Origin: Yimella lutea
GTDB taxonomy: Bacteria > Actinomycetota > Actinomycetes > Actinomycetales > Dermatophilaceae
Assembly: GCF_006715095.1 (NCBI RefSeq)
Contig: NZ_VFMO01000001.1
Span: 620,001 to 684,000, forward strand
Direction of reading: 5' to 3'
DNA: 64,000 nt
The translations under genes and the position numbers were made by a program. A model generated the notes under the pieces. It made no database searches. It worked only from the letters and a program-made list of their open reading frames with translations, and was not told where the DNA came from. Below are positions 1 through 64,000 of the stretch, one piece after another; position 1 is the first letter of the stretch, and each line of letters begins with the position of its first letter.

Positions 1-1677
1 GGCGACGAGTTCGCGAGCGCCGATCCGGTGATCCGTCCGGCCAACAAGAAGCAGACCAGCGCCGACCTGCAGGTCAACGCGGCGATGGCGCTGGCGAAGA
101 AGGCCGGCAAGAACCCGCGCGAGGTCGCGCAGTCGATCGCGGCCGACCTGCCGCCCGACGACCTGATCGAGTCGGTTGAGGTCGCCGGTCCCGGCTTCCT
201 CAATGTCACCCTGCACTCGCGATGGATCGCCGAAGCAGCCGCGTCGATGATCGGTGAGCCTTTGCTCGGCACGGTGCTTCCCGAGCAGCAGACGATCGTC
301 ATCGACTATTCCTCGCCCAACGCGGCCAAGGAGATGCATGTCGGGCACCTGCGCACCACCGTCGTGGGCGACTCACTCGCGCGAACGCTGGAGTTCCTCG
401 GGCACGACGTCATTCGCCAGAACCACCTCGGCGACTGGGGCACCGCCTTCGGCATGCTGGTCGAGCATCTCCTCGAAGTCGGCGATGGCAGCGATGACGC
501 AAAGCTGCTGACCATCGACCCCAACGCGTTCTATCGCGCCGCGCGGGCGAAGTTCGATGCGGACGCAGACTTTGCCACTCGCGCTCGTGCCCGTGTCGCG
601 ACCCTGCAGGGTGGCGACCCCGACAGCCTGCGGCTGTGGAGGGAGATCCTCGACCTCACCAAGGGCTACCTGCGCCGGGTCTACTCCGTTCTCGGGGTCA
701 CCCTCACCGACGACGACATCGCCGGGGAGTCGTCCTACAACGATGAGCTTGCCGAGGTGTGCAAGACGTTGGAGGACAAGGGAATTGCCGTCATGAGCGA
801 CGGCGCTCTGTGCATCTTCTCCGACGAGTTCACCGGACGCGACGACAAACCGGTGCCGCTGATCATCCGTAAGTCCGACGGCGGATACGGCTACGCGACG
901 ACCGACCTCGCGACGATTCGTCGCCGTTCGCTGCAGATGAAGGCCGACCGCGCGATCTACGTCGTGGGCGCGCCGCAGAACCTGCACTTCCGCATGGTCT
1001 GGGCCGCCGCCGACAAGGCCGGCTGGATCAAGGGCACCGAGCCCGTCCACGTGCAGATCGGCAACGTCGTGGGCACGGACGGCAAGATCCTGAAGACCCG
1101 GTCGGGCGACCTGGTGTCGCTGCAGTCGCTGGTCGACGCCGCGCTGGAGCGGGCCGCGACCGTGGTGGCCGAGTCGCGTCCGGAGCTGGATGAGCAGACC
1201 CGCGCCACCATCGCCCACCAGGTGGGGGTCGCCGCGATCAAGTACGCCGATCTGTCGGTCAGCCACGACTCCGGTTACACCTTCGACCTCGACCGGATGG
1301 TCGCCTTCCAGGGCAACACCGGTCCGTACCTGCAGTACGCGACCGCCCGTATTCGTTCGATCCTGGCCCGTGCGGACGTCGTCGACCCGAAGGGTCCGAT
1401 CGTGCTCGGCGAGCCGGCCGAGCGCGACCTCGCCCTGAAGGTGCTGGAGTTCGGCTCGGTCGTCAACCAGGTCGGCGAGAGCCTCGAACCGCACAAACTC
1501 GCCGCGTACCTGTTCGAGCTGGCGACCACTTTCACCGCGTTCTACGAGGCGTGCCCGGTGCTCAAGGCCGAGGACGCCGCCGTCCGTGACTCGCGCCTGG
1601 CGCTGTGCCGGCTGACCCTCGAGGTGCTGACCCGCGGCTTGTCGTTGCTCGGCATCGAGGCGCCCGACCAAATGTAG
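1..1677 (+). CDS. argS: Arginyl-tRNA synthetase (5' end outside window)
   Basis: Class I arginyl-tRNA synthetase, which charges tRNA-Arg in the cytoplasm. The reading frame is open from base 1, so the true start is upstream; the GTG at 28 is internal. In order one sees the end of the N-terminal tRNA-binding domain, the HIGH-type motif HVGH (bases 337-348, inside SPNAAKEMHVGHLR), the catalytic Rossmann fold, the degenerate KMSKS region (GTDGKILKTRSGD) and the C-terminal anticodon-binding DALR domain with the family's usual end (GIEAPDQM). About 558 residues are visible, close to the full length of the family. It converges on the lipoprotein hydrolase gene, with a nested palindrome in between. 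Confidence 0.97.
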   Translation, partial: GDEFASADPVIRPANKKQTSADLQVNAAMALAKKAGKNPREVAQSIAADLPPDDLIESVEVAGPGFLNVTLHSRWIAEAAASMIGEPLLGTVLPEQQTIVIDYSSPNAAKEMHVGHLRTTVVGDSLARTLEFLGHDVIRQNHLGDWGTAFGMLVEHLLEVGDGSDDAKLLTIDPNAFYRAARAKFDADADFATRARARVATLQGGDPDSLRLWREILDLTKGYLRRVYSVLGVTLTDDDIAGESSYNDELAEVCKTLEDKGIAVMSDGALCIFSDEFTGRDDKPVPLIIRKSDGGYGYATTDLATIRRRSLQMKADRAIYVVGAPQNLHFRMVWAAADKAGWIKGTEPVHVQIGNVVGTDGKILKTRSGDLVSLQSLVDAALERAATVVAESRPELDEQTRATIAHQVGVAAIKYADLSVSHDSGYTFDLDRMVAFQGNTGPYLQYATARIRSILARADVVDPKGPIVLGEPAERDLALKVLEFGSVVNQVGESLEPHKLAAYLFELATTFTAFYEACPVLKAEDAAVRDSRLALCRLTLEVLTRGLSLLGIEAPDQM

Positions 1678-1700
1678 GCGCCGTCCACGGTCCTCCCGAC

Positions 1701-1766
1701 GAGGGCACGCCAGATGCACGAGGGCACTCCGTATACGGAGTGCCCTGATGCATTTGGAGTGCCCTC
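1701..1766. terminator. Nested palindrome between convergent genes
   Basis: A perfect 26-bp palindrome at 1721-1746 (agggcactcc/gtatac/ggagtgccct) sits inside a second, imperfect inverted repeat whose arms are 1701-1719 and about 1748-1766 (roughly 16 of 19 positions pair). It lies between the 3' ends of argS and the hydrolase gene and could stop transcription from both sides. The nested design with repeated gggcac blocks also fits a REP-type mobile repeat. Confidence 0.7.
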
Positions 1767-1776
1767 GCCGGGACGG

Positions 1777-3585
1777 TCAGTCGCGCGGCGCGGTGTTCTT
1801 CGGCGTCAGCAACTCGTCCAGGACCGCTCCGAGGACGGCGAGCAGCGCCTTCTTCCATTGCGGCGTCGGGTCGACCGGCATCGCCAGCTTCTCGCCCTCG
1901 GGGTCGAAGCCGACCTTGTGCACTTCCTTGTCCTTCGGCAGCGCGATGCCGGGGCAGACCGAGTCCTTGTCCATCAGCTTGCCGTTCTGCAGGAAGCCGT
2001 AGGTCTGCTGCTCGACGCACAGGTTGCCGCTACCCAGCACGGCACCGTGGTTGCCCTGGTCGTTGACCGCGAGGAAGCGGGTGTTCTTGGACGCCTTGTG
2101 CGCCTTCAGCCCGCCTTCGTACGCGGTCGCCGGGTCGTTCTCGGTCTGCACCAGCAGCATCTGCGGCGCCTTCGAGGTGTCGACCTTCATGTCCTGTGCC
2201 TTGTAGGGCCAGTACGCGCACTCGTTCGCCATGTCGAAGTAGCCGACGAGCGGGTACTTCTGGCCGTCCTGCTTGGCACGGTCGACGTACGACTTCTCGT
2301 CCTTGTTCCACGAGGTGTCGTTGCAGCGGATCGCCATGAACACGGTGTTCTGGTTGCGGGAGTCGTCGATGTCCTTCTTGGTGCGGCCGCCGCCGGCAGC
2401 ACCCTCGGCGGTGCGCAGCGCCTCCGCGTCACCGTTCATCGCCTGCTTCAGCAGCGCCAGTAGCGCACCGGAGCTCTGGAAACCGCGGTCGCTGTACAGC
2501 GTCTGGGCGACGATGTTGTCGATGATCATCGGCTCGAACTGGCCGAGCTTGCCCTCGCCCGCAGCCTTGCGGATGTCCTCGTAGGAGGCGTTGACGTCGT
2601 CCGGGGTCGAGCCGAGGTCGTAGGTGGTGTTCTGGCGGGCCAGCCACGGCAGCAGCTGATCCTTGAAACGGCGCTGGAACGACATCGGCTGGGTGGCCCA
2701 GCTCGACTGCAGTGTGCCGGTGAACTCGGTGTTGCTGTCCAGCACGAAGCGTCCGACCTGCTTGGGGAACAGCGTCGAGTAGTACGCCCCGAGCCAGGTG
2801 CCGGCGCTCACGCCGTAGTAGTCGACGGTCTCGACCTTCAACAACTGGCGGACGAGTTCGTGGTCACGCGCAGTATTGGCCGTGGTGATGTACGGCAGCA
2901 GATCGCCGTTCTCACGCGCGCACTCGTCCACGGTCTTCTTCGCGGCGGTCTGCAGGGCCGAGATGTCGGTGTCGGACAGGTTGCGGTAGTCGGTGACACC
3001 GCGCGCGGAGTACGACTTGCAGGTCAGCCGCGTCCCGCCGCCGACGCCGCGGGGGTCGATGCCGATGACCACGTGGCTCTCGCCGAGCGGGGACAGTGCC
3101 GCGGTGATCACCGAGAAGGCACCGGCCGGTCCGCCGGGGCCGCCGGGATTGGTCATCAGGACGCGGTGGTTCTCGCCCTTGGCCGGCTTGGTGCGGGTGA
3201 CCATCACCTCGATCTCGCCCTTGCCAGGGTCGCTGTAGTCCTTCGGCACCTTGATCTTGGCGCATTCGCTGCGGTCGTTGACCGGGGCCAGGTCACGCAG
3301 ACTGAAGGACTTGAGTTCCTTCACATCGTCGGTGCAGGTGTCCTTGCTCCACTGCATCTGCTGGGCGGTGTACTTGCTGAGGTCGGCGCCGGTGGGGGAG
3401 AGCTTGCCGTCGCCGGCAGCCGTCGTGTCGCCACCGCCGCCGTTCGCCGATGTCGAGGTCGTGGTCGTCGTCGACGAACCGGTGTTCTTGGAGCCTTCGC
3501 TGTCGCCGTTGCAACCAGCCAGCGTCGCCGCCAACGTGACCACCGTCGTCGCGGTCAACGCCCGCGTCCCCCACTTGTGCGCCAT
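1777..3585 (-). CDS. Secreted alpha/beta-hydrolase lipoprotein, TAP-like C-terminus
   Basis: Predicted exported lipoprotein peptidase or esterase of the tripeptidyl-aminopeptidase type (relatives: Streptomyces SlpD/SlpE, mycobacterial CaeA/Hip1). The 602-residue protein begins MAHKWGTRALTATT, with a signal peptide and a lipobox LAGC (Cys25), followed by a Ser/Thr/Gly-rich linker. The nucleophile elbow is GVSAG in YYGVSAGTWLGAYY. A late Asp (TENDPATAY) and His (DQGNHGAVLGSGNLC) complete the triad in the TAP-like C-terminal domain. An ATG at 3585 with an upstream aggag/agggga Shine-Dalgarno is chosen over a 44-residue extension that would run into the end of galE. It lies 79 bp downstream of galE on the same strand. 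The exact substrate is unknown. Confidence 0.9.
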   Translation of the reverse strand: MAHKWGTRALTATTVVTLAATLAGCNGDSEGSKNTGSSTTTTTSTSANGGGGDTTAAGDGKLSPTGADLSKYTAQQMQWSKDTCTDDVKELKSFSLRDLAPVNDRSECAKIKVPKDYSDPGKGEIEVMVTRTKPAKGENHRVLMTNPGGPGGPAGAFSVITAALSPLGESHVVIGIDPRGVGGGTRLTCKSYSARGVTDYRNLSDTDISALQTAAKKTVDECARENGDLLPYITTANTARDHELVRQLLKVETVDYYGVSAGTWLGAYYSTLFPKQVGRFVLDSNTEFTGTLQSSWATQPMSFQRRFKDQLLPWLARQNTTYDLGSTPDDVNASYEDIRKAAGEGKLGQFEPMIIDNIVAQTLYSDRGFQSSGALLALLKQAMNGDAEALRTAEGAAGGGRTKKDIDDSRNQNTVFMAIRCNDTSWNKDEKSYVDRAKQDGQKYPLVGYFDMANECAYWPYKAQDMKVDTSKAPQMLLVQTENDPATAYEGGLKAHKASKNTRFLAVNDQGNHGAVLGSGNLCVEQQTYGFLQNGKLMDKDSVCPGIALPKDKEVHKVGFDPEGEKLAMPVDPTPQWKKALLAVLGAVLDELLTPKNTAPRD

Positions 3586-3664
3586 GTCCCCTGCTCCTGG
3601 TCGATTGAGTCCTGCCGGGAGCCTAGACGGACTCGAGCGGGTAGATGGTTCCTGGTGCAGACCG

Positions 3665-4684
3665 TCAGCCGGGGAAGCCCTGAGGATTCGCCGACTGCCA
3701 ACGCCAGGTGTCGGCACACATGTCCTCGATGGACTTCGTTGTGCGCCAGCCGAGTTCGTGCAACGCGCGGGTCGGATCGGCGTACGTCACCGGCAGATCA
3801 CCGGCGCGGCGAGGTCCGACCTCGTACGGGATCTCGACTCCGGTGGCCGTACGGAACGCGTTGATCATGGCCAATACGGACGTCGGCACGCCGGTGCCGA
3901 GGTTGAACGCGCGTACCGGTTCGGCCATCGCGGCGATGTGCTCCAGTGCGGCGAGGTGCCCGGCGGCGAGGTCTTCCACGTGGATGTAGTCGCGCTCGCA
4001 GGTGCCGTCGGCGGTGTCGTAGTCGTCACCGAACACGGTCAGCTTCTCCCGGCGTCCGACCGCGACCTGGGAGATGAACGGCATCAAGTTGTTCGGGATG
4101 CCCTGCGGGTCCTCGCCGATCGTGCCGGACGGGTGCGCGCCGACCGGGTTGAAATAGCGCAGCAGCGCGACCCGCATGCCGGGTGTCGCACGGGCGACAT
4201 CGCCGATGATCTGCTCGTTCATCACCTTCGTCCAGCCGTACGGGTTGGACGACTGCAGTGGTCGGTAGTCCTCCTGGGACGGCTGCGGGGACTCATCGCC
4301 GTACACCGTCGCCGAGGACGAGAACACCAGGCGGTGGACGCCGTGCGTCGCCATCGCGCGCAGCAGACTGAACGTGCTGTCCAGGTTGTTGCGGTAGTAC
4401 TGCAGCGGCTTCTCGACACTCTCGCCGACGGCCTTGTGCCCGGCGAAGTGGATCACCGCGTCGAACCGCTCGGCCGCGAACAGCGCCTCGGTCTTGTCGG
4501 GGTCGCACAGGTCGAACGCGTGCAGCGGGATGTGGCCGCCGACAAGCTGCTCGACCCGTGCCACGGCGCTCGCCTTGCTGTTGTCGAAATCGTCGACGAC
4601 GGTCACGTCGTGCCCGGCCTGCTTGAGCTGAACGACCGTGTGCGAACCGATGAAGCCGGCCCCACCGGCGACGAGAACATGCAT
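3665..4684 (-). CDS. galE: UDP-glucose 4-epimerase
   Basis: Interconverts UDP-glucose and UDP-galactose in the Leloir pathway and for cell-envelope sugars; an extended SDR with bound NAD. The 339-residue protein starts MHVLVAGGAGFIGSH, with the GxxGxxG dinucleotide motif at residues 7-13, the SSSATVYG catalytic Ser/Thr region near 122-129 and the YxxxK pair at Tyr149/Lys153 (NPYGWTK). Full length for the family. No Shine-Dalgarno is seen; a TAGGGT hexamer ends 6 nt before the ATG. The downstream lipoprotein gene has its own ribosome binding site and may be co-transcribed. Confidence 0.95.
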   Translation of the reverse strand: MHVLVAGGAGFIGSHTVVQLKQAGHDVTVVDDFDNSKASAVARVEQLVGGHIPLHAFDLCDPDKTEALFAAERFDAVIHFAGHKAVGESVEKPLQYYRNNLDSTFSLLRAMATHGVHRLVFSSSATVYGDESPQPSQEDYRPLQSSNPYGWTKVMNEQIIGDVARATPGMRVALLRYFNPVGAHPSGTIGEDPQGIPNNLMPFISQVAVGRREKLTVFGDDYDTADGTCERDYIHVEDLAAGHLAALEHIAAMAEPVRAFNLGTGVPTSVLAMINAFRTATGVEIPYEVGPRRAGDLPVTYADPTRALHELGWRTTKSIEDMCADTWRWQSANPQGFPG

Positions 4685-4690
4685 GAGCGC

Positions 4691-4696
4691 ACCCTA
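4691..4696 (-). promoter_or_regulatory. Leaderless -10 element of galE
   Basis: TAGGGT (minus strand) lies 6 nt upstream of the galE ATG; it fits TANNNT and there is no Shine-Dalgarno, which suggests a leaderless transcript. Confidence 0.5.
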
Positions 4697-4798
4697 CTTT
4701 CCATCGTCCCCGACCGGTTCGGGAACGACCTCTGACCGGCGTTCTGTTGCGTGCCGCTACCGTCCCCGTCGGCTCGGACGTCCTGACACTATGGACCG

Positions 4799-5362
4799 GT
4801 GAATTCCGTGCCGTGGACCCCGGAGCACGCCGCCACCGTGCGGCGCGCGCCGTTGTCGAAACAGCGTGGCGGCTACAACTGCGACGATGTCGACCGCTAT
4901 CTGCAGCACGTCGTCGCCCTGATGCGCGCCCGCCGCGAGGTGCCCTCCGCGCCGTTGTCCGGGCTGCGTCGCTCGCCGCTCAAGCAGGGCTATTCGCCGG
5001 CCGCCGTCGAGGCATTGTTCGGCCACATTGCTGATTGGCAGAGCGAGTTGGCGGCGCCGAAGCGCGCCCCTGCCGAAGCGATGGCAGCTGCCGTGCCGCA
5101 GCGTCCGTACTGGACTCCGCAGCAACTCGACTGGGTGCGTGAATCGAACTTCCGGCCGGCCCGTGGCAAGCGCGGCTACGCCGAGGACGAGGTCGACTCC
5201 TTCCTCGACCGGGTGCTCATCGCGATGACCAAGGGGGAGGAGTTGCCCGACATCGACTCGGTGCGCTTCTACCCGCCCCGCGCTGGTCGCGCGGGTTACG
5301 AGGCGCTCGCGGTCGACAAGTTCCTGGACGACCTCAAGCGCCTGCGCCCCATCCTGCGCTGA
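4799..5362 (+). CDS. DivIVA-domain protein
   Basis: A 187-residue protein with three short helical repeats of the DivIVA-domain type found in actinobacterial Wag31/SepF-associated proteins: RGGYNCDDVDRYLQHV near residues 23-38, a weaker GYSPAAVEALF near 64, and KRGYAEDEVDSFLDRVL near 121-137; a last GYEALAVDKFLDDL lies near the C-terminus. Each resembles the membrane-sensing crossed helix followed by a coil start. A role in polar growth or division is an inference from the family. The GTG at 4799 is taken as start; a second in-frame GTG is three codons later. It is divergent from galE. Confidence 0.75.
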   Translation: MNSVPWTPEHAATVRRAPLSKQRGGYNCDDVDRYLQHVVALMRARREVPSAPLSGLRRSPLKQGYSPAAVEALFGHIADWQSELAAPKRAPAEAMAAAVPQRPYWTPQQLDWVRESNFRPARGKRGYAEDEVDSFLDRVLIAMTKGEELPDIDSVRFYPPRAGRAGYEALAVDKFLDDLKRLRPILR

Positions 5363-5637
5363 GCGGCACGCTGGTCGAGTAGGTGCGAGCCCCTGGGCGA
5401 GTGCCGCGATCGAGACCATGGTGACGCGATACGCGGAGCCGGGTTGAATGTGGTTGCGTTCCAGCGGATCTCGCGTTGGTTTCGGCGCGTACGGATTCGT
5501 TCCTCATCCGTACGGCTCAACCAGCGGTGGTAGGTGAGTCCACACATCACGCAGTCCGGGGCGCAATCTTCGCTGGTTGAGCCGCGGGACTGACGGAGGA
5601 ATTCCCGGGGGCTGTCATCGACGGCGGGCAGGATCAT
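5296..5637 (-). CDS. Small Cys-containing ORF, coupled to paaI, repeat-invaded
   Basis: Its ATG overlaps the paaI stop (ATGA), so it could be translated with it. The 113-residue product has a short Cys cluster (CAPDCVMCG, residues about 26-34) and then becomes Arg/Ser-rich. Bases 5475-5526, encoding roughly RWLSRTDEERIRTRRNQREI, are a palindromic repeat, and the last part runs antisense over the end of the DivIVA-domain gene. Probably only the first 40 residues or so reflect an original small gene. Not recognised; possibly a broken remnant. Confidence 0.35.
   Translation of the reverse strand: MILPAVDDSPREFLRQSRGSTSEDCAPDCVMCGLTYHRWLSRTDEERIRTRRNQREIRWNATTFNPAPRIASPWSRSRHSPRGSHLLDQRAAQRRMGRRRLRSSRNLSTASAS
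5368..5419. repeat. Dispersed ~52-bp repeat, copy 1
   Basis: Runs from cgctggtcgagtaggtgcga to gccgcgatcgagaccatg. It matches, in inverse orientation, the repeat at 16804-16862, and a more diverged copy lies at 42209-42252. The ends TGGTC and GACCA are inverted. It sits just after the DivIVA-domain stop codon. Confidence 0.7.
5475..5583. repeat. GGTTGAG/CGAAACC palindromic repeat pair
   Basis: On the minus strand an element runs from CGCTGGTTGAGCCGTACGGA to CGCCGAAACCAAC (5526-5475), with inner arms CGTACGGAT/ATCCGTACG. A second CGCTGGTTGAGCCG end is at 5570-5583, inverted with respect to 5513-5526. The GGTTGAG...CGAAACC ends resemble REP-type elements common in Micrococcales. The element falls inside the small ORF downstream of paaI. 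Confidence 0.65.
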
Positions 5638-6086
5638 GACTTCTCCTCGGTGGTGCGTGCCGGCAGGCTGCGCGATCGTCCGCGGAATTCTGCGATCAGA
5701 GCGCCGTCTGATTCACGGGTGATCGTGACATCGGTGATTCCGCTACGTCCGAACCGTGCGCGTTCGGTTGCCACACAGCGCAATTCGTCACCGAGGTGAG
5801 CGCTGGTCACGAAGGTCACGTCTGCTCCGGAGGCCACGGTGAGTTGCCCGGACGCGTTGCACGCGAGCGCGAACGTCGAGTCGGCCATCGTGAACAGGTA
5901 GCCACCGTGCGCGATGTCGTGCCCGTTCACCTGATCCGCGCCGATCGTCATCGTGGTTTCGGCGTGACCGAGGCCGTCGGTGACCCCGACGGCGAGCAAC
6001 CGGATGCCGAGGCGGGAGGAGGCGCGGTCCTCGCGCCACATGCGGTGGACGTGTTCGAGGTCAGCTCCGACTTCATCCGTGGCCAT
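5634..6086 (-). CDS. paaI: PaaI-type hotdog thioesterase
   Basis: Hotdog-fold hydroxyphenylacetyl-CoA thioesterase that removes dead-end acyl-CoA intermediates of the phenylacetate pathway. The signature is the helix-strand block VNGHDIAHGGYLFTMADSTF, matching the PaaI NGHG..HGG..F..AD..F pattern, followed by the YxCN-like ALACNASGQ segment. About 150 residues from the ATG at 6086; two upstream ATGs (6095, 6125) are possible but add a non-conserved leader. Divergent from paaN, which supports a phenylacetate role. The 60-bp region between them holds an inverted repeat, gtaac-N9-gttac at 6119-6137, as a possible operator. Confidence 0.85.
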   Translation of the reverse strand: MATDEVGADLEHVHRMWREDRASSRLGIRLLAVGVTDGLGHAETTMTIGADQVNGHDIAHGGYLFTMADSTFALACNASGQLTVASGADVTFVTSAHLGDELRCVATERARFGRSGITDVTITRESDGALIAEFRGRSRSLPARTTEEKS

Positions 6087-6134
6087 GTGACGCATGGTTG
6101 CATAACTGCATGTGATCTGTAACACGTTGGCCGT

Positions 6135-6140
6135 TACGAT
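6135..6140 (+). promoter_or_regulatory. Leaderless -10 element of paaN
   Basis: TACGAT ends 6 nt before the paaN ATG with no Shine-Dalgarno. It lies at the right arm of the gtaac/gttac inverted repeat, so a repressor bound there would block the promoter. Confidence 0.5.
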
Positions 6141-6146
6141 GAGACG

Positions 6147-7862
6147 ATGACTGCTGCAGACCAGACCACCGCATCCGCCGAGACCTCCACCGGCTCAAAG
6201 TTCGATTCGGTGCTCGATGACGCGCTCGCAGCCCTTGCCGGGCGCACCTACTTCTCGCGTTACCCCGAATCACCCTCGCCCCGCGTCTACGGCGAAACCG
6301 CCGCCGCACAAGGACTTTCCGCCTACGAGGGCCGCCTCGGCAAGCCGTTCGAGGGCCTTCAGGGTGCCTTCGACGACACCACCGTCGGCGACGAGGTCTC
6401 GCCCTACGGCCCGACGCTCGGTGTCGCCTACCCACACCTCGACGTCGACGCGGCCATGGCGGCAGCGACGGACGCGATCCCGGCCTGGCGCGATGCCGGC
6501 CCGCGCAGGCGGGCGCTGGTGCTGATCGAGGCACTGGACGCGTTGAACAAGCAGTCGTTCGAAATCGGCAACGCGGTGCACCACACGTCCGGCCAGCCGT
6601 TCGTGATGGCCTTCCAGGCGGGCGGACCGCAGGCCCAGGACCGCGGCCTCGAGGCCGTCGCCGCGGCGTACGCCGAGCAGTCACGCGTCCCCGAGAGCGT
6701 CACCTGGGAGAAACCGGGCAAAGGCGAACCGCTGCGGATGCAGAAGGACTACCGCATCGTGCCGCGCGGGGTCGCCCTCGTCGTCGGCTGCAACACCTTC
6801 CCGACCTGGAACGCCTACCCGGGTATCTTCGCCTCGCTCGCCACCGGCAACGCGGTCGTCATCAAGCCGCACCCACGCGCGATCCTGCCGCTCGCCATCA
6901 CCGTCGAAACGCTGCAGCAAACGTTGAGCGACAACGGTTTCGACCCCAAACTCGTCCAGCTCGCCCCCGAAGCCGATGGCGAAGGCCTGGCCAAGACGCT
7001 CGCCGAGCGCGATGAGGTCAAGATCATCGACTACACCGGCGGCCCGACTTTCGGTGCCTGGCTCGAACGTGAGGGCGCGGCCCGTGGGCAGCAGGTTTAT
7101 ACCGAGAAGGCCGGCGTCAACACGGTCGTGGTCGACTCCACCGACAACGTCCGGGCGATGCTGGGCAACCTCGCGTTCTCGCTCAGCCTCTACTCCGGGC
7201 AGATGTGCACCACCCCGCAGAACATCTACCTGCCCAAAGACGGCATCGACACCGACGAGGGACACCTGTCGTTCGAGGAGTTCGGTGCCAAGCTCGGCGG
7301 CGCGATCGGCAAGCTCACCGGTGAGGACGAGAAGGCGGTCGAGATTCTCGGCGCGACGGTCAACGACGACGTCCGCGCCCGAGCCGGATCGCTCGACAAG
7401 ATCGCCTCGGACGCCGGCGGCTCCGTCGTCGCCGACACCCGCCAGGTCACGCACCCGAAGTACCCGGACGCCGTGGTCCGGACTCCGGGCTTGATCGGTG
7501 TGGGTGTGGAGGCGCAGGGCGCGTACACCACCGAGCAGTTCGGTCCGGTGACCTTCCTCATCGGCACCGACGGCACCGACCAGTCACTGTCGACCTTCCG
7601 CGACACCGTCCGCAAGCACGGCGCGATGACCGCTTCCGTGTACTCGACCGACGAGGCCGTGCTCGACAAGGCGCGGGACGCCGCAATGGACGCCGGTGTG
7701 GCGCTCTCGGAGAACCTGCTCGGCCAGGTCTTCGTCAACCAGACCGCTGCATTCAGCGACTACCACGGCACCGGTGCCAACCCGGCCGCCAACGCCGCGT
7801 ACGCCGACAGCGCGTTCGTGGCCGGGCGCTTCCGGGTGATCACCGCTCGCCGCCACGTCTGA
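6147..7862 (+). CDS. paaN: Phenylacetate degradation protein PaaN (aldehyde dehydrogenase family)
   Basis: Aldehyde dehydrogenase-fold protein of the phenylacetate catabolon, the stand-alone PaaN type lacking the PaaZ hydratase domain. Over 571 residues one sees the NAD-binding core (GVALVVGCNTFPTWNAYPG near 208-226, VVIKPHPRAILP near 237-248), the general-base region (VYTEKAG, Glu320) and the catalytic Cys354 in YSGQMCTTPQN. Full length for PaaN. It is divergent from paaI; no paaABCDE ring-epoxidase genes are in the window, so the pathway must be completed elsewhere. The exact substrate within the pathway is less certain than the family. Confidence 0.9.
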   Translation: MTAADQTTASAETSTGSKFDSVLDDALAALAGRTYFSRYPESPSPRVYGETAAAQGLSAYEGRLGKPFEGLQGAFDDTTVGDEVSPYGPTLGVAYPHLDVDAAMAAATDAIPAWRDAGPRRRALVLIEALDALNKQSFEIGNAVHHTSGQPFVMAFQAGGPQAQDRGLEAVAAAYAEQSRVPESVTWEKPGKGEPLRMQKDYRIVPRGVALVVGCNTFPTWNAYPGIFASLATGNAVVIKPHPRAILPLAITVETLQQTLSDNGFDPKLVQLAPEADGEGLAKTLAERDEVKIIDYTGGPTFGAWLEREGAARGQQVYTEKAGVNTVVVDSTDNVRAMLGNLAFSLSLYSGQMCTTPQNIYLPKDGIDTDEGHLSFEEFGAKLGGAIGKLTGEDEKAVEILGATVNDDVRARAGSLDKIASDAGGSVVADTRQVTHPKYPDAVVRTPGLIGVGVEAQGAYTTEQFGPVTFLIGTDGTDQSLSTFRDTVRKHGAMTASVYSTDEAVLDKARDAAMDAGVALSENLLGQVFVNQTAAFSDYHGTGANPAANAAYADSAFVAGRFRVITARRHV

Positions 7863-7882
7863 TTCCGCGCGGCGGATTGGGT

Positions 7883-7888
7883 TAGCGT
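7883..7888 (+). promoter_or_regulatory. Leaderless -10 element of Nudix gene
   Basis: TAGCGT ends 6 nt before the GTG start at 7895; no Shine-Dalgarno is present. Confidence 0.45.
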
Positions 7889-7894
7889 CGGATC

Positions 7895-8707
7895 GTGAGC
7901 GATGACGTGACGATCCGACCCGACGGCTCCGAGTACGAGATCGTCTCGGCCGGGTCGGTGATCGGCCGAGCGGCTGTCCACCCGGACGGCGGGCTCACCT
8001 GGAACTTTTTGGAGGACGTCGACGAGCGGCTGGCCGTCCGCGGCCTGGACGCGATGATCGAGTACGCGTTCGGTGAGCTCGGCGTCCACCGGGTGCAGGG
8101 CCGACTACCCGCCGATGCCAAGCACGATCTGCGGATCGCGGCGCGGGCCGGACTGCGCAAGGAAGGTGTCGTTCGCGGGGGCGGCGTCGAGCAGGCCGAC
8201 TTGGTGCAGTTCGCCCGGGTGGCCACCGACCCGCCGCTGGCCGACCGGTCGACGTTCACTGCCGTCCTCAACTCCAGCCTGCCGACCAAACGCTGCATCG
8301 CTCAGGCAATCGTTCGCGACGACGAGGGACGAATCCTGTTGTGCGAGTTGGTCTACAAACGGTTCTGGGACCTCCCCGGCGGAGTCGTCGACCCGCACGA
8401 GTCACCGGCGACCGCCGTCGTGCGCGAACTGCGTGAAGAACTCGATGTCGAGGCCACCGTCCGCGGGCTGGCCGCCGTCAGTTGGCTGCCGCCGTGGCGC
8501 GGCTGGGACGACGCGACCCTCTTCGTTTTCGACGTCGAGTTGGACCGTCCGCCGCACTCGCTGCAGCCGCGCGAGATCAAGGCCGTGCATTGGGTCGACC
8601 CGGCCGATCTGGGCGAACACGTCGCCGAGTACACCGTCCGGGTCATCGAACAAGCCCTCGCCGCCGACGTGCCGGTCTACCTCGAGGACGGACGCCCGCG
8701 CGTCTGA
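7895..8707 (+). CDS. Nudix hydrolase with GNAT-like N-terminal region
   Basis: A 270-residue protein. Residues 1-110 resemble a truncated GNAT acetyltransferase (LDAMIEYAFGELGVHRVQGR is like the helix of RimJ-type enzymes). Residues about 130-265 form a Nudix domain with the box GGVVDPHESPATAVVRELREEL at 162-183, containing the REUXEE metal-binding core; the usual Gly near the end of the box is Asp184. It likely hydrolyses a nucleoside diphosphate-linked substrate, which cannot be named from sequence. The gene converges on a membrane-protein gene across a strong hairpin. Confidence 0.8.
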   Translation: MSDDVTIRPDGSEYEIVSAGSVIGRAAVHPDGGLTWNFLEDVDERLAVRGLDAMIEYAFGELGVHRVQGRLPADAKHDLRIAARAGLRKEGVVRGGGVEQADLVQFARVATDPPLADRSTFTAVLNSSLPTKRCIAQAIVRDDEGRILLCELVYKRFWDLPGGVVDPHESPATAVVRELREELDVEATVRGLAAVSWLPPWRGWDDATLFVFDVELDRPPHSLQPREIKAVHWVDPADLGEHVAEYTVRVIEQALAADVPVYLEDGRPRV

Positions 8708-8717
8708 CGAACCCGCC

Positions 8718-8763
8718 AGTGTCAGAAGGGATGCGTCGACTGCGACGCATCCCTTCTGACACT
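8718..8763. terminator. Strong bidirectional hairpin terminator
   Basis: A perfect 21-bp stem (8718-8738 with 8743-8763) and a 4-nt loop lies between the Nudix stop and the stop of the convergent membrane-protein gene. Confidence 0.85.
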
Positions 8764-8773
8764 CGAGTCAGGG

Positions 8774-9172
8774 TCAGCGGTTGATCTCGTGCTTGTCGGG
8801 CAGGATCACGTTCGCGACGAACCCGAGGACGGAGATGATCAGCGCACCGATCACGGCGTCCCAGAAGAAGTGGTCGACGTGGAAGGCGAGGTCGAACTTT
8901 CCGGCCAGCCACGAGGTCAGCTGCAACATCGCCGCGTTGACGATGATCATGAACAGCCCGAGCGTCACGAGCAGCAACGGGAAAGAGAAGAACGTGGCGA
9001 TCGGCTTCAGCAGTGCGTTGACCACACCGAAGACGAGCGCGACGAGTAGAACGGTCTTGATCTTGTCGAAGGTCTGCGACGAACCGTCGGCGAGATGGAT
9101 GCCGGACAGTGCCGCGGCGGCCAACCAGAGCGCGATGGCGTTGACGACGAGGCGGATCAGGAAGTTCTTCAT
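8774..9172 (-). CDS. Phage-holin-family-type membrane protein (4 TM)
   Basis: A 132-residue integral membrane protein with four hydrophobic segments, beginning [20 protein letters not shown]; the segment [20 protein letters not shown] is the signature of the widespread Phage_holin_4_2 family. Despite the name, these are chromosomal proteins of unknown function in most bacteria. A ggagg Shine-Dalgarno lies just before the ATG. Divergent from hisC. Confidence 0.85.
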
Positions 9173-9236
9173 GCCTCCATCGTCGCAGGCGGCGCTGCAG
9201 AAACCGACTGGTTGAGACGCCGGTCACACCGGGTCG

Positions 9237-9242
9237 TAGATT
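9237..9242 (+). promoter_or_regulatory. Leaderless -10 element of hisC
   Basis: TAGATT ends 7 nt before the ATG of hisC; TTGAGA at 9212-9217 is a possible -35 with a 19-bp spacer. No Shine-Dalgarno. Confidence 0.55.
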
Positions 9243-9249
9243 TGCTCGC

Positions 9250-10335
9250 ATGAGCGACACTCAGCCCGACGTCCGTCTGCGCGACACCCTCGGCGCCGTT
9301 CCCGCCTACAAGGCCGGCAAGCCGGCGCCGCCGCGGGAAGACCTGGTGACCTACAAGATCTCCTCCAACGAGAACCCGTACCCGCCGCTGCCGTCGGTGC
9401 TGAAGACCGTGCAGGACGCGGCCGGCCGGATGAACCGCTACCCCGACATGAGCGTGCGTGAACTCACCGAAGCGCTCGCCGCCCGCTGGGGAGTCACGCC
9501 GGACGAGATCGCGACCGGCACCGGCAGCGTCGGCGTCCTCGGCTCGTTGGTGCAGATCACCTGCAACCCGGGCGACGAGATGGTCTACGCGTGGCGCTCG
9601 TTCGAGGCCTACCCGATCGTCGCAGCGCTCGCCGGCGCGAAACCGGTTCAGGTCCCGCTGGATTCGCAGGCACGCCACAACCTGAACGCGATGGCGGACG
9701 CGATCACCGACCGCACCCGCCTGGTGATCGTCTGCACCCCGAACAACCCGACCGGTCCGAGTGTCACCGAGGACGAACTGCGTGGCTTCCTGGCCAAGGT
9801 GCCCTCGGACGTCCTGGTCGTCATTGACGAGGCATACCTGGAGTTCGTCGAGCCCGATCACCAGATCGACGCGCTCGCGATCTACCGCGACCACCCGAAT
9901 GTCTGTGTGCTGCGCACCTTCTCCAAGGCGTACGGCCTGGCCGGCCTGCGGGTCGGGTACTGCATCGCCCACGAGCCGGTGGCCGAAGCGCTGCGCAAGG
10001 CGGCCGTCCCGTTCGGTGTCAGCGACGTCGCCCAGCAGGCCGCGCTCGCCAGCCTGGAGGCCTACGACGAACTGCAGGAGCGCGTCGACGCGCTGATGAC
10101 CGAGCGCGCCCGTGTCGCGCAGGCGCTCGCCGAGCAGGGCTGGAAGATCCCCGACAGCCAGGCCAATTTCGTCTGGTTGCCGCTGGGTGACGACGCGATG
10201 GCGTTTGCTGCCGCGGCCGACCAGGCCGGTCTCGTCGTCCGCCCGTTCGACGGCGACGGCGTCCGCTGCTCGATCGGAGAGACCGAGGCGAACGACCGCC
10301 TCATCGAGGTGTGCGAGGAATTCCTCAACCGCTGA
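9250..10335 (+). CDS. hisC: Histidinol-phosphate aminotransferase
   Basis: PLP-dependent fold-type I aminotransferase of histidine biosynthesis; actinobacterial members can also act on aromatic amino acids. The 361-residue protein shows the substrate-binding N-terminal SSNENPYPP, the NNPTG motif (residues 165-169), the PLP-pyridine Asp in [10 protein letters not shown], and the Schiff-base Lys226 in [15 protein letters not shown]. It stands alone here, away from other his genes, and is followed by a low-GC island. Confidence 0.92.
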
Positions 10336-10793
10336 ATCGGTTCTTAGCGGGAGTCCTCATAACGGCTTACGTTGTCTGGATTATTTGGGCAAGCAAGAGC
10401 GCCCCTCATCGATATCGAAGGGTGGTCATCACTGGCAGGGCACGGTACCTGGACCGCATCGGTGTCAGTGATGGGACGTAGCGCTGCATTGTCCTAGACG
10501 CACGTCAACAAGAACCCTCGCGCATACGTGGGTCTCGGCTACGGTGTGTCTGCCAGCAGAAGGACGTTCACTCGCGCCCCATCCGCATCTGTAGGGTGGT
10601 CGCCGGGCGTACCTCGTACCAGGTCAAAATTCACAGGCGGCGGCGCGTTCTGCCGCAGCAGATGTGTGGGCGCACAGTCCGGATACCGCAGTCGGCTCGC
10701 CTGCCGCGGGCGGGTTCCCTGCGTCGGCATCGGCGCTGGCTACGGCGCCTGGGTTGCGGGAGGAGTGCCTGTGTGGGCCGCACGGAGGTAGTT
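10336..10793. other. Gene-poor start of lower-GC island
   Basis: About 460 bp after hisC with no convincing gene, RNA or repeat on either strand. Open frames here lack codon bias and recognisable motifs. GC falls further into the island. Confidence 0.5.
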
Positions 10794-11144
10794 TTGTGCA
10801 GGTTGCGTTTTTTGTTTGCGCTATCGGCCCCCACGCTGGCACTCTTGATCATGGCGTTTGGCCTGTTTTTATACGTGCCCATACTATTAGCGGTTGGTAT
10901 GGTCCCACTGATGCTTAGGTACTCGCTTGCGGGCCCCCCCGCACGCGACGATAATTTCGTGCATGGGTGGCTCGGTGTTTTAGGCTTGCAGCTAGAGCAG
11001 GTTGCTCGGCTGGCAAGAGGTACGTCGCTATCCCCTAAGACCGCACAAAGGGCATTTTATCTTTCTTGGGTTCCCTTCGGAGGTGGATGCTCATTTTTTG
11101 TTGTTGCTGTGGTAATAAATGGAGTCACGGGAAGTTCGTCCTAG
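10794..11144 (+). CDS. Small hypothetical membrane protein in island
   Basis: A 116-residue product with hydrophobic segments near residues 8-37 (SAPTLALLIMAFGLFLYVPI...) and a C-terminal one (WVPFGGGCSFFVVAVVINGV), joined by a polar part. The start is uncertain: TTG at 10794 is preceded by ggaggt (10784-10789) but only 4 nt away; TTG at 10803 is the alternative. Codon use is less GC3-rich than the neighbours, as expected for imported DNA. Not recognised. Confidence 0.5.
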   Translation: MCRLRFLFALSAPTLALLIMAFGLFLYVPILLAVGMVPLMLRYSLAGPPARDDNFVHGWLGVLGLQLEQVARLARGTSLSPKTAQRAFYLSWVPFGGGCSFFVVAVVINGVTGSSS

Positions 11145-11156
11145 CCTCGAAATTTC

Positions 11157-11397
11157 ATGGGCGGTGACGTGGAGGTCGTTGGCGGCGTGATTGCCGGCAT
11201 CACCCGCGCCGGGATCGACCCACCCCCCTACTCCACCCACGCTACGCGCGGGGTTTATCACCTACGCCCACCTGCGCGGAGCAACCCACCGGGCGATCGC
11301 GCAGCAATCCCGACACAGGTCACTGGCCACCCTCGGCGGCTACGTCAGGATCCACAACGGCTGGACCGACAACGCCGCTACCAGCCCCGGCCGGTGA
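11157..11397 (+). pseudogene. Tyrosine recombinase C-terminus, frameshifted
   Basis: The remains of a phage-type integrase catalytic end. In one frame the sequence reads AGIDPPPYSTH; the next frame continues LRAGFITYAHLRG, then AIAQQSRHRSLATLGGYVR and DNAATSPGR. Joined, this is the familiar H-x-L-R (box II) ... H-R ... G-x-Y-V-R arrangement with catalytic Arg, His and Tyr. A frameshift near 11240 and the absence of the N-terminal two thirds show that it is inactive. It marks the island as an old integrated element. Confidence 0.75.
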
Positions 11398-11506
11398 TCG
11401 AGCTACACGCGACACGATTGAACGTCCCTCGGTTCACCGGATCGAATGCGTATGTGGAGGCCCTCTGGTGAACAATGCGAGACCTCACAAGTAGGTGCAA
11501 ACACCT

Positions 11507-11932
11507 CTAATCATCGTCCTCGCCCCACTCGTCAAAAGCTCCGGGAAAACGCTTTTGAAATGGGCTCCGCTGCGGAATCCTCTTTGCCACAAAGAAGCAG
11601 GTTAATCCAACAGCTAGCCAATAGAACGTGACGAGCATATAGAAGGTTATGAATGGACCGGAGGCTGCTACTCCTTCCATCGCTACCGGCGTTAACAAGA
11701 CTGTTATCGACTCCACGATGGCTGGGACCGCCGGGGACCAATAGAACAGCGAAGACACTAAACCCAGCGCCCCCGCGATGGCAAGGGGAACCCACACAAC
11801 CGGTTCCAATAGATCCCGAGCTGATAATGGAGGGTCAGTATTCCGTGCCATATAGTACAAGGGTCCGTATATTAACGGAGACCAAAGTATCGGAACCGCA
11901 GCTAGGATCGCGCGGCATTGCCCGCCTGTCAT
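11507..11932 (-). CDS. Hypothetical membrane protein in island
   Basis: A 141-residue product with four hydrophobic stretches (CRAILAAVPILWSPLIYGPL, PVVWVPLAIAGALGLVSSLF, a third near IVESITVLLTPVAM, and FITFYMLVTFYWLAVGLTCF) and an acidic, charged C-terminus (AFDEWGEDDD). The ATG at 11932 overlaps the stop of the upstream small ORF as TGATG, so it is preferred over the ATG 12 nt further upstream. GC content is visibly below the window's norm. Not recognised. Confidence 0.6.
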   Translation of the reverse strand: MTGGQCRAILAAVPILWSPLIYGPLYYMARNTDPPLSARDLLEPVVWVPLAIAGALGLVSSLFYWSPAVPAIVESITVLLTPVAMEGVAASGPFITFYMLVTFYWLAVGLTCFFVAKRIPQRSPFQKRFPGAFDEWGEDDD

Positions 11933-12234
11933 CACACGATCCACAGTCTGTGAGACGGCTTACCAGGCTCGAGCCGTGCCGCTTTCTCCTGATTGTCATG
12001 CCTGTGGTTGGTGCCTTCTTGGAGGCCCAAAGTATTCCTCCTAGCTCCGGTATAACAAACATGCGTCGTTGATGTTTGATTCGATTCTGGTAGATTATTG
12101 GAGTTTAATGTCCCACGAAATCTGGAAGACCTGCTGGGTTCGGAAGCTTGCGTACGGGTTGGTGCAGCGAGCGATGGCGCTGCTACTAGCGCAGTACTTC
12201 CTGCGCAAATGAAGGCAGCGGAAAATTTCCCCAC
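11932..12234 (-). CDS. Possible small secreted protein in island
   Basis: A 100-residue open frame starting at GTG 12234 with a signal-peptide-like start (MGKFSAAFICAGSTALVAAP, then SLAA), followed by a Ser/Thr/Arg-rich polar tail. Its TGA overlaps the ATG of the downstream membrane protein. The overlap and the signal sequence are the only support; the tail has no recognisable motif, and a weak purine run (cgagg) is the only ribosome-site candidate. Confidence 0.35.
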   Translation of the reverse strand: MGKFSAAFICAGSTALVAAPSLAAPTRTQASEPSRSSRFRGTLNSNNLPESNQTSTTHVCYTGARRNTLGLQEGTNHRHDNQEKAARLEPGKPSHRLWIV

Positions 12235-12618
12235 GGCCTCGTGATTCCCCTTGCTGACAACCGTTCTCAGCCCGCCGCTCGAGCGAGATCCGGCTCTACT
12301 GAACGCATTGAAGCGCACCCGCAGGCTCTGTCGCTAGGTTTCGGCAAGGCGAATTCCATGCGAGAACGCATAGAATCCCGTGCAACACCCGCGTAGCGAG
12401 CACTATCAATAAGCCAGTTCGCCAAGGGTGGGTCGTTGCACCGCACCCCAGAGTGCCGAGTGGATGACGGTCCGCCGGCAGCACGGGTCGATTCGCAGAC
12501 ACCGAGCGCGGACCAGTAGCCTCGTCGTCGAGCCTGTGTGACCCACGTCATAGGCCGAAAGCCAGCGTCGGCACCCACGGTCACCCCCGTTCTGCCGGCC
12601 GCACGAGCAAGGAGTGGC
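12235..12618. other. Non-coding end of island and bkd upstream region
   Basis: About 380 bp with no supported gene. It holds the right edge of the lower-GC island and the upstream region of bkdA. An aaggag ribosome binding site (12609-12614) precedes the bkdA ATG; no clear promoter or palindrome was found. Confidence 0.5.
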
Positions 12619-13848
12619 ATGTCCGACCCGACCGATGTGTCCGGAGCCCCCGGCGCGCACGCCGATGCCCGGCACACGATGCACCACGAGACCTCCGTGG
12701 CACCGAGCATGGAACACGACATCACCGACGGCGGCCCGGAAATGGTGCAGTTCGTCGACGGCGACGGCAACCGTCTGGCCACCTGCGAGGCCAACGCCCC
12801 GTACGCGCAGATCGTCGAGGACATGACCTCCGAGGACGCGCAGGCGATGTACCGCGACCTGGTGCTGGTGCGCCGGATGGACGCCGAGGGTCACGCGCTG
12901 CAGCGCCAGGGCGAACTCGGACTATGGCCCTCGCTGCTCGGCCAGGAAGCCGCGCAGGTCGGTGCCGGACGCGCCCTGAAGAAGCAGGACTACGCCTTCC
13001 CCGGCTACCGCGAGCACGGTGTCGCGTGGTGCCGTGGGGTCGACCCGGTCAACCTGCTCGGCATGTTCCGCGGCGTGAACCACGGCGGTTGGAACTCCAA
13101 CGAGAACAACTTCCACCTCTACACGATCGTCATCGGCAACCAGATGCTGCACGCCACCGGGTACGCGATGGGCATGCAGCGTGACGGCGTCGTCGGCACC
13201 GGCGACCCCGAGCGCGACGCGGCCGTGATGGCGTTCACCGGTGACGGCGGCACCGCGCAGGGTGACTACAACGAGGCGATGGTGTTCGCGAGCGTCGCCA
13301 ACGCACCGGTCGTCTTCTTCGTGCAGAACAACCAGTGGGCGATCTCCGAGCCGAACTACAAGCAATTCCGCATCCCGCCCTATCAGCGCGCACGCGGCTT
13401 CGGGTTCCCCGGCGTCCGGGTCGACGGCAACGACGTCCTCGCGGTGTACGCGGTGTCGAAGGCCGCGATGGATGCCGCCCGTGCGGGTCAGGGCCCGACG
13501 CTGATCGAGGCGTTCACCTATCGCATGGGTGCGCACACCACGTCCGACGACCCGACCAAGTACCGCATCGCGTCCGAGGTCGACATCTGGCGTGAGAAGG
13601 ACCCGATCAAGCGCATGCGCGGGTTCATGGAGACCAAGGGCCACGCCGACCCGGCGTTCTTCGAGCAGGTCGAGGCCGAGGCCGACGAACTCGCCGCTCG
13701 CATCCGACGCGAGTGCCAGCAGATGCCCGACCCGGAGCCGGTGACGATGTTCGACAAGGTCTACGCCGAACCGCACCCCGTGGTCGACGCCGAGCGCGAG
13801 GAGTTCGTCGCCTACCAAGCCTCCTTCGTCGAGGGAGGGGCGAACTGA
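12619..13848 (+). CDS. bkdA: Branched-chain 2-oxoacid dehydrogenase E1 alpha
   Basis: Thiamine-diphosphate-dependent decarboxylase alpha subunit. It decarboxylates branched-chain 2-oxoacids (from Val, Leu, Ile) and passes the acyl group to the E2 lipoyl arm. The 409-residue protein carries the ThDP motif from GDG (208-210) to NN (237-238) and the phosphorylation-loop-like YRMGAHTTSDDPTKYR segment. The ATG at 12619 is used because aaggag lies 4 nt upstream; an in-frame extension to 12538 lacks one. It is the first gene of bkdABC. The pyruvate dehydrogenase E1 alpha label often given to such proteins cannot be excluded, since specificity is not visible. Confidence 0.9.
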   Translation: MSDPTDVSGAPGAHADARHTMHHETSVAPSMEHDITDGGPEMVQFVDGDGNRLATCEANAPYAQIVEDMTSEDAQAMYRDLVLVRRMDAEGHALQRQGELGLWPSLLGQEAAQVGAGRALKKQDYAFPGYREHGVAWCRGVDPVNLLGMFRGVNHGGWNSNENNFHLYTIVIGNQMLHATGYAMGMQRDGVVGTGDPERDAAVMAFTGDGGTAQGDYNEAMVFASVANAPVVFFVQNNQWAISEPNYKQFRIPPYQRARGFGFPGVRVDGNDVLAVYAVSKAAMDAARAGQGPTLIEAFTYRMGAHTTSDDPTKYRIASEVDIWREKDPIKRMRGFMETKGHADPAFFEQVEAEADELAARIRRECQQMPDPEPVTMFDKVYAEPHPVVDAEREEFVAYQASFVEGGAN

Positions 13849-13849
13849 C

Positions 13850-14839
13850 ATGGCAACGCAGAAGATGACGCTCGCCAAGGGCATCAACGCCGGTCTGCGC
13901 AAGGCGATGGAGGACGACCCCAAGGTCGTCCTGATGGGTGAGGACGTCGGCAAGCTCGGCGGCGTCTTCCGGATCACCGAGGGTCTGCAGAAGGACTTCG
14001 GTGAGGACCGCGTGATCGACACCCCGCTCGCGGAGTCCGGCATCGTCGGCACCGCGATCGGCCTGGCCATGCGCGGCTACCGCCCGGTGGTGGAGATCCA
14101 GTTCGACGGGTTCATCTACCCGGCGTTCGACCAGATCATCAGCCAGGTCTCCAAGATGCACTACCGGTCGCTGGGCTACCTGAAGCTGCCGATGGTCATC
14201 CGGGTTCCGTTCGGCGGCGGCATCGGAGCTGTCGAGCATCACTCGGAGTCCAACGAGGCCTATTTCGCTCACACCGCGGGTCTGCGCGTGGTCAGCTGCT
14301 CCGACCCAGCGGACGCCTACTGGATGATCCAGCAGGCGATCCAGACCGACGACCCGGTGCTGTTCTACGAACCCAAGCGCCGCTACCACGAGCGTGCAGA
14401 GGTCGACCTGGACGAGTCCACCGGTGCACCGCTCGGGCTGTACGACGCGCGAGTGGCGCGGGAGGGTAGCGACCTGACTCTCATCGCGTACGGACCGATG
14501 GTAAAGACCTGCCGCCAGGCCGCGGAAGCCGCTGCGGCAGAAGGACGTTCGATCGAGGTGATCGATCTTCGGTCGCTCTCGCCGCTCGACCGCGCGACGA
14601 TCTTCACCTCGGCGAAGAAGACCGGACGCGTCGTCGTGGTGCACGAGGCGAGCACCTTCCTCGGACTCGGCTCGGAACTCGCCGCGCTGATCCAGCAGGA
14701 GTGCTTCTACCACTTGGAGGCACCTGTGCTCCGGGTCGGTGGATACAACCTGCCGTACCCGCCCAGCCGCTTCGAGGAGCACTTCCTGCCCGACCTCGAC
14801 CGCATCCTCGATGCCGTCGACCGCTCGCTGGCGTACTGA
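13850..14839 (+). CDS. bkdB: Branched-chain 2-oxoacid dehydrogenase E1 beta
   Basis: Beta subunit that completes the ThDP site of E1. A 329-residue transketolase-like protein with GEDVGKLGGVFRITEGLQ, DTPLAESGIVGTAIGLAMRG (Glu for the ThDP N1') and the C-terminal transketolase domain ending RVGGYNLPYPPSRFEEHFLP. It begins 1 nt after the bkdA stop, so the two are translated together, and it is followed 13 nt later by bkdC. Confidence 0.93.
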   Translation: MATQKMTLAKGINAGLRKAMEDDPKVVLMGEDVGKLGGVFRITEGLQKDFGEDRVIDTPLAESGIVGTAIGLAMRGYRPVVEIQFDGFIYPAFDQIISQVSKMHYRSLGYLKLPMVIRVPFGGGIGAVEHHSESNEAYFAHTAGLRVVSCSDPADAYWMIQQAIQTDDPVLFYEPKRRYHERAEVDLDESTGAPLGLYDARVAREGSDLTLIAYGPMVKTCRQAAEAAAAEGRSIEVIDLRSLSPLDRATIFTSAKKTGRVVVVHEASTFLGLGSELAALIQQECFYHLEAPVLRVGGYNLPYPPSRFEEHFLPDLDRILDAVDRSLAY

Positions 14840-14852
14840 GGGGATCACTGAC

Positions 14853-16292
14853 ATGGGTGTGAAGCTGTTCAACCTGCCCGACCCTGGTGAAGGACTCGTC
14901 GAGGCGGACGTCGTCACCTGGAAGATCAAGCCGGGCGACACCGTCAAGGTCAATGACGTCGTCGTCGAGATCGAGACCGCAAAATCGTTGGTGGAGTTGC
15001 CGATTCCGTGGGCCGGCACCGTCGTCGAGCTGCTCGTCGAGGAGGGTGCGACGGTCGATGTCGGCAGCCCGATCGTGTCGATCGAGGTGGAGGGCGCAGA
15101 GTCCGAGACCCCGTCGTCCACCCCGGCGGCCGACACCGCCGTCCAGGGCGCTGCGCCCGACTCGCAGGCCGCGAAGGAGGACGAGGAGGAGCGCGTGGCC
15201 AACCTCGTCGGTTACGGCGCGGTCGCCGGTTCGACCCAGCGGCGTGCCCGCCGCACAGCGCCCCCGGCGACACCCTCCCGAAAGTCCGCAGAACTCGCGG
15301 GTCAAGTCACCGGATCTGCGGACACTCCCCAGCCGAAGTCCGCAGAACTCGCGGGCCAGGTCGCCGGATCTGCGGACAAGCGCGGGAAGGTGCTGGCCAA
15401 GCCGCCGGTGCGCAAGTTCGCCAAGGACAACGGGGTCGACCTGTCCGCGATCACCCCGTCCCGTCCGGACGGCGTCATCACCCGCGCCGAGGTGGAAGCA
15501 CACCTCACCTCGCTGGTTGAGACTGGACGCAGCGACGTAGGAGCGGCGACCAGTGCCGAAACCCGAGGCGGCGCTGAGCGGGAGACCCGTACGCCGATCA
15601 AGGGCGTCCGCAAGATGACCGCCCAAGCGATGGCCGGGTCGGCGTTCACCGCCCCGCACGTCACCGAGTTCATCACCGTCGACATGACCCGGACGATGGA
15701 ACTCGTCGACCGCCTCAAAGCCGACCGTGAGTTCAAGGGCGTCAAGGTCACCCCGTTGCTCGTGCTCGCCAAGGCGCTGTGCGTAGCCGTGAAGCGCAAC
15801 CCGGAGATCAACGCGAGCTGGGACGAAACGGCCCAGGAGATCGTGGTCAAGCACTACGTCAACCTGGGGATCGCGGCGTCCACGCCGCGTGGCTTGATCG
15901 TGCCGAACATCAAGGACGCCGACCGCATGAACCTGCGCGAGCTCGCCGAAGCGATGGGCTCACTGGTCGAGACCGCCCGCGAGGGCAAGACACCGCCGGC
16001 CGACATGTCCGGTGGCTCGATCACGATCACCAACGTCGGTGTCTTCGGCGTCGACAACGGCACCCCGATCATCAATCCGGGTGAGGCCGCGATCCTGTGC
16101 TTCGGCGCGGTGCGCAAGATGCCGTGGGTGGTCACCGACGCGTCCGGCAAGGACACGATCGTGCCGCGTCAGGTTACCCAGTTGTCGTTGGCCTTCGACC
16201 ACCGCCTGGTCGACGGCGACCTCGGCTCGCGCTTCCTGGCGGATGTCGCGGCTCTGCTGGAGGACCCGGGCAAGGCACTTGTCTGGGGCTGA
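14853..16292 (+). CDS. bkdC: 2-oxoacid dehydrogenase E2 (dihydrolipoamide acyltransferase)
   Basis: Core of the complex: it carries acyl groups on a lipoyl arm and transfers them to CoA. The 479 residues divide into a lipoyl domain (1-80, Lys44 in EIETAKSLVE), linker 1 (81-180), the E3-binding domain (about 181-218, VRKFAKDNGVDLSAI), linker 2 (219-247) and the catalytic domain with DHRLVDG (His450, Asp454). Residues 143-157 and 161-175 are near-identical repeats (KSAELAGQVTGSAD and KSAELAGQVAGSAD) encoded by two copies of a palindromic DNA repeat also found between genes; linker 2 derives from another repeat family. No E3 gene is nearby, so it must use a shared dihydrolipoamide dehydrogenase. 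Confidence 0.93.
   Translation: MGVKLFNLPDPGEGLVEADVVTWKIKPGDTVKVNDVVVEIETAKSLVELPIPWAGTVVELLVEEGATVDVGSPIVSIEVEGAESETPSSTPAADTAVQGAAPDSQAAKEDEEERVANLVGYGAVAGSTQRRARRTAPPATPSRKSAELAGQVTGSADTPQPKSAELAGQVAGSADKRGKVLAKPPVRKFAKDNGVDLSAITPSRPDGVITRAEVEAHLTSLVETGRSDVGAATSAETRGGAERETRTPIKGVRKMTAQAMAGSAFTAPHVTEFITVDMTRTMELVDRLKADREFKGVKVTPLLVLAKALCVAVKRNPEINASWDETAQEIVVKHYVNLGIAASTPRGLIVPNIKDADRMNLRELAEAMGSLVETAREGKTPPADMSGGSITITNVGVFGVDNGTPIINPGEAAILCFGAVRKMPWVVTDASGKDTIVPRQVTQLSLAFDHRLVDGDLGSRFLADVAALLEDPGKALVWG
15281..15377 (+). repeat. Two tandem palindromic repeats inside bkdC
   Basis: Two 43-bp copies, 15281-15323 and 15335-15377, differ at about four positions. Each starts aagtccgcagaactcgcggg and ends ccggatctgcggac, the two ends being partly inverted copies. 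The same arms form the hairpin at 39675-39722. Both copies stay in frame with bkdC. Confidence 0.85.
15511..15565 (+). repeat. GGTTGAG/CGAAACC repeat relic inside bkdC
   Basis: Begins cgctggttgagactggacgc and ends gaccagtgccgaaacccg, with the same ends as the repeat at 5475-5526 but a diverged middle. It encodes linker 2 of the E2 protein, around residues 220-237. Confidence 0.55.
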
Positions 16293-16767
16293 GACGTCGG
16301 ACGACGGCCGCTACATCATCGTCGACGGACGGCGGTGGCGGGCGACCGATCCGTCGATCCCGCAGAAGCTGAAGGCCGAACTGGTCGCCGAACTGATGCG
16401 GGCTCGACGATTGGTCAGGACGCGCGGGGACGAGGTGCGCCCGTTCGTCCAGGACGCCAAGGTGGCCCTCGGTGAGCGCGGCGAACCGTGGTGGGAGCAG
16501 GCGAGCGACGATGGCGTCCGCGAGCGCTTGGCGGCGTCGATGCGCGTCCTACTTCGGCATCGTGACGGAAAGACGATCTGCCCCAGCGATGCGGCCCGGG
16601 TCGCCGGTGGTGACGACTGGCGTGAGTTGATGCCGGTGGCCCGCGAGGTCGCCGGCACGCTCGCGTCCGAGGAGGTCGTCGTGATCCAGCAGCGCGGTGA
16701 GCCGGTCGACCTCGATGCGGCCAAGGGACCGATCCGGTTGGCCGCAGGGCCTGAGTTGAAGCGCTGA
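16279..16767 (+). CDS. DUF3253-type protein
   Basis: About 162 residues, beginning near TTG 16279 inside the last codons of bkdC. The part DDGRYIIVDGRRWRATDPSI and the following GEPWWEQ belong to a small N-terminal motif often fused to DUF3253; the rest (ICPSDAARVAGGDDWRELMP, then a winged-helix-like end VVVIQQRGEPVDLDAAKGPI) is DUF3253. This domain looks like a compact winged helix, but no biochemical role is established. The overlap with bkdC suggests co-transcription. The start codon is weakly supported. Confidence 0.7.
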   Translation: MSGAETSDDGRYIIVDGRRWRATDPSIPQKLKAELVAELMRARRLVRTRGDEVRPFVQDAKVALGERGEPWWEQASDDGVRERLAASMRVLLRHRDGKTICPSDAARVAGGDDWRELMPVAREVAGTLASEEVVVIQQRGEPVDLDAAKGPIRLAAGPELKR

Positions 16768-16803
16768 TCGACGGTGCCGTTCGGTTTGGTTCGTGCTGGC
16801 GTC

Positions 16804-16862
16804 ACGTGGTCTCGATTGCGGCACTCACTCGCCCAGCGGCTCGCACCTACTCGACCAGCGTG
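16804..16862. repeat. Dispersed ~52-bp repeat, copy 2
   Basis: Runs from cgtggtctcgattgcggcac to cacctactcgaccagcgtg and is the reverse complement of the copy at 5368-5419, with a few substitutions and a short insertion. The rest of the gap to the MerR gene (16863-17034) holds no supported gene. Confidence 0.7.
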
Positions 16863-17040
16863 ATGCTCGGGCACATGCAGGAAGCCGGTCAGCCCGAGAA
16901 CGCGCGGCGGGCGACGTGATCCTGGCCGTCTGTCCCAAGCAAGCCTGACGCCGGCGCGTGAGGCGATGACGGACGTGGTCGTCGACTTCTTGGCGCTCAC
17001 CGGCTGATTCCCGTCGGCGAGAGGCGCCGTGGTGTTGACT

Positions 17041-17055
17041 CTGACACGGTGTCAG
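17041..17055. promoter_or_regulatory. MerR-type operator
   Basis: A perfect dyad, CTGACAC-G-GTGTCAG, follows directly after a -35-like TTGACT (17035-17040). A dyad lying between a -35 and an overspaced -10 is the normal MerR-family arrangement and predicts autoregulation of the gene at 17076. Confidence 0.75.
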
Positions 17056-17075
17056 ACGGTCGAGTGGGTGGCGTC

Positions 17076-17858
17076 ATGTTGAGTATCGGAGATTTCGCAC
17101 GGCTCGCCGGGGTGTCGGTCCGGATGCTGAGGCACTACGACCGCCTCGGTCTGGTGTCCGCGGCTCGCGTCGACCCACACACGGGTTACCGCTTCTACGA
17201 GCCCAGGCAACTGCAACGCGTCCACGCCCTCATCGGCTTGAAGGACCTCGGGTTCACGCTCGAGCAGATCGGACCGATGTTGGCGGGGCAGATCGACACC
17301 GAGACCTTCCGCGAGCTCCTCGACCGACGTCGGGCAGCTTTGCGCGAACAGATCGATGCCGATCACCGGCGCCTCGCCGACGTCGAGCGACATCTGCGTC
17401 TGATGGAAGGAAACACCGTCATGGAGTTCATCGAGAAGTCATTGCCCGCACTGGAACTGAGCCAACGGACGGCGACGGTCGCCGATCGGAGCCAGATCGG
17501 GCCGGTCATCGGTCCGATGTTCGAGGAGTTGGTTGCCGCACAGATCGAAGCCGGGGGGCAGCCGGCACACCCCGCGTACGCCTGGTATCGGGCGGACGGT
17601 GAGCGGCTCGATTTCGGTGCTGGGTTCGACACCGAGATCGACGGGTTCGAGACCGGTGAACTCGACGCTGTCGAGCGGGCGGTGACCGTGACGTACGTCG
17701 GCCCGATGAGTGGCATCGGTGACGCGTGGGCCGAACTCGGCACCCACGTCGCGTCGCTCGGTCTCGAGCCGTACGGCCCGTGTCGCGAGGTGTACCTCGA
17801 CACCAACGGCCCGCAGGAGAAGTGGGTGACCGAGTTGCATCAGCCGGTGCGCGGCTGA
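17076..17858 (+). CDS. MerR-family regulator with GyrI-like effector domain
   Basis: A 260-residue transcription regulator. Residues 1-70 are a MerR winged helix (MLSIGDFARLAGVSVRMLRH, HTGYRFYEPRQLQRV), followed by a dimerisation helix (about 75-120) and a C-terminal GyrI-like small-molecule domain of the BmrR type (about 130-260). Such proteins usually sense amphipathic or cationic compounds and activate a transporter. No obvious target gene adjoins. The ATG at 17076 is preferred because the upstream in-frame GTG (17049) lies within the operator dyad. Confidence 0.88.
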   Translation: MLSIGDFARLAGVSVRMLRHYDRLGLVSAARVDPHTGYRFYEPRQLQRVHALIGLKDLGFTLEQIGPMLAGQIDTETFRELLDRRRAALREQIDADHRRLADVERHLRLMEGNTVMEFIEKSLPALELSQRTATVADRSQIGPVIGPMFEELVAAQIEAGGQPAHPAYAWYRADGERLDFGAGFDTEIDGFETGELDAVERAVTVTYVGPMSGIGDAWAELGTHVASLGLEPYGPCREVYLDTNGPQEKWVTELHQPVRG

Positions 17859-17866
17859 GTGGTCTC

Positions 17867-17906
17867 TCGCGTCGGGCGCGGGTTCGCGAACTCGCGCCCG
17901 ACGCGA
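17867..17906. terminator. Near-perfect 40-bp palindrome after MerR gene
   Basis: The arms tcgcgtcgggcgcg and cgcgcccgacgcga flank a further gttcgcgaac dyad. It starts 8 nt after the MerR stop and may act as a terminator, although no U-tract follows. Confidence 0.65.
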
Positions 17907-17981
17907 CGTGCCGCGCGGACCACAAGCGACCGTCCGCCCGATCGACGGCCGACGTCCGCCGGTTCGGGCAAGCTTGACCAC

Positions 17982-18161
17982 ATGAACGAACTGCGACTGC
18001 GCACCGTCCTCGAACCCGCGGGGCCGGCCGGAGCCATCGTGCTCACCGATGAGCAGGTGGAACAGCTCGGCGCCGGCAAGCGCGCGCCCATTCGAGTGAC
18101 GATCGGCGAGGTGACCCGGCCCTTGCGGCTCGCACGGATGGGTGGTCGAAATGCTGCGTGA
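17982..18161 (+). pseudogene. Truncated DUF1905 protein
   Basis: Only 59 residues: MNELRLRTVLEPAGPAGAIV, then LGAGKRAPIRVTIG, match the first half of the DUF1905 beta-barrel, and the frame stops right after the conserved MGGR. Intact members continue with PVSAE...AGVAAGDEV and often a YdeI-like tail. That part is absent here, so it is probably a 3'-deleted remnant; a functional short form is less likely. Confidence 0.6.
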
Positions 18162-18190
18162 GGGAAAGACCCGTAGCTGACCGGTCGGAC

Positions 18191-18196
18191 TACCGT
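18191..18196 (+). promoter_or_regulatory. Leaderless -10 element of araC-type gene
   Basis: TACCGT ends 7 nt before the ATG at 18204; no Shine-Dalgarno. Confidence 0.45.
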
Positions 18197-18203
18197 CGTC
18201 GAC

Positions 18204-19028
18204 ATGCCGTCGTACCCGTGGCGTGTGCCGCCGGAGTTGTCGCAGTTCGTCGAGTCCGTCGAGGGATTCGACTACCGGCTCGACCGCGACGCCGTGCACC
18301 ACGGGCTGCCCTCGACGACCCTCACCGTGATCATCCAGTTCGACGAAGCGCTGGATTGCGGTTGGGTGGGTGATGCCGCCTCCGATCGTTTCTGGGTGTT
18401 GGCGGCCGGACTGCACCAGCGTCCGGCCCTGATCCGCACGCACGGCCGGCAGTGCGGCATCCAGCTGGCGCTCACTCCCTTCGGCGCGCGTGCGCTGCAC
18501 GGCATGCCGGCGGCGGAACTTGCGGGCGGTCTGGTCCATGCGGACGACGACCTTCCGGCGTTCCCGGCGTCGTTGCACGAGCGGCTCGGTCCACTCACCT
18601 GGCCCGAACGGTTCACGGTGCTCGAACGCCACCTGTTCGCCCGGCTCGCTGCGGCGGACTGCGAACCTGCGTGCCCCGAGGTGCGCGAGGGGTGGCGACT
18701 GATCATCGCGTCCGGGGGACGGATGCCGATCGAGCGGGTGGCCGACCGTGTCGGGTGGTCGCGACGACACCTGCTCAACCAGTTCCGCAGCGAGTTCGGA
18801 CTGACTCCCAAACAGGTCGCACGACTGGCGCGATTCGAGCGGGCGCACCGCTTGGCCGAAGGCGGCACCGCGCTTGTCGACGCGGCGTACGCCGCCGGCT
18901 ACGCCGACCAGGCGCACCTCAACCGGGAATGGCGCCGCCTCGCCAGCCGCACGCCCACGGCGACCCTGGCTGAGTTCCCAAAGGTTCAATCCGAGCCGAT
19001 GCGTTCCGGGAAAGAATCACGAACATGA
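18204..19028 (+). CDS. AraC-family regulator
   Basis: A 274-residue regulator. The N-terminal half (to about 150) is the DUF6597/AraC sensor type, with FDEALDCGWVG and GRQCGIQLALTPFGARAL. The C-terminal half is a double helix-turn-helix (MPIERVADRVGWSRRHLLNQ, then GLTPKQVARLARFERAHRLA and AAYAAGYADQAHLNREWRRL). The last codons overlap the downstream VOC gene as ATGA, so the two form a unit and the VOC protein is its likely target or partner. Confidence 0.9.
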   Translation: MPSYPWRVPPELSQFVESVEGFDYRLDRDAVHHGLPSTTLTVIIQFDEALDCGWVGDAASDRFWVLAAGLHQRPALIRTHGRQCGIQLALTPFGARALHGMPAAELAGGLVHADDDLPAFPASLHERLGPLTWPERFTVLERHLFARLAAADCEPACPEVREGWRLIIASGGRMPIERVADRVGWSRRHLLNQFRSEFGLTPKQVARLARFERAHRLAEGGTALVDAAYAAGYADQAHLNREWRRLASRTPTATLAEFPKVQSEPMRSGKESRT

Positions 19029-19417
19029 CCAGACCACAACTGTATTCCTGCCTCCGCTACGCCGACGCCGGCGCTGCGATCGAGTTCCTGACCGCGCTCG
19101 GCTTCACCGAGCGCCTCGTAGTGCACGACGACGCCGACCCGAAGGTCGTCCATCACGCCCAGTTCGCCTGGCGCGACAACGGCGGCATCATGTTCGGCAC
19201 CGATCGCCCGGACGGCATCGGACCCAGGCCGGGCACCGCCTGCGTCAACCTCGTCGTCGAGTCCGACGATCAGGTCGACGCGACGCTGGCCCGCGCCTTG
19301 GCCGCGGGTGCGCGACAACTCGACGAAGTGCACGAGCCGCCGTACGGCGGTCGGTCGGTGGCCGTCGCCGATCACGAGGGCAACATCTGGAACATCGACT
19401 CCTACCCCGGCGCATGA
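19025..19417 (+). CDS. VOC (glyoxalase/bleomycin-resistance) family protein
   Basis: A 130-residue vicinal-oxygen-chelate protein with two beta-alpha-beta-beta-beta units (LYSCLRYADAGAAIEFLTAL and the second ending VAVADHEGNIWNIDSY). The order resembles PhnB/YdfO-type or glyoxalase-like proteins. The substrate is not visible. Translationally coupled to the AraC gene upstream; such pairs are common in actinobacteria. The 3' end overlaps that of fetB by 16 bp. Confidence 0.85.
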   Translation: MTRPQLYSCLRYADAGAAIEFLTALGFTERLVVHDDADPKVVHHAQFAWRDNGGIMFGTDRPDGIGPRPGTACVNLVVESDDQVDATLARALAAGARQLDEVHEPPYGGRSVAVADHEGNIWNIDSYPGA

Positions 19418-20196
19418 GTCGCCGCCACCGCGGGGGACGGTCGGAACAACGAACGCAGATCGTCGCGCAGGAGCCGGCCGCGGATGATGAGTTCGTATTG
19501 CGCGAGCGCCGTGCAGCTCTGCGCGCACAACACCCCGAGCAGCACGACCACCTGCGCCATCGTGGCGTCCATCGGGGACCCGCCGCCGAGCATCACGCCC
19601 AGGAAGGCTCCGGGCAGGGTGACGATGCCGGCGGTCTTCACGCTGTCGATGCCGGGGATCAGCGACTCTTTGATCCGCGGGTGGAGCACCTGCGCGGCCG
19701 CGGTCTGCGCGGGCAGGCCGAGCGCGAGGTAGCCCTCGAAGATCTCGTGCTGCTCCTCGAGCGCGCGGAAGGAATTGCGGCCGCCGAGGGTGTGCACCGA
19801 CATGATGTTGTTCATCACGACGCCGGCGATCGGGATGAGCGCGACCCCCTTGAACGGGATGGTGCCGGAGAACACCGTCACCGCGAGCACCGGCAGCAGC
19901 CCGGCGCCCATCGCGAGCGCGGCCATCGGCGCCTGGCGCCGACTGACGCCGACGCGCCCGACACTGGTCAGCACCGCCATCGTGAACATCGCCACGATGA
20001 CCAGCAGCGTTGCCCACAGGTGCGAGATCGCGAACACGATGAGCAGCGCAACCACGACCAACTGGACGACCGAACGCAGCCCGGCGATCGCGATCGAAGG
20101 GGCGAGCCCGGTGCCGGCCCGCCATTCCAGGAGCACGGGGATTGCCAGCAGCAGCACGCAGCACGCGACGAGCGAGATGCCCCAGGTGATGACCAC
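19402..20196 (-). CDS. fetB: FetB/YbbM-type ABC permease
   Basis: A 264-residue UPF0014-family membrane protein with about seven hydrophobic segments. Diagnostic stretches are GLRSVVQLVVVALLIVFAIS, IPIAGVVMNNIMSVHTLGGR, and LIPGIDSVKTAGIVTLPGAF followed by MLGGGSP. In E. coli the partner FetA is the ATPase, and the pair exports iron or helps oxidative-stress resistance. No fetA lies next to it here, so an ATPase must be supplied from elsewhere. GTG start; TAAAGT ends 6 nt upstream. Confidence 0.85.
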   Translation of the reverse strand: MVITWGISLVACCVLLLAIPVLLEWRAGTGLAPSIAIAGLRSVVQLVVVALLIVFAISHLWATLLVIVAMFTMAVLTSVGRVGVSRRQAPMAALAMGAGLLPVLAVTVFSGTIPFKGVALIPIAGVVMNNIMSVHTLGGRNSFRALEEQHEIFEGYLALGLPAQTAAAQVLHPRIKESLIPGIDSVKTAGIVTLPGAFLGVMLGGGSPMDATMAQVVVLLGVLCAQSCTALAQYELIIRGRLLRDDLRSLFRPSPAVAATHAPG

Positions 20197-20202
20197 GGGT
20201 CG

Positions 20203-20208
20203 ACTTTA
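20203..20208 (-). promoter_or_regulatory. Leaderless -10 element of fetB
   Basis: TAAAGT on the minus strand ends 6 nt before the GTG start of fetB; no Shine-Dalgarno. Confidence 0.45.
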
Positions 20209-20303
20209 GGTGGGATCGCCGACATCGACCTGGGAGGGTTTCGGTTTTGGCGCGGATCCTGAGGCCGCTGTGCTCGCGGCGAATCCGGCTCAACCACCGG
20301 GCG

Positions 20304-20881
20304 CTACCTGACCGGCGGGATCTGTGACCTCGGCGCCCACTCCCGCTCGAGCAGCGCGTACTCCAGCATCGTCGCCCAGCCGCCCTTGAACCAGATGCTC
20401 TCCACCGTGCGGGCCTCACGGCGGAAACCGAGCCGCTCGACGTCGCGCACTGACGCCTCGTTCAACTCGTTGATGCGCGCGACTATGCGGTGCAGCCCGA
20501 GCCCACCGAACCCGAGGTCGAGCAGGGCCGCGACGGCCTCACCGGCGTACCCGCGTCCGCGGACACCGGGGTGGAAGATGTAGCCGACCTCGCCCGATCG
20601 GTCCTTCTCGCTGTGCCAGAAGAGCACGACGTCGCCGACCAGGCGACCGGTGGCGGTCTCCTCGACGCCGAGGCTCACATCGTCGCCCGGTGCGTCGAAA
20701 ACGCTTCGGCCCAGGCCGATCCGATACGCCGCTCGACACCATCCCGGTCGAGGACGTCGTACGGCACGTACTGCACGACGTCCGGATCGGACTTGTACTA
20801 CAGCATCGCGTCGGTGTCGGCCGACGTGATCGGACGCAGCGCCAGGCACTCGGTGCGGATCGGATAGTGGGGGTGCAACAC
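20304..20881 (-). pseudogene. GNAT acetyltransferase (RimJ-like) with stop and frameshift
   Basis: From GTG 20881 the frame reads VLHPHYPIRTECLALRPITS...DAML and then meets TAG (20800-20798) before YKSDPDVVQYVPYD, the expected RimJ/RimL start. A second lesion near 20690-20705 moves the frame to DAPGDDVSLGVEE, which continues as a normal GNAT core (SGEVGYIFHPGVRGRGYAGE, the acetyl-CoA loop, and VRDVERLGFRREA). Two independent lesions make it a pseudogene unless sequence errors are involved. The product would have been about 190 residues. Confidence 0.8.
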
Positions 20882-20908
20882 CCCTCGATCGTAGGAGCGG
20901 GCACGACG

Positions 20909-20945
20909 AACCGGGCCCCTCCCCGCAGTGGGGGGAGGCCCGGTT
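20909..20945 (-). terminator. Hairpin terminator of MFS gene
   Basis: aaccgggcccctcccc pairs with gggggaggcccggtt around a 6-nt loop, 18 bp after the stop of the DHA2 exporter gene. Confidence 0.8.
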
Positions 20946-20962
20946 GTGGTGCGAAGCGTGGC

Positions 20963-22837
20963 TCAGTCGGCCAGGTGCTTCGGCGTGGTGTGACTCGGCG
21001 CTTCGACCTCGACGTCGCCGGACGCGGCGTGCTTGGCCGCCGTGTCGGCATCGTCTTCGATCGTGCTGTCGGTGGCGTCGATGTCACAGGCCGCAGCGTT
21101 GACGGCCGGAGGCGTGCCCGCCGGCGCGGTGCCCGGCTCGAGACCGGCGAAGTTGTCGCCCGCCTCGTCGGCCGAGGACGCGCCGCCTTCGGCAGCCTGC
21201 TGGCGCATCGCTGCCGACGCGGACTGCGAGCGAAGTTCCACCTTCGGCATCAGCAGGGTGACCAGGAACCCGACCAGCATGACGGAAGCCGCCGCGATGA
21301 AGATCTGCGAGATCGAATCGGAGAAGCCGACCTTGAACGGGTGGGCGACGACGTCCGACATCTTGCTGATGATCGATGAGTCGTCCTGAACCCTGGCCAT
21401 GATCGAGGTGTCGCCCTTGAGGACGCCGGCGTTGTACGGGTTCTGCAGCAGGGACGGGTCGGCCTTCGCGGCTTGTTGAATGGCGGGCAGCTCGGCCTTG
21501 AAAGCCGAGGAGATCTTCTCGCCGACGGTGCTGAACAGGATCGACAGGAAGATCGCGACACCGAGGGTTCCACCGAGCTGACGGAAGAACGTCGCGGCCG
21601 AGGTCGCCACACCGATCTCCTGCGGCGGCACGGCGTTCTGCACGATCAGCGTCAGCGGCTGCATGCAGTTACCGATACCGATGCCGAGCAGGAACATGAA
21701 CGCCATGACGACAGCGAGGTTGGTGCCGGCGTCGATCGTCCACAGCAGCACCATCGCCAACGTCGCGATCGCGGTACCGATGATCGGGAACGGTCGGATG
21801 ATCCCGGTGCGGGAGGTGATGATGCCGGACGTCATCGCCATGCTCATCATGCCGACGACCATCGGCAGCATCATCAGACCCGACATCATCGGGGACGCTC
21901 CGTGCACGATCTGCATGTACAGGGGCAGCACCATCATCGCACCGAACATCGCCAGACCGACGATGACGGATGCCACGACCGTGACGCTGACGGCCCTGAT
22001 TCGGAAGATCCGCAGCGGGATCAGCGCGTCGTCGCCCATCGACCGCTCGATGAAGCAGAACGCGATGACGCCGACGGCACCGATCGCGAAGGCGGCGAGC
22101 GCCTTGCCTGAGCCCCAGCCCCACTCGCGGCCCTGTTCGGCGACGGTGAGCAGCGGGACGAGCGCGACGACGAGCGCGGCGGCGCCCCACCAGTCGACGC
22201 GGGCCTCGCGGCGCACGTGGTGCAGGTGCAGGGTGCGCGAGACGACCAAGAGTGCGGCGATGCCGATCGGCACGTTGACCAGGAAGACCCAGCGCCATCC
22301 GGTGATGCCGGCGATCGAGCTGGTCTGTGCGAACAGTCCGCCGATGACCGGGCCGAGCACCGAGCTGGTGGCGAAGACTGCCATGAAGTAGCCGGTGTAC
22401 TTTGCGCGCTCACGCGGCGCCACGATGTCGCCGATGATCGCCAGGGCCAAGGTGAACAGGCCACCGGCGCCGACGCCCTGGATGGCACGGAACACGGCGA
22501 GCTGGGTCATCGAGTCGGCGAACGCACACGCGAATGAGCCGACGATGAAGACGCTGATTGCGAACAGGAACAGCTTCTTGCGGCCGTACAGGTCGCCGAG
22601 CTTGCCGTAGATCGGGGTCGCGATCGTCGAGGTGATGAGGTAGGCGGTGGTGACCCAGGCCTGCATCGACAGGCCGTGCAGTTCGTCACCGATGGTGCGG
22701 ATGGCGGTGGAGACGATGGTCTGGTCGAGGGCGGCGAGGAACATGCCCATGAGCAGGCCGGTGAGGATCCGCAGGATCTGACTGTGTGTGTAGTCGCCGT
22801 CGGACGTTGCCGTCGGCTTCGCGGCGGCGGTGGTCAT
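20963..22837 (-). CDS. DHA2-family (EmrB/QacA) multidrug MFS exporter
   Basis: A 624-residue proton-driven drug exporter with about 14 membrane helices. Diagnostic motifs are ALDQTIVSTAIRTIGDEL in helix 1 (motif D1) and GKLGDLYGRKKLFLF (motif A). A long extracellular loop (about residues 435-500) precedes the last helix, and a hydrophilic C-terminal tail of some 90 residues ends TPKHLAD. The ATG overlaps the marR stop (ATGA), so the pair is co-transcribed and MarR is the likely repressor. The drug cannot be predicted. Confidence 0.92.
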   Translation of the reverse strand: MTTAAAKPTATSDGDYTHSQILRILTGLLMGMFLAALDQTIVSTAIRTIGDELHGLSMQAWVTTAYLITSTIATPIYGKLGDLYGRKKLFLFAISVFIVGSFACAFADSMTQLAVFRAIQGVGAGGLFTLALAIIGDIVAPRERAKYTGYFMAVFATSSVLGPVIGGLFAQTSSIAGITGWRWVFLVNVPIGIAALLVVSRTLHLHHVRREARVDWWGAAALVVALVPLLTVAEQGREWGWGSGKALAAFAIGAVGVIAFCFIERSMGDDALIPLRIFRIRAVSVTVVASVIVGLAMFGAMMVLPLYMQIVHGASPMMSGLMMLPMVVGMMSMAMTSGIITSRTGIIRPFPIIGTAIATLAMVLLWTIDAGTNLAVVMAFMFLLGIGIGNCMQPLTLIVQNAVPPQEIGVATSAATFFRQLGGTLGVAIFLSILFSTVGEKISSAFKAELPAIQQAAKADPSLLQNPYNAGVLKGDTSIMARVQDDSSIISKMSDVVAHPFKVGFSDSISQIFIAAASVMLVGFLVTLLMPKVELRSQSASAAMRQQAAEGGASSADEAGDNFAGLEPGTAPAGTPPAVNAAACDIDATDSTIEDDADTAAKHAASGDVEVEAPSHTTPKHLAD

Positions 22838-23307
22838 GCGTCCTGCTTTCCGCAGTGGGTGTTGCGTCCGAGTTCGTGGGTGAGGGCTTGGTCGAACCGT
22901 CCGAGATACGCGGTGAAGTCGCGCACCTCGTCGCTGGTCCAGCCGGTGAGCATCGAGCGGAACCACTCGGCTCGGCGGGCGGCGAGTTCGTCGATGATCT
23001 GCTTGCCTTCGTCGGTCAGTCGCACCACCTGGGCGCGGCCGTCCTGCGGGTCGGCGACCTTCTCGGCGACACCGGCGGCCACCAGGTGACTGATCTGCCG
23101 GCTGACCGTCGAGATGTCCGAGTGCACGCAGGCGGCGATTGCCGAGACGCGCTGATCGCCCTGCTTGAGCGCGATGAGCACCGGGTAGGACGAGACGTCG
23201 ATGGCCGGGTGCAGCCGGGGGAGGTGGTTGCGCAACGCCGACAGCTTTTTGACGACGTGCACCAGATCGGTGGCGAGTTCGCCGGCGACCTTCGTGCTCA
23301 CGGACAT
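22834..23307 (-). CDS. MarR-family repressor
   Basis: A 157-residue winged-helix repressor beginning MSVSTKVAGELATDLV. The DNA-binding core is RVSAIAACVHSDISTVSRQI and the wing is VADPQDGRAQVVRLTDEGKQ. The ATG at 23307 is chosen; longer forms upstream run through the promoter. It shares an ATGA overlap with the exporter, and a dyad 15 nt upstream probably serves as its own operator, the usual MarR feedback circuit. Confidence 0.9.
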   Translation of the reverse strand: MSVSTKVAGELATDLVHVVKKLSALRNHLPRLHPAIDVSSYPVLIALKQGDQRVSAIAACVHSDISTVSRQISHLVAAGVAEKVADPQDGRAQVVRLTDEGKQIIDELAARRAEWFRSMLTGWTSDEVRDFTAYLGRFDQALTHELGRNTHCGKQDA

Positions 23308-23321
23308 GGACTTCCTCACAG

Positions 23322-23340
23322 GTTGTTTGCAGCAAGCAAC
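23322..23340. promoter_or_regulatory. Putative MarR operator
   Basis: gttgtttgc-a-gcaagcaac, a 9+9 bp dyad with one mismatch, lies directly before marR; another cttgtttgc half-site is about 30 bp further upstream. A weak -35/-10 pair (TTGTTT, 16 bp, TGTAAA on the minus strand) overlaps this region. Confidence 0.6.
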
Positions 23341-23466
23341 TTTACACATAGTAGATCGATGCAAACAAGTGGCGGGGTGAGACTCGACACGTGCCGATAC
23401 GGGAGGCCGGGTTGCCCCGACATGAAGCCTTGACCTAGGTTGCGTTACTCGATCGAAGGGCAGGGC

Positions 23467-23577
23467 ATGACCACGACGACCGACCCGCCCGCATCGCTCA
23501 CCGCCGCGGTGCGCGCGTTCGAGCTGAACACGGCGCTGTTCGATCAACTTCAAGGTCTGCTCGCCCGAACAAGCTGA
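23467..23577 (+). CDS. Possible 36-residue ORF
   Basis: ATG 23467 to TGA 23577 encodes MTTTTDPPASLTAAVRAFEL and a short helix-like end. A gaagggcaggg Shine-Dalgarno-like run precedes it, and it ends 4 nt before the next gene. Too short to identify; it may be a leader or chance ORF. Confidence 0.3.
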   Translation: MTTTTDPPASLTAAVRAFELNTALFDQLQGLLARTS

Positions 23578-23581
23578 CCGC

Positions 23582-23950
23582 GTGGACCGAATTCGTGACC
23601 TGCCGGGCGTATTCGCGTTCGTTGTGCTGTTCGTCGTGGTGTTCCTGCGTGCCGGCGGCACCTACCTGCTGGGTCGCGCCGCCATGCGGGCAGGACACGC
23701 CACGCGGTGGCGGGGCAAACTCAGTGGCCCACGGATGGCGCGCGCCAGGCAGTTGTCGTCGCGTTTCGGCGTGTTCGCGGTTCCGTTGTCGTTCTTGACC
23801 ATCGGCGTCCAGACCGCCGCGAACTTCTCGGCCGGTCTCACTCGGATGCCGGCGCGCAGGTACGTTCCGGCTCTGCTCGTCGGGTGCGTGATCTGGGCGG
23901 CGATCTACGCCGGTCTGTTCACCCTCTTGCTCGACCTGTCGGAGCGCTGA
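23582..23950 (+). CDS. Small VTT/DedA-like membrane protein
   Basis: A 122-residue protein with hydrophobic segments near 10-30 (FAFVVLFVVVFLRAGGTYLL) and 95-117 (VPALLVGCVIWAAIYAGLFT). The middle, RFGVFAVPLSFLTIGVQTAA followed by NFSAGLTRMPARRY, resembles the re-entrant motif of VTT/DedA membrane proteins in reduced form. GTG start. It converges with the gene at 23954. The function is unknown; DedA-like scramblase activity is only suggested. Confidence 0.6.
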   Translation: MDRIRDLPGVFAFVVLFVVVFLRAGGTYLLGRAAMRAGHATRWRGKLSGPRMARARQLSSRFGVFAVPLSFLTIGVQTAANFSAGLTRMPARRYVPALLVGCVIWAAIYAGLFTLLLDLSER

Positions 23951-23953
23951 ATC

Positions 23954-24793
23954 TCAAGGAGTGACGGCCATCGCGTCGAGCACCTGGCGTGCGACGTCCT
24001 CGTCGCCCTCGACGTGGTAGCGCAGATCCTCGGTGGCGATCCGGCCCGCGCCGCGTCGGGTGAACTCCTCGGTGGTCATGCGGATCGACGTCACATCGGC
24101 GCTCTCGTCATGTGAATCGCCGGAGAACAGTTCCTCACCGTACGGCTTGCCGTTCTCGTCCTCGATCACCCGGACGCCCGATCGCGCGTTCACCGGCCCG
24201 GTCGTCTCCACGATCACGGTCGTGCCGATCGGTAATCCCGCCTTCGCGGCCCGGATCGGCAGCGCTGCCATCAGCCGGCCAGTGAACAGAGCGGCCGCTG
24301 GGGTGTCGAGATTGCCCGGCCGGTTGAGCGCCTGGCGAATGTCCTGCTCGTGGCACCACATGTCGACGATGCGCAGCGACACCAGGTCGACCGGACGACG
24401 CGGCCCGACCGCGGTCTCGACGATCGTTTCGGGGTCGGCGAGCAACTGGTGCAGCGCAGCGACCCGCTGTGGGAACAGTTCCTGCCACTGCGCGACCACC
24501 TCGGGTCCGGGTGTTCCGCGACGCGCCTCGACGTGGGCTTCCATGAAGCGTCCGAAGTCGCTGCGCAGCCACGTGTAATCAGGCACCTCGACCTCGGGTG
24601 TCGGGCCGCCGTTGAAGATGTCCTCCAGCCCGACGACGTGCGAGAACTGGTCCTTCACCGTCCAGCCGGGGCACTGCGTCGGCTTGGTGAAGTCGTCCTC
24701 ATGGCAGGTGAATCCGAGGTCGAGGATCGCCTGTCCGGTGGCGGAGTAGGCCGCGATGAGCTCGGTCAGTTCGGTGGGGGCAGCCGGATGCAT
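23954..24793 (-). CDS. Maleylpyruvate isomerase-fold (mycothiol/DinB-like) protein
   Basis: A 279-residue protein with an N-terminal four-helix DinB/MDMPI domain (KPTQCPGWTVKDQFSHVVGL with the metal-ligand His, and VDMWCHEQDIRQAL with a second His/Glu set) and a C-terminal MDMPI_C-like domain. Members use mycothiol as thiol cofactor or act as Zn-dependent transferases; the substrate is unknown. The ATG at 24793 has a TAACCT hexamer 7 nt upstream and is divergent from the methyltransferase gene. Confidence 0.85.
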   Translation of the reverse strand: MHPAAPTELTELIAAYSATGQAILDLGFTCHEDDFTKPTQCPGWTVKDQFSHVVGLEDIFNGGPTPEVEVPDYTWLRSDFGRFMEAHVEARRGTPGPEVVAQWQELFPQRVAALHQLLADPETIVETAVGPRRPVDLVSLRIVDMWCHEQDIRQALNRPGNLDTPAAALFTGRLMAALPIRAAKAGLPIGTTVIVETTGPVNARSGVRVIEDENGKPYGEELFSGDSHDESADVTSIRMTTEEFTRRGAGRIATEDLRYHVEGDEDVARQVLDAMAVTP

Positions 24794-24800
24794 GTTCCCC

Positions 24801-24806
24801 AGGTTA
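24801..24806 (-). promoter_or_regulatory. Leaderless -10 element of MDMPI-type gene
   Basis: TAACCT (minus strand) ends 7 nt before the ATG at 24793. Confidence 0.45.
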
Positions 24807-24825
24807 GGGGTGTGAACCTGCGACG

Positions 24826-24831
24826 TACCCT
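24826..24831 (+). promoter_or_regulatory. Leaderless -10 element of methyltransferase gene
   Basis: TACCCT ends 6 nt before GTG 24838, which favours this start over the ATG two codons later. Confidence 0.45.
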
Positions 24832-24837
24832 GAACGG

Positions 24838-25548
24838 GTGGGCATGATCTCGAACGACGCGGCGTCGCTGGCGATCCAGTACGACACGACCGACCGACTC
24901 GCGACCAGGGCGTCGGTGTGGCGCGACACCCCGGACGGGCGCAACCCGACAAGGGCGGCGCTCGCCGCCGTCGTAGCGGCTGAACCTGCCGACTTCCTCG
25001 AGGTCGGTTGCGGGACGGGCGAATTCGCCGCGTCCGTAAGCGATGCTCTTTCGAACACTCATGTCGTCGCGACCGACCGTTCGCAGGTGATGGCGCTCGC
25101 CACCGCTCGACACGGCGTCCTGACCCAGGTCGCCGAGGCCGCGGATCTGCCGTTCGACGACGCGTCCTTCGATGTCGTGTACGCCGGTTGGATGCTCTAC
25201 CACGTGCCCGATCTGGACGCCGCGCTCAGGCAGGTGCGCCGGGTGCTTCGACCAGGCGGCGCTTTCGTCGCGGTCACGAACGGCGATGAGCACCTGGCAG
25301 ATCTGCTGACGCAGGCCGGGGGAGAGCCGCTCGTCACCGGCTTCAGCACCGAGAACGGGCGGGATGCCTTGAGCCGACATTTCGCGCACATCGACCAGGA
25401 GGACTTCGACACTCGTGCGGTGTTCGCCGACCATGTCGCCGCGCAGACGTACCTGGCCACCTTCCGACCCGACCTCGCCGAAGCTCTCCCGGCGTTCGAG
25501 GGCGAACGCTCCTGTCGTGGCGCCAGCACCGTGTTCGTCGCTCGATGA
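24838..25548 (+). CDS. Class I SAM-dependent methyltransferase
   Basis: A 236-residue Rossmann methyltransferase of the Methyltransf_11 type. Motif I is FLEVGCGTGEFAASV, the acidic end of strand 2 is VVATDRSQ, motif II is FDVVYAGWMLYHVPDLDAAL, and motif III is LRPGGAFVAVTNG. The substrate is unknown. Its stop overlaps the ATG of the CopD/CtaG gene (ATGA), so it belongs to the following operon. Confidence 0.88.
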   Translation: MGMISNDAASLAIQYDTTDRLATRASVWRDTPDGRNPTRAALAAVVAAEPADFLEVGCGTGEFAASVSDALSNTHVVATDRSQVMALATARHGVLTQVAEAADLPFDDASFDVVYAGWMLYHVPDLDAALRQVRRVLRPGGAFVAVTNGDEHLADLLTQAGGEPLVTGFSTENGRDALSRHFAHIDQEDFDTRAVFADHVAAQTYLATFRPDLAEALPAFEGERSCRGASTVFVAR

Positions 25549-27509
25549 CCCATCGCGTCCTTACCCCGTTCGCTGCTGCGGTCGCGCTGACCGTCTGCAC
25601 GATCGCCGTCCTCGCCGGTGGGGCTGCGAACCCGCTCGAACTCCTCGACCCCGGCCCGTTGGTGCGATGGGGGCTGCCGCTCACCCGCACCGTTCACGAC
25701 CTTGCCGCCGCGCTCACCATCGGTGCCCTGTTGCTCGGCGGCCTCCTTGTCCCGGAGACCACGAGTTCACGCCGGCGCGTCATCGCCGGGCGGGTCGCGG
25801 CCTGGAGTGCACTGGCCTGGGGTCTGGCCGGCGTCGCCCGGGCCGTGCTGGCGTACGGCGACGCTGCAGGTGTTCCGGTCGGCTCCGAGGGATTCTGGAC
25901 GGGCGCCTGGAAGTTCACCTGGGATCTCGAGGTGCTGCGCGCCCCGGCCATCACCGCCGTCGGCGCCCTGTCGGTCAGCGCCTGGTGCTTCCTCAATCCC
26001 CGCCGCAACGGACTCGCATGGGCCTTCTTCGGTGCTCTCCTCGCACTGTGGCCGCTCGCGCTCTCCGGCCACGCCGCCGGTAGCGCCGACCACGAGACCG
26101 GCGTCGACTCGCTCGCCGTCCACCTGCTGTCGGTGACGATCTGGGTCGGCGGGATCGCCGCGATCGCGGCGATGTGGAACACCCTCGGCAAATCAGCAAG
26201 CGTCGTTCTGCAACGGTTCTCGACCATCGCACTGTGGTGCTACGTCGGCGTCGCCGGGTCGGGGGTCCTGGCTGCACTCCTGCGGCTGCGCTCGCTGTCC
26301 GATCTCGGCAGTGCGTACGGCGTCCTGCTCCTGCTCAAGGTGGGTGCGCTGGTCGCACTCGGCGTCATCGGTGCCCGCCAGCGCTCAGCGGTCGTCGAGC
26401 GGCTGAAGAAGGACCCGCAGGACAAACCGGCCCGCTCGCTCGCCGTCCGGCTGGCGTCGGTCGAGGTGGTCATCATGGCCGTCGCGATCGGGTTGGCGAC
26501 AGCGCTCGCCCGTACTGCACCGCCGGTGGTCCAGGAGGAGTCCGCCGACCCCGTCGTCGCGCTGACCGGCTACCCGGCACCGCCGCAGATCAGCGCCGCC
26601 GAGATCTTCGGATCGTGGCGCACGCAGTGGCTGTTCACCTCGGTCGCCGTCGTCGCCGTCCTCGTCTACCTGCGCTGGGTGCGCCGCCTGCAGCAGCGCG
26701 GCGACAAGTGGCCGATCGACCGCACGATCTCCTGGTGTTTCGGCTGGGCGCTGTTCGTGTTCATGATCAGCGGCGGGCCCGGCATCTACGGACGCGTTAT
26801 GTTCTCGGCACACATGGCCGAACACATGATGCTGTCGATGGTCGTGCCGATCTTCCTGGTGCGCGGAGCCGGCGTCACGCTCGCACTGCGTGCGCTGCCC
26901 AAGCGCAATGACAAGACCCTCGGCCCGCGGGAACTGCTGCTCGCCTCGGTGCACTCCCGGGTGCTCAACGTCGTCGCAAACCCGGCCATCATCGCAACGA
27001 TCGTGCTCGGCACGCTGATTCTCTTCTATTACACCGGCTGGTTCGAGTTTGCGCTCACCACCCACACCGGGCACCTGACGATGATCATCCACTTCGTGCT
27101 GTCCGGTTACCTGTTCGCGTGGTCGCTGGTAGGCATCGACCCCGGGCCACGTAAGTGGCCGGCGCCGATCCGGTTGCTCGTCCTGTTGGTCACCGTCGCC
27201 TTCCACGCCTTCTTCGGCGTGGCCTTGATGACCGGCACCGACCTGCTCGCCGGCGACTTCTTCACCCGGGTCGGACTGTCCTACGTGCCCGACCCGCTGC
27301 TGGACCAGCAGCGCGCGGGTACCGTCGCCTGGGGTGTCGGTGAGGTGCCGACGCTGGTGCTGACGATGCTCATCGCGTTCGAGTGGTACCGCACCGACAG
27401 TCGGGATGCCGAGCGTCAGGAGCGCAAGGCCGAGCGGGACGGCGACTCCGACCTGAACGCCTACAACGACTACCTGGCCGGCCTGGGCCGGGGCCGAGGA
27501 GGCAGCTGA
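25545..27509 (+). CDS. CopD/CtaG fusion, copper and cytochrome oxidase assembly membrane protein
   Basis: A 654-residue multispanning protein. The first half (to about 320) is a CopD copper-resistance domain with helices and conserved His (RTVHDLAAALTIGALLLGGL, VHLLSVTIWVGGIAAIAAM). The second half is a caa3_CtaG-type domain, including FMISGGPGIYGRVMFSAHMA, EHMMLSMVVPIFLV and LSGYLFAWSLVGIDPGPRKW. Such fusions in actinobacteria are thought to supply copper to heme-copper oxidase. TGATG overlap with the next gene. Confidence 0.9.
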   Translation: MTHRVLTPFAAAVALTVCTIAVLAGGAANPLELLDPGPLVRWGLPLTRTVHDLAAALTIGALLLGGLLVPETTSSRRRVIAGRVAAWSALAWGLAGVARAVLAYGDAAGVPVGSEGFWTGAWKFTWDLEVLRAPAITAVGALSVSAWCFLNPRRNGLAWAFFGALLALWPLALSGHAAGSADHETGVDSLAVHLLSVTIWVGGIAAIAAMWNTLGKSASVVLQRFSTIALWCYVGVAGSGVLAALLRLRSLSDLGSAYGVLLLLKVGALVALGVIGARQRSAVVERLKKDPQDKPARSLAVRLASVEVVIMAVAIGLATALARTAPPVVQEESADPVVALTGYPAPPQISAAEIFGSWRTQWLFTSVAVVAVLVYLRWVRRLQQRGDKWPIDRTISWCFGWALFVFMISGGPGIYGRVMFSAHMAEHMMLSMVVPIFLVRGAGVTLALRALPKRNDKTLGPRELLLASVHSRVLNVVANPAIIATIVLGTLILFYYTGWFEFALTTHTGHLTMIIHFVLSGYLFAWSLVGIDPGPRKWPAPIRLLVLLVTVAFHAFFGVALMTGTDLLAGDFFTRVGLSYVPDPLLDQQRAGTVAWGVGEVPTLVLTMLIAFEWYRTDSRDAERQERKAERDGDSDLNAYNDYLAGLGRGRGGS

Positions 27510-28303
27510 TGAAGGTAGCGCTGATCCAGTTGGCGTACGACGACAACGAGCCGAACGCCGAGCGGATCGATCGCGTGGTCGACCTCGTCGAGAAGCAGCG
27601 TGGACACGATCTGGTCATGCTGCCCGAACTCTGGTCGGCCGGCGGTTTCGACTACCGGGCGTGGTCAGGCGCAGCCCAGGCGACGGACGGCGTTGTCGCA
27701 CAGCGGCTCTCGGACGCAGCGCGCTCGATCGGCGCGTACCTGCACGGGGGGTCCATCGTCGAGCGTCCGGCGGACGGCTCGACCGGTGCCGAGGGCAAAG
27801 ACCTGTGGAACACGTCGCTGATCTTCGGCCGCGACGGGCGGACCCTCGCGACCTACCGCAAGATCCACCGCTTCGGGTTCGCCGGCGGCGAGCCGAAGCT
27901 GATGGAGGCGGGAGAGGACCTGGTGACCGTGGAGATCGACGGCACCAGGGCCGGCCTCAGCACCTGCTACGACCTGCGCTTCCCCGAGCTGTACCGGCAG
28001 TACGGCGACCGCGACGTCGAACTGTCGTTGATTCCGGCGGCGTGGCCGATGGCGCGGGTCGAGCATTGGCGAGTCCTGTTGCGCGCCAGGGCGATCGAGA
28101 ACCAGACCTTCGTGCTGGCCTGCAACACAGCGGGCACCCACGCCAAGACCGAGATGGGCGGACACTCGGCAGTCATCGACCCCAACGGCGTTGTGCTGGC
28201 CGAAGCGGGGGAGGGTGAAGAGGTGCTCCGAGCAGAGATCGACCCCTCGCTCGTCGCCCAGCAGCGCGAGTCCTTCCCGGTTCTGCGGGACCGTCGCCTG
28301 TGA
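27509..28303 (+). CDS. Carbon-nitrogen hydrolase (nitrilase superfamily)
   Basis: A 264-residue omega-amidase-like enzyme with the Glu-Lys-Cys triad: Glu40 in MLPELWSAG, Lys118 in TYRKIHRFGF and Cys153 in GLSTCYDLRFPELYR. It resembles the YafV/Nit-type deaminated-glutathione or omega-amide hydrolases (branch 9/10) rather than a true nitrilase. The ATG overlaps the CopD/CtaG stop. Confidence 0.88.
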   Translation: MKVALIQLAYDDNEPNAERIDRVVDLVEKQRGHDLVMLPELWSAGGFDYRAWSGAAQATDGVVAQRLSDAARSIGAYLHGGSIVERPADGSTGAEGKDLWNTSLIFGRDGRTLATYRKIHRFGFAGGEPKLMEAGEDLVTVEIDGTRAGLSTCYDLRFPELYRQYGDRDVELSLIPAAWPMARVEHWRVLLRARAIENQTFVLACNTAGTHAKTEMGGHSAVIDPNGVVLAEAGEGEEVLRAEIDPSLVAQQRESFPVLRDRRL

Positions 28304-28390
28304 GCAGTCGCGCGGCCAGCCTGTCGCCATGCTGATCGACCGCCTCCGGGCCGGCCACGTCCTGAGTGCTCTCGGTGCGAGACTGGCGAC

Positions 28391-30202
28391 ATGGTCGACC
28401 GGTTGCGTGCCCCTGAACTTCGAGGCCGGCGGTGGCTGAACACCGGCGGCGAGGAACTCTCTCTCGTCGGTCTGCGCGGCCGAATCGTCGTTCTGGACTT
28501 CTGGACCTTCTGTTGCGTGAACTGCCTGCACGTCCTGGACGAACTGCGTCCGCTCGAGCAGGAGTTCGCCGACTCGCTGGTGATCATCGGCGTGCACTCG
28601 CCCAAGTTCGAACACGAAGGGCGACCTGAAGCCGTCGAGGCCGCCGTCGAGCGGTACGCCGTCCATCACCCGGTGCTCGATGATCCCGACCTGGTGACGT
28701 GGGATGCGTACACGGCTCGTGCCTGGCCGACGCTGGTCGTCATCGACCCGGAGGGCTACATCGTCGGACAGATGTCGGGTGAGGGTCATGGACCGGGCAT
28801 CGCCTCGCTGGTCCGTGAACTGATCGGCGAGCACAGCGCGAGGGGCACTCTGCGGCAAGGAGATTCACCGTACGTCCCGCCGAGCTCGGACTCGACGCAG
28901 TTCAGGTTCCCGGGGAAGGCCGTCCCGCTGGGCGACGGCGGCTTCGTCGTCAGCGACACCGCGCACCACCAGATCGTGCTCCTGGAATCGGACCTGCGGA
29001 CCGAACGGGCACGATTCGGTGGGCCGGAGGTCTTCGAAGAACCGCAGGGCGTCTGTGTGCTCCCATCGGACGCGGCCGAACGGCTCGGCTACGACCTGCT
29101 GGTCGCGGACACGGTGAACCACCGAATTGCCTCGATCCGGTTGTCCGACGGGCGGATTCGCACTGAGGCGGGTACGGGTGAGCAGCTGCGTGAGCGTTCC
29201 GGAGGCGGTGCTGCGCACAAGCAGCCGCTGTCCTCGCCGTGGGACATCGTCTGGTGGCTCGACCGCGCGGTGATCGAGATGGCCGGTACCCATCAGCTGT
29301 GGGCGTTGCACCTCGCGACCGAACCTGAGAACAACACGGTCGCGGTCCTGGCCGGGACGAGCGCCGAAGGCCTGCGTGACGGTGCGGCGGACGAAGCGTG
29401 GCTCGCGCAACCGTCCGGCCTGGCTGTGAGTGCATCCGGCGACCGGGTCTGGATCGTCGACTCCGAGACGTCTGCGCTTCGTTCGATCGTGGTCGACGAC
29501 AACGGTTTCCGTCTCGAGACGCACATCGGGGAGGGCCTGTTCGACTTCGGGTTCGTGGACGGTGTTCGTTCGCAGGCGCGCATGCAACACCCGCTCGGCG
29601 TCGCCGAGGCGGCGGACGGCACCGTGCTGGTCGCCGATACCTACAACGGCGCGATCCGCCGGTTCGACCCTGTGACGCAGGTGCTGAGCACGGCGCTCAC
29701 CGGGCTGAGCGAACCCAGCGACGTGCTGCCTCTGGACGACGGTCTGATCGTCGTCGAGTCGTCGGCCCATCGCGTCGATCGGATGCGTCTGCCGGCAACC
29801 GCTGCGGCCGAGGGCGGCGCCGGACGAGTGCGTCGGTCTGCGACGCAGATCGCGCCGGGCGCAGTCGAACTCGTCGTGCATTTCGAGCCGCCGGCCGGGC
29901 AGAAACTGGACGACCGGTACGGCGATCCGACGATGCTGATGGTGTCCTCGACCCCGGATTCGCTGATCCGGTCCGGCGGTGGTCGGGCAACCGGTCTCGC
30001 CCGTGCGCTCGATCTCGACAGTTCCGTCGGGGACGGTGTGCTGCACATCAGCGTGCGCGCCGCGGCGTGCGACGCATCCGGGCCCGACGGGGAGGTGCCC
30101 GAGCACGCCGCTTGTCACCTGTACCAACAGGACTGGGGTATTCCGGTGCGGTTGGAGGCCGGTGCGGACGCGGTGCTCGACCTGCACCTGCGCGGGGTCT
30201 GA
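28391..30202 (+). CDS. Thioredoxin-like/NHL-repeat protein (NHLRC2 type)
   Basis: A 603-residue protein. Residues 25-165 form a thioredoxin-like domain with a CVNC active site (Cys42-Cys45 in FWTFCCVNCLHVLDELRP). Residues 175-480 are NHL beta-propeller blades (for example FVVSDTAHHQIVLLE, LLVADTVNHRIASIRL, VLVADTYNGAIRRFDP). A C-terminal beta domain has a late Cys pair. The layout is that of NHLRC2, whose bacterial homologues are probably redox or scaffold proteins; no function is established. A weak gagactgg run precedes the ATG. Confidence 0.88.
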   Translation: MVDRLRAPELRGRRWLNTGGEELSLVGLRGRIVVLDFWTFCCVNCLHVLDELRPLEQEFADSLVIIGVHSPKFEHEGRPEAVEAAVERYAVHHPVLDDPDLVTWDAYTARAWPTLVVIDPEGYIVGQMSGEGHGPGIASLVRELIGEHSARGTLRQGDSPYVPPSSDSTQFRFPGKAVPLGDGGFVVSDTAHHQIVLLESDLRTERARFGGPEVFEEPQGVCVLPSDAAERLGYDLLVADTVNHRIASIRLSDGRIRTEAGTGEQLRERSGGGAAHKQPLSSPWDIVWWLDRAVIEMAGTHQLWALHLATEPENNTVAVLAGTSAEGLRDGAADEAWLAQPSGLAVSASGDRVWIVDSETSALRSIVVDDNGFRLETHIGEGLFDFGFVDGVRSQARMQHPLGVAEAADGTVLVADTYNGAIRRFDPVTQVLSTALTGLSEPSDVLPLDDGLIVVESSAHRVDRMRLPATAAAEGGAGRVRRSATQIAPGAVELVVHFEPPAGQKLDDRYGDPTMLMVSSTPDSLIRSGGGRATGLARALDLDSSVGDGVLHISVRAAACDASGPDGEVPEHAACHLYQQDWGIPVRLEAGADAVLDLHLRGV

Positions 30203-30250
30203 TCGTGACTTCGAACGCTCGCCCGGTCGGGCGGGATGACAGCACGCACA

Positions 30251-30256
30251 TAGACT
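30251..30256 (+). promoter_or_regulatory. Leaderless -10 element of pta
   Basis: TAGACT ends 7 nt before the pta ATG; no Shine-Dalgarno. Confidence 0.5.
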
Positions 30257-30263
30257 CAGGGGC

Positions 30264-32354
30264 ATGGCTCGAAGCGTCTTCGTGACCTCCGCCGAGGGAC
30301 AGGCAGGCAAGTCCACCGTCGCCCTCGGACTCCTTCAATTGCTGGCCCGCGAGGCCGGCTCGGTCGGGATCTTCCGACCCGTGACCGCGACCCTCGGCGA
30401 GCGTGACCCGATCGTCGAACTGATGCTCACCCAGGCCGGTGGCCACCAGTCCTACGAGTCGGCCATCGGCGTCGGGTACGAGGAGACGCACGGCGATGAG
30501 GAGGAGGCGCTGACCCGGATCGTCGAACGCTTTCACGCCCTCGGCGCCGAGCATGACGTCGTTCTCGTGCTGGGTAGCGACTTCCACGACGTGTCCCCGG
30601 GAGCGGAGGCGTCGTTCAACGCGATGATCGCCGCGAATCTGGGCACACCGGTCGTGCTGGTGGTGCCGGCGTTCGCCCGGTCGGCGGTCGATGTCGTGAC
30701 TGCCGCCGAACTCGCCGTCGAGGAACTGCGCACGCGGCACGCCAATCCCGTTGCGGTCGTGGTCAACCGGGCCGACGATGCACGTGCGGGCGACATCCGC
30801 AACCGCTTCGAGACGTCCAAGCGGCTGGACGGCTTGGCACTAGCCGGCATCCTGCCGGAGAACCCCCTGCTGGACGCCCCGACCGTCGGCGACCTGATGA
30901 ACGCGTGTCGCGGCGACCTCGTCCAGGGCAACTCGGAGTGGCTGCACCGCGAGGCCCAGGGCTTCCTTGTGGCCGCGATGTCGATGCCGAACGTGCTCAC
31001 CAGACTCGTCGACGACGTCACCGTCATCGCTCCCGGCGACCGCTACGACATCCTTCCCGGCCTCGTCCTGGCCCACCAGTCGGGCACGTTCCCGGCGCTG
31101 TCGTCGATCGTTCTCACCGGCGGATACACGCCCCCGTCCAGCGTCATCCAGTTGATCGAGGGTGCGCACCTCGAACTCCCGATCATCGTCACCGAACTCG
31201 ACACCTTCGAGACGACCGCGGTGCTGTCGCGGGTGACGGGGCGCATGCGTCCCGAAGCGAAGGCGAAGGTCGAGGCGGCCCTGCGTAACTTCGCCGATCA
31301 CGCCGACGCGCAGACCCTGCTGGAATGCATGAACCTGGGCACCAGCGCAGCGGTCACCCCCTTGATGTTCGGCCACCGGCTGATGGATCGCGCACGCGCG
31401 CAGCGCATGCACATCGTTTTGCCGGAGGGAGACGATCCCCGCGTTCTCGAAGCGGCGGACGCGGTATTGCGGCGTGGCATCGCCGACCTGACGATCCTCG
31501 GCGACGAGCTGAAGATTCGCTCGCTCGCATCGTCCATCGGTGCCGATCTCAGCGGCGCGAACCTGCTGTCCCCCAACGACCCTCGCCTGGTCGAGGAGTT
31601 CGCCACCGAGTACGCGCGGCTGCGGGCGCACAAGAACATCTCGATCGAGCAGGCTCGCGAGACGGTGACGGACGTGTCTTACTTCGGCACCATGATGGTG
31701 CACCTCGGCAAGGCCGACGGCATGGTCAGCGGCGCCGCGCACACGACGGCACACACCATCAAGCCGTCCTTCGAGATCATCAAGACGGTGCCGGGCACGA
31801 ACGTCGTCTCCAGTGTGTTCCTGATGTGCCTTGCCGACGAGGTGCTGGTCTACGGCGACTGCGCAGTCAATCCCGACCCGACCGCCGAACAGCTCGCCGA
31901 CATCGCGATCTCCTCCGCACGCACCGCACAACAGTTCGACATCGCGCCGCGCGTGGCGATGCTGTCGTACAGCACCGGAAGCTCCGGTCACGGCGCCGAC
32001 GTGGACAAGGTGCGGCAGGCGACCGCGCTGGTCCACGAGCGTGAACCCGAGCTGCTGGTCGAGGGCCCGATCCAGTACGACGCGGCGGTCGAGCCCTCCG
32101 TCGCGAAGTCGAAGATGCCCGACTCCCCGGTCGCCGGTCAGGCCAGCGTGCTGATCTTCCCCGACCTCAATACCGGCAACAACACCTACAAGGCTGTCCA
32201 ACGCAGCGCCGGTGCGATCGCGATCGGTCCGGTGTTGCAGGGCCTGAACAAGCCGGTCAACGACCTGTCCCGCGGCGCGCTGGTCGACGACATCATCAAC
32301 ACGGTGGCGATCACCGCCATCCAGGCACAGTCACTGCAGCAGGGGATCTCATGA
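30264..32354 (+). CDS. pta: Phosphate acetyltransferase
   Basis: Converts acetyl-CoA and phosphate to acetyl phosphate. The 696-residue long form has an N-terminal P-loop domain of the dethiobiotin-synthetase type (VFVTSAEGQAGKSTVALGLL), a central DRTGG domain (about 215-330) and a C-terminal PTA_PTB catalytic domain (from about 370, with PEGDDPRVLEAADAVLRRGI and SYFGTMMVHLGKADGMVSGA). In enterobacteria the N-terminal domains carry allosteric control. It is followed by ackA with an ATGA overlap. Confidence 0.96.
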   Translation: MARSVFVTSAEGQAGKSTVALGLLQLLAREAGSVGIFRPVTATLGERDPIVELMLTQAGGHQSYESAIGVGYEETHGDEEEALTRIVERFHALGAEHDVVLVLGSDFHDVSPGAEASFNAMIAANLGTPVVLVVPAFARSAVDVVTAAELAVEELRTRHANPVAVVVNRADDARAGDIRNRFETSKRLDGLALAGILPENPLLDAPTVGDLMNACRGDLVQGNSEWLHREAQGFLVAAMSMPNVLTRLVDDVTVIAPGDRYDILPGLVLAHQSGTFPALSSIVLTGGYTPPSSVIQLIEGAHLELPIIVTELDTFETTAVLSRVTGRMRPEAKAKVEAALRNFADHADAQTLLECMNLGTSAAVTPLMFGHRLMDRARAQRMHIVLPEGDDPRVLEAADAVLRRGIADLTILGDELKIRSLASSIGADLSGANLLSPNDPRLVEEFATEYARLRAHKNISIEQARETVTDVSYFGTMMVHLGKADGMVSGAAHTTAHTIKPSFEIIKTVPGTNVVSSVFLMCLADEVLVYGDCAVNPDPTAEQLADIAISSARTAQQFDIAPRVAMLSYSTGSSGHGADVDKVRQATALVHEREPELLVEGPIQYDAAVEPSVAKSKMPDSPVAGQASVLIFPDLNTGNNTYKAVQRSAGAIAIGPVLQGLNKPVNDLSRGALVDDIINTVAITAIQAQSLQQGIS

Positions 32355-33535
32355 GCAACGTTCTCGTCATCAACGCCGGCTCGTCGTCGCTGAAGTACCA
32401 ACTGGTCGACCCCGAGACCGGCGAGGCGTCGGCGAAGGGACTCATCGAGCGGGTCGGTACCGACAAGGGACATCTCAAGCACGAATCCGGTGACCGCAAG
32501 GACGAGCGGGACGTCGAGGTGCCCCACCATTCGGCCGCGGTGACGGTCATGCAGGACGCGATGGAACGGGGTGGCACACCGCTCACCCCCGACTCGGTGA
32601 TCGCGGTCGGTCACCGCGTCGTCCACGGTGGACGCAACTTCACCGAACCGACGCTCATCGACGACGGTGTGGAGTCCGAGATCGATCGTGTCGCAGTACT
32701 TGCTCCGCTGCACAACCCCGCGGGACTGGCTGGAATCCGCAGTGCCCGCAAGGCTTTTCCCGACCTGCCGCACGTCGCAGTGTTCGACACGGCCTTCTTC
32801 TCCGAATTGCCGGCCGCCGCCGCGACGTACGCCATCGACCGTGATCTCGCGCGTGAGCACGCGATTCGCCGGTACGGCTTCCACGGCACCTCGCACGAAT
32901 ACGTCTCGCAGCAGGTGTCCTCGCTGCTGGGTCGCGACGACCTGAAACAGATCGTGTTGCACCTCGGTAATGGCGCGAGCATCTCGGCGGTCGATTCCGG
33001 CCGTGCCGTCGAGACCTCAATGGGTCTGACCCCCCTAGAGGGTCTTGTGATGGGTACCCGAAGTGGTGACCTCGACCCGGGAATCCTGTTGCACCTCAGT
33101 CGCGTTGCAGACCTTGACGCACAGGGGCTCGACGACCTACTGAACAAGAAGTCCGGCATCTACGGCCTCGGCGGTCACCGCGACTTCCGCGACCTGGCGC
33201 AGGCGAAGGACGACGGGGACGAGGCCGCGACGCTGGCGTTCGACGTCTACGTCCACCGTCTGGTGAAGTACGTGGGTGCCTATGCCGCGGTGCTCGGTGG
33301 CTTGGACGCCATCACCTTCACCGCCGGTGTCGGTGAGAACTCGCCCACGATCAGGGCTGCTGCGCTGGAGCAACTCGGCTTCCTCGGAGTGCGGCTGGAC
33401 GAGCAGAAGAACAGTTCACGTGATGGTGGCGCCCGCAGGATCGATGACGGCGCCGGTCGAGTCGCGGTTCTGGTGGTGCCCACGAACGAGGAATGGGCCA
33501 TCGCACGACACGCAGCCGAGGTCGCCGTCCGCTGA
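32351..33535 (+). CDS. ackA: Acetate kinase
   Basis: Makes ATP and acetate from acetyl phosphate (reversible). A 394-residue ASKHA-fold kinase with VLVINAGSSSLKYQLVD (phosphate 1), AVGHRVVHGG, FDTAFFSELP, RRYGFHGTSHEYVS, LHLGNGASISAV (phosphate 2) and FTAGVGENS (adenosine). Full length. The start overlaps pta, so the Pta-AckA pathway is one transcript. A long gap with palindromic repeats follows. Confidence 0.97.
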   Translation: MSNVLVINAGSSSLKYQLVDPETGEASAKGLIERVGTDKGHLKHESGDRKDERDVEVPHHSAAVTVMQDAMERGGTPLTPDSVIAVGHRVVHGGRNFTEPTLIDDGVESEIDRVAVLAPLHNPAGLAGIRSARKAFPDLPHVAVFDTAFFSELPAAAATYAIDRDLAREHAIRRYGFHGTSHEYVSQQVSSLLGRDDLKQIVLHLGNGASISAVDSGRAVETSMGLTPLEGLVMGTRSGDLDPGILLHLSRVADLDAQGLDDLLNKKSGIYGLGGHRDFRDLAQAKDDGDEAATLAFDVYVHRLVKYVGAYAAVLGGLDAITFTAGVGENSPTIRAAALEQLGFLGVRLDEQKNSSRDGGARRIDDGAGRVAVLVVPTNEEWAIARHAAEVAVR

Positions 33536-33564
33536 CCGAACTCACATCTACTCGCCCGGACTCA

Positions 33565-33717
33565 CAGCTGTTGCGTGCGCGGCGCGAAACGTCGACTTGT
33601 TTCGAGCCGAGCGCGCAACAGTTGCGCACTCGGGGTCGGGGTCGCGTCGATGAGCAGAAGCCGTCGCCCCGAAAAACAGCGCTGGCCGCGACGGGCTATC
33701 CGACGTCGCGACCAGCG
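33565..33717. repeat. Two large palindromes after ackA
   Basis: Arms 33565-33589 and 33600-33624 (cagctgttgcgtgcgcggcg with its imperfect complement, about 20 of 25 pairs) form one big hairpin. A second, 33680-33692 with 33705-33717, has 13-bp arms. They occupy most of the 342-bp gap between ackA and the acyl-CoA dehydrogenase terminator; no gene is seen in it. Confidence 0.65.
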
Positions 33718-33795
33718 GTGTCAGATGAATCTATCCCACGCCGCCACGAAACGGGTGCACGACGCCAACTGTGTTGATAGTGGAGACACCGAGAA

Positions 33796-33835
33796 CAACG
33801 GTGGCCGACCCATCGAAAGGGGTCAGCCACCGTTG
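33796..33835. terminator. Bidirectional hairpin terminator
   Basis: caacggtggccgaccc (33796-33811) pairs with ggggtcagccaccgttg (33819-33835). It lies between the convergent ackA and acyl-CoA dehydrogenase genes, close to the latter's stop. Confidence 0.8.
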
Positions 33836-33877
33836 ACGTGCAGAGGTACTCAGCTCACGATCGGCATGCGATCGGGC

Positions 33878-35740
33878 TCAGAACGCTTCTTCCGGCAGTT
33901 CCATCAGCGACAGGTCGGTTGCTTCCAGCATGGCCTTCTCCGCGCTCAGACGTGGCAGCACGTTGGCCGCGAAGAACTTCGCCGCCGCCACCTTGCCCGT
34001 GTAGAACGCCTCGTCCTTGCCGGCGTCCCCGGCGTCCAGGCGGGCCTGTGCGACCTCGGCCTGGCGCAGCAGCAGCCAGCCGATGACGAGGTCACCGGCA
34101 GCGAGCAGGAAGCGGGTGGTGTTGAGGCCGACCTTGTAAATCGACTTCGGGTCGCCGTCCTCACTCATCGAACCCATCGCGGTCATGGCGAGGTTCTCGA
34201 CCATGCCCTGGACGTCCTCGATCGCCTTGCCGAGGTGGTCACGCTCACCGCGCAGCTTGTCGTCGCCCGCGCCGCCCTTGGCGGTCTGCAGCATCTGCTC
34301 GGCCAGCGCGCCGAGAGCGACGAACTGGTCCTTGAGGATCTTGCGGAACAGGAAGTCCTGACCCTGGATGGCCGTCGTGCCCTCGTACAGCGTGTCGATC
34401 TTCGCATCGCGGATGTACTGCTCGATCGGGTACTCCTGCAGGAAGCCCGAGCCGCCGAACGTCTGCAGCGATTCGGTGCCCAGCAGCACCCACGCACGCT
34501 CCGAACCGACACCCTTGACGATCGGCAGCAGCAGGTCGTTGAGACGCGCGGCCATCTGCGCCGGGGTACCGTCCGCCGGGATCTCGCTGCCGGTGGCCAG
34601 GAACTCCTGGTCGACGATGTCCTGCTGGGTCGCGGTGAACAGCACCAGCGCCCGCAGACCCTCCGCGTACGCCTTCTGAAGCATCAGCGAGCGGCGGACG
34701 TCGGGGTGGTGGGTGATGGTGACGCGTGGGGCGTCCTTCTGCGGCGTGGTCATGTCGGCGCCCTGGACACGCTGCTTGGCGTAATCGAGCGCGTTGAGGT
34801 AGCCGGTCGACAAGGTGGCGATCGCCTTGGTGCCCACCAGCATTCGCGCGTGCTCGATGACGCGGAACATCTGCGCGATGCCGTCGTGCTCGTCGCCCAG
34901 CAGGGTGCCGACGGCGGGTGCGCCGTCGCCGAAGGTGAGCTCGCAGGTGGTCGACACCTTCAGGCCCATCTTCTTCTCGACGTTGGTCGTGTAGACACCG
35001 TTGCGCTCGCCGAGCTCACCGGTCTCCAGGTCGACCTGGTACTTCGGGACGATGAACAGCGACAGTCCCTTGGTGCCCGGACCGTGACCCTCGGGGCGCG
35101 CGAGCACGAAGTGGATGACGTTGTCGGTCATGTCCGACTCGCCGGAGGTGATGAAGCGCTTCACGCCGGTGATGTGCCAGGTGCCGTCGTCCTGCTGCAC
35201 GGCCTTGGCGCGCCCGGCACCGACGTCCGAACCGGCGTCCGGTTCGGTGAGCACCATCGTGCAGTGCCAGCCCTTTTCGACGATGTGAGCGGCGAGCTTC
35301 TTCTGCTCGTCGGTACCGAGCAGGTACAGCAGCTTGCCGAAGGCGTAGCCGGCGGCGAACATCGCGATGGCGGGGTTCGATCCCAGCACCATCTCGTTCA
35401 TCGCCCACTTCAGGCTCGGCGGAGCGACGGTGCCGCCCAGTTCCTCGTTCACGTCGACGCTCCAGAAACCGGAGTCCTGGTAGGTCTTGTAGCTCTTGGC
35501 GAACGACTCGGGCATGGTGACCGACTTGGTCTCCGGGTCGTAGACCGGCGGGTTGCGGTCGGCGTCCACGAACGACGAGGCCAGGTCGGTCTCGGCCAGG
35601 CGAGCGACCTCCTTGATCATCTCGCGGGCGGTGTCGGCGTCGAGGTCGGCATACGGTCCGGTGCCGAGCACCTCATCGCGACCGAGCACCTCGAAGAGGT
35701 TGAACTCGATGTCGCGGACGTTACTTTTGTAGTGCGTCAA
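33878..35740 (-). CDS. Acyl-CoA dehydrogenase, long (FadE5/DmdC-like) type
   Basis: FAD enzyme for the first step of beta-oxidation. The 620-residue form has the acyl-CoA dehydrogenase N, M and first C domains ([14 protein letters not shown] and [16 protein letters not shown] contact FAD and substrate) plus an extra C-terminal domain. The catalytic base region is [20 protein letters not shown] with Glu. TTG 35740 is chosen as start: aggag lies 7 nt upstream and the protein then begins [19 protein letters not shown] as in relatives; an upstream TTG (35758) would add six residues. A TetR-type dyad lies just upstream. Electrons probably pass by ETF to EtfD (52611). Confidence 0.93.
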
Positions 35741-35782
35741 CGTGTGGCTCCTGTTCAAGCGCAGCGCTTGCCATCGCGCCAG

Positions 35783-35796
35783 TTACTGGGCAGTAA
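35783..35796. promoter_or_regulatory. Putative TetR-type operator of acyl-CoA dehydrogenase
   Basis: TTACTG-GG-CAGTAA; an imperfect second site (about TAC-TGGCGG-GTA) follows at 35808-35821. It lies 40-80 bp upstream of the start, between the dehydrogenase and the Fur-family gene. A close relative, TACTCGCGAGTA, lies before etfD. Confidence 0.6.
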
Positions 35797-35885
35797 TGTC
35801 ATTGTGCTACCCGCCAGTAACGAATGACAACCGGGGTCCGGTGAATTCCTGGTGTGTCCCGCACGGCGGCTGACACCATGGGCTC

Positions 35886-36386
35886 ATGCAGTCGCAACCC
35901 GCTACTCAGGTCGACGCCGCGGTCGCGGCCGTGCGAGCTCAGGGCGAACGCATCACAACGGCCCGGCGCGCGGTCCTGGAGGCGCTCGCCGACCGGCCGC
36001 ACCTGGACGCGGACGCCGTCGCCGGACGCGTCGGGGAACGGCATCCCGGCGTCCACCGCGCCACGATCTATCGCTGTCTGCAGTCGCTCGTCGACCTCGG
36101 AGTCATCGCGCACACCCACGTGCCCGACTCGGCGACGATCTACCACCTGGCGGTCTCCGGCCACAGCCACTCGCACCTGCAGTGCGCCGGCTGTCAGCGG
36201 ATGTTCGACGTCCCGGTCGCTTGGCTCGCCGAGCTCAGCGCTCGCGCCGACCGCGAACTCGGCTTCACGCTCGACGCCGGACACGCTGCGTTGCTCGGCC
36301 GCTGTGCCGACTGCCGCGAGCCCGGCCCGCCGAGTGGCCGGGCTGTGAACGAGCGTCCGGGGTATGGCCCGGCCACCAATTCATAG
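35886..36386 (+). CDS. Fur-family metalloregulator
   Basis: A 166-residue Fur-family repressor (Zur- or Fur-like). A winged helix occupies about residues 20-85 (ERITTARRAVLEALADRPHL, HPGVHRATIYRCLQSLVDLG). A metal-binding dimerisation domain follows, with HSHSHLQCAGC and a second CADC pair near the C-terminus forming a structural Zn site. The final 20 residues or so (PGPPSGRAVNERPGYGPATNS) are encoded inside an inverted repeat and are probably a non-conserved addition. The metal sensed cannot be decided here. Confidence 0.88.
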   Translation: MQSQPATQVDAAVAAVRAQGERITTARRAVLEALADRPHLDADAVAGRVGERHPGVHRATIYRCLQSLVDLGVIAHTHVPDSATIYHLAVSGHSHSHLQCAGCQRMFDVPVAWLAELSARADRELGFTLDAGHAALLGRCADCREPGPPSGRAVNERPGYGPATNS

Positions 36387-36400
36387 CCCGGCCACTCGGC
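36329..36400. repeat. Inverted repeat spanning the Fur-gene end
   Basis: gccgagtggccgggctgtga (36329-36348) is almost perfectly inverted at 36381-36400 (20 of 21 pairs counting the next base). The stop codon of the Fur-family gene (36384-36386) lies in the right arm, so the last part of that protein is encoded by the repeat. An inner ggcccggccacc block adds further pairing. Confidence 0.75.
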
Positions 36401-36433
36401 CTCGGGGCGGGTGCGTGCGGCACAGTGGTGGAC

Positions 36434-36967
36434 ATGAGTTCCCTCGAGCGCAAGCAGCCCCCGAACCCCTACGACTTCCTTCCCGCGCTGCCCTCCTTCG
36501 AGGTCCGCAGCGACGACGTGACCGACGGTCAGCCGCTCAAGGCCGACCAGGTGCAGGCGCAGGGCGACACCTCGCCGCAGCTGTCCTGGTCCGGAGCCCC
36601 TGAGGGCACCAAGTCCTACGTCGTCACCTGCTTCGACCCGGACGCCCCGACGCCGTCCGGCTACTGGCACTGGGTGCTCGTCGATGTGCCCGCCGACGTC
36701 ATCTCGCTCGACACGGGCGCCGGCGCGGAGGGCGCGTCGCTGCCCGGCGCGGCATTCATGCTTAAGAACGACGGCGGCACCGTCGCGTACGCCGGGGCGG
36801 CGCCGCCCGAGGGCGACGTCTTCCCGCACCGCTACTACTTCGCCGTCCACGCGGTGGGCGAGGAGTCGCTGGGCATCGAAGCGGACGCGTCCCCGGCGGT
36901 CTGCTCGTTCAACCTGGCTTTCAAGGCGATCGGCCGCGGCTACATCCACGGCACCTACCGGGCCTGA
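36434..36967 (+). CDS. YbhB/YbcL (PEBP) family protein
   Basis: A 177-residue phosphatidylethanolamine-binding-protein fold: SPQLSWSGAPEGTKSYVVTC, the anion-pocket motif DPDAPTPSGYWHWVLVDVP, and PEGDVFPHRYYFAVHA. Bacterial PEBP proteins are cytosolic or exported with unknown ligand; no signal peptide is present here. The ATG at 36434 is chosen because the homology starts just after it. A strong terminator follows. Confidence 0.9.
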   Translation: MSSLERKQPPNPYDFLPALPSFEVRSDDVTDGQPLKADQVQAQGDTSPQLSWSGAPEGTKSYVVTCFDPDAPTPSGYWHWVLVDVPADVISLDTGAGAEGASLPGAAFMLKNDGGTVAYAGAAPPEGDVFPHRYYFAVHAVGEESLGIEADASPAVCSFNLAFKAIGRGYIHGTYRA

Positions 36968-36984
36968 GCCACCCACTGGTCACC

Positions 36985-37023
36985 GATCGGCCACCCGCCC
37001 GCGAATGGGGTGGGTGGCCGATC
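36985..37023 (+). terminator. Hairpin terminator after PEBP gene
   Basis: gatcggccacccgccc (36985-37000) pairs with ggggtgggtggccgatc (37007-37023). Confidence 0.8.
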
Positions 37024-37027
37024 CGCT

Positions 37028-37150
37028 TCAGACCCGGGACGCCAGGATCGCGTTCCGGCGCGCCAACCGGTGCTCGCGCCTGATCTGCGCCTCGCGGGGT
37101 TCTCCTCCAGCACGGTGAGGATCAGTTTGATCCCGAACTTCAGGTGACAT
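37028..37150 (-). CDS. Possible 40-residue charged ORF
   Basis: ATG 37150 to TGA 37028 encodes MSPEVRDQTDPHRAGGEPRE followed by an Arg-rich helix (IRREHRLARRNAILASRV). It is divergent from the Pr6Pr gene, with the start codons 20 bp apart. No good Shine-Dalgarno; not recognised and may be chance. Confidence 0.25.
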   Translation of the reverse strand: MSPEVRDQTDPHRAGGEPREAQIRREHRLARRNAILASRV

Positions 37151-37156
37151 CCGGCC

Positions 37157-37162
37157 TAGCAT
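37157..37162 (+). promoter_or_regulatory. Leaderless -10 element of Pr6Pr gene
   Basis: TAGCAT ends 8 nt before the ATG at 37171. Confidence 0.4.
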
Positions 37163-37170
37163 TGCCGTTC

Positions 37171-37860
37171 ATGGCCTCATCCCTGTCTGTTCGTCGCGCT
37201 CATGCGGTGGTGGCGATCGTCTCCTGGTTGTCGGTGCTGCTCGTCGCGATCGTCTCGGCCGCGGACGGTTTCGCCGCACGCGCGGTGGTCGAAGGCAACC
37301 TGTTCGGCACGCACACGTCCGGAATCGCCGGAGCGCCCGGCCGGATCGGCGACACCTTCAGCTACTTCACCGTCTGGTCGAATGTCGTTGTCGCGGTTGC
37401 CTTCACGCTGCTCGCGCTGCGGCCCGGTGTCGACTCGTTGGTGCACCGGGTGTTGCTGCTGGACGCGCTGCTGATGATCACGATCACGACCATCGTCTAC
37501 TGGGCGATGCTCGCGGCGAACGACACTTGGCAGGGCTGGTCGGTGATCACCAGCCCGCTGCAGCACCTCGTGGTCGGTGTTCTCGCCGTCGGCGTCTGGG
37601 CGACCTACGGCCCGCGCGGTTGGTTGAGCTTCCGGCTGCTGCCCTGGGCGTTGGTCGTCCCGTTGATCTGGATCGTGTGGACGCTGTTGCGCGGACAGGT
37701 GATCGACGCCTACCCGTACGACTTCACCGACGTCTCGACTCTCGGATACGCCCGGGTGGCAGCCACTCTCGCGGCGATCCTGGCGATCGGCCTTCTCATC
37801 GCGGCGATCTACTGCCGTATCGATCGGGCCCTCGAACGTAGATCTCCGAAGCGCGCATAA
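37171..37860 (+). CDS. Pr6Pr-family membrane protein
   Basis: A 229-residue protein with about six membrane helices. Signature parts are the N-terminal SYFTVWSNVVVAVAFTLLAL, LLDALLMITITTIVYWAMLA, SPLQHLVVGVLAVGVWATYG and LLRGQVIDAYPYDFTDVSTL. The Pr6Pr family is widespread in actinobacteria without known function. The ATG at 37171 is preferred to a GTG nine codons upstream because of the hexamer at 37157. Confidence 0.85.
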   Translation: MASSLSVRRAHAVVAIVSWLSVLLVAIVSAADGFAARAVVEGNLFGTHTSGIAGAPGRIGDTFSYFTVWSNVVVAVAFTLLALRPGVDSLVHRVLLLDALLMITITTIVYWAMLAANDTWQGWSVITSPLQHLVVGVLAVGVWATYGPRGWLSFRLLPWALVVPLIWIVWTLLRGQVIDAYPYDFTDVSTLGYARVAATLAAILAIGLLIAAIYCRIDRALERRSPKRA

Positions 37861-37901
37861 ACGATTCGCCTTCGAAGCAGCGGTGCTGCGACCATTCCTC
37901 G

Positions 37902-39218
37902 GTGAGCAGCACCGTCAACACCGGACACACCGACTTGCGCGCCTTCTGGCGCGACCTGCCGCGCGAGGGCAAATGGTTGCTGTCGACGACGGCGATCCAA
38001 CTGCTCGGCCGCGGTCTCACTTTGCCGTTCACGATCATCTATCTGCACGAGATCAAGGGCGTCAGTCTCGACCTCGCGGGCACCCTGATGGCGTGGATCG
38101 CGGTCATCGGGGTGGTGGCCACCGGGCCGGGCGGCTGGGCGACCGACCGCTTCGGCGCCCGCGTCGTGTCGGTCTTCGGCTCGGCCTGCAACATGGCCGG
38201 CCTGTTCGTGCTGGCGTTTGCGCACACCGTGCCGTTCTTCTTCCTCGCGATGTCGTTGATCGGCATCTCGGGCATCACCTGGCCGGCGTTCAACTCGCTC
38301 ATCGCGGCGATCGTCAGCGGGCCGGCGCGGCAGACCTATTTCGGGATCAGCTTCGCGTTGGTCAACCTGGGTATCGGGGTCGGTGGGCTGATCTCCGGGG
38401 CGTTCATCGACGTCCATCGACCTTCGACGTTCACCACCATCTACGTGCTCGACGCGCTCGCGATGCTGATCCCGATCGGTCTGCTGCTCGGACCACTTCG
38501 GCACGTGCGCACCCAGGTCGAGCCGACGCAGCAGGCCGCCGGCGCGCGCACCTCGTACCTGTCCATCGTCCGCACACCGGCGATGAAGTGGCTGTTGCTG
38601 CTCACCTTCCTCGGCAGCTTCGTCGGCTACGGCCAGATCGAAGCGGGGTTCAGCGCGTACTCCCGTGAGATCGGTGAGGTCAGCACCCGCGTCATCGGCT
38701 GGGCGTTCGCGGTGAACACCGTGGTGATCGTCGTGGCGCAGATGCTCGTGCTACGGCGCATCGCCGGACACCGACGCACGCGTGTCCTGCTGGTCATGGC
38801 CGTGGTCTGGGCGTGCGCCTGGACGTTGCTCGGTTCGTCCGGACTGCTACCCGCCTCGGCGTACGCCGTCTTCGCGGTCATCGCCTTCCACTTCGTCTTC
38901 GGGTTCGGCGAGACACTGCTGCAGCCGACCATCCCCGCGATCACCAACGACCTCGCTCCCGACCACCTGCGCGGCCGGTTCAATGCGATTTCTTCCGGCG
39001 CCTTTCAGGCAGGCGCAGTCGCCGGGCCGGTCGCGGCCGGGTTCCTGCTACGGCACCACTGGAACCTCCAGTACATCGTCGTGTTGCTGGTCGGCTGTGC
39101 GGCGATGGCCTGGTCGGCGCTCGCCCTGGAGCGCCGGATCTCCCTGCAGGTCAACGGCATCGTCCCGCCGATCAAGGACCCTGGCGTCGTCGGTGACGGC
39201 GCCGTCCACTCGGTCTAG
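37902..39218 (+). CDS. MFS transporter
   Basis: A 438-residue, 12-helix major facilitator. The loop 2-3 motif is seen as GGWATDRFGARVVSVFGSAC, and HLRGRFNAISSGAFQAGAVA resembles motif-like segments of the drug/sugar efflux (DHA1/YajR-like) group. GTG start, weakly supported. The substrate is unknown. It is followed closely by aroQ, which has its own hexamer. Confidence 0.85.
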   Translation: MSSTVNTGHTDLRAFWRDLPREGKWLLSTTAIQLLGRGLTLPFTIIYLHEIKGVSLDLAGTLMAWIAVIGVVATGPGGWATDRFGARVVSVFGSACNMAGLFVLAFAHTVPFFFLAMSLIGISGITWPAFNSLIAAIVSGPARQTYFGISFALVNLGIGVGGLISGAFIDVHRPSTFTTIYVLDALAMLIPIGLLLGPLRHVRTQVEPTQQAAGARTSYLSIVRTPAMKWLLLLTFLGSFVGYGQIEAGFSAYSREIGEVSTRVIGWAFAVNTVVIVVAQMLVLRRIAGHRRTRVLLVMAVVWACAWTLLGSSGLLPASAYAVFAVIAFHFVFGFGETLLQPTIPAITNDLAPDHLRGRFNAISSGAFQAGAVAGPVAAGFLLRHHWNLQYIVVLLVGCAAMAWSALALERRISLQVNGIVPPIKDPGVVGDGAVHSV

Positions 39219-39221
39219 TCT
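39216..39221 (+). promoter_or_regulatory. Leaderless -10 element of aroQ
   Basis: TAGTCT, overlapping the MFS stop codon, ends 6 nt before the aroQ ATG. Confidence 0.45.
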
Positions 39222-39227
39222 CGTGCC

Positions 39228-39671
39228 ATGAGTGACGTCCTGCTGGTGCTCAACGGGCCCAACCTCAACCTGCTCGGGCAGCGCGACCCGCAGCAGTACG
39301 GCACCACGACCCTCGCCGACATCGAGGCGTCCGTCCGTGAGCGTGCCGGTGAACACGGCCTGGACGTCGACTTCCGGCAGAGTAACCACGAGGGCGAACT
39401 CGTCGACTGGATCCAGCAGTCGCGGACGTCGGCGGCGGGCATCGTCATCAACCCTGCCGCGTACACGCACACCTCGGTCGCGATCAGGGACGCCTTGGAG
39501 ATCGTCACCTGCCCGGTGGTCGAGGTGCACATGTCGAACATCCACCAGCGAGAGCCCTTCCGGCACCACTCCTACGTATCGGCGGTGGCGGACGGTGTCA
39601 TCGCCGGACTCGGCGCGCACGGCTACGTCCTGGCCGTGGACGCCGTGGCAACCCTGCGCGCCCACCCCTGA
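39228..39671 (+). CDS. aroQ: Type II 3-dehydroquinate dehydratase
   Basis: Third step of the shikimate pathway. The 147-residue flavodoxin-like enzyme shows [20 protein letters not shown] (active-site Asn, Arg and Tyr), [30 protein letters not shown] and [17 protein letters not shown] with the catalytic His. Full length for type II enzymes, which form dodecamers. It stands apart from other aro genes. Confidence 0.96.
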
Positions 39672-39674
39672 CCC

Positions 39675-39722
39675 GAAAGTCCGCAGAACGCACGGGTCGA
39701 CCCGTCGGTTCTGCGGACTTTC
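39675..39722. terminator. Hairpin shared with the bkdC repeats
   Basis: aaagtccgcagaac (39676-39689) pairs with gttctgcggacttt (39708-39721), with an inner cgggtcgacccg dyad. It separates convergent aroQ and pxpC and can end both. The arms are the same as those of the two repeats inside bkdC. Confidence 0.8.
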
Positions 39723-40569
39723 AGAGGGTGAAGCGGACGGTGTCGCCGGGGCGCAGTTGAGCGAGCCGGTCGGTGTCGGCGTCCGTCACGACCGCGATGA
39801 CCGGGTAGCCGCCGGTGGTCGGGTGGTCGGCGAGAAAGACGACGGGCTGACCGTTCGCAGGCACCTGGATCGCGCCACGCACCATGCCCTCGCTGGCGAG
39901 TTCACCGGAGCGGCTGCGCTCGAGCGGCGGTCCGTCCAGGCGGACGCCCACCCGATCGAGATCGCTGCTGGTCGTCCATTTCTGCTGCAGCAGAATGCGC
40001 ACTGCGTCGTCGGTGAACCAGTCGTCCCGTGGACCGAGCAGGACGCGGACGGTCACCGGATTCGTCCAGGCGTACTGACCCGGGAAGGGTTGCGGCACAA
40101 CCGAGTCGGGCGCATCTGCGACCGGCAATCGGCGGCCGGATCGGAGTGGTTCCGGTCCGATGTTCGCAGTCGGTGAGGTGCTGCGACTGCCGAGTGTTCG
40201 GGGTTCGTCGATGCCGCCTCGGACGCCGACATAGGTGCGTAACCCCGCGACCGGAGTACCGATTCGCAGGCGATCGCCCTCCTGCAGCAGGAAGGCTTCG
40301 CCGAACGGCATCGCGCGGTCGTCAGAGCTGACGCAAGCGGGTGCACCGGTGACGGCGACGACGACCGGCTCCTCGGCGAGCAGGACGGCGTTGCCCATCA
40401 GGAGTTCGAGTCCACAGGCTCCGTCCGGATTGCCGACCAGCCGGTTGGCCAGAGTGAGTGCTCCTCGGTCTGCGGCGCCGCCGGTCGGTACGCCGACGTC
40501 GGCGTATCCGGGACGACCGAGGTCCTGGACGGTGGCCTGCGGACCGACGGACTCGACGATCAACGTCAC
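39721..40569 (-). CDS. pxpC: 5-oxoprolinase subunit C (KipA-type)
   Basis: Biotin-dependent-carboxyltransferase-like subunit of the PxpABC 5-oxoprolinase, which opens pyroglutamate to glutamate with ATP. The 282-residue protein starts [20 protein letters not shown], the family's ESxGPxxTVQDxGR motif, followed by DRGALTLANRLVGN and the C-terminal HPTTGGYPVIAVVT. GTG 40569 overlaps the pxpB stop (GTGA). Last gene of the operon. Confidence 0.92.
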   Translation of the reverse strand: MTLIVESVGPQATVQDLGRPGYADVGVPTGGAADRGALTLANRLVGNPDGACGLELLMGNAVLLAEEPVVVAVTGAPACVSSDDRAMPFGEAFLLQEGDRLRIGTPVAGLRTYVGVRGGIDEPRTLGSRSTSPTANIGPEPLRSGRRLPVADAPDSVVPQPFPGQYAWTNPVTVRVLLGPRDDWFTDDAVRILLQQKWTTSSDLDRVGVRLDGPPLERSRSGELASEGMVRGAIQVPANGQPVVFLADHPTTGGYPVIAVVTDADTDRLAQLRPGDTVRFTL

Positions 40570-41213
40570 GGCATCACCTCGAAGCGCACTCGGACGCCCG
40601 GCCGGAACAGCCCGGGCGGATCGCAGTCCACGTCCCAGATCGGCAGGTCGGTGCCCCCGATCAGTTGCCAGCCGCCCGGGGACGCGCTCGGGTAGACCGC
40701 ACTCCACCGTCCGGCGAGGGCCACTGCGCCGGCGGGGATACGCGTACGAGGTGAGTCGAGCCGCGGGATCTCGACATCGTCCAGCGGCGAGCCCACTGGC
40801 TCGCGCACGAGATAACCGAATCCCGGTGCGAATCCGGTGAAGTCGACCAGCCAGGGAGTTGCGGTGTGCCACTCGACGAGTTCGGCGGGCCTGACCCCGA
40901 GCTGATGGGCGAGTGCTTGTAGGTCCGCACCGTCGTAGTGGACCGGCACGGCTACTTCGCCCGATGACTGGTCTTCGACGCAAGCGGCACCGACTTCGAG
41001 GCTGTGCAGCGCAGTCTCGACCGAGCCGCGATGTCGGGGGTCACGCAGGCGAACCAACACCGTCCGTGCCGCCGGAACATGCTCGATGATCTCGTCGGCT
41101 AACCGGCCGGCGGCGATCTCGGCGCGAAGTGCTGCATCGAAGTCGCGGCGCTCGCGGGCGTCGTCGAGATCGACCAGGATCGCGCGGTCGCCGCACGGCA
41201 GGAGCCGGATCAT
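40566..41213 (-). CDS. pxpB: 5-oxoprolinase subunit B (KipI-type)
   Basis: A 215-residue subunit with the allophanate-hydrolase-like fold: [53 protein letters not shown] and [20 protein letters not shown] are the family signatures. It works with PxpC; in B. subtilis the homologue KipI also inhibits the sporulation kinase, which is not relevant here. It overlaps both neighbours by 4 nt. Confidence 0.93.
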
Positions 41214-41995
41214 CGGACGAACGGGCGCAGGTCGACACCGGCCTCGGTGAGGGCTGCGCGCACCCGGGTCGCGATCTCGACCGCACCGGGGGAGTCGCCG
41301 TGCACGCAGACCGACTCGGCGGTGACGCCGATCTCCGTGCCGTCGTTCGCGGTCACCCGCCCCCGGGTGGCCATCCGGACGACACGCTCCGCGATTTCTT
41401 CCGGATCATGCAGGACAGCCCTCGGCTGGGAGCGGGGAACGAGAGTCCCCTGCGGGGTGTACGCGCGGTCGGCGAACGTCTCGGTGACCGCCCGCAGACC
41501 TTCGCCCTGCGCGATGCGCAGCACCACCGACCCCGGCAGCCCCATGATCGGCAGGCTCGTCTGCTCGCAATTGCGGTACGTCGCAACCGCGTCCACGACG
41601 GCCCGTGCTTGTGCTTCGTCGTGGACGACCGCGTTGTAGAGGGCTCCATGCGGCTTCACATAGGCGACCCGTCCGCCGACCGACCGCGCCAGGCCGTCCA
41701 GGGCGCCGATCTGGAACAGCACGTCGGCCATCAACTCGTCCGGAGCGATGTCGATGAACCTGCGCCCGAATCCGGCGAGGTCGCGGTATCCCACCTGTGC
41801 GCCGATCACAACATCTGCGTGGACGGCCTGCTGACAGGTGCGCAGCAAGGTGGCCGGGTCGCCGGCATGGAAACCGCAGGCGATGTTCGCGGAGGTGATG
41901 ACACCGAGCATCGCCTTGTCGTCGCCGAGAGTCCACCGGCCGAAGGACTCACCGAGGTCGGCGTTGAGGTCGATCGAGGTCACGGGTGAGGTCAT
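41210..41995 (-). CDS. pxpA: 5-oxoprolinase subunit A (LamB/YcsF)
   Basis: A 261-residue TIM-barrel subunit of the LamB/YcsF family and first gene of pxpABC. Signatures are [46 protein letters not shown] and [14 protein letters not shown]. It phosphorylates and cleaves 5-oxoproline together with PxpBC. The operon lets the cell recycle pyroglutamate as glutamate. A tRNA-Gly gene lies upstream on the other strand. Confidence 0.95.
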
Positions 41996-42054
41996 GGCCG
42001 AATCCTGCCTCAGCGGCGCAGGTGGAAGGGGTTAGAATCCTTCGAGCACGACCC

Positions 42055-42125
42055 GCGAGTGTAGTTCAATGGTAGAACATCAGCTTCCCAAGCTGAATAC
42101 GCGAGTTCGATTCTCGTCACTCGCT
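42055..42125 (+). tRNA. tRNA-Gly (CCC)
   Basis: A full cloverleaf: acceptor GCGAGTG/CACTCGC, D arm with GTTC...GAAC, anticodon stem TCAGC/GCTGA around the loop TTCCCAA (anticodon CCC, reads GGG), and T arm with TTCGATT. The 3' CCA is not encoded. An intrinsic terminator follows. Confidence 0.93.
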
Positions 42126-42135
42126 CTCGACATCG

Positions 42136-42158
42136 ATCCCGTTGCAGCGCAACGGGAT
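42136..42158 (+). terminator. Intrinsic terminator after tRNA-Gly
   Basis: atcccgttg-cagcg-caacgggat followed by a T-rich run (ttgtcgttt). Confidence 0.8.
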
Positions 42159-42208
42159 TTGTCGTTTCCTGATGCAGTTGTCGAATGCCTCGGTCGCTCA
42201 GGTGGCTC

Positions 42209-42252
42209 GGTCTCGATCGCGGCGCTCGTCTGTGGCTCGCACCTGGTCGACC
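42209..42252. repeat. Dispersed ~52-bp repeat, copy 3 (diverged)
   Basis: ggtctcgatcgcggcgctcg ... tggctcgcacctggtcgacc. The order of blocks matches the copy at 16804, with a shorter middle and several changes. Confidence 0.5.
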
Positions 42253-42284
42253 GTCGTCGCGATCCCTTGATTCCGCGTAATGGG

Positions 42285-42290
42285 TAAGTT
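42285..42290 (+). promoter_or_regulatory. Leaderless -10 element of dcd
   Basis: TAAGTT ends 6 nt before the GTG start of dcd. Confidence 0.5.
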
Positions 42291-42296
42291 GGGCGC

Positions 42297-42872
42297 GTGC
42301 TCCTCTCCGATCGCGACATCCTGGCCCAGATCGACGCCGGCCGCGTCGTCCTCGACCCGTGGGACGCAGGGATGGTGCAGCCGTCCAGCGTCGACATCCG
42401 GCTCGACAAGTTCTTCCGGTTGTTCGACAACCACAAGTACCCCTACATCGACCCCAGCGAGGAGCAGGACGAGCTGACCCGGCTGGTCGAGTCCGAGCCG
42501 GACGAGCCCTTCGTGTTGCACCCCGGTGAGTTCGTTCTCGGCTCCACCTTCGAGACGATCACGCTGCCCGACGATGTCGCCGCCCGTGTCGAGGGCAAGT
42601 CGAGCCTGGGGCGTCTCGGTCTGCTCACACACGCCACCGCCGGCTTCGTCGACCCGGGGTTCAGCGGCCACGTAACTCTCGAACTCAGCAACGTCGCGAC
42701 CCTGCCGATCAAGCTGTGGCCCGGGATGAAGATCGGTCAGTTGTGCTTCTTCCAGTTGTCGAGCCCGGCCGAAAATCCTTACGGCAGTGAGAAATACGGC
42801 TCGCACTACCAGGGTCAGCGTGGACCGACGGCCAGCCGGTCGTACAAGAACTTCCACCGCACGCAGGTCTAG
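42297..42872 (+). CDS. dcd: dCTP deaminase (probably bifunctional, dUMP-forming)
   Basis: A 191-residue trimeric deaminase making dUMP or dUTP for dTMP synthesis. The core motifs are [20 protein letters not shown] and [15 protein letters not shown] with the catalytic Glu, plus a C-terminal closing segment ([14 protein letters not shown]). The [11 protein letters not shown] block is typical of the bifunctional dCTP deaminase/dUTPase of actinobacteria. GTG start, supported by the upstream hexamer. Confidence 0.95.
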
Positions 42873-43547
42873 GTGGAGCGACGGGAGATCGGCCCGGGCG
42901 TCGGTCGCGTCAGGCCGACGCTGATCCTTCCCGACCGACGTGCGACCGAGCCCCGGGGCGTCGTGCTGATGCTGCACGGCGGCGACGTGGAGGGGGTCGA
43001 GGCGCGCAGCACGTTCGACCCATCACCGCTGCCGGTGCGGGTGGCCGCGGCCGGGATCGCCCGCCGTCGACCAGACCTGGCAGTCGTCCGGCTCCTCAAT
43101 GCCGTCGGAGGCTGGAACGATAGGGTGATGTCCCCGGTCGCCGATGCGCGATGGGCACTCATGCGTATCGGACAGCTCTATCCCGATCTTCCGGTCGCGG
43201 TCGTCGGTCACTCGATGGGCGGCCGCACCGCGTTCGAACTCGTGGACGAGCCGGACGTCCGGGCGGTCATCGGCCTGGCACCGTGGTTGGCCGACGGGTA
43301 TGACGAGAAGCGTTTCCTCGGCACTCCCGTAATGGTCATGCACGGACGCCTCGACAACGTCACCGATCCGGACGCGTCCGCAGACCTGGTCCGCCGCATC
43401 CGCATCGACGGCGGCAGCGCGACGTACCGCAGCGTGCCCGACTGGCACACGCTGATGTTCCGGCCGGCCGGCTGGCACCGCGAGGTCGCTTCTTTCCTGC
43501 ACCACTACCTGGTGGGCGACGGCGGCGACCAGCCCAGGAATGCGTAG
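42873..43547 (+). CDS. Alpha/beta hydrolase
   Basis: A 224-residue serine hydrolase: oxyanion region MLHGGDVEGV, nucleophile GHSMGG, acid region MHGRLDNVTDPDA, and His in VPDWHTLMFRP. The GTG follows the dcd stop directly (no gap), so it is likely co-transcribed. The substrate is unknown; dienelactone-hydrolase-like enzymes have similar size. Confidence 0.8.
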   Translation: MERREIGPGVGRVRPTLILPDRRATEPRGVVLMLHGGDVEGVEARSTFDPSPLPVRVAAAGIARRRPDLAVVRLLNAVGGWNDRVMSPVADARWALMRIGQLYPDLPVAVVGHSMGGRTAFELVDEPDVRAVIGLAPWLADGYDEKRFLGTPVMVMHGRLDNVTDPDASADLVRRIRIDGGSATYRSVPDWHTLMFRPAGWHREVASFLHHYLVGDGGDQPRNA

Positions 43548-43580
43548 GCGCGCAACAGTTCCGGACGCGGCCACAGCGGT

Positions 43581-43586
43581 TAGGTT
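43581..43586 (+). promoter_or_regulatory. Leaderless -10 element of the opuC-type operon
   Basis: TAGGTT ends 6 nt before the ATG of the ATPase gene; no Shine-Dalgarno. Confidence 0.5.
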
Positions 43587-43592
43587 GGCGGA

Positions 43593-44729
43593 ATGATCCG
43601 CTTCGAGCAGGTGGTGAAGTCGTTCGGCGACAAGAACATCGCCGTCGACCACCTTGACCTGGAGGCCCCCACGGGCCAGATCACCTGCCTCGTCGGCCCG
43701 TCCGGCTGCGGCAAGACGACCACGCTGCGCATGATCAATCGGATGATCGAACCCACCTCGGGCACGATCACGATCGACGACCGCAACATCGCCGACGTCG
43801 CTGCTCCCGAACTTCGCCGCGGCATCGGGTACGTCATTCAGCACGGCGGACTGTTCCCGCATCAGACGGTGCTGGAGAACGTCGGCACCGTGCCGAAACT
43901 ACTCGGCTGGGACAAGCAGAAGATTCGCAATCGTAGCCGCGAGGTGCTCGAACTCGTCGGTCTGCCAGGCGATTTCGCCGACCGGTATCCGTCGCAGCTG
44001 TCCGGTGGGCAGCAGCAGCGCGTCGGCGTGGCCCGGGCGCTGGCCGCCGATCCGCCGGTGATGCTGATGGACGAACCGTTCAGTGCCGTCGACCCGATGG
44101 TCCGCGACCAGCTGCAGGACGAGTTCCTTCGGCTGCAGGACGAACTCGACAAGACGATCGTCTTCGTGACCCACGACATCGACGAGGCGATGAAGCTCGG
44201 CGACAACGTCGCCGTGATGCGCGTGGGCGGCAAACTCGCCCAGATGGCTTCGCCGGAGTACCTGCTCGCCCACCCGATCGACGATTTCGTCGCGGACTTC
44301 GTGGGACGCGACCGCGGGTACCGGTCACTCAGCTTCCAGAACTCCCCGCGGTTCCCACTGATGAGCGAACCCACCGTCGAACTCGGTGCCACCGTCGAGC
44401 AGGCGCGTGCCGCGACGAACGGCCGCTGGCTGCTCGTGGTCGAAGACGGCAAACCGCAGGGGTGGATCGAGCCGGCGCGTATTCAGAGCGCCATCGAACC
44501 CTCGATGCTGCACCGTGGTGGCACCGTCGCCCGCTCGGGCGGCCCGCTGCGCACGAGTCTGGACGCCGCACTGTCCTCGCCGTCTCGCCGCGGCATCATC
44601 GTCGACGACGACGGACGCCTGGCCGGCACCGTCCGCGCCTACGAGGTGCTGCGCGCGATCGAGGAAACCGATCGTGTCGAGGTCGACCCGGACGACGTCG
44701 CGCCGGAACACGCGAACGGCCGCACGTGA
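43593..44729 (+). CDS. Osmoprotectant-type ABC importer, ATPase
   Basis: A 378-residue ATPase of the OpuCA/ProV class. Walker A is GPSGCGKTTTLRMINRM, the Q-loop is IQHGGLFPHQTV, the signature is LSGGQQQRVGVARAL, Walker B is VMLMDEPFSAVD and the H-loop is FVTHDIDEAMKLGD. The C-terminal part is a CBS-like pair (WLLVVEDGKPQGWIEPARIQ; IIVDDDGRLAGTVRAY). It starts a four-gene unit coupled by 4-nt overlaps. Glycine betaine, choline, carnitine or ergothioneine (EgtU-type) are the possible substrates. Confidence 0.93.
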   Translation: MIRFEQVVKSFGDKNIAVDHLDLEAPTGQITCLVGPSGCGKTTTLRMINRMIEPTSGTITIDDRNIADVAAPELRRGIGYVIQHGGLFPHQTVLENVGTVPKLLGWDKQKIRNRSREVLELVGLPGDFADRYPSQLSGGQQQRVGVARALAADPPVMLMDEPFSAVDPMVRDQLQDEFLRLQDELDKTIVFVTHDIDEAMKLGDNVAVMRVGGKLAQMASPEYLLAHPIDDFVADFVGRDRGYRSLSFQNSPRFPLMSEPTVELGATVEQARAATNGRWLLVVEDGKPQGWIEPARIQSAIEPSMLHRGGTVARSGGPLRTSLDAALSSPSRRGIIVDDDGRLAGTVRAYEVLRAIEETDRVEVDPDDVAPEHANGRT

Positions 44730-45367
44730 ATTACGCCCTCGACAACTGGTCCGACATCCTGCATCGGGCGTGGCAGCACACGCTGCTCGCCGGGATTCCG
44801 CTCGTGCTCGGACTCCTGATCGCACTGCCGCTCGGTTGGCTCGCGCACAGCCGTCCGCGCTGGCGCAATGTGCTGGTGGCCGGGTCCGGTCTGCTGTACA
44901 CGATCCCGTCCCTGGCACTGTTCATCGTGATGCCGATCATTCTGGGCACCAAGATCCTGTCCGCGTGGAATGTCATCGCCGCGATGACGATCTACACCGT
45001 CGCACTGCTCGTCCGCACCGTCACCGACGCGCTCGACGCCGTCCCGTCGACGGTGACACAGGCGGCGACGGCCATGGGGATGACGCGGCTCAAGCGACTG
45101 TTCAAGGTCGACCTGCCGCTGGCGACGCCGGTCATCTCCTCCGGCATGCGGGTCGCGGCGGTCAGCAATGTCAGCATCGTCAGCGTGGCCTCACTGATCG
45201 GCGTACCCCAACTCGGGTACTACCTCACCAGCGGCTACCAGCGTCAGTACTGGGACGAGATCTTCGTCGGGATCGTCGCCTGCCTGGTGCTCGCGCTCGT
45301 CTTCGACGCAGTGATCCAGTTGATCGCCCGGCTGCTCACCCCCTGGCAACGGGTGGTGACGCGATGA
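44726..45367 (+). CDS. Osmoprotectant-type ABC importer, permease 1
   Basis: A 213-residue OpuCB-like permease with about five to six membrane helices. The EAA-type loop is seen at TQAATAMGMTRLKRLFKVDL (conserved G near the centre), and the translocation-path segment is SGLLYTIPSLALFIVMPII. GTG 44726 overlaps the ATPase stop by 4 nt. It forms the channel with the second permease. Confidence 0.93.
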   Translation: MNYALDNWSDILHRAWQHTLLAGIPLVLGLLIALPLGWLAHSRPRWRNVLVAGSGLLYTIPSLALFIVMPIILGTKILSAWNVIAAMTIYTVALLVRTVTDALDAVPSTVTQAATAMGMTRLKRLFKVDLPLATPVISSGMRVAAVSNVSIVSVASLIGVPQLGYYLTSGYQRQYWDEIFVGIVACLVLALVFDAVIQLIARLLTPWQRVVTR

Positions 45368-46104
45368 TTCTGGAGAAGGTCTGGCAGTGGTTGACCGACG
45401 GCGTCAACTGGTCAGGGCCCAATGGCATCCCGATGCGGTTGCAGGAACACGTCATCTACAGCCTCCTCACCGTGTTGATCGCTGCTGCGATCGCCATTCC
45501 GCTCGGCACCTGGATCGCCCACACCGGCAAGGGCAAGTGGCTGGTCACGGCCGCGAACGCAGCCCGTGCGGTCCCGTCCCTGGGTCTGCTGTTCGTGGCC
45601 GCCATGTTCGCCGGCCCGCGCCTGAGCGGCGACCTCGCCTACACCGCCCCCTCGATCGTCGTCCTGGTCATCCTCGCCATCCCCCCGATCGTCGCCGGCG
45701 CGTACGCCGGCGTCAGTGAGGTCGATCCTGCGGCCCGGGACGCCGCCAAGGGCATGGGTATGACCGGCGGGCAGGTCTTCACCCGGGTCGAACTGCCGAA
45801 CGCGCTTCCGTTGATCTTCTCCGGTCTGCGCAGCGCCACTTTGCAGGTGATCGCCACCGCGACCATCGCTGCTGCGGTCTCGCTCGGCGGCCTCGGCCGC
45901 TACCTCATCGACGGCCTGGCGCAGAGCAAGTACGAGGTGATGGTCGGCGGATCGTTGCTGGTCGCACTGCTCGCCCTCGCCGTCGACCTGCTCTTCGCGC
46001 TGATCCAGCGCACGGTCGTCTCGCCCGGTCTCACCGGCCGCTCCGGACGACGATCGGCCCGTTCGCAACGCAAGGCCCTCGAAGCCACAGGGAGTGCCCG
46101 ATGA
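45364..46104 (+). CDS. Osmoprotectant-type ABC importer, permease 2
   Basis: A 246-residue OpuCD-like permease with five to six helices and the EAA loop ARDAAKGMGMTGGQVFTRVE; NAARAVPSLGLLFVAAMF is the matching path segment. ATG 45364 overlaps permease 1 (ATGA). The basic C-terminal tail (GRSGRRSARSQRKALEATG) is cytoplasmic. The next gene, for the binding protein, overlaps by 4 nt. Confidence 0.93.
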   Translation: MILEKVWQWLTDGVNWSGPNGIPMRLQEHVIYSLLTVLIAAAIAIPLGTWIAHTGKGKWLVTAANAARAVPSLGLLFVAAMFAGPRLSGDLAYTAPSIVVLVILAIPPIVAGAYAGVSEVDPAARDAAKGMGMTGGQVFTRVELPNALPLIFSGLRSATLQVIATATIAAAVSLGGLGRYLIDGLAQSKYEVMVGGSLLVALLALAVDLLFALIQRTVVSPGLTGRSGRRSARSQRKALEATGSAR

Positions 46105-47033
46105 CCACACGTACGTTCCGCCGACGCGCCGCGCTGAGCGCCGCCCTCGTCCTCTCGCTGTCGGGGTGTGGGCTGTCCGGTGACGCGCTCGACTCCGGTT
46201 CCGGCGGTGGTGACTGCAAGGTCGAGAAGCCCAAGGAGGCACCGATCAAGGTCGGTTCGGCCGACTTCCCCGAGTCCTCGCTGATCGCCGAGGTGTACGC
46301 GGGGGCCCTGCAGGCCAAGGGGATTCGCGCTTCTACCACTGACCCGATCGGTGCGCGTGAGGCCTACCTCAAGGCGCTCGGGGACGGTTCGGTGCAGGTG
46401 GTGCCGGAGTACACCGGCTCGTTGTTGACCTTCGTCGACGAGAACTCGAAGGAGAAGGACCCGCAGGAGGTGTACGCCGCTCTGCTGACCTCGCTGCCGT
46501 GCAACCAACTCGCGTTGCAGCCCTCCCGTGCCGAGGACTCCAACGAGATGGTGGTCACCAAGGCCACCGCCGACAAATGGCAACTGAAGACCATCTCCGA
46601 TCTGGCCAAGCACGCGAACGAGATCACGATCGCCGCGCCCTCGGAGTTCCAGGGCCGTGAGCAGGGACTGCTGGGGCTGAAGCGCACCTACAACCTGACC
46701 CCGAAGTCGTTCCGCCCGCTCGCCTCGGCCGCTGTCGTGGAGGCGCTGAAGAACAACCAGGCGCAGGCAGGCAACATCTTCTCCACCGACCCGTCCATCA
46801 AGGTCAACAATTTCGTCGTGCTCCAGGACGACAAGAAGCTGTTCGGCGCCGACCAGGTCGTGCCGCTGGTGGCCAAGTCCGCAGCCACGCCCAAGATGCA
46901 GGTGGCCCTCAACGCGGTCTCGGCCAAGCTCACCACCGACAAGCTGGCCGAGATGCTGAAGCAGGTCGTCGTCGACAAGAAGAGCGCGAAGGCTGTCGCG
47001 AAAACCTTCCTGCAGGCCGAGGGGTTGGCCTGA
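46101..47033 (+). CDS. Osmoprotectant-type substrate-binding lipoprotein
   Basis: A 310-residue OpuCC/ProX-type binding protein anchored outside the membrane: signal peptide and lipobox LSGC in ALVLSLSGCGLSGDALD. The ligand-binding start is IKVGSADFPESSLIAEVYAG, followed by VPEYTGSLLTF and IAAPSEFQGREQGL. Its size and QGREQGL-type motif are normal for the class. Which quaternary amine it binds (or ergothioneine) depends on pocket residues that cannot be judged here. Confidence 0.93.
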   Translation: MTTRTFRRRAALSAALVLSLSGCGLSGDALDSGSGGGDCKVEKPKEAPIKVGSADFPESSLIAEVYAGALQAKGIRASTTDPIGAREAYLKALGDGSVQVVPEYTGSLLTFVDENSKEKDPQEVYAALLTSLPCNQLALQPSRAEDSNEMVVTKATADKWQLKTISDLAKHANEITIAAPSEFQGREQGLLGLKRTYNLTPKSFRPLASAAVVEALKNNQAQAGNIFSTDPSIKVNNFVVLQDDKKLFGADQVVPLVAKSAATPKMQVALNAVSAKLTTDKLAEMLKQVVVDKKSAKAVAKTFLQAEGLA

Positions 47034-47045
47034 CAGAGTAGGTGG

Positions 47046-48776
47046 GTGCTCTCCCGTCTCGTCATCGCTCACCTGAAGCGGTATCCGCGCCTGACCGGCG
47101 CCCTCGTCCTGCTGCAGTTGCTGAGCGTCGCGGCCTCGCTCTACCTGCCTTCGCTCAACGCCGACGTCATTGACAAGGGGGTCACCGTCGGCGACACCGG
47201 ATACATCTGGCGTACGGGCGGCTGGATGCTGCTGGTGTCGTTGGTACAGGTGTTCGCCGCCATCGGGGCGGCCTATGTCGCAGCGAAGCTGGCGATGTTC
47301 TACGGGCGCGACACCCGGGGTTCGTTGTTCGCGCGGGTCGGTGAGTTCTCGGCTCGTGAGGTGAACCGTTTCGGGGCGCCCACCCTCATCACTCGGGGCA
47401 CCAACGACGTCCAGCAGGTGCAGATGGTGGTGCTGATGGGCGCCACGCTGATGATCGCCGCGCCGATCATGATGATCGGCGGCGTGGTGATGGCGTTGCA
47501 GGAATCAGTGTCGTTGTCCTGGCTCATCGTGGTCGCGGTGATCGTCCTCGGCGTCACGATCTCGTTGATCATCCGGCAACTCGTGCCCGGCTTCCGGCAG
47601 GTGCAGGTCAAGCTCGACGGCGTCAACCGGATCCTGCGCGAGCACCTGTCCGGCGTCCGGGTGATCCGTGCGTTCACCCGTGAGCGCTTCGAGCAGCAAC
47701 GCTTCACCGAGGCCAACGAAGACCTCACCGGGTTGCTGATCCGCACCGGGCGGCTGATGTCGGCGCTGTTCCCCGTTGTGTTCCTGGTGATGAACCTGTC
47801 GACCACCGCGGTGTGGTGGTTCGGTGGTCATCAGGTCGGCGACGGGTCCCTGCAGATCGGTGCCCTGACGGCCTACATGACCTACCTGATGCAGATTCTG
47901 ATGGCGGTCATGATGGCCACCTTCATGTTCATGATGATCCCGCGTGCGTCGGTGTCGGCCGAGCGCATCGTGGAGGTGCTCGACACGGAGCCGTCGGTGA
48001 TGCCGCCGGCGAACCCGCTGACGCCGGACGATGGCCGTGGTGTGGTCGAGTTGCGTGACGTCTCGATGTCCTACCCCGGTGCGGATGTCCCTGTGCTGCA
48101 GGACGTTTCGGTGCGCGGAACTCCCGGCCAGACGATCGCGATCATCGGCGCGACCGGATCGGGCAAGACGACGCTGCTGTCACTGATCGCCCGGTTGTTC
48201 GACGCGACCTCGGGTGAGGTGCTGGTGGACGACGTCGACGTGCGGGAGCTCGACCCGCAACTGCTGTGGGGACGCGTCGGCATCGTCCCGCAGAAGGCGT
48301 ACCTGTTCACCGGCACCGTCGCGTCCAACCTTCGGTACGGCGACCCGGACGCGTCCGACGAGCAACTGTGGGAAGCGCTGCGCATCGCGCAGGCGGCCGA
48401 CTTCGTGCAGGAACTCGACGGCGGGCTCGACGCACCGGTCAGCCAGGGCGGCACCAACTTCTCCGGGGGCCAACGGCAGCGGCTGTGCATCGCGCGCGCC
48501 CTGGTCAGCCGGGCCAACATCTACCTGTTCGACGACAGCTTCTCCGCGCTCGACCTGCGCACCGACCGCGCCCTTCGAACCGCGCTCGCGCCGTACGTCC
48601 GAAACAGCACGGTCTTCCTTGTCGCCCAACGGGTTTCGACCATCCGGGATGCGGATCAGATCATCGTGCTGGAGGACGGCCGAGTGGTCGGGCACGGACG
48701 TCACGAGGAGTTGTTGCGTGACTGTACCGAGTACCAGGAGATCTGCGCCTCGCAGCGGATCGAGGACGCGGCATGA
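47046..48776 (+). CDS. Heterodimeric ABC exporter, subunit with degenerate Walker B
   Basis: A 576-residue half-transporter: six membrane helices (1-320) and a nucleotide-binding domain. Walker A is IGATGSGKTTLLSLIA and the signature is FSGGQRQRLCIARAL, but Walker B reads IYLFDDSFSALD, with Asp in place of the catalytic Glu. Together with the normal partner this marks the TmrAB/LmrCD heterodimer class. GTG start. It overlaps the next gene by 4 nt. Substrates of such exporters are lipids, peptides or drugs. Confidence 0.93.
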   Translation: MLSRLVIAHLKRYPRLTGALVLLQLLSVAASLYLPSLNADVIDKGVTVGDTGYIWRTGGWMLLVSLVQVFAAIGAAYVAAKLAMFYGRDTRGSLFARVGEFSAREVNRFGAPTLITRGTNDVQQVQMVVLMGATLMIAAPIMMIGGVVMALQESVSLSWLIVVAVIVLGVTISLIIRQLVPGFRQVQVKLDGVNRILREHLSGVRVIRAFTRERFEQQRFTEANEDLTGLLIRTGRLMSALFPVVFLVMNLSTTAVWWFGGHQVGDGSLQIGALTAYMTYLMQILMAVMMATFMFMMIPRASVSAERIVEVLDTEPSVMPPANPLTPDDGRGVVELRDVSMSYPGADVPVLQDVSVRGTPGQTIAIIGATGSGKTTLLSLIARLFDATSGEVLVDDVDVRELDPQLLWGRVGIVPQKAYLFTGTVASNLRYGDPDASDEQLWEALRIAQAADFVQELDGGLDAPVSQGGTNFSGGQRQRLCIARALVSRANIYLFDDSFSALDLRTDRALRTALAPYVRNSTVFLVAQRVSTIRDADQIIVLEDGRVVGHGRHEELLRDCTEYQEICASQRIEDAA

Positions 48777-50599
48777 GCACCCGGACCACCCAGTCGCCCA
48801 TGCGCCGCGGCCACGGCCCGTCGATGGGCATCGGTATGGCCGAGAAGACGATGAACTTCAAGGGTTCGTCCAAGCGGCTGCTGGGCCGGCTGCGCCCGCA
48901 TCGCCTCACGCTCATCCTGGTGCTCGCACTCACCGTCGTCGCGGTGGTGCTGTCGGTGATCGCGCCGCGTGTGCTCGGTGCGGCCGTCGATGAGATCTAC
49001 GACGGTGTGATCGGTCGCCGCTCGGTCGACTTCGACGAGGTCGGACGCATCCTCGCGATCGTCGTCGGTCTGTACGTGGTCGCCGCGGTGGCCCAACTGG
49101 TGCAGGGGTTCCTGCTGGCGAAGGTCGTCCAGCGCACCGTCCAGCGACTGCGCGACGACGTCGAGGCCAAGGTCAACCGTCTGCCGCTGGCATACCTGGA
49201 CGGCCAGCCACGGGGTGAGATGTTGTCGCGGGTCACCAACGACATCGACAACGTCGGACAGTCGATGCAACAGTCGATCAGTCAGCTGTTGTTCAACGGC
49301 CTCACCGTGATCGGCGTCGTCGTGATGATGGTGTCGATCTCGTGGTGGCTGACGATCGTCGCCGTGCTCGCGGTGCCGGTCGTGATGGTCGTGACCGCGA
49401 AGGTGATGAAGAAGTCGCAGGGGCTGTTCGTGCAGCAGTGGCAGCACACCGGCGAGCTCAACGCCCAGATCGAGGAGACGTTCTCCGCACACGATCTGGT
49501 GAAGGTCTTCGGACGCGGCCCGCAGGTGCAGGCGACGTTCAGGGCTAAGAACGACGAACTCACGAACGTCAGCTGGCGGGCGCAGTTCGTCAGCGGACTG
49601 GTCATGCCGATCATGATGTTCGTCGGCAACCTGCAGTACGTCATCGTCTGTGTGCTCGGTGGGGTGCAGGTGGCGAACGGCGGGATGTCGCTCGGTCAGG
49701 TCACCGCGTTCATCCAGTACTCCCGGCAGTTCACCCAACCGATCACCCAACTCGCGTCGATGGTCAACCTGTTGCAGTCGGGTGTCGCTTCCGCGGAGCG
49801 GGTGTTCGAAGTGCTGGACGCCCCCGAGGAGCCTGCCGACGCCGCCGGCCGACTGTCGCCGGCGCGGGGAAAGGTGACCTTCGAGGACGTTTCGTTCTCC
49901 TACGGCGAGGAGCCTCTCATCGAGCACCTCGACCTCGAGGTGGAGCCCGGTCAGACGGTCGCGATAGTAGGACCCACCGGCGCCGGAAAGACCACTTTGG
50001 TCAACCTGCTGATGCGTTTCTACGACATCGACTCCGGACGAATCACGCTGGACGGCAGGGATATCCGCGACGTCCCGCGTACCGACCTGCGCTCACGGAT
50101 CGGGATGGTGCTGCAGGACACCTGGCTGTTCCACGGCACCATCGGCGAGAACATCGCCTACGGCAACCCGAACGCGACCGAGGCGGACGTGCTCGAAGCG
50201 GCGCAAGCCACCTTCGTCGACCGGTTCGTGCACTCCCTGCCCGACGGCTACGACACCGTGGTCGACGAGGACGGGACCAATGTCTCCACCGGTGAGCGAC
50301 AGCTGATCACGATCGCCCGGGCGTTCGTCGCCGATCCGGCACTGCTGATCCTGGACGAGGCGACCTCATCGGTCGACACCCGCACCGAGGTGCTCGTGCA
50401 GCACGCCATGGCGGCCCTGCGCGCGAACCGCACCAGCTTCGTGATCGCCCACCGTCTGTCGACGATCCGGGACGCCGACGTGATCCTGGTGATGGACCGA
50501 GGACGCATCGTCGAGACGGGGGACCACGAGCGACTGTTGGCACTGGGCGGGGTCTACAGCGACCTGTACGCATCCCAGTTCGAAGGCGTCGCAACCTGA
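48773..50599 (+). CDS. Heterodimeric ABC exporter, subunit with degenerate signature
   Basis: A 608-residue partner subunit with a hydrophilic N-terminal extension of about 40 residues. Walker A is VGPTGAGKTTLVNLLMRF and Walker B is LLILDEATSSVDTRTE with the catalytic Glu, but the signature is VSTGERQL instead of SGGQ. The two subunits therefore share one weak site (first subunit's Asp Walker B with this signature) and one active site. Expected to work only with the first subunit. Confidence 0.94.
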   Translation: MSTRTTQSPMRRGHGPSMGIGMAEKTMNFKGSSKRLLGRLRPHRLTLILVLALTVVAVVLSVIAPRVLGAAVDEIYDGVIGRRSVDFDEVGRILAIVVGLYVVAAVAQLVQGFLLAKVVQRTVQRLRDDVEAKVNRLPLAYLDGQPRGEMLSRVTNDIDNVGQSMQQSISQLLFNGLTVIGVVVMMVSISWWLTIVAVLAVPVVMVVTAKVMKKSQGLFVQQWQHTGELNAQIEETFSAHDLVKVFGRGPQVQATFRAKNDELTNVSWRAQFVSGLVMPIMMFVGNLQYVIVCVLGGVQVANGGMSLGQVTAFIQYSRQFTQPITQLASMVNLLQSGVASAERVFEVLDAPEEPADAAGRLSPARGKVTFEDVSFSYGEEPLIEHLDLEVEPGQTVAIVGPTGAGKTTLVNLLMRFYDIDSGRITLDGRDIRDVPRTDLRSRIGMVLQDTWLFHGTIGENIAYGNPNATEADVLEAAQATFVDRFVHSLPDGYDTVVDEDGTNVSTGERQLITIARAFVADPALLILDEATSSVDTRTEVLVQHAMAALRANRTSFVIAHRLSTIRDADVILVMDRGRIVETGDHERLLALGGVYSDLYASQFEGVAT

Positions 50600-50605
50600 T
50601 CGGGT

Positions 50606-52105
50606 TCATCGGTTCGCCGGTGTGTCGCTGGGCGTGGCAACCACGTCGGGCGGCCCCGGTCGTTGCAAGTGGTAGTCGTCGACGGTGCCGGTGGTGCCGT
50701 GGAAGAACGGACTGTCGTAGAAGTTGCGCACATTCGGGTCGGTGCTGATCGCCGGTGCCCAGTGGGCCGCCGAATCGGCGTAACGCGTGGCCCCGTGAAC
50801 CGCGATCGGGTCCGTCTCGTCGCCCACTCGCCGAGCCGGGTCGCCGGTGAGTCCGTACCGGTTCATCCGGTCGGGCGGACCCTGGGTGTCCAGGCGCGGC
50901 ACCGGATCAGCGCGATGCGCGAAGTCCAGCGACTTCACGCTCGCCGGCAACGCGATCCGCGACACCGGTGAACCGGCAGTGACCACATGGGTGACCCGGA
51001 AGGTCTGTCGGAACCGACGGTCCTGAGCCAGCCGCGTCGCAACGATCCCGCCCTGGCTGTGCCCGGCGATGAGCACCGGCTGGCTGCCCGGCGTCACCCC
51101 CTTCTTCGCCATCGACGTCCGCAGTGCCTTCTCGATCGCCGGGTACAGCGAACTAGGCATGCCAGCGACCGCAAGCAGGTTCGCCGCGGCGTCGCTGGGG
51201 TTGCGCGGCCGATCGGCCGACCAGTCCTGGGTACCCGGCACCTCGACGATCCACGCGCTGACACCGTCGGCAGTCGTGACCTGTCGGACTCGGATGCGCG
51301 AGGCCGTGTTGCCGGCACTGGCGGAGGTGGTCTCCAACCGGTCGATGCTGCTGATCACCTGTGCGGCATCCCGCGGCGGCGCCAGATGCGTTCGTTCATG
51401 CGGCGCGACCGGTGTCACGGTCAACGGACGGTCGTCCTTCAGCAGCCGTCCCGCCCTGGCGTATCGGACGACGGCGGCCGCCTGCGCCTCCAGGGTCGGA
51501 GCAGTCATCGGATCGACGACGAACAGGAGTTGCTGTGCGGTGAGCAGCGTGGCGTCGGTCAGTTCTGGATCCGCGATCAACGCCGCTGTCGTGCAACCCA
51601 CCACGCCGGCCAGGGGGTTGATGTTGCGCGCGCACGGCGGCATCGCTGCGTCGCGTGCCCAGTCCCATTTCCGGGGGAGAGGAACGGACGCGGCGAGGCT
51701 GACCTGCACCGTGCCGTACAGCGTCAGAGCGACCCGCGGTGGCGCCATGATCACTTTGAACGAGCGCAGACTCGCCGCCAGGGACGCATCGCGGACGGCG
51801 TACGCAACAGCCGCTCCGCGAAGCGCTCGAGCGGTCAGTTCGAGGTCGACACCGGTGGCCAGTATGCCGTTCGGGTGATGCACGAGGCGTAGTTCGTCGG
51901 CAGCGATGCCGGCCGCGTGCAGTGGAGCGAACGGCACAGCGCTCGCCGGCAGGTCGAGCAGTGCCGAGACGATGTCGCCCCCCGCCCGGCGAACGGCATT
52001 CCCCTCTGTTTCGAGCACACTCGCGGTGACGCGCATGTCGGTCAGGTCGGCGACCGTCGAATGTGCTCCGCCGGTGCGCTCCGGTGCCCCGGGCTGCCGG
52101 CTCAT
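50606..52105 (-). CDS. Putative secreted-type alpha/beta hydrolase with ESX-like N-terminus
   Basis: A 499-residue protein. Residues 25-115 form a helical region like ESX-secreted proteins (VTASVLETEGNAVRRAGGDI) with TARALRGAAVAYAVRD carrying a YxxxD motif (Tyr102, Asp106), the general type VII secretion signal. Residues about 280-490 form an alpha/beta hydrolase: GTQDWSADRPRNPSDAAANL, nucleophile GHSQGG (Ser350), acid FAHRADPVPRLD and a His in DDYHLQRPGP. The ATG overlaps the small WXG100-like gene (ATGA). A lipase or phospholipase effector is inferred, not shown. Confidence 0.7.
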   Translation of the reverse strand: MSRQPGAPERTGGAHSTVADLTDMRVTASVLETEGNAVRRAGGDIVSALLDLPASAVPFAPLHAAGIAADELRLVHHPNGILATGVDLELTARALRGAAVAYAVRDASLAASLRSFKVIMAPPRVALTLYGTVQVSLAASVPLPRKWDWARDAAMPPCARNINPLAGVVGCTTAALIADPELTDATLLTAQQLLFVVDPMTAPTLEAQAAAVVRYARAGRLLKDDRPLTVTPVAPHERTHLAPPRDAAQVISSIDRLETTSASAGNTASRIRVRQVTTADGVSAWIVEVPGTQDWSADRPRNPSDAAANLLAVAGMPSSLYPAIEKALRTSMAKKGVTPGSQPVLIAGHSQGGIVATRLAQDRRFRQTFRVTHVVTAGSPVSRIALPASVKSLDFAHRADPVPRLDTQGPPDRMNRYGLTGDPARRVGDETDPIAVHGATRYADSAAHWAPAISTDPNVRNFYDSPFFHGTTGTVDDYHLQRPGPPDVVATPSDTPANR

Positions 52106-52464
52106 CGGCGCAGCCCGAACCCGCTCGTGAGCGGCCGACTCGTCTCTGCGATCGTCCGACCGACGCCCTTGGCGGCATCGTGGAACGCACCGACGGTGTC
52201 CATCGCTGCATCGGTCAGCGCCGACTGGCCGACCTCGACCGCCGTCGCGTACCGGTGCAGTGCGCCAGCCATGCCGTCCACCTCCCGGGCAAGGTTGTTC
52301 AATCGACCGGCCTTCTCGTGCAGCCGTTTTCGGTACTGGATGGCCCCGACGCTGCGCCAGTCGACCGCGTCTGCGGTGCCGATGCGCCAGGCCGCGCGTC
52401 GAATCTCGCCTGCGATGGTGGACGCCTGACGCGCTACCGCTCTGATCTCGTCCGCATCACTCAT
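52102..52464 (-). CDS. WXG100-like small helical protein
   Basis: A 120-residue protein predicted to be two helices: residues 1-55 with ASTIAGEIRRAAWRIGTADA and DWRSVGAIQYRKRL (a W-x-S in place of WXG, followed by the usual Y/F-R...L), then a long helix (LHEKAGRLNNLAREVDGMAG) to about 95 and a polar tail. It resembles EsxA/B-type partners. Coupled by ATGA overlap to the hydrolase. No ESX core genes (eccB-E, mycP) are in the window. Confidence 0.6.
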   Translation of the reverse strand: MSDADEIRAVARQASTIAGEIRRAAWRIGTADAVDWRSVGAIQYRKRLHEKAGRLNNLAREVDGMAGALHRYATAVEVGQSALTDAAMDTVGAFHDAAKGVGRTIAETSRPLTSGFGLRR

Positions 52465-52471
52465 GACCCGG

Positions 52472-52477
52472 ACGGTA
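52472..52477 (-). promoter_or_regulatory. Leaderless -10 element of WXG100-like gene
   Basis: TACCGT (minus strand) ends 7 nt before the ATG at 52464, so the pair probably has its own promoter. Confidence 0.45.
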
Positions 52478-52561
52478 GGTAAGGCACAACCGCCGGCACC
52501 ACGCGTCCGCGGAAGCCTGTGAACAGAGCAGCGTCACCGACCGGGCTGTGGACAGCAGAAG

Positions 52562-52597
52562 GATCGAGGGCCACCCCGAACGGAGTGGCCCTCGATC
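52562..52597 (-). terminator. Hairpin terminator of etfD
   Basis: gatcgagggccac (52562-52574) pairs with gtggccctcgatc (52585-52597). It lies after the etfD stop and before the promoter of the WXG100-like unit. Confidence 0.8.
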
Positions 52598-52610
52598 GTT
52601 CAGCTGTCCG

Positions 52611-54860
52611 TCAGTCGGACTTCACCGCGGCCAGCAGCATGTTCGCCACGTCGACGACCTCGACGTCCTCGCGGGCGTTGCCCTCGGACTGCTCGGCGGT
52701 CAGACCGTCGGTGAGCATCACGCGGCAGAACGGGCAGCCGATGGCGATGCGGTCAGCGCCGGTCGCGACGGCCTCCTGGGTGCGGTTGAGGTTGATCCGC
52801 GACCCCAGTTTCTCCTCCATCCACATGCGCGCACCGCCGGCGCCGCAGCAGAACGACTTCTCGCCGCTGCGCTCCATCTCGCGGTACTCGACGCCGGGCA
52901 GCGAACCGATCAGTTCACGCGGCGGGGCGTACACGTTGTTGTGACGGCCCAGGTAGCACGGGTCGTGGTAGGTGACGGACTTACCGGTGGACGCAGCGCC
53001 CACGGACGACGGCGTCTCGCCGGGACGGGTCACCGGGGTCAGCTTCTTCTCGCGCACGAGGCGGTTGAGCAACTGGGTGTGGTGCAGCACCTCGTACTCG
53101 CCACCCACCTGCGGGTACTCGTTCTTGATCGTGTTGAAACAGTGTGCGCAGGTGACGATGATCTTGCTCGCGCCGGCCCCGTTGAGGGTCTCGACGTTCT
53201 GCTGGGCCAGGGCCTGGAAGAGCATCTCGTTGCCGGCGCGGCGGGCGGAGTCGCCGGTACAGGTTTCGCCGTCACCGAGGACGGCGAAGTCGACCCCGGC
53301 CAGGTCGAGCAGTTCGGCCACCGCGCGGGTGGTCTTCTTCGCGCGGTCCTCGTATGCACCGGCGCAACCGACCCAGAACAGGTAGTCGACCTCGGACAGC
53401 GACTCGACGTCCTGGCCGAAGACCTTGACCTCGAAGGGGAGTTCCTTGGCCCAGTCGAGGCGGGCCCGCGCGGACATGCCCCACGGGTTGCCCTTGCTCT
53501 CCATGTTCTTGAACAGGCCACCGAGCTCGCTCGGGAAGGCCGACTCGATGAGGGTCTGGTAGCGGCGCATGTCGACGATGTGGTCGACGTGCTCGATGTC
53601 GACCGGGCACTGTTCGACACAGGCGCCGCAGGTGGTGCAGCTCCACAGCACGTCCTGGTCGATGACGGCGTCCGGACCGTGCGGGTTGTACGCCATGAGC
53701 GGGCTGTCGATGTCGTACCCGGTGTCGCCGATCAGCGTCGCGCCCAGGACGTCGGGGGCGTTCTCCCCGTTCTCCCTGTTGTCGCCACCGGAGACTCCGG
53801 CCTTCATGAACGGTGCACGGTGAGCGGCGTTGTCGCGCAACGTCATCATCAGCAGCTTGGGCGACAGCGGCTTCTCGGTGTTCCAGGCGGGGCACTGGCT
53901 CTGGCAACGTCCGCACTCGGTGCAGGTGGAGAAGTCGAGCAGGCCCTTCCAGGTGAAGTCCTCGACCTTGCCGACACCGAAGGTGGTGTCCTCGTCCATC
54001 TCCTCCAACGACTCCAGGGTGACCGGCTTGCCGTCGACCTTCATCGGCTCCAGTGCGCCGAGCGAGGTGCGGCCGTCGGGGTGGCGCTTGAAGAAGATGT
54101 TGAAGAACGCCAGGAAACGGTGCCAGGCGACACCCATCGTCAGGTTGCGGCAGATCGTGATCAGCCAGACCATCGCGGTGACGATCTTGATCACCGAGAT
54201 CACCACGATGAACTGCTTGATTCCCTCGCGGCCCATGTTCGTGAACCACTCGCCGAACCAGAACGTCAGCGGGAAGTGCAGGACATCGGCGTGCTCGCCC
54301 GAGCCGGTCTTGTCCAGGGCGTACTCCAGGCCGCGCAGCGTGACCACGCAGATGATCTCGATCGCGATGACCAGCTCGACGAAGTAGGCCTGCCAGAAGG
54401 TCGAGCCGAAGAAGCGGGACTTGCGGCCGTCGTGTCCGGCGGAGCGTCCCGGGTGGTTCTTTCGGCGGTTCCAGATCAACCACAGGATGCTGAGCAGTCC
54501 GGCCCAGCCGAGGAATTCGTTCGCCCAGCCCCACAGGAAGAACGACCCGAGCAGCGGCAGCATGAAGGTGGGGTCCCAGACCTGGAAGTAGGACTGGAGC
54601 ACCGCCAGCGACAGCATGATGAACGAGATCATCGTGACCCAGTGCGCGATCGCGACGATCGGCAGACGCGACATCCGGGTGTGCCCGAAGATCTCCCGCA
54701 GCATCGTCGCCGTGCGCCTGCCCTTGGCGTCACCGCGGTTCTCGGGGCGCCCGAGCTTGAAGCCGGACATGATCTGCGGGACGGCGCGGGCGACCATCGC
54801 GACCCCGACCAGGGTGATCCCGAGGGTCAGGACGATGGAGACGATCTGCAGCGGGGACAT
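52611..54860 (-). CDS. etfD: EtfD-type membrane Fe-S oxidoreductase
   Basis: A 749-residue membrane protein that takes electrons from electron-transfer flavoprotein during beta-oxidation and passes them to quinone (the role shown for mycobacterial EtfD, Rv0338c). It has five to six N-terminal helices (nitrate-reductase-gamma-like), two 4Fe-4S motifs (STCTECGRCQSQCP; SCTTCGACVEQCP) and two CCG domains of the heterodisulfide-reductase type (PCYLGRHNN; KSFCCGAGGARMW). TAGGAT ends 6 nt before the ATG and an operator dyad lies just upstream. Probable partner of the acyl-CoA dehydrogenase at 33878. Confidence 0.9.
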   Translation of the reverse strand: MSPLQIVSIVLTLGITLVGVAMVARAVPQIMSGFKLGRPENRGDAKGRRTATMLREIFGHTRMSRLPIVAIAHWVTMISFIMLSLAVLQSYFQVWDPTFMLPLLGSFFLWGWANEFLGWAGLLSILWLIWNRRKNHPGRSAGHDGRKSRFFGSTFWQAYFVELVIAIEIICVVTLRGLEYALDKTGSGEHADVLHFPLTFWFGEWFTNMGREGIKQFIVVISVIKIVTAMVWLITICRNLTMGVAWHRFLAFFNIFFKRHPDGRTSLGALEPMKVDGKPVTLESLEEMDEDTTFGVGKVEDFTWKGLLDFSTCTECGRCQSQCPAWNTEKPLSPKLLMMTLRDNAAHRAPFMKAGVSGGDNRENGENAPDVLGATLIGDTGYDIDSPLMAYNPHGPDAVIDQDVLWSCTTCGACVEQCPVDIEHVDHIVDMRRYQTLIESAFPSELGGLFKNMESKGNPWGMSARARLDWAKELPFEVKVFGQDVESLSEVDYLFWVGCAGAYEDRAKKTTRAVAELLDLAGVDFAVLGDGETCTGDSARRAGNEMLFQALAQQNVETLNGAGASKIIVTCAHCFNTIKNEYPQVGGEYEVLHHTQLLNRLVREKKLTPVTRPGETPSSVGAASTGKSVTYHDPCYLGRHNNVYAPPRELIGSLPGVEYREMERSGEKSFCCGAGGARMWMEEKLGSRINLNRTQEAVATGADRIAIGCPFCRVMLTDGLTAEQSEGNAREDVEVVDVANMLLAAVKSD

Positions 54861-54866
54861 GCACGC

Positions 54867-54872
54867 ATCCTA
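54867..54872 (-). promoter_or_regulatory. Leaderless -10 element of etfD
   Basis: TAGGAT on the minus strand ends 6 nt before the etfD ATG; the palindrome at 54882 falls across the -35 position. Confidence 0.5.
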
Positions 54873-54881
54873 ACGATCGGT

Positions 54882-54893
54882 TACTCGCGAGTA
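54882..54893. promoter_or_regulatory. Putative TetR-type operator of etfD
   Basis: TACTCGCGAGTA, a perfect 12-bp dyad within GGTTACTCGCGAGTACTC. It overlaps the expected -35 of etfD and resembles the TTACTGGGCAGTAA site before the acyl-CoA dehydrogenase gene. Confidence 0.6.
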
Positions 54894-54909
54894 CTCGGCG
54901 TCGGTTCTC

Positions 54910-55072
54910 GATGGAAGATCGACCCCGTCCGGACAGGGTCCATCTTGCATCGCAGTTTGTCAGGCTGGACGTCAGGTCGCGCGCATATCGCAGTCTCGGT
55001 ATGCACAGGCGCTGCCGGGCGGATCAACGAAGTGGAAGATCCGACCTACCGGGGCAGGGTCGATCTTCCATC
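54910..55072. repeat. Pair of tggaagatc hairpin repeats
   Basis: 54910-54951 (gatggaagatcgaccccgtc ... acagggtccatcttgcatc) and 55032-55072 (gtggaagatccgacctaccg ... gcagggtcgatcttccatc) are related copies, each an imperfect hairpin. They fill much of the 360-bp gap between etfD and cysK. No gene is seen here. Confidence 0.65.
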
Positions 55073-55121
55073 CGAATCGACGCGTCTCAGGGACTGTGAC
55101 GGGGTGGCGTCTGTGCTCCCC

Positions 55122-55169
55122 GGTTATATAACCTGGCATTGGAATAGTCATAACGGGAAGGACGTTATG
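55122..55169. promoter_or_regulatory. Two palindromes upstream of cysK
   Basis: GGTTATATAACC (55122-55133) is a perfect 12-bp dyad; CATAACG-N7-CGTTATG (55149-55169) is a second perfect inverted repeat. They share the gTTAT core. Both lie within 100 bp of the cysK start, in strikingly AT-rich sequence, and are good candidates for promoter and operator. A small gagcc-tttc-ggctc hairpin follows at about 55186-55199. Confidence 0.55.
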
Positions 55170-55219
55170 GCTGGACGACTGACCCGAGCCTTTCGGCTCA
55201 CGACAGAAGGCGAATCACT

Positions 55220-56152
55220 GTGCCCATCCTGAACGATGTGACCGAGGCGATCGGCAACACTCCGCTGGTCAAGATCAACCGGATCATCGACGAGCCCGGC
55301 GTGACCGTCGCGGCCAAGCTCGAGTTCAACAACCCCGGCGCGTCCGTGAAGGACCGCATCGGTGCCGCCATCATCAAGGCCGCCGAGGAGTCCGGCGAAC
55401 TGAAGCCGGGCGGGACGATCGTCGAGGCGACGTCGGGCAACACCGGGATCGCACTGGCGATGGTCGGCGCGGCCAAGGGCTACAAGGTCGTGCTGGCGAT
55501 GCCCGAGACGATGTCCGCCGAGCGCAAGGGCCTGCTCAAGGCTTTCGGCGCAGAACTCGTCCTCACTCCTGGTTCGGAGGGCATGAAGGGCGCTGTGAAC
55601 AAGGCGAACGAGATCGTCGCCGGGCGTGCGGGCGCCGTGCTGGCTCGTCAGTTCGCGAACGAGGCGAACCCGAAGGTGCACCGCGAGACCACCGCAGAGG
55701 AGATCTGGCGCGACACCGACGGCAAGGTCGATATCGTCGTCGCAGGCATCGGCACCGGTGGCACCGTCACCGGTGTGGGTCAGGTGCTCAAGGAGCGCAA
55801 GCCGGACGTGCAGATCGTCGCGGTCGAGCCGGAGGAGTCCCCGATCCTGAACGGCGGCCAGCCCGGCCCGCACAAGATCCAGGGCATCGGCGCCAACTTC
55901 GTCCCCGAGATCCTCGACACCGAGATCTACGACGAGGTCATCGACATCAACGCGGCCACCTCCGTCGAGTGGGCCCGCAAGGCGGCCACCCAGGAAGGCC
56001 TGCTGGTCGGCCTCTCCTCGGGCGCAGCGCTCGCTGCTGCGGCCCAGGTCGCTGCGCGGCCGGAGAACAAGGGCAAGACGATCGTCGTGATCATCCCCAG
56101 CTTCGGTGAGCGCTACCTGTCCACGATCCTCTTCGAGGGCATTCTCGACTGA
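55220..56152 (+). CDS. cysK: O-acetylserine sulfhydrylase (cysteine synthase A)
   Basis: PLP enzyme making cysteine from O-acetylserine and sulfide. The 310-residue protein has Lys44 in [12 protein letters not shown], the phosphate loop [10 protein letters not shown] and [17 protein letters not shown]. The GTG at 55220 is the only start that keeps the conserved N-terminus ([20 protein letters not shown]); an agaagg run lies 10 nt upstream. It is followed by epsC, which makes its substrate, and two AT-rich palindromes precede it. Confidence 0.96.
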
Positions 56153-56235
56153 TCCGCCGGCCGTGGCGCCCGGTACGGAATCGTCCGTGCGCTGCGGCTG
56201 TTGTTCTTCCCGTGTCAGATGCAAGGAGTGAACCG

Positions 56236-56862
56236 ATGGTGGTTCTGACGGGCGGCAGCGGAGTCCGCCGTAGCAGCGGTTCGCCGCTGCGTCGAGCGAT
56301 CGACGAGGTTCGCGCTGACCTGGACGCGGCCATCGCCCGCGACCCGGCGGTCGACTCGCGAGTGGAGATGGCGCTCGCCTCTCCCGGCCTGCACGCGATC
56401 TGGACACACCGCGTCTCACACTCGATGTGGAAGCGCGGCGGACGCTGGAAGCTGCCGGCGCGCATGCTCTCCCAGGCCTCCCGCGCAGTGACGGGTGTCG
56501 AGATCCACCCCGGCGCGCAGATCGGCAAGCGGTTCTTCATCGACCACGGGATGGGGGTCGTCATCGGCGAAACGGCCGAGATCGGCAACGACGTGATGAT
56601 GTACAACGGCGTCAACCTCGGGGGCCGCACCTTCGCGAAGGTGAAGCGCCACCCGACGCTGGCGGACGGTGTCACCGTCGGAGCCGGCGCTCGCATCCTG
56701 GGCCCGGTGACCGTCGGCGCCGGTTCTGCGGTCGGCGCGAATGCCGTCGTGGTGAAGGACGTGCCGGCGCAGTCCACCGCGGTCGGGGTCCCCGCCGTCG
56801 TCCGGCCCAACCAGCCGGCCGCTGCGCTCGACCCCTTCGCGGATCCGGCGCTCTACATCTGA
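56236..56862 (+). CDS. epsC: Serine O-acetyltransferase
   Basis: Makes O-acetylserine for CysK (the cysE-type step; epsC is the common name for this short form). The 208-residue protein has a short helical N-terminus and a left-handed beta-helix of hexapeptide repeats: TGVEIHPGAQIGKRFFIDHG, GVVIGETAEIGNDVMMYNGV (active His and Asp), and PVTVGAGSAVGANAVVVKDV. The ATG at 56236 has aaggag 7 nt upstream; a GTG eight codons earlier lacks one. It lies 83 bp after cysK. Confidence 0.95.
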   Translation: MVVLTGGSGVRRSSGSPLRRAIDEVRADLDAAIARDPAVDSRVEMALASPGLHAIWTHRVSHSMWKRGGRWKLPARMLSQASRAVTGVEIHPGAQIGKRFFIDHGMGVVIGETAEIGNDVMMYNGVNLGGRTFAKVKRHPTLADGVTVGAGARILGPVTVGAGSAVGANAVVVKDVPAQSTAVGVPAVVRPNQPAAALDPFADPALYI

Positions 56863-56892
56863 GCAGAGGTCAACAGTCGCACACGCGTGAAC

Positions 56893-56925
56893 GAAGGCCC
56901 GCCCCCATCATGGGAGCGGGCCTTC
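56893..56925. terminator. Hairpin terminator between epsC and hup
   Basis: gaaggcccgc (56893-56902) pairs with gcgggccttc (56916-56925) and can end both converging genes. Confidence 0.8.
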
Positions 56926-56942
56926 GACGTGGTGCGGGGGAC

Positions 56943-57218
56943 TCAGCCCTTCGCGGCAGCCTTGAGCTTGGAGCCCGCGGTGACCTTGGCGGCCTTCGAC
57001 GCGGCGATCTCGATCGCTTCGCCGGTCTGCGGGTTGCGGCCGGTGCGAGCGGCGCGGTCCACGACCTCGATGGTCAGCAGACCCGGCAGCTGGATCTTCT
57101 CACCGCGGCCGACAGCCTCGAGGATGACGTCGTTGAGACCGCCGATGACCGCGTTGGCGTCCTTGACGCTGACGCCGGTGCGCTGAGCAATCGTGCTGGC
57201 GAGGTCAGTCTTGTTCAT
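56943..57218 (-). CDS. hup: HU-type DNA-binding protein
   Basis: Histone-like nucleoid protein, 91 residues, starting MNKTDLASTIAQRTGVSVKD. The DNA-binding arm is ARTGRNPQTGEAIEIAAS and the short Lys/Ala-rich C-terminus (KLKAAAKG) lacks the long basic tail of mycobacterial HupB, so it is a standard short HU. An aaggaat Shine-Dalgarno precedes the ATG. Confidence 0.96.
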   Translation of the reverse strand: MNKTDLASTIAQRTGVSVKDANAVIGGLNDVILEAVGRGEKIQLPGLLTIEVVDRAARTGRNPQTGEAIEIAASKAAKVTAGSKLKAAAKG

Positions 57219-57413
57219 CGATATTCCTTGTCTGTGTTAATCAGGACGGGACTCGATGTCTCCGTCTGACTTGTTTCGCTGCGTGGTTACCCCCGTAGCG
57301 TTGGCAGTTCACCACAGTAACCGCGAAAAACCGCGGATTTGTGCGGGTGTGCCGTCGGCTTCACCGTACGGGAAGGCGTCGTGACGTCAACCCGACGCGC
57401 TGAGGCCGGGCCC

Positions 57414-57839
57414 TCAGTTGGCGTCGAAGCCGGGGTCGGTCTTGGGCAGCTTGGCGTCGTCCGACAGCGTCGTGGACGTCTGCTTGGTCGAGCCGCTGTC
57501 GGTGTCGGCGGACGGTGCCACGCCGGCGTCGTCGCCTGCAGCGAGTTCACCCTCCACAGTTTCACCGGGCTTGCCATGCCTCGCAGCCGAATATCCAGCC
57601 GCCACAGCACTTTTCGCGGCTGTGCCCGCGCCCTTGATGGCCGCCTGGCCGGCTGCCGCAGCAACCTCGGGGCCACGCTCCTTGAGCGTCTGGGTGGCCT
57701 CGTCCTTCTTCTGCTGGACGGCCGGGTGCTGCCAGGCCTTACCGGCCTGAAGCTTGATCTGTTCGTATCGCTGCTCGCCTGCCCGCGCACCGGCCACATA
57801 ACCGGCGGCGAACCCGGCGAGGAAGGAAATCTTTCCCAT
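57414..57839 (-). CDS. YtxH-like protein
   Basis: A 141-residue protein with one N-terminal hydrophobic segment rich in Gly and Ala (FLAGFAAGYVAGARAG) followed by RYEQIKLQAGKAWQHPAVQQ and an Ala-rich, acidic low-complexity tail. This is the usual actinobacterial YtxH-type layout; the function is unknown, perhaps envelope-associated. A gaggaga Shine-Dalgarno lies before the ATG at 57839; longer upstream frames are not supported. Confidence 0.8.
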   Translation of the reverse strand: MGKISFLAGFAAGYVAGARAGEQRYEQIKLQAGKAWQHPAVQQKKDEATQTLKERGPEVAAAAGQAAIKGAGTAAKSAVAAGYSAARHGKPGETVEGELAAGDDAGVAPSADTDSGSTKQTSTTLSDDAKLPKTDPGFDAN

Positions 57840-57973
57840 CGGGTCTCCTCTCGTCCTGCGGACGACCCTACTGATCGGCGCAGGACGGCTGGGGCCTGCG
57901 CCCTGTCGGCATTGCACGCGAATCCCGGACCGGCGGTGACCTAGGATGGGCGGGCTCCGGTCACCCGGAGCAT

Positions 57974-58063
57974 GGAGGGCTCGCATAGTGGCCTAGTGCG
58001 GCGGTCTTGAAAACCGCTAAGTCGGTAACCCCGGCTTCGTGGGTTCGAATCCCACGCCCTCCG
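57974..58063 (+). tRNA. tRNA-Ser (TGA)
   Basis: A 90-nt class II tRNA: acceptor GGAGGGC/GCCCTCC, anticodon stem GCGGT/ACCGC around CTTGAAA (anticodon TGA), a long variable arm and T loop TTCGAAT. CCA is not encoded. It overlaps no gene and lies just 4 bp from the nnrD stop on the other strand. Confidence 0.95.
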
Positions 58064-58067
58064 CCGA

Positions 58068-59000
58068 TCAGTCCCCACGCAGGGTGCGCATCACCAGCGG
58101 CAGTTGTGGCGGGATCTCCGAGGCCAGGTAGCCCACGCGTCCGAACTGGGCAGCGAGCGCGTCGCCCGCCGCCGCGTGCACGTACTTCCCCCACACCAGC
58201 GACTGCACGAGTCCGGCGCCGCGGCTGAGCAGACCGGCAACCGCGCCCGCCACGACGTCGCCGCTGCCCGAGGTGCCGAGGCCGGTGTCGCCGGTGGTGA
58301 CCTGCCACAGCCCGTCGCCGTCGGTGATCCAGGTGTCGCAGCCGACCGCAGCGCCGTACCGACCTGCGGCGTCGATGATGCCCTCGGCCACGCGATCCTC
58401 GTCCACCTCGTCCTCGTCGAGCAGGTGGGCCAGCTCGCCTCGGTTGGGGGTGAGTACGAGTCGTCCCGACAACCGGTCGCGCTCGGCTGTCGACAGGTCC
58501 GGCAGCACAGTCGCGCCGAACGCGTCCAACACGATCGGCACGTCGTCCGGAAGCAGTCGGACGATCTCGCTCAGCAAGCGGCCGGCACCGGCCGGGTTTC
58601 CCAGGCCCGGGCCGACGAGCACGCAGTCGGCACGTTCGAGATCCTTCGTCAGGTGCTGCTCGACCTGCTCGCCGGTGATCGCTCCCTCGGAGTCGTCGGC
58701 GAGCGAGGTCGCACCGGACTCCGGGACGGCCACCGCCACCTGCGCCGCGATGGACGCAGCCACCGCCAGGCTCAGGCGCCCGGCACCCATCCGCAGCGAC
58801 GACAGTCCGGCGAGCATCGCCGCGCCGGGCGTGGCGCGGTCGCCGCCGACGACCAACACCTGGCCGCGGCTGTACTTGGTGCCGGACGGCTCCGGCAGGG
58901 TCCACGAACGCAGCAACGCTGGCGTGATCAGCCGAGGCTGTTCGCGCGAGCCGCCGCGTGCGTCGTCCGGGATGTTTTGCGAGACAGCGTCATTGGTCAT
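58068..59000 (-). CDS. nnrD: ADP-dependent NAD(P)HX dehydratase
   Basis: Repairs hydrated NADH and NADPH. A 310-residue ribokinase-like (carbohydrate-kinase) fold protein: GTKYSRGQVLVVGGDRATPG, AGAGRLLSEIVRLL, the VLTPNRGELAHLL substrate loop and LGTSGSGDVVAGAVAGLLSR, the GSGD motif. It is the stand-alone dehydratase without an N-terminal epimerase (NnrE) domain. ATG 59000 with gaggtggg upstream; it overlaps the phosphatase gene by 11 nt, so the two are co-transcribed. Confidence 0.93.
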   Translation of the reverse strand: MTNDAVSQNIPDDARGGSREQPRLITPALLRSWTLPEPSGTKYSRGQVLVVGGDRATPGAAMLAGLSSLRMGAGRLSLAVAASIAAQVAVAVPESGATSLADDSEGAITGEQVEQHLTKDLERADCVLVGPGLGNPAGAGRLLSEIVRLLPDDVPIVLDAFGATVLPDLSTAERDRLSGRLVLTPNRGELAHLLDEDEVDEDRVAEGIIDAAGRYGAAVGCDTWITDGDGLWQVTTGDTGLGTSGSGDVVAGAVAGLLSRGAGLVQSLVWGKYVHAAAGDALAAQFGRVGYLASEIPPQLPLVMRTLRGD

Positions 59001-59745
59001 TGCCGGCACCCACCTCATCCGAGGCGCCCGGTTGGGCGGTGACCTGCACGTTCTCCTCGCGCAGGTGCTCGTTCAGGTTGTAATCGACGACCGTCCAGCC
59101 GGTCGGTGACTCCTCGTCACTGCGCAGTCGGCAGATCGCGGCGTTGCCCATCGGGTTCGTGCGCGCCCGGTCGAGCACGGACTCCTCGTCCAGGCCCTCG
59201 GCCACGTAACAGAAGAGCAGGTTCACCACGTCGTGGGCGGTGATCAGCACGGTGCCCTCGCCGACCAGGTGGCGGATGTCGGTGAGGACACCGCGGACCC
59301 GCTGCGTGACATCGGCCCAGGACTCACCACCCGGGGGCCGGTAGTAGAACTTGCCGATCCAGTTACGGCGTTCCACTTCCTCGGGGTACTTCTCGCGGAT
59401 GCCGGCCGCGGTCAACATGTCGGTGATTCCCATGTCGCGGTCGCGCAGCCGCTCGTCCACCCGGATGTCGACCTCGAGCCCCGCGCCGTCGAGTGCGGTC
59501 TGCAAGGTCTGGCGGGCGCGACGGTACGGACTGGTCCACGCGATGTCCGGACGCTCGGACTCCTCCAGTCGGGACAGCCATGCCCCGACCGCTGCGGCCT
59601 GCTCGTGGCCGAGTTCGGACAGTTCGATGTCGGGGTCGCGCACCGGGACGTCGATCCGCTCCAACTTGTCGCGCTCGGCGGACTCGGCCGCGACGTTGCC
59701 GACGGACTGACCGTGCCGGACGATGATCAGGTCGATGGGTGCCAT
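58990..59745 (-). CDS. Histidine phosphatase family protein
   Basis: A 251-residue branch-1 histidine phosphatase (phosphoglycerate mutase fold): the phosphohistidine motif is IIVRHGQSVGN near the start, with IAWTSPYRRARQTLQTALDG, and the second His is ITAHDVVNLLFCYV, with AHD rather than the usual GHG/AHG type. The substrate is not known. A TACGCT hexamer ends 6 nt before the ATG. It is the first gene of the pair with nnrD. Confidence 0.85.
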   Translation of the reverse strand: MAPIDLIIVRHGQSVGNVAAESAERDKLERIDVPVRDPDIELSELGHEQAAAVGAWLSRLEESERPDIAWTSPYRRARQTLQTALDGAGLEVDIRVDERLRDRDMGITDMLTAAGIREKYPEEVERRNWIGKFYYRPPGGESWADVTQRVRGVLTDIRHLVGEGTVLITAHDVVNLLFCYVAEGLDEESVLDRARTNPMGNAAICRLRSDEESPTGWTVVDYNLNEHLREENVQVTAQPGASDEVGAGNDQ

Positions 59746-59751
59746 TGCGCC

Positions 59752-59757
59752 AGCGTA
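59752..59757 (-). promoter_or_regulatory. Leaderless -10 element of phosphatase gene
   Basis: TACGCT (minus strand) ends 6 nt before the ATG at 59745. Confidence 0.45.
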
Positions 59758-60026
59758 GGTCTGGGCGGGCGCACCGGGTCGGGCGCGAGGCATTCGACTC
59801 GCCGTGCAGCATCTGGCGTCTCGCTGTTCTGCGGCGCCACACTTCGGTATCCAGGACACGCTCGATGACGAGGTGCTCGGAACGCTGGGAGCTTTCGTCG
59901 GGGCGGTGGTCGTCTCACGACGTGTGGGAAAGGGTGCCGGAACAACCCACCGGCCGGTCCGCTGAACCACTGCCGGAGCCAGTGACCAGCATGATGGGGC
60001 CATGAGGTCGCTGCTAACCGCCCGCG

Positions 60027-60209
60027 TACCGTGACTTCTTCTACTTCAGTCACAACCTCGGTATGACCTACCAGGTGTCCGACACCGACGTCTCCAGCAC
60101 GGACATCCGGTCGGTCGTCCTGCGGCACAGCCTGCTGTCCTACCTGTTCGGCACAGTCATCCTCGCGGCCACGATCAACCCGGTCGCCGGTCTCGTCACC
60201 GGCAATTGA
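60027..60209 (+). pseudogene. C-terminal remnant of DUF1345 membrane protein
   Basis: [20 protein letters not shown] followed by a last hydrophobic helix ([20 protein letters not shown]) matches the end of DUF1345 proteins. Nothing upstream (59758-60026) provides the missing N-terminal 150 residues or so; that stretch shows no gene. The fragment may still be read from the ATG at 60063 but is unlikely to work. Confidence 0.6.
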
Positions 60210-60220
60210 AAGGACTCGAC

Positions 60221-61102
60221 ATGAGTTACGAAACGCTGACCCACACCCTGGACGACGGCGTCCTGACGATCACCCTCGACCGTCCCGAACAGCTGAACGC
60301 CTTCACGGTGACGATGGCCGACGAGCTCGAGCGGTCGTTCCGGGAGGTGAACGACAACGACGACGTCCGCGCGGTGATCGTGACCGGTGCCGGGCGGGCC
60401 TTCTGCGCCGGTATGGATCTGTCGGTGGGTGGCAACGTCTTCGGGCTCGATGAGTCCAAGCGCCCGGGTCTGGCAGACATGGAAGACCTGGCCGATCCGC
60501 GGATTGCACAGGTGCGCGACACCGGCGGACGGGTGACGCTTGCCATCCACGACTGCCGTAAGCCGGTGATCGCGGCCATCAACGGTCCGGCCGTGGGGAT
60601 CGGCGCGACGATGACGTTGGCGATGGACGCGCGTCTGGTGTCGGAGAAGGCGCGGTTCGGGTTGGTGTTCGGCCGGATCGGGATCGTGCCCGAGGCGGCA
60701 TCCACCTGGTTCCTGCCGCGCATCGTCGGCATGGCCGACGCGATCGACCTCATGCTTTCTGCCGACATTCTGGACGCCGAGCAGACCGTCGCTCGGCGTC
60801 TTGCGAACGGCGTGCACGACACCGATGAGTTGCTCGGTGCTGCAAAGGAATTGGCTGACCGATGGACGAAGGGTCGGTCGCCAGTCGGCGTTGCGCTCAC
60901 CCGCCAGATGATCCGGCGCAACAGCGCTTACGAGCACCCGGTCGAGGCACATCGCGTCGATTCGCTCGCGATGTTCTGGACGAGTGTCGGCGACGGCAAG
61001 GAAGGTGTGGCAGCGTTCCTGGGCAAGCGTGCTGCGGAGTACCAAGGACGCGCCTCGCAGCTGCCCGACTTCTACGACGAGTGGCTGTCGCGTGGGCAGT
61101 GA
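60221..61102 (+). CDS. Enoyl-CoA hydratase/isomerase family (crotonase)
   Basis: A 293-residue crotonase. The oxyanion-hole blocks are [16 protein letters not shown] and [33 protein letters not shown] carries the second-site Glu of hydratases. It probably takes part in fatty-acid or branched-chain acyl-CoA breakdown. ATG 60221, with aaaggac 7-12 nt upstream, is preferred to a TTG five codons earlier. It overlaps the next gene by 11 nt. Confidence 0.9.
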
Positions 61103-62081
61103 CGCCAAGACGGCGACCAAGGACGAGTCGCTGCTCACCGTCATCGTCGCGTTCGCCGCGAACCTGCTGATCGCGATCGCCAAGACCGTCGTCGCAGTCA
61201 TCACCGCGTCGGCCTCGATGATGGCCGAGGCTGCGCACTCGTGGGCCGACACCGGCAACGAGGTCTTTCTGCTCATCGGCACCCGCAAGGCTGCCAAGAA
61301 ACCGGACGACGATCACCCGCTCGGTTACGGCCGCGTCGGCTACGTCTGGTCGATGTTCGCCGCGTTCGGGTTGTTCACGGTGGGTGCCGCGGTGTCGATC
61401 TGGCACGGTATCCAGTCGCTCGGCGCGACCGAGCAGGAGACCCCGTCCTACCTGTGGGCGTACGTCGTGCTGGCCATCGCGTTCGTGCTGGAAGGAACCT
61501 CGTTCCTGCAGGCCCTGCGGCAGACCCGCAAGAACGCGGCCCGACGGCGGCTCGCGCCGCTGCGGTACATCCACATCACGTCCAACCCGATGCTGCGCGC
61601 GGTGTTCGCCGAGGACGCTTCGGCGTTGATCGGCCTGATCATCGCCGCCTGCGGCATCGGTCTGCATCAGGTGACAGGCGACCCGATCTGGGACGCGATC
61701 GGCTCGATCGTCGTCGGCATCCTGCTCGGCGTCGTCGCGGTCTTTCTGATCGCTCGCAATATGGACTTCCTCACCGGCGAGAACGTCACGCCGCTGGTCC
61801 GGAACGCGGCCCTCGCCGGACTGCTCGATCACCCCGAGGTCGAACGGGTCAGCTACCTGCGCATGGAGTGGATCGGGGCAGACCAGCTGTACTTCGTGGC
61901 CGCCGTCGACCTGATCGGCGACCGCCCGGAGCCGGATCTCGCGCGAACCCTCGCCGGCATCGCCGACGACCTGCAGGAACGTCCTGAGATCGTCCGTGCG
62001 GTACTGACCCTCACCCGTCCGGACGACACCACCGACCTGTGTCCGGGTGAACTGCCGGCCTGGTACCTGGCGGCTCGTTAA
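61092..62081 (+). CDS. Cation diffusion facilitator (CDF) transporter
   Basis: A 329-residue metal efflux protein with six membrane helices. Metal-site motifs are [13 protein letters not shown] (helix 2, HxxxD) and [20 protein letters not shown] (helix 5). A C-terminal cytosolic ferredoxin-like domain follows ([20 protein letters not shown]). It is of the shorter Zn/Mn type. GTG 61092 lies within the end of the crotonase gene, which points to coupled translation. The metal is not deduced. Confidence 0.9.
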
Positions 62082-62120
62082 CCGGTTGCTGCGCGCACGT
62101 GCGTCTGCGAGCGTGACTGC

Positions 62121-63374
62121 ATGAGCGACACCACCATCCGCCGGATCGAACCGGGCGACGCCGACTGGTTCCTGGCTGCGGACGAACTCGTCTGGGCCGA
62201 CGACGAAGCCGGCGATCGGCAGGATCGCCTGCAGAACACCCCGACACGGGCCGGCTTCGCAGCCGAGCAGGACGGTGAACTCGCCGGGATCAGCGCGTCG
62301 TGGGACATCGAGCTGGCGGTGCCGAGCGGGATGACCGGGAGTCGCCTGGTGCCGGCCGAGGGCCTCACCTGGGTCGGCGTCCACCCCGACCACCGTCGCC
62401 GGGGCGTCCTGAGCGCGATGATGCGCCACCACCTGCGTTGGACGCGCGACGAAGGCCGTTCACTCGCCGCGCTCAAGGCGTCCGAGCCCGGCATCTATGG
62501 ACGCTTCGGCTACGGCCTGGCTGCGCAGTCACTCAAGGCGAAGTTCGGCCGGGGCGCCCAGTTCGCCGCTCCCTCAGAGGTTTCCGATCTGGCGGACGCA
62601 ACCCGCACGACCTTCCGGACTGCTTCCCCCGACGACGCGCAGCGATTACACGCACTGATGCGCCGCTGCGCCGTCGAGGGTGCTTGCGGAGCAGTGGTCC
62701 GTCACATCGATGACCTGCGACGGCTGCTCACCGACATACCCGAACAGCGCAGGGACAGGGAGCGTAACCGTCTGTTGTGGGCGACGCGGGACGGCGAGGA
62801 CGTCGGTTACGCCTTGCTGCGCCGCACCCACAAATGGGACGACGGGTTGCCCGGCGGTGAGATCGACGTGTTCATGTTCGGTTCGACCGACACCGGTGCG
62901 CGCCTGGCGCTGATGCGCCGACTCGTCGACTTCGACCTGATGGGTTCGGCCATCAACTGGATGCCGCTGGACGACCCATTGCTGCTGTGGAGCCCGTCGC
63001 CGCGTGGCGTCGGCAGCGGCGTGACCGACTCGTTGTGGCTGCGCATCGTCGACCTGTCCGCCGCTATCGCCGAACGTGGGTTCGCCGCGCCGTGCGACGT
63101 CCGAATCACTGTGCAGGACAAGCTCATCGAAGAGAACGACCGTGTCTGGCACTGGGTGGTCGACGCCGACGGTACGGGTGCCCTCGAGCCGGCGGCGGGC
63201 GAGGCCGACCTCAGTCTCGACATCGTCGACCTCGGTGCTGTCTGGCTCGGCGGTCAGACGCTCGGCGCACGGCACGCTGCCGGCTTCGTCAGGGAAACCA
63301 GCGAAGGAGCGGTCGCTGCCCTGGACGCAGCCTTGCGGACGGCGAGCCAGCCGACGAAGGCGGTCGACTTCTGA
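62121..63374 (+). CDS. Eis-type GNAT acetyltransferase
   Basis: A 417-residue protein of the enhanced-intracellular-survival (Eis) family: an N-terminal GNAT domain with TWVGVHPDHRRRGVLSAMMR (acetyl-CoA loop), a second GNAT-like domain, and a C-terminal sterol-carrier-like domain ending in the region AGFVRETSEGAVAALDAALR. Mycobacterial Eis acetylates aminoglycosides and proteins at several sites; the role here is unknown. The ATG has no strong Shine-Dalgarno. Confidence 0.92.
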   Translation: MSDTTIRRIEPGDADWFLAADELVWADDEAGDRQDRLQNTPTRAGFAAEQDGELAGISASWDIELAVPSGMTGSRLVPAEGLTWVGVHPDHRRRGVLSAMMRHHLRWTRDEGRSLAALKASEPGIYGRFGYGLAAQSLKAKFGRGAQFAAPSEVSDLADATRTTFRTASPDDAQRLHALMRRCAVEGACGAVVRHIDDLRRLLTDIPEQRRDRERNRLLWATRDGEDVGYALLRRTHKWDDGLPGGEIDVFMFGSTDTGARLALMRRLVDFDLMGSAINWMPLDDPLLLWSPSPRGVGSGVTDSLWLRIVDLSAAIAERGFAAPCDVRITVQDKLIEENDRVWHWVVDADGTGALEPAAGEADLSLDIVDLGAVWLGGQTLGARHAAGFVRETSEGAVAALDAALRTASQPTKAVDF

Positions 63375-63380
63375 CCGAGC

Positions 63381-64000
63381 TCAGTCGGCCGGGTGGAAGC
63401 CGGCGTTCTGCGCGGCGGTCTCGTCCACGAACCAGACGTCGGCGTCGCGTTCCCACTCGGCTTCCGATCCGCCACGGAAGGACATCGTGTCCTGCCAGGC
63501 GCGAATCGGGTGGCCGAGCGGCTGCGCGCCGTCATCGATCGCAGCGGCGGAGCCGATGCCGTACCCGCCGTCACGAACCTCGTCGTAGTCGCTGACCCGT
63601 CGCCCGCCGGTGCCGTCGGCACGAGCCCCGCCGGGGAACGGTCCGTCGTGTGGGCCGGGCTCGACCGCCGCCGCCGGGATGTCCGTCGCCGGGAGCTCCT
63701 GCTCCACATCCGGCGTCGAGCGATGCACGCCCGGCAGATCGCCGTCAGGGTTGTCGTCATCGATTCCGATCGAGCGCGGCGTCGCCTCGGCGTGCTCGCG
63801 TCCTGCGCCGGTGTACGCATCACCGGGGGAGTCGGGCACCGCGCCCGCAGCACCGCCGGCGACCGCCGCCTCGTTCTGAGGCTTCTGGTCGACGAGTGCC
63901 TCGTCCGGTGCGTCGTGCGCCTCGATCTCCTCGACGGACTCGACCGTCACCGGGTAGTCGTCGGACGACGTCGTGGTCCCCGCGTACACACCGTCACCGC
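63381..64000 (-). CDS. DUF5709-type protein (5' end outside window)
   Basis: The frame stays open to the window edge, so the gene starts beyond it; the GTG near 63989 is not a secure start. The acidic, disordered-looking first half (SVEEIEAHDAPDEALVDQKP) is followed by a C-terminal block (IRAWQDTMSFRGGSEAEWER, DVWFVDETAAQNAGFHPAD) typical of DUF5709 proteins of actinobacteria. The function is unknown. It converges with the Eis-type gene, 6 bp apart. Confidence 0.8.
   Translation of the reverse strand, partial: GDGVYAGTTTSSDDYPVTVESVEEIEAHDAPDEALVDQKPQNEAAVAGGAAGAVPDSPGDAYTGAGREHAEATPRSIGIDDDNPDGDLPGVHRSTPDVEQELPATDIPAAAVEPGPHDGPFPGGARADGTGGRRVSDYDEVRDGGYGIGSAAAIDDGAQPLGHPIRAWQDTMSFRGGSEAEWERDADVWFVDETAAQNAGFHPAD

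Follow-up and report, generated by a model that had tools for sequence, protein, structure and literature searches.

Hairpin repeats appear to form much of both interdomain linkers of the E2 protein BkdC in Yimella lutea

Results

Judging from its DNA, hairpin repeats of two distinct types account for a large part of both linkers of the E2 acyltransferase BkdC of Yimella lutea. A dimer of family A, a 50-bp self-complementary hairpin that is found in the genome as single units or head-to-tail dimers, accounts for most of linker 1, and a palindrome of a second family, B, for much of linker 2. The whole stretch of DNA analysed, here called the window, is 64,000 nucleotides long (contig NZ_VFMO01000001.1, positions 620,001 to 684,000), and coordinates refer to it unless marked otherwise; its genome is denoted G000, two congeners G001 and G002, and representatives of two other genera G019 and G020. 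The features of the window are shown in Table 1.

Table 1. Repeat elements and the bkdC gene in the window.
Feature	Position	Strand	Evidence
bkdC, E2 acyltransferase, 479 aa, intact	14853-16292	+	Pfam 2-oxoacid_dh, Biotin_lipoyl, E3_binding, all above cut-off
Family A hairpin unit 1, bkdC dimer, linker 1	15280-15329	+	R1 73.3 bits, E 3.4e-21; 20/20 consensus arm bases
Family A hairpin unit 2, bkdC dimer, linker 1	15334-15383	+	R1 64.3 bits, E 4.2e-18; 20/20 consensus arm bases
Family B palindrome GGTTGAG...CGAAACC, residues 221-237, much of BkdC linker 2	15515-15563 (genome 635515-635563)	+	pattern match
Repeat of GGTCGAGTAG...CGATCGAGACC type	5373-5417 (genome 625373-625417)	+	pattern match
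Family B repeat, GGTTGAGCC type	5478-5522 (genome 625478-625522)	-	pattern match
Family A hairpin, intergenic	39675-39724	+	R1 68.6 bits (one of the copies behind R1); fold -42.7 kcal/mol, z -6.87

BkdC and its linkers

We take the product of this gene to be of the branched-chain type, and the ORFs upstream of it (12619-13848 and 13850-14839) presumably encode E1 alpha and E1 beta, which they resemble; at its end bkdC overlaps with the ORF that follows. With records very near the window left out, the closest named BkdC matches are from Flexivirga and Leekyejoonella. In the BkdC comparison an E2 match was found in 56 of 58 genomes, paralogues counted, with G002 (85%) and G001 (78%) at the top. 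An AlphaFold2 model built with 13 sequences (mean pLDDT 65.2, pTM 0.42) has pLDDT below 50 at residues 83-177 and 224-267, and both repeat-carrying linkers are thus predicted to be disordered.

The two tandem 43-bp copies in linker 1 reported in the preliminary description, at 15281-15323 and 15335-15377, are confirmed by direct reading; they lie 54 bp apart, are alike at 39 of 43 bases, and encode KSAELAGQVTGSAD (residues 144-157) and KSAELAGQVAGSAD (residues 162-175). Their arm, AAGTCCGCAGAAC, has four exact occurrences in the window: each bkdC copy contains one, and the other two are the arms of the intergenic hairpin at 39675-39724, as had been proposed. One more place matches it with two mismatches. 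The spacer between the two units, ACACTCCCCA, recurs in an intergenic dimer of the same layout (genome 83978-84080).

The linker does not exceed that of relatives in length, contrary to the suggestion that an in-frame insertion had added residues: the stretch from LVGYG to KPPVR has 70 residues in the window genome, 61-86 in nine relatives, and 63 and 72 in the two congeners. Linker sequence was therefore replaced rather than added, or was trimmed later. Absence of the block from relatives, which had been predicted, is borne out by G001, where bkdC has an Ala/Pro linker without it; in G002 there is no more than a decayed trace. There, 22 of 28 bases align with unit 2 (codon shuffling gave as good an alignment in 81 of 20000 cases), and the stretch ranks top among 37 linkers with a score of 16, the linker of another genus being next at 15. 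At this moderate significance it is likely, from its sequence, a decayed trace of family A; it folds no better than chance (z 0.02). A family A hairpin (G001:C1:807926-807975) begins 7 bp past the bkdC stop codon in G001.

Family A in the genome and in relatives

Searched with an exact half-site pattern, the whole genome yielded 11 matches, one of which (1445151) does not have the look of an element; the reversed control yielded none. A covariance model, R1, was built from nine copies at eight sites, both bkdC units among them, and finds 26 sites in its own genome at E<=0.001, seven of them dimeric with a period of 52-55 bp. As eight of these sites supplied the model, 18 are new. The expectation that the unit would be found many times between genes is thus upheld, with 23 of the 26 sites lying outside genes. 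One match within a gene (225418; 20.8 bits, E 0.005) was taken as chance and left uncounted.

Across 58 genomes, searched with stricter filters at which weak matches are lost, R1 matched at E<=0.001 in five, own genome included: all three of the genus and two of the 55 others, with a single weak match in each of these two. A wider model made from 40 units, which match it by construction, yielded additional sites, chiefly in G001. In the stems of 40 copies, 33 cells are changed on both sides; shuffles give 14.1, none of 500 being as high as the real stems. Pairing falls from 81.7% to 29-43% when the partner columns are slid. GTTTGC/GCAAAC is present in all 31 units (28 sites) of G001 and GTCCGC/GCGGAC in none, whereas in G000 the latter is in 31 of the 36 listed units and the former in none (bkdC and 39675 left out); 7 of 10 units in G002 have GTCCGC/GCGGAC. 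By comparison of these copies, the stems are species-specific and appear to have changed in concert between species, and together with the compensatory changes this argues for a maintained hairpin. One family A site (genome 2923611) is also present in G002, and both arms of its stem show partial changes.

Membership of a known RNA family was rejected, the sole match of an Rfam search with three loci being at E 0.53, far below the Rfam cut-off. A phage or plasmid origin was likewise set aside, since a search with one 50-base copy brought up no more than partial matches (E 0.3-1) to two phage and two plasmid records.

Copies behind genes

Gene context was obtained with our own codon-usage gene caller. 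The intergenic hairpin of the window has a convergent pair of called genes around it, 39228-39671 (+) and 39721-40569 (-). In the whole window genome, leaving out bkdC and this hairpin and taking in weak matches down to E 0.5, 30 match groups comprise 18 in convergent gaps, 7 codirectional, 1 divergent, 1 undecided and 3 inside genes. With the window hairpin added, 19 of 27 are convergent (weak matches included); as background, the window has 58 gaps between genes, of which 10 are convergent (binomial p 1.7e-9). The 23 strong sites outside genes are 19 convergent, 3 codirectional and 1 divergent, and 22 of them lie at most 9 bp from, or overlap, a gene 3' end; these strong-site counts omit the weak matches at 296122, 740398, 1519958 and 3274982 (all codirectional), 1710376 (undecided) and 225418. 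The 28 sites of G001 are 15 convergent, 9 codirectional, 3 divergent and 1 undecided, and the 10 of G002 are 4 convergent and 6 codirectional; none of these 38 sites was called inside a gene. Two genes (L107:1959-3020 and L108:3081-3824) end within a family A element, which gives them their last codons and stop.

Three intergenic copies fold with z of -6.9 to -10.6, and the single intergenic dimer that was folded forms one long hairpin (-80.7 kcal/mol). The features of a terminator are present, namely a stable G+C-rich stem with an A-tract before it and a T-tract after it, a position behind stop codons, and convergent genes. The T-tract is a short one, with TTT in 5 bases, and 5 of 22 intergenic sites lack it. 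An outer TTT is found at 17 of 22 intergenic sites and at none of three genic ones (p 0.024), or per unit in 17 of 28 and 0 of 4 (p 0.038). Intergenic family A elements are probably bidirectional intrinsic transcription terminators, a reading that was not part of the preliminary description.

Copies within genes

Family A lies inside three genes, all with open reading frames and all in one common frame: the bkdC dimer, and one copy each in the genes at loci L111 and L122. The comparison is a small one of three sites, one of them degraded. It does support the suggestion that a dispersed intergenic repeat was recruited as coding sequence in flexible linkers, given the low pLDDT of the BkdC linkers and the two further in-frame copies. 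RNA of the bkdC dimer folds at -48.5 kcal/mol (z -2.29; 4 of 200 shuffles equally good).

The L111 product is periplasmic-binding-like (its Pfam score, 26.6 bits, falls short of the 27.5 cut-off), and orthologues matched in 15 of 33 genomes searched, own included. The loop carrying the copy is longest in G000 and G002, nine residues shorter in G001 and shorter by 2-8 in the other 12, the gain over G001 being less than a 50-bp element. The copy has 19 of 20 consensus arm bases. The loops of G002 and G000 are identical at 33 of 51 bases (0 of 200000 codon shuffles), with 8 of 15 stem pairs kept in G002 compared with 14 of 15 in G000, and this likeness implies that the copy predates their split. 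The L122 gene, encoding a HAD hydrolase, has a 53-residue stretch where both congeners have 42, again a gain of less than the element; its copy is degraded (R1 29.4 bits, 8 of 15 stem pairs) and folds no better than chance (z -0.76). Element-less relatives are thus shorter in these two genes, and not so in bkdC.

Synonymous divergence from G002, linkers included, is 0.57 (dS) for bkdC and 1.05 for the L111 gene. With 19-20 of 20 arm bases retained despite this, copies older than the split should have decayed unless they were homogenised. Should the copies in bkdC and L111 be older than the split, gene conversion or a similar process may keep them young; alternatively, the bkdC copy may be recent and the trace in G002 due to chance. 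The L111 copy favours homogenisation of pre-split copies over recent arrival.

Family B and linker repeats in other genera

The third element that had been described, with GGTTGAG and CGAAACC ends, is indeed in linker 2, and by its sequence it belongs to a different repeat family, apparently unrelated to family A. It is identical at 43 of 49 bases to a copy at genome 327682-327730; identity counts were used here, the palindrome being offset and a symmetry score unusable. The family B pattern has 62 forward and 65 reverse matches in the genome, plain chance coding matches included, where the control has 2 and 0, and among the matches listed at least about 39 places, bkdC included, show by eye GGTTGAG...CGAAACC with an inner stem. 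At the same place in bkdC linker 2, G002 has a 49-bp match with 39 of 49 bases identical, and G001 a shorter one.

Five of 35 distinct linker regions hold the family B pattern, those of the three members of the window genus, G019 and G020, and the other 30 are without it; 1000 codon-shuffled linker sets gave 0.071 on average and 2 at most. In whole genomes the pattern is common in all 58 relatives. Linker 1 of G020 has a repeat of its own, whose pattern has 27 genome matches (control 0), 12 of them, the linker included, holding GGTCGAGCTTGTCGAGACC by eye. The pattern of the linker 1 repeat in G019 has three genome matches, the linker and two others. The three congeners not being independent, these amount to about four events with family A counted.

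Other repeats were seen in passing. One of GGTCGAGTAG type (16808-16856, reverse strand) lies about 40 bp past the ORF that follows bkdC, and among the matches listed, five near-identical GGTCGAGTAGGTGCGG-type repeats fall within 340 bp at genome 1019106-1019445, mostly 59 bp apart.

Discussion

The sequences, copy numbers, positions, covariation, common frame and relatives described above make likely, in our judgement, an account that also supposes termination, spread, a tolerance filter and translation. Family A would normally stand immediately downstream of stop codons, in most cases where two genes converge, and there its A-tract, stem and T-tract most likely act as a bidirectional intrinsic terminator. 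Copies would have spread within the genome, and occasionally one would have replaced DNA inside a gene. Where the protein tolerates such copies they would persist, lacking the terminal TTT and read in the one frame whose product is a peptide of small residues, R/P-x-[SA]-A-x-x-A-[GD]-[QE]-V-x-x-[SP]-A-D. Most of linker 1 of BkdC would have come from a family A dimer in this way, and much of linker 2 from the unrelated family B palindrome. More speculatively, and here we are inclined to doubt rather more than to believe, E2 linkers of this bacterial family may be places where hairpin repeats land repeatedly (A and B in the window genus, separate linker 1 repeats in two further genera), with terminator hairpins devoid of their T-tract as a standing source of linker peptide, and gene conversion with intergenic copies keeping the genic copies young.

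A different origin, which we think unlikely, is that family A is a REP- or BIME-type element once moved by a trans-acting transposase, its place behind genes reflecting harmless insertion and termination not being its job. RAYT transposases (Y1_Tnp, PF01797) are often associated with GTAG- and CGTC-tagged REPs. PF01797 was unmatched in all three genomes of the genus, the control being positive in 5 of 14, and a REP with RAYT was rejected on this ground; neither tag stands at the element ends in the copies inspected. The compensatory changes and species-specific stems also favour a maintained hairpin, although concerted spread of a mobile family could give such stems too, and the REPs in the available part of one published survey are likewise dimeric, close to the 3' ends of convergent genes and present inside ORFs (PMC3733652). 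Of the mobile repeat first suggested, the dispersed copies thus stand, with neither a REP-type transposase nor a clean empty site found, and a putative mobility is read from the dispersal.

It is more improbable still that hairpins inside genes are retained because they regulate the mRNA, for instance by pausing, cleavage or attenuation. The bkdC dimer does fold better than its shuffles, as does the L111 copy (z -3.10), and the bkdC arms are unusually well kept for the dS of that gene; but the terminal TTT is absent, the bkdC dimer is far weaker than the intergenic dimer, neither the matching stretch of G002 nor the HAD copy folds better than chance, and G001 has no element in its bkdC linker. 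We give practically no credence to the idea that 54 bp were simply duplicated locally in a linker under little constraint, with a chance likeness to intergenic hairpins. E2 linkers do vary in length and are often repetitive, but the arms are found at 25 other sites, there are six other dimers, and the dimer layout recurs between genes together with its spacer, on which grounds local duplication alone was discarded. The conversion of dispersed terminator-like hairpins into linker sequence remains the reading that we prefer.

If so, these are non-coding hairpins caught in the act of becoming protein, and the relatives show which copies are common and which are not. They also raise a question: hairpins behind genes share one sequence per species, and change together between species. 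As one enzyme here has a different, unrelated repeat family in each of its linkers, E2 linkers could serve to seek such conversions across genomes. Among the papers listed by a literature search covering few subscription papers were studies of intragenic REPs, Rickettsia palindromic elements and similar repeats, and none on family A or on repeats in E2 linkers.

Intragenic palindromes as such are already known in the REPs and in the Rickettsia palindromic elements, and the available text of two further reports treats intragenic repeats of enterobacteria (PMC2759123) and coding palindromes of mitochondria (PMC6649704); what is new here, by the evidence of its sequence, is a family without the tags or transposase of REPs. 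As far as the available part of Di Nocera et al. (2013, PMC3733652) goes, GTAG- and CGTC-tagged REPs are short dispersed palindromes, single or dimeric, mostly within 20 bp of the 3' ends of convergent genes and sometimes wholly in ORFs, with dimers or groups that encode 20-30 residues making up over half of the genic inserts. Family A has in common with them its short dispersed palindromes, single units and dimers, position at the 3' ends of convergent genes and intragenic copies. It differs in its ends, which by eye, in copies taken with 35-base flanks, are of GAAAG and CTTTCGG type, in its A-tract and T-tract flanks, and in the presence of two unrelated palindromes in the two linkers of one enzyme. 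The Rickettsia elements (Ogata et al. 2000, 2002), according to the available part of PMC10969869, are about 150 bp long, lie in frame in unrelated genes with a conserved peptide, and are genic in nearly half of cases. Family A resembles them in its in-frame palindromic copies and conserved peptide in unrelated genes, albeit with 50-bp units and only 3 of 26 sites within genes.
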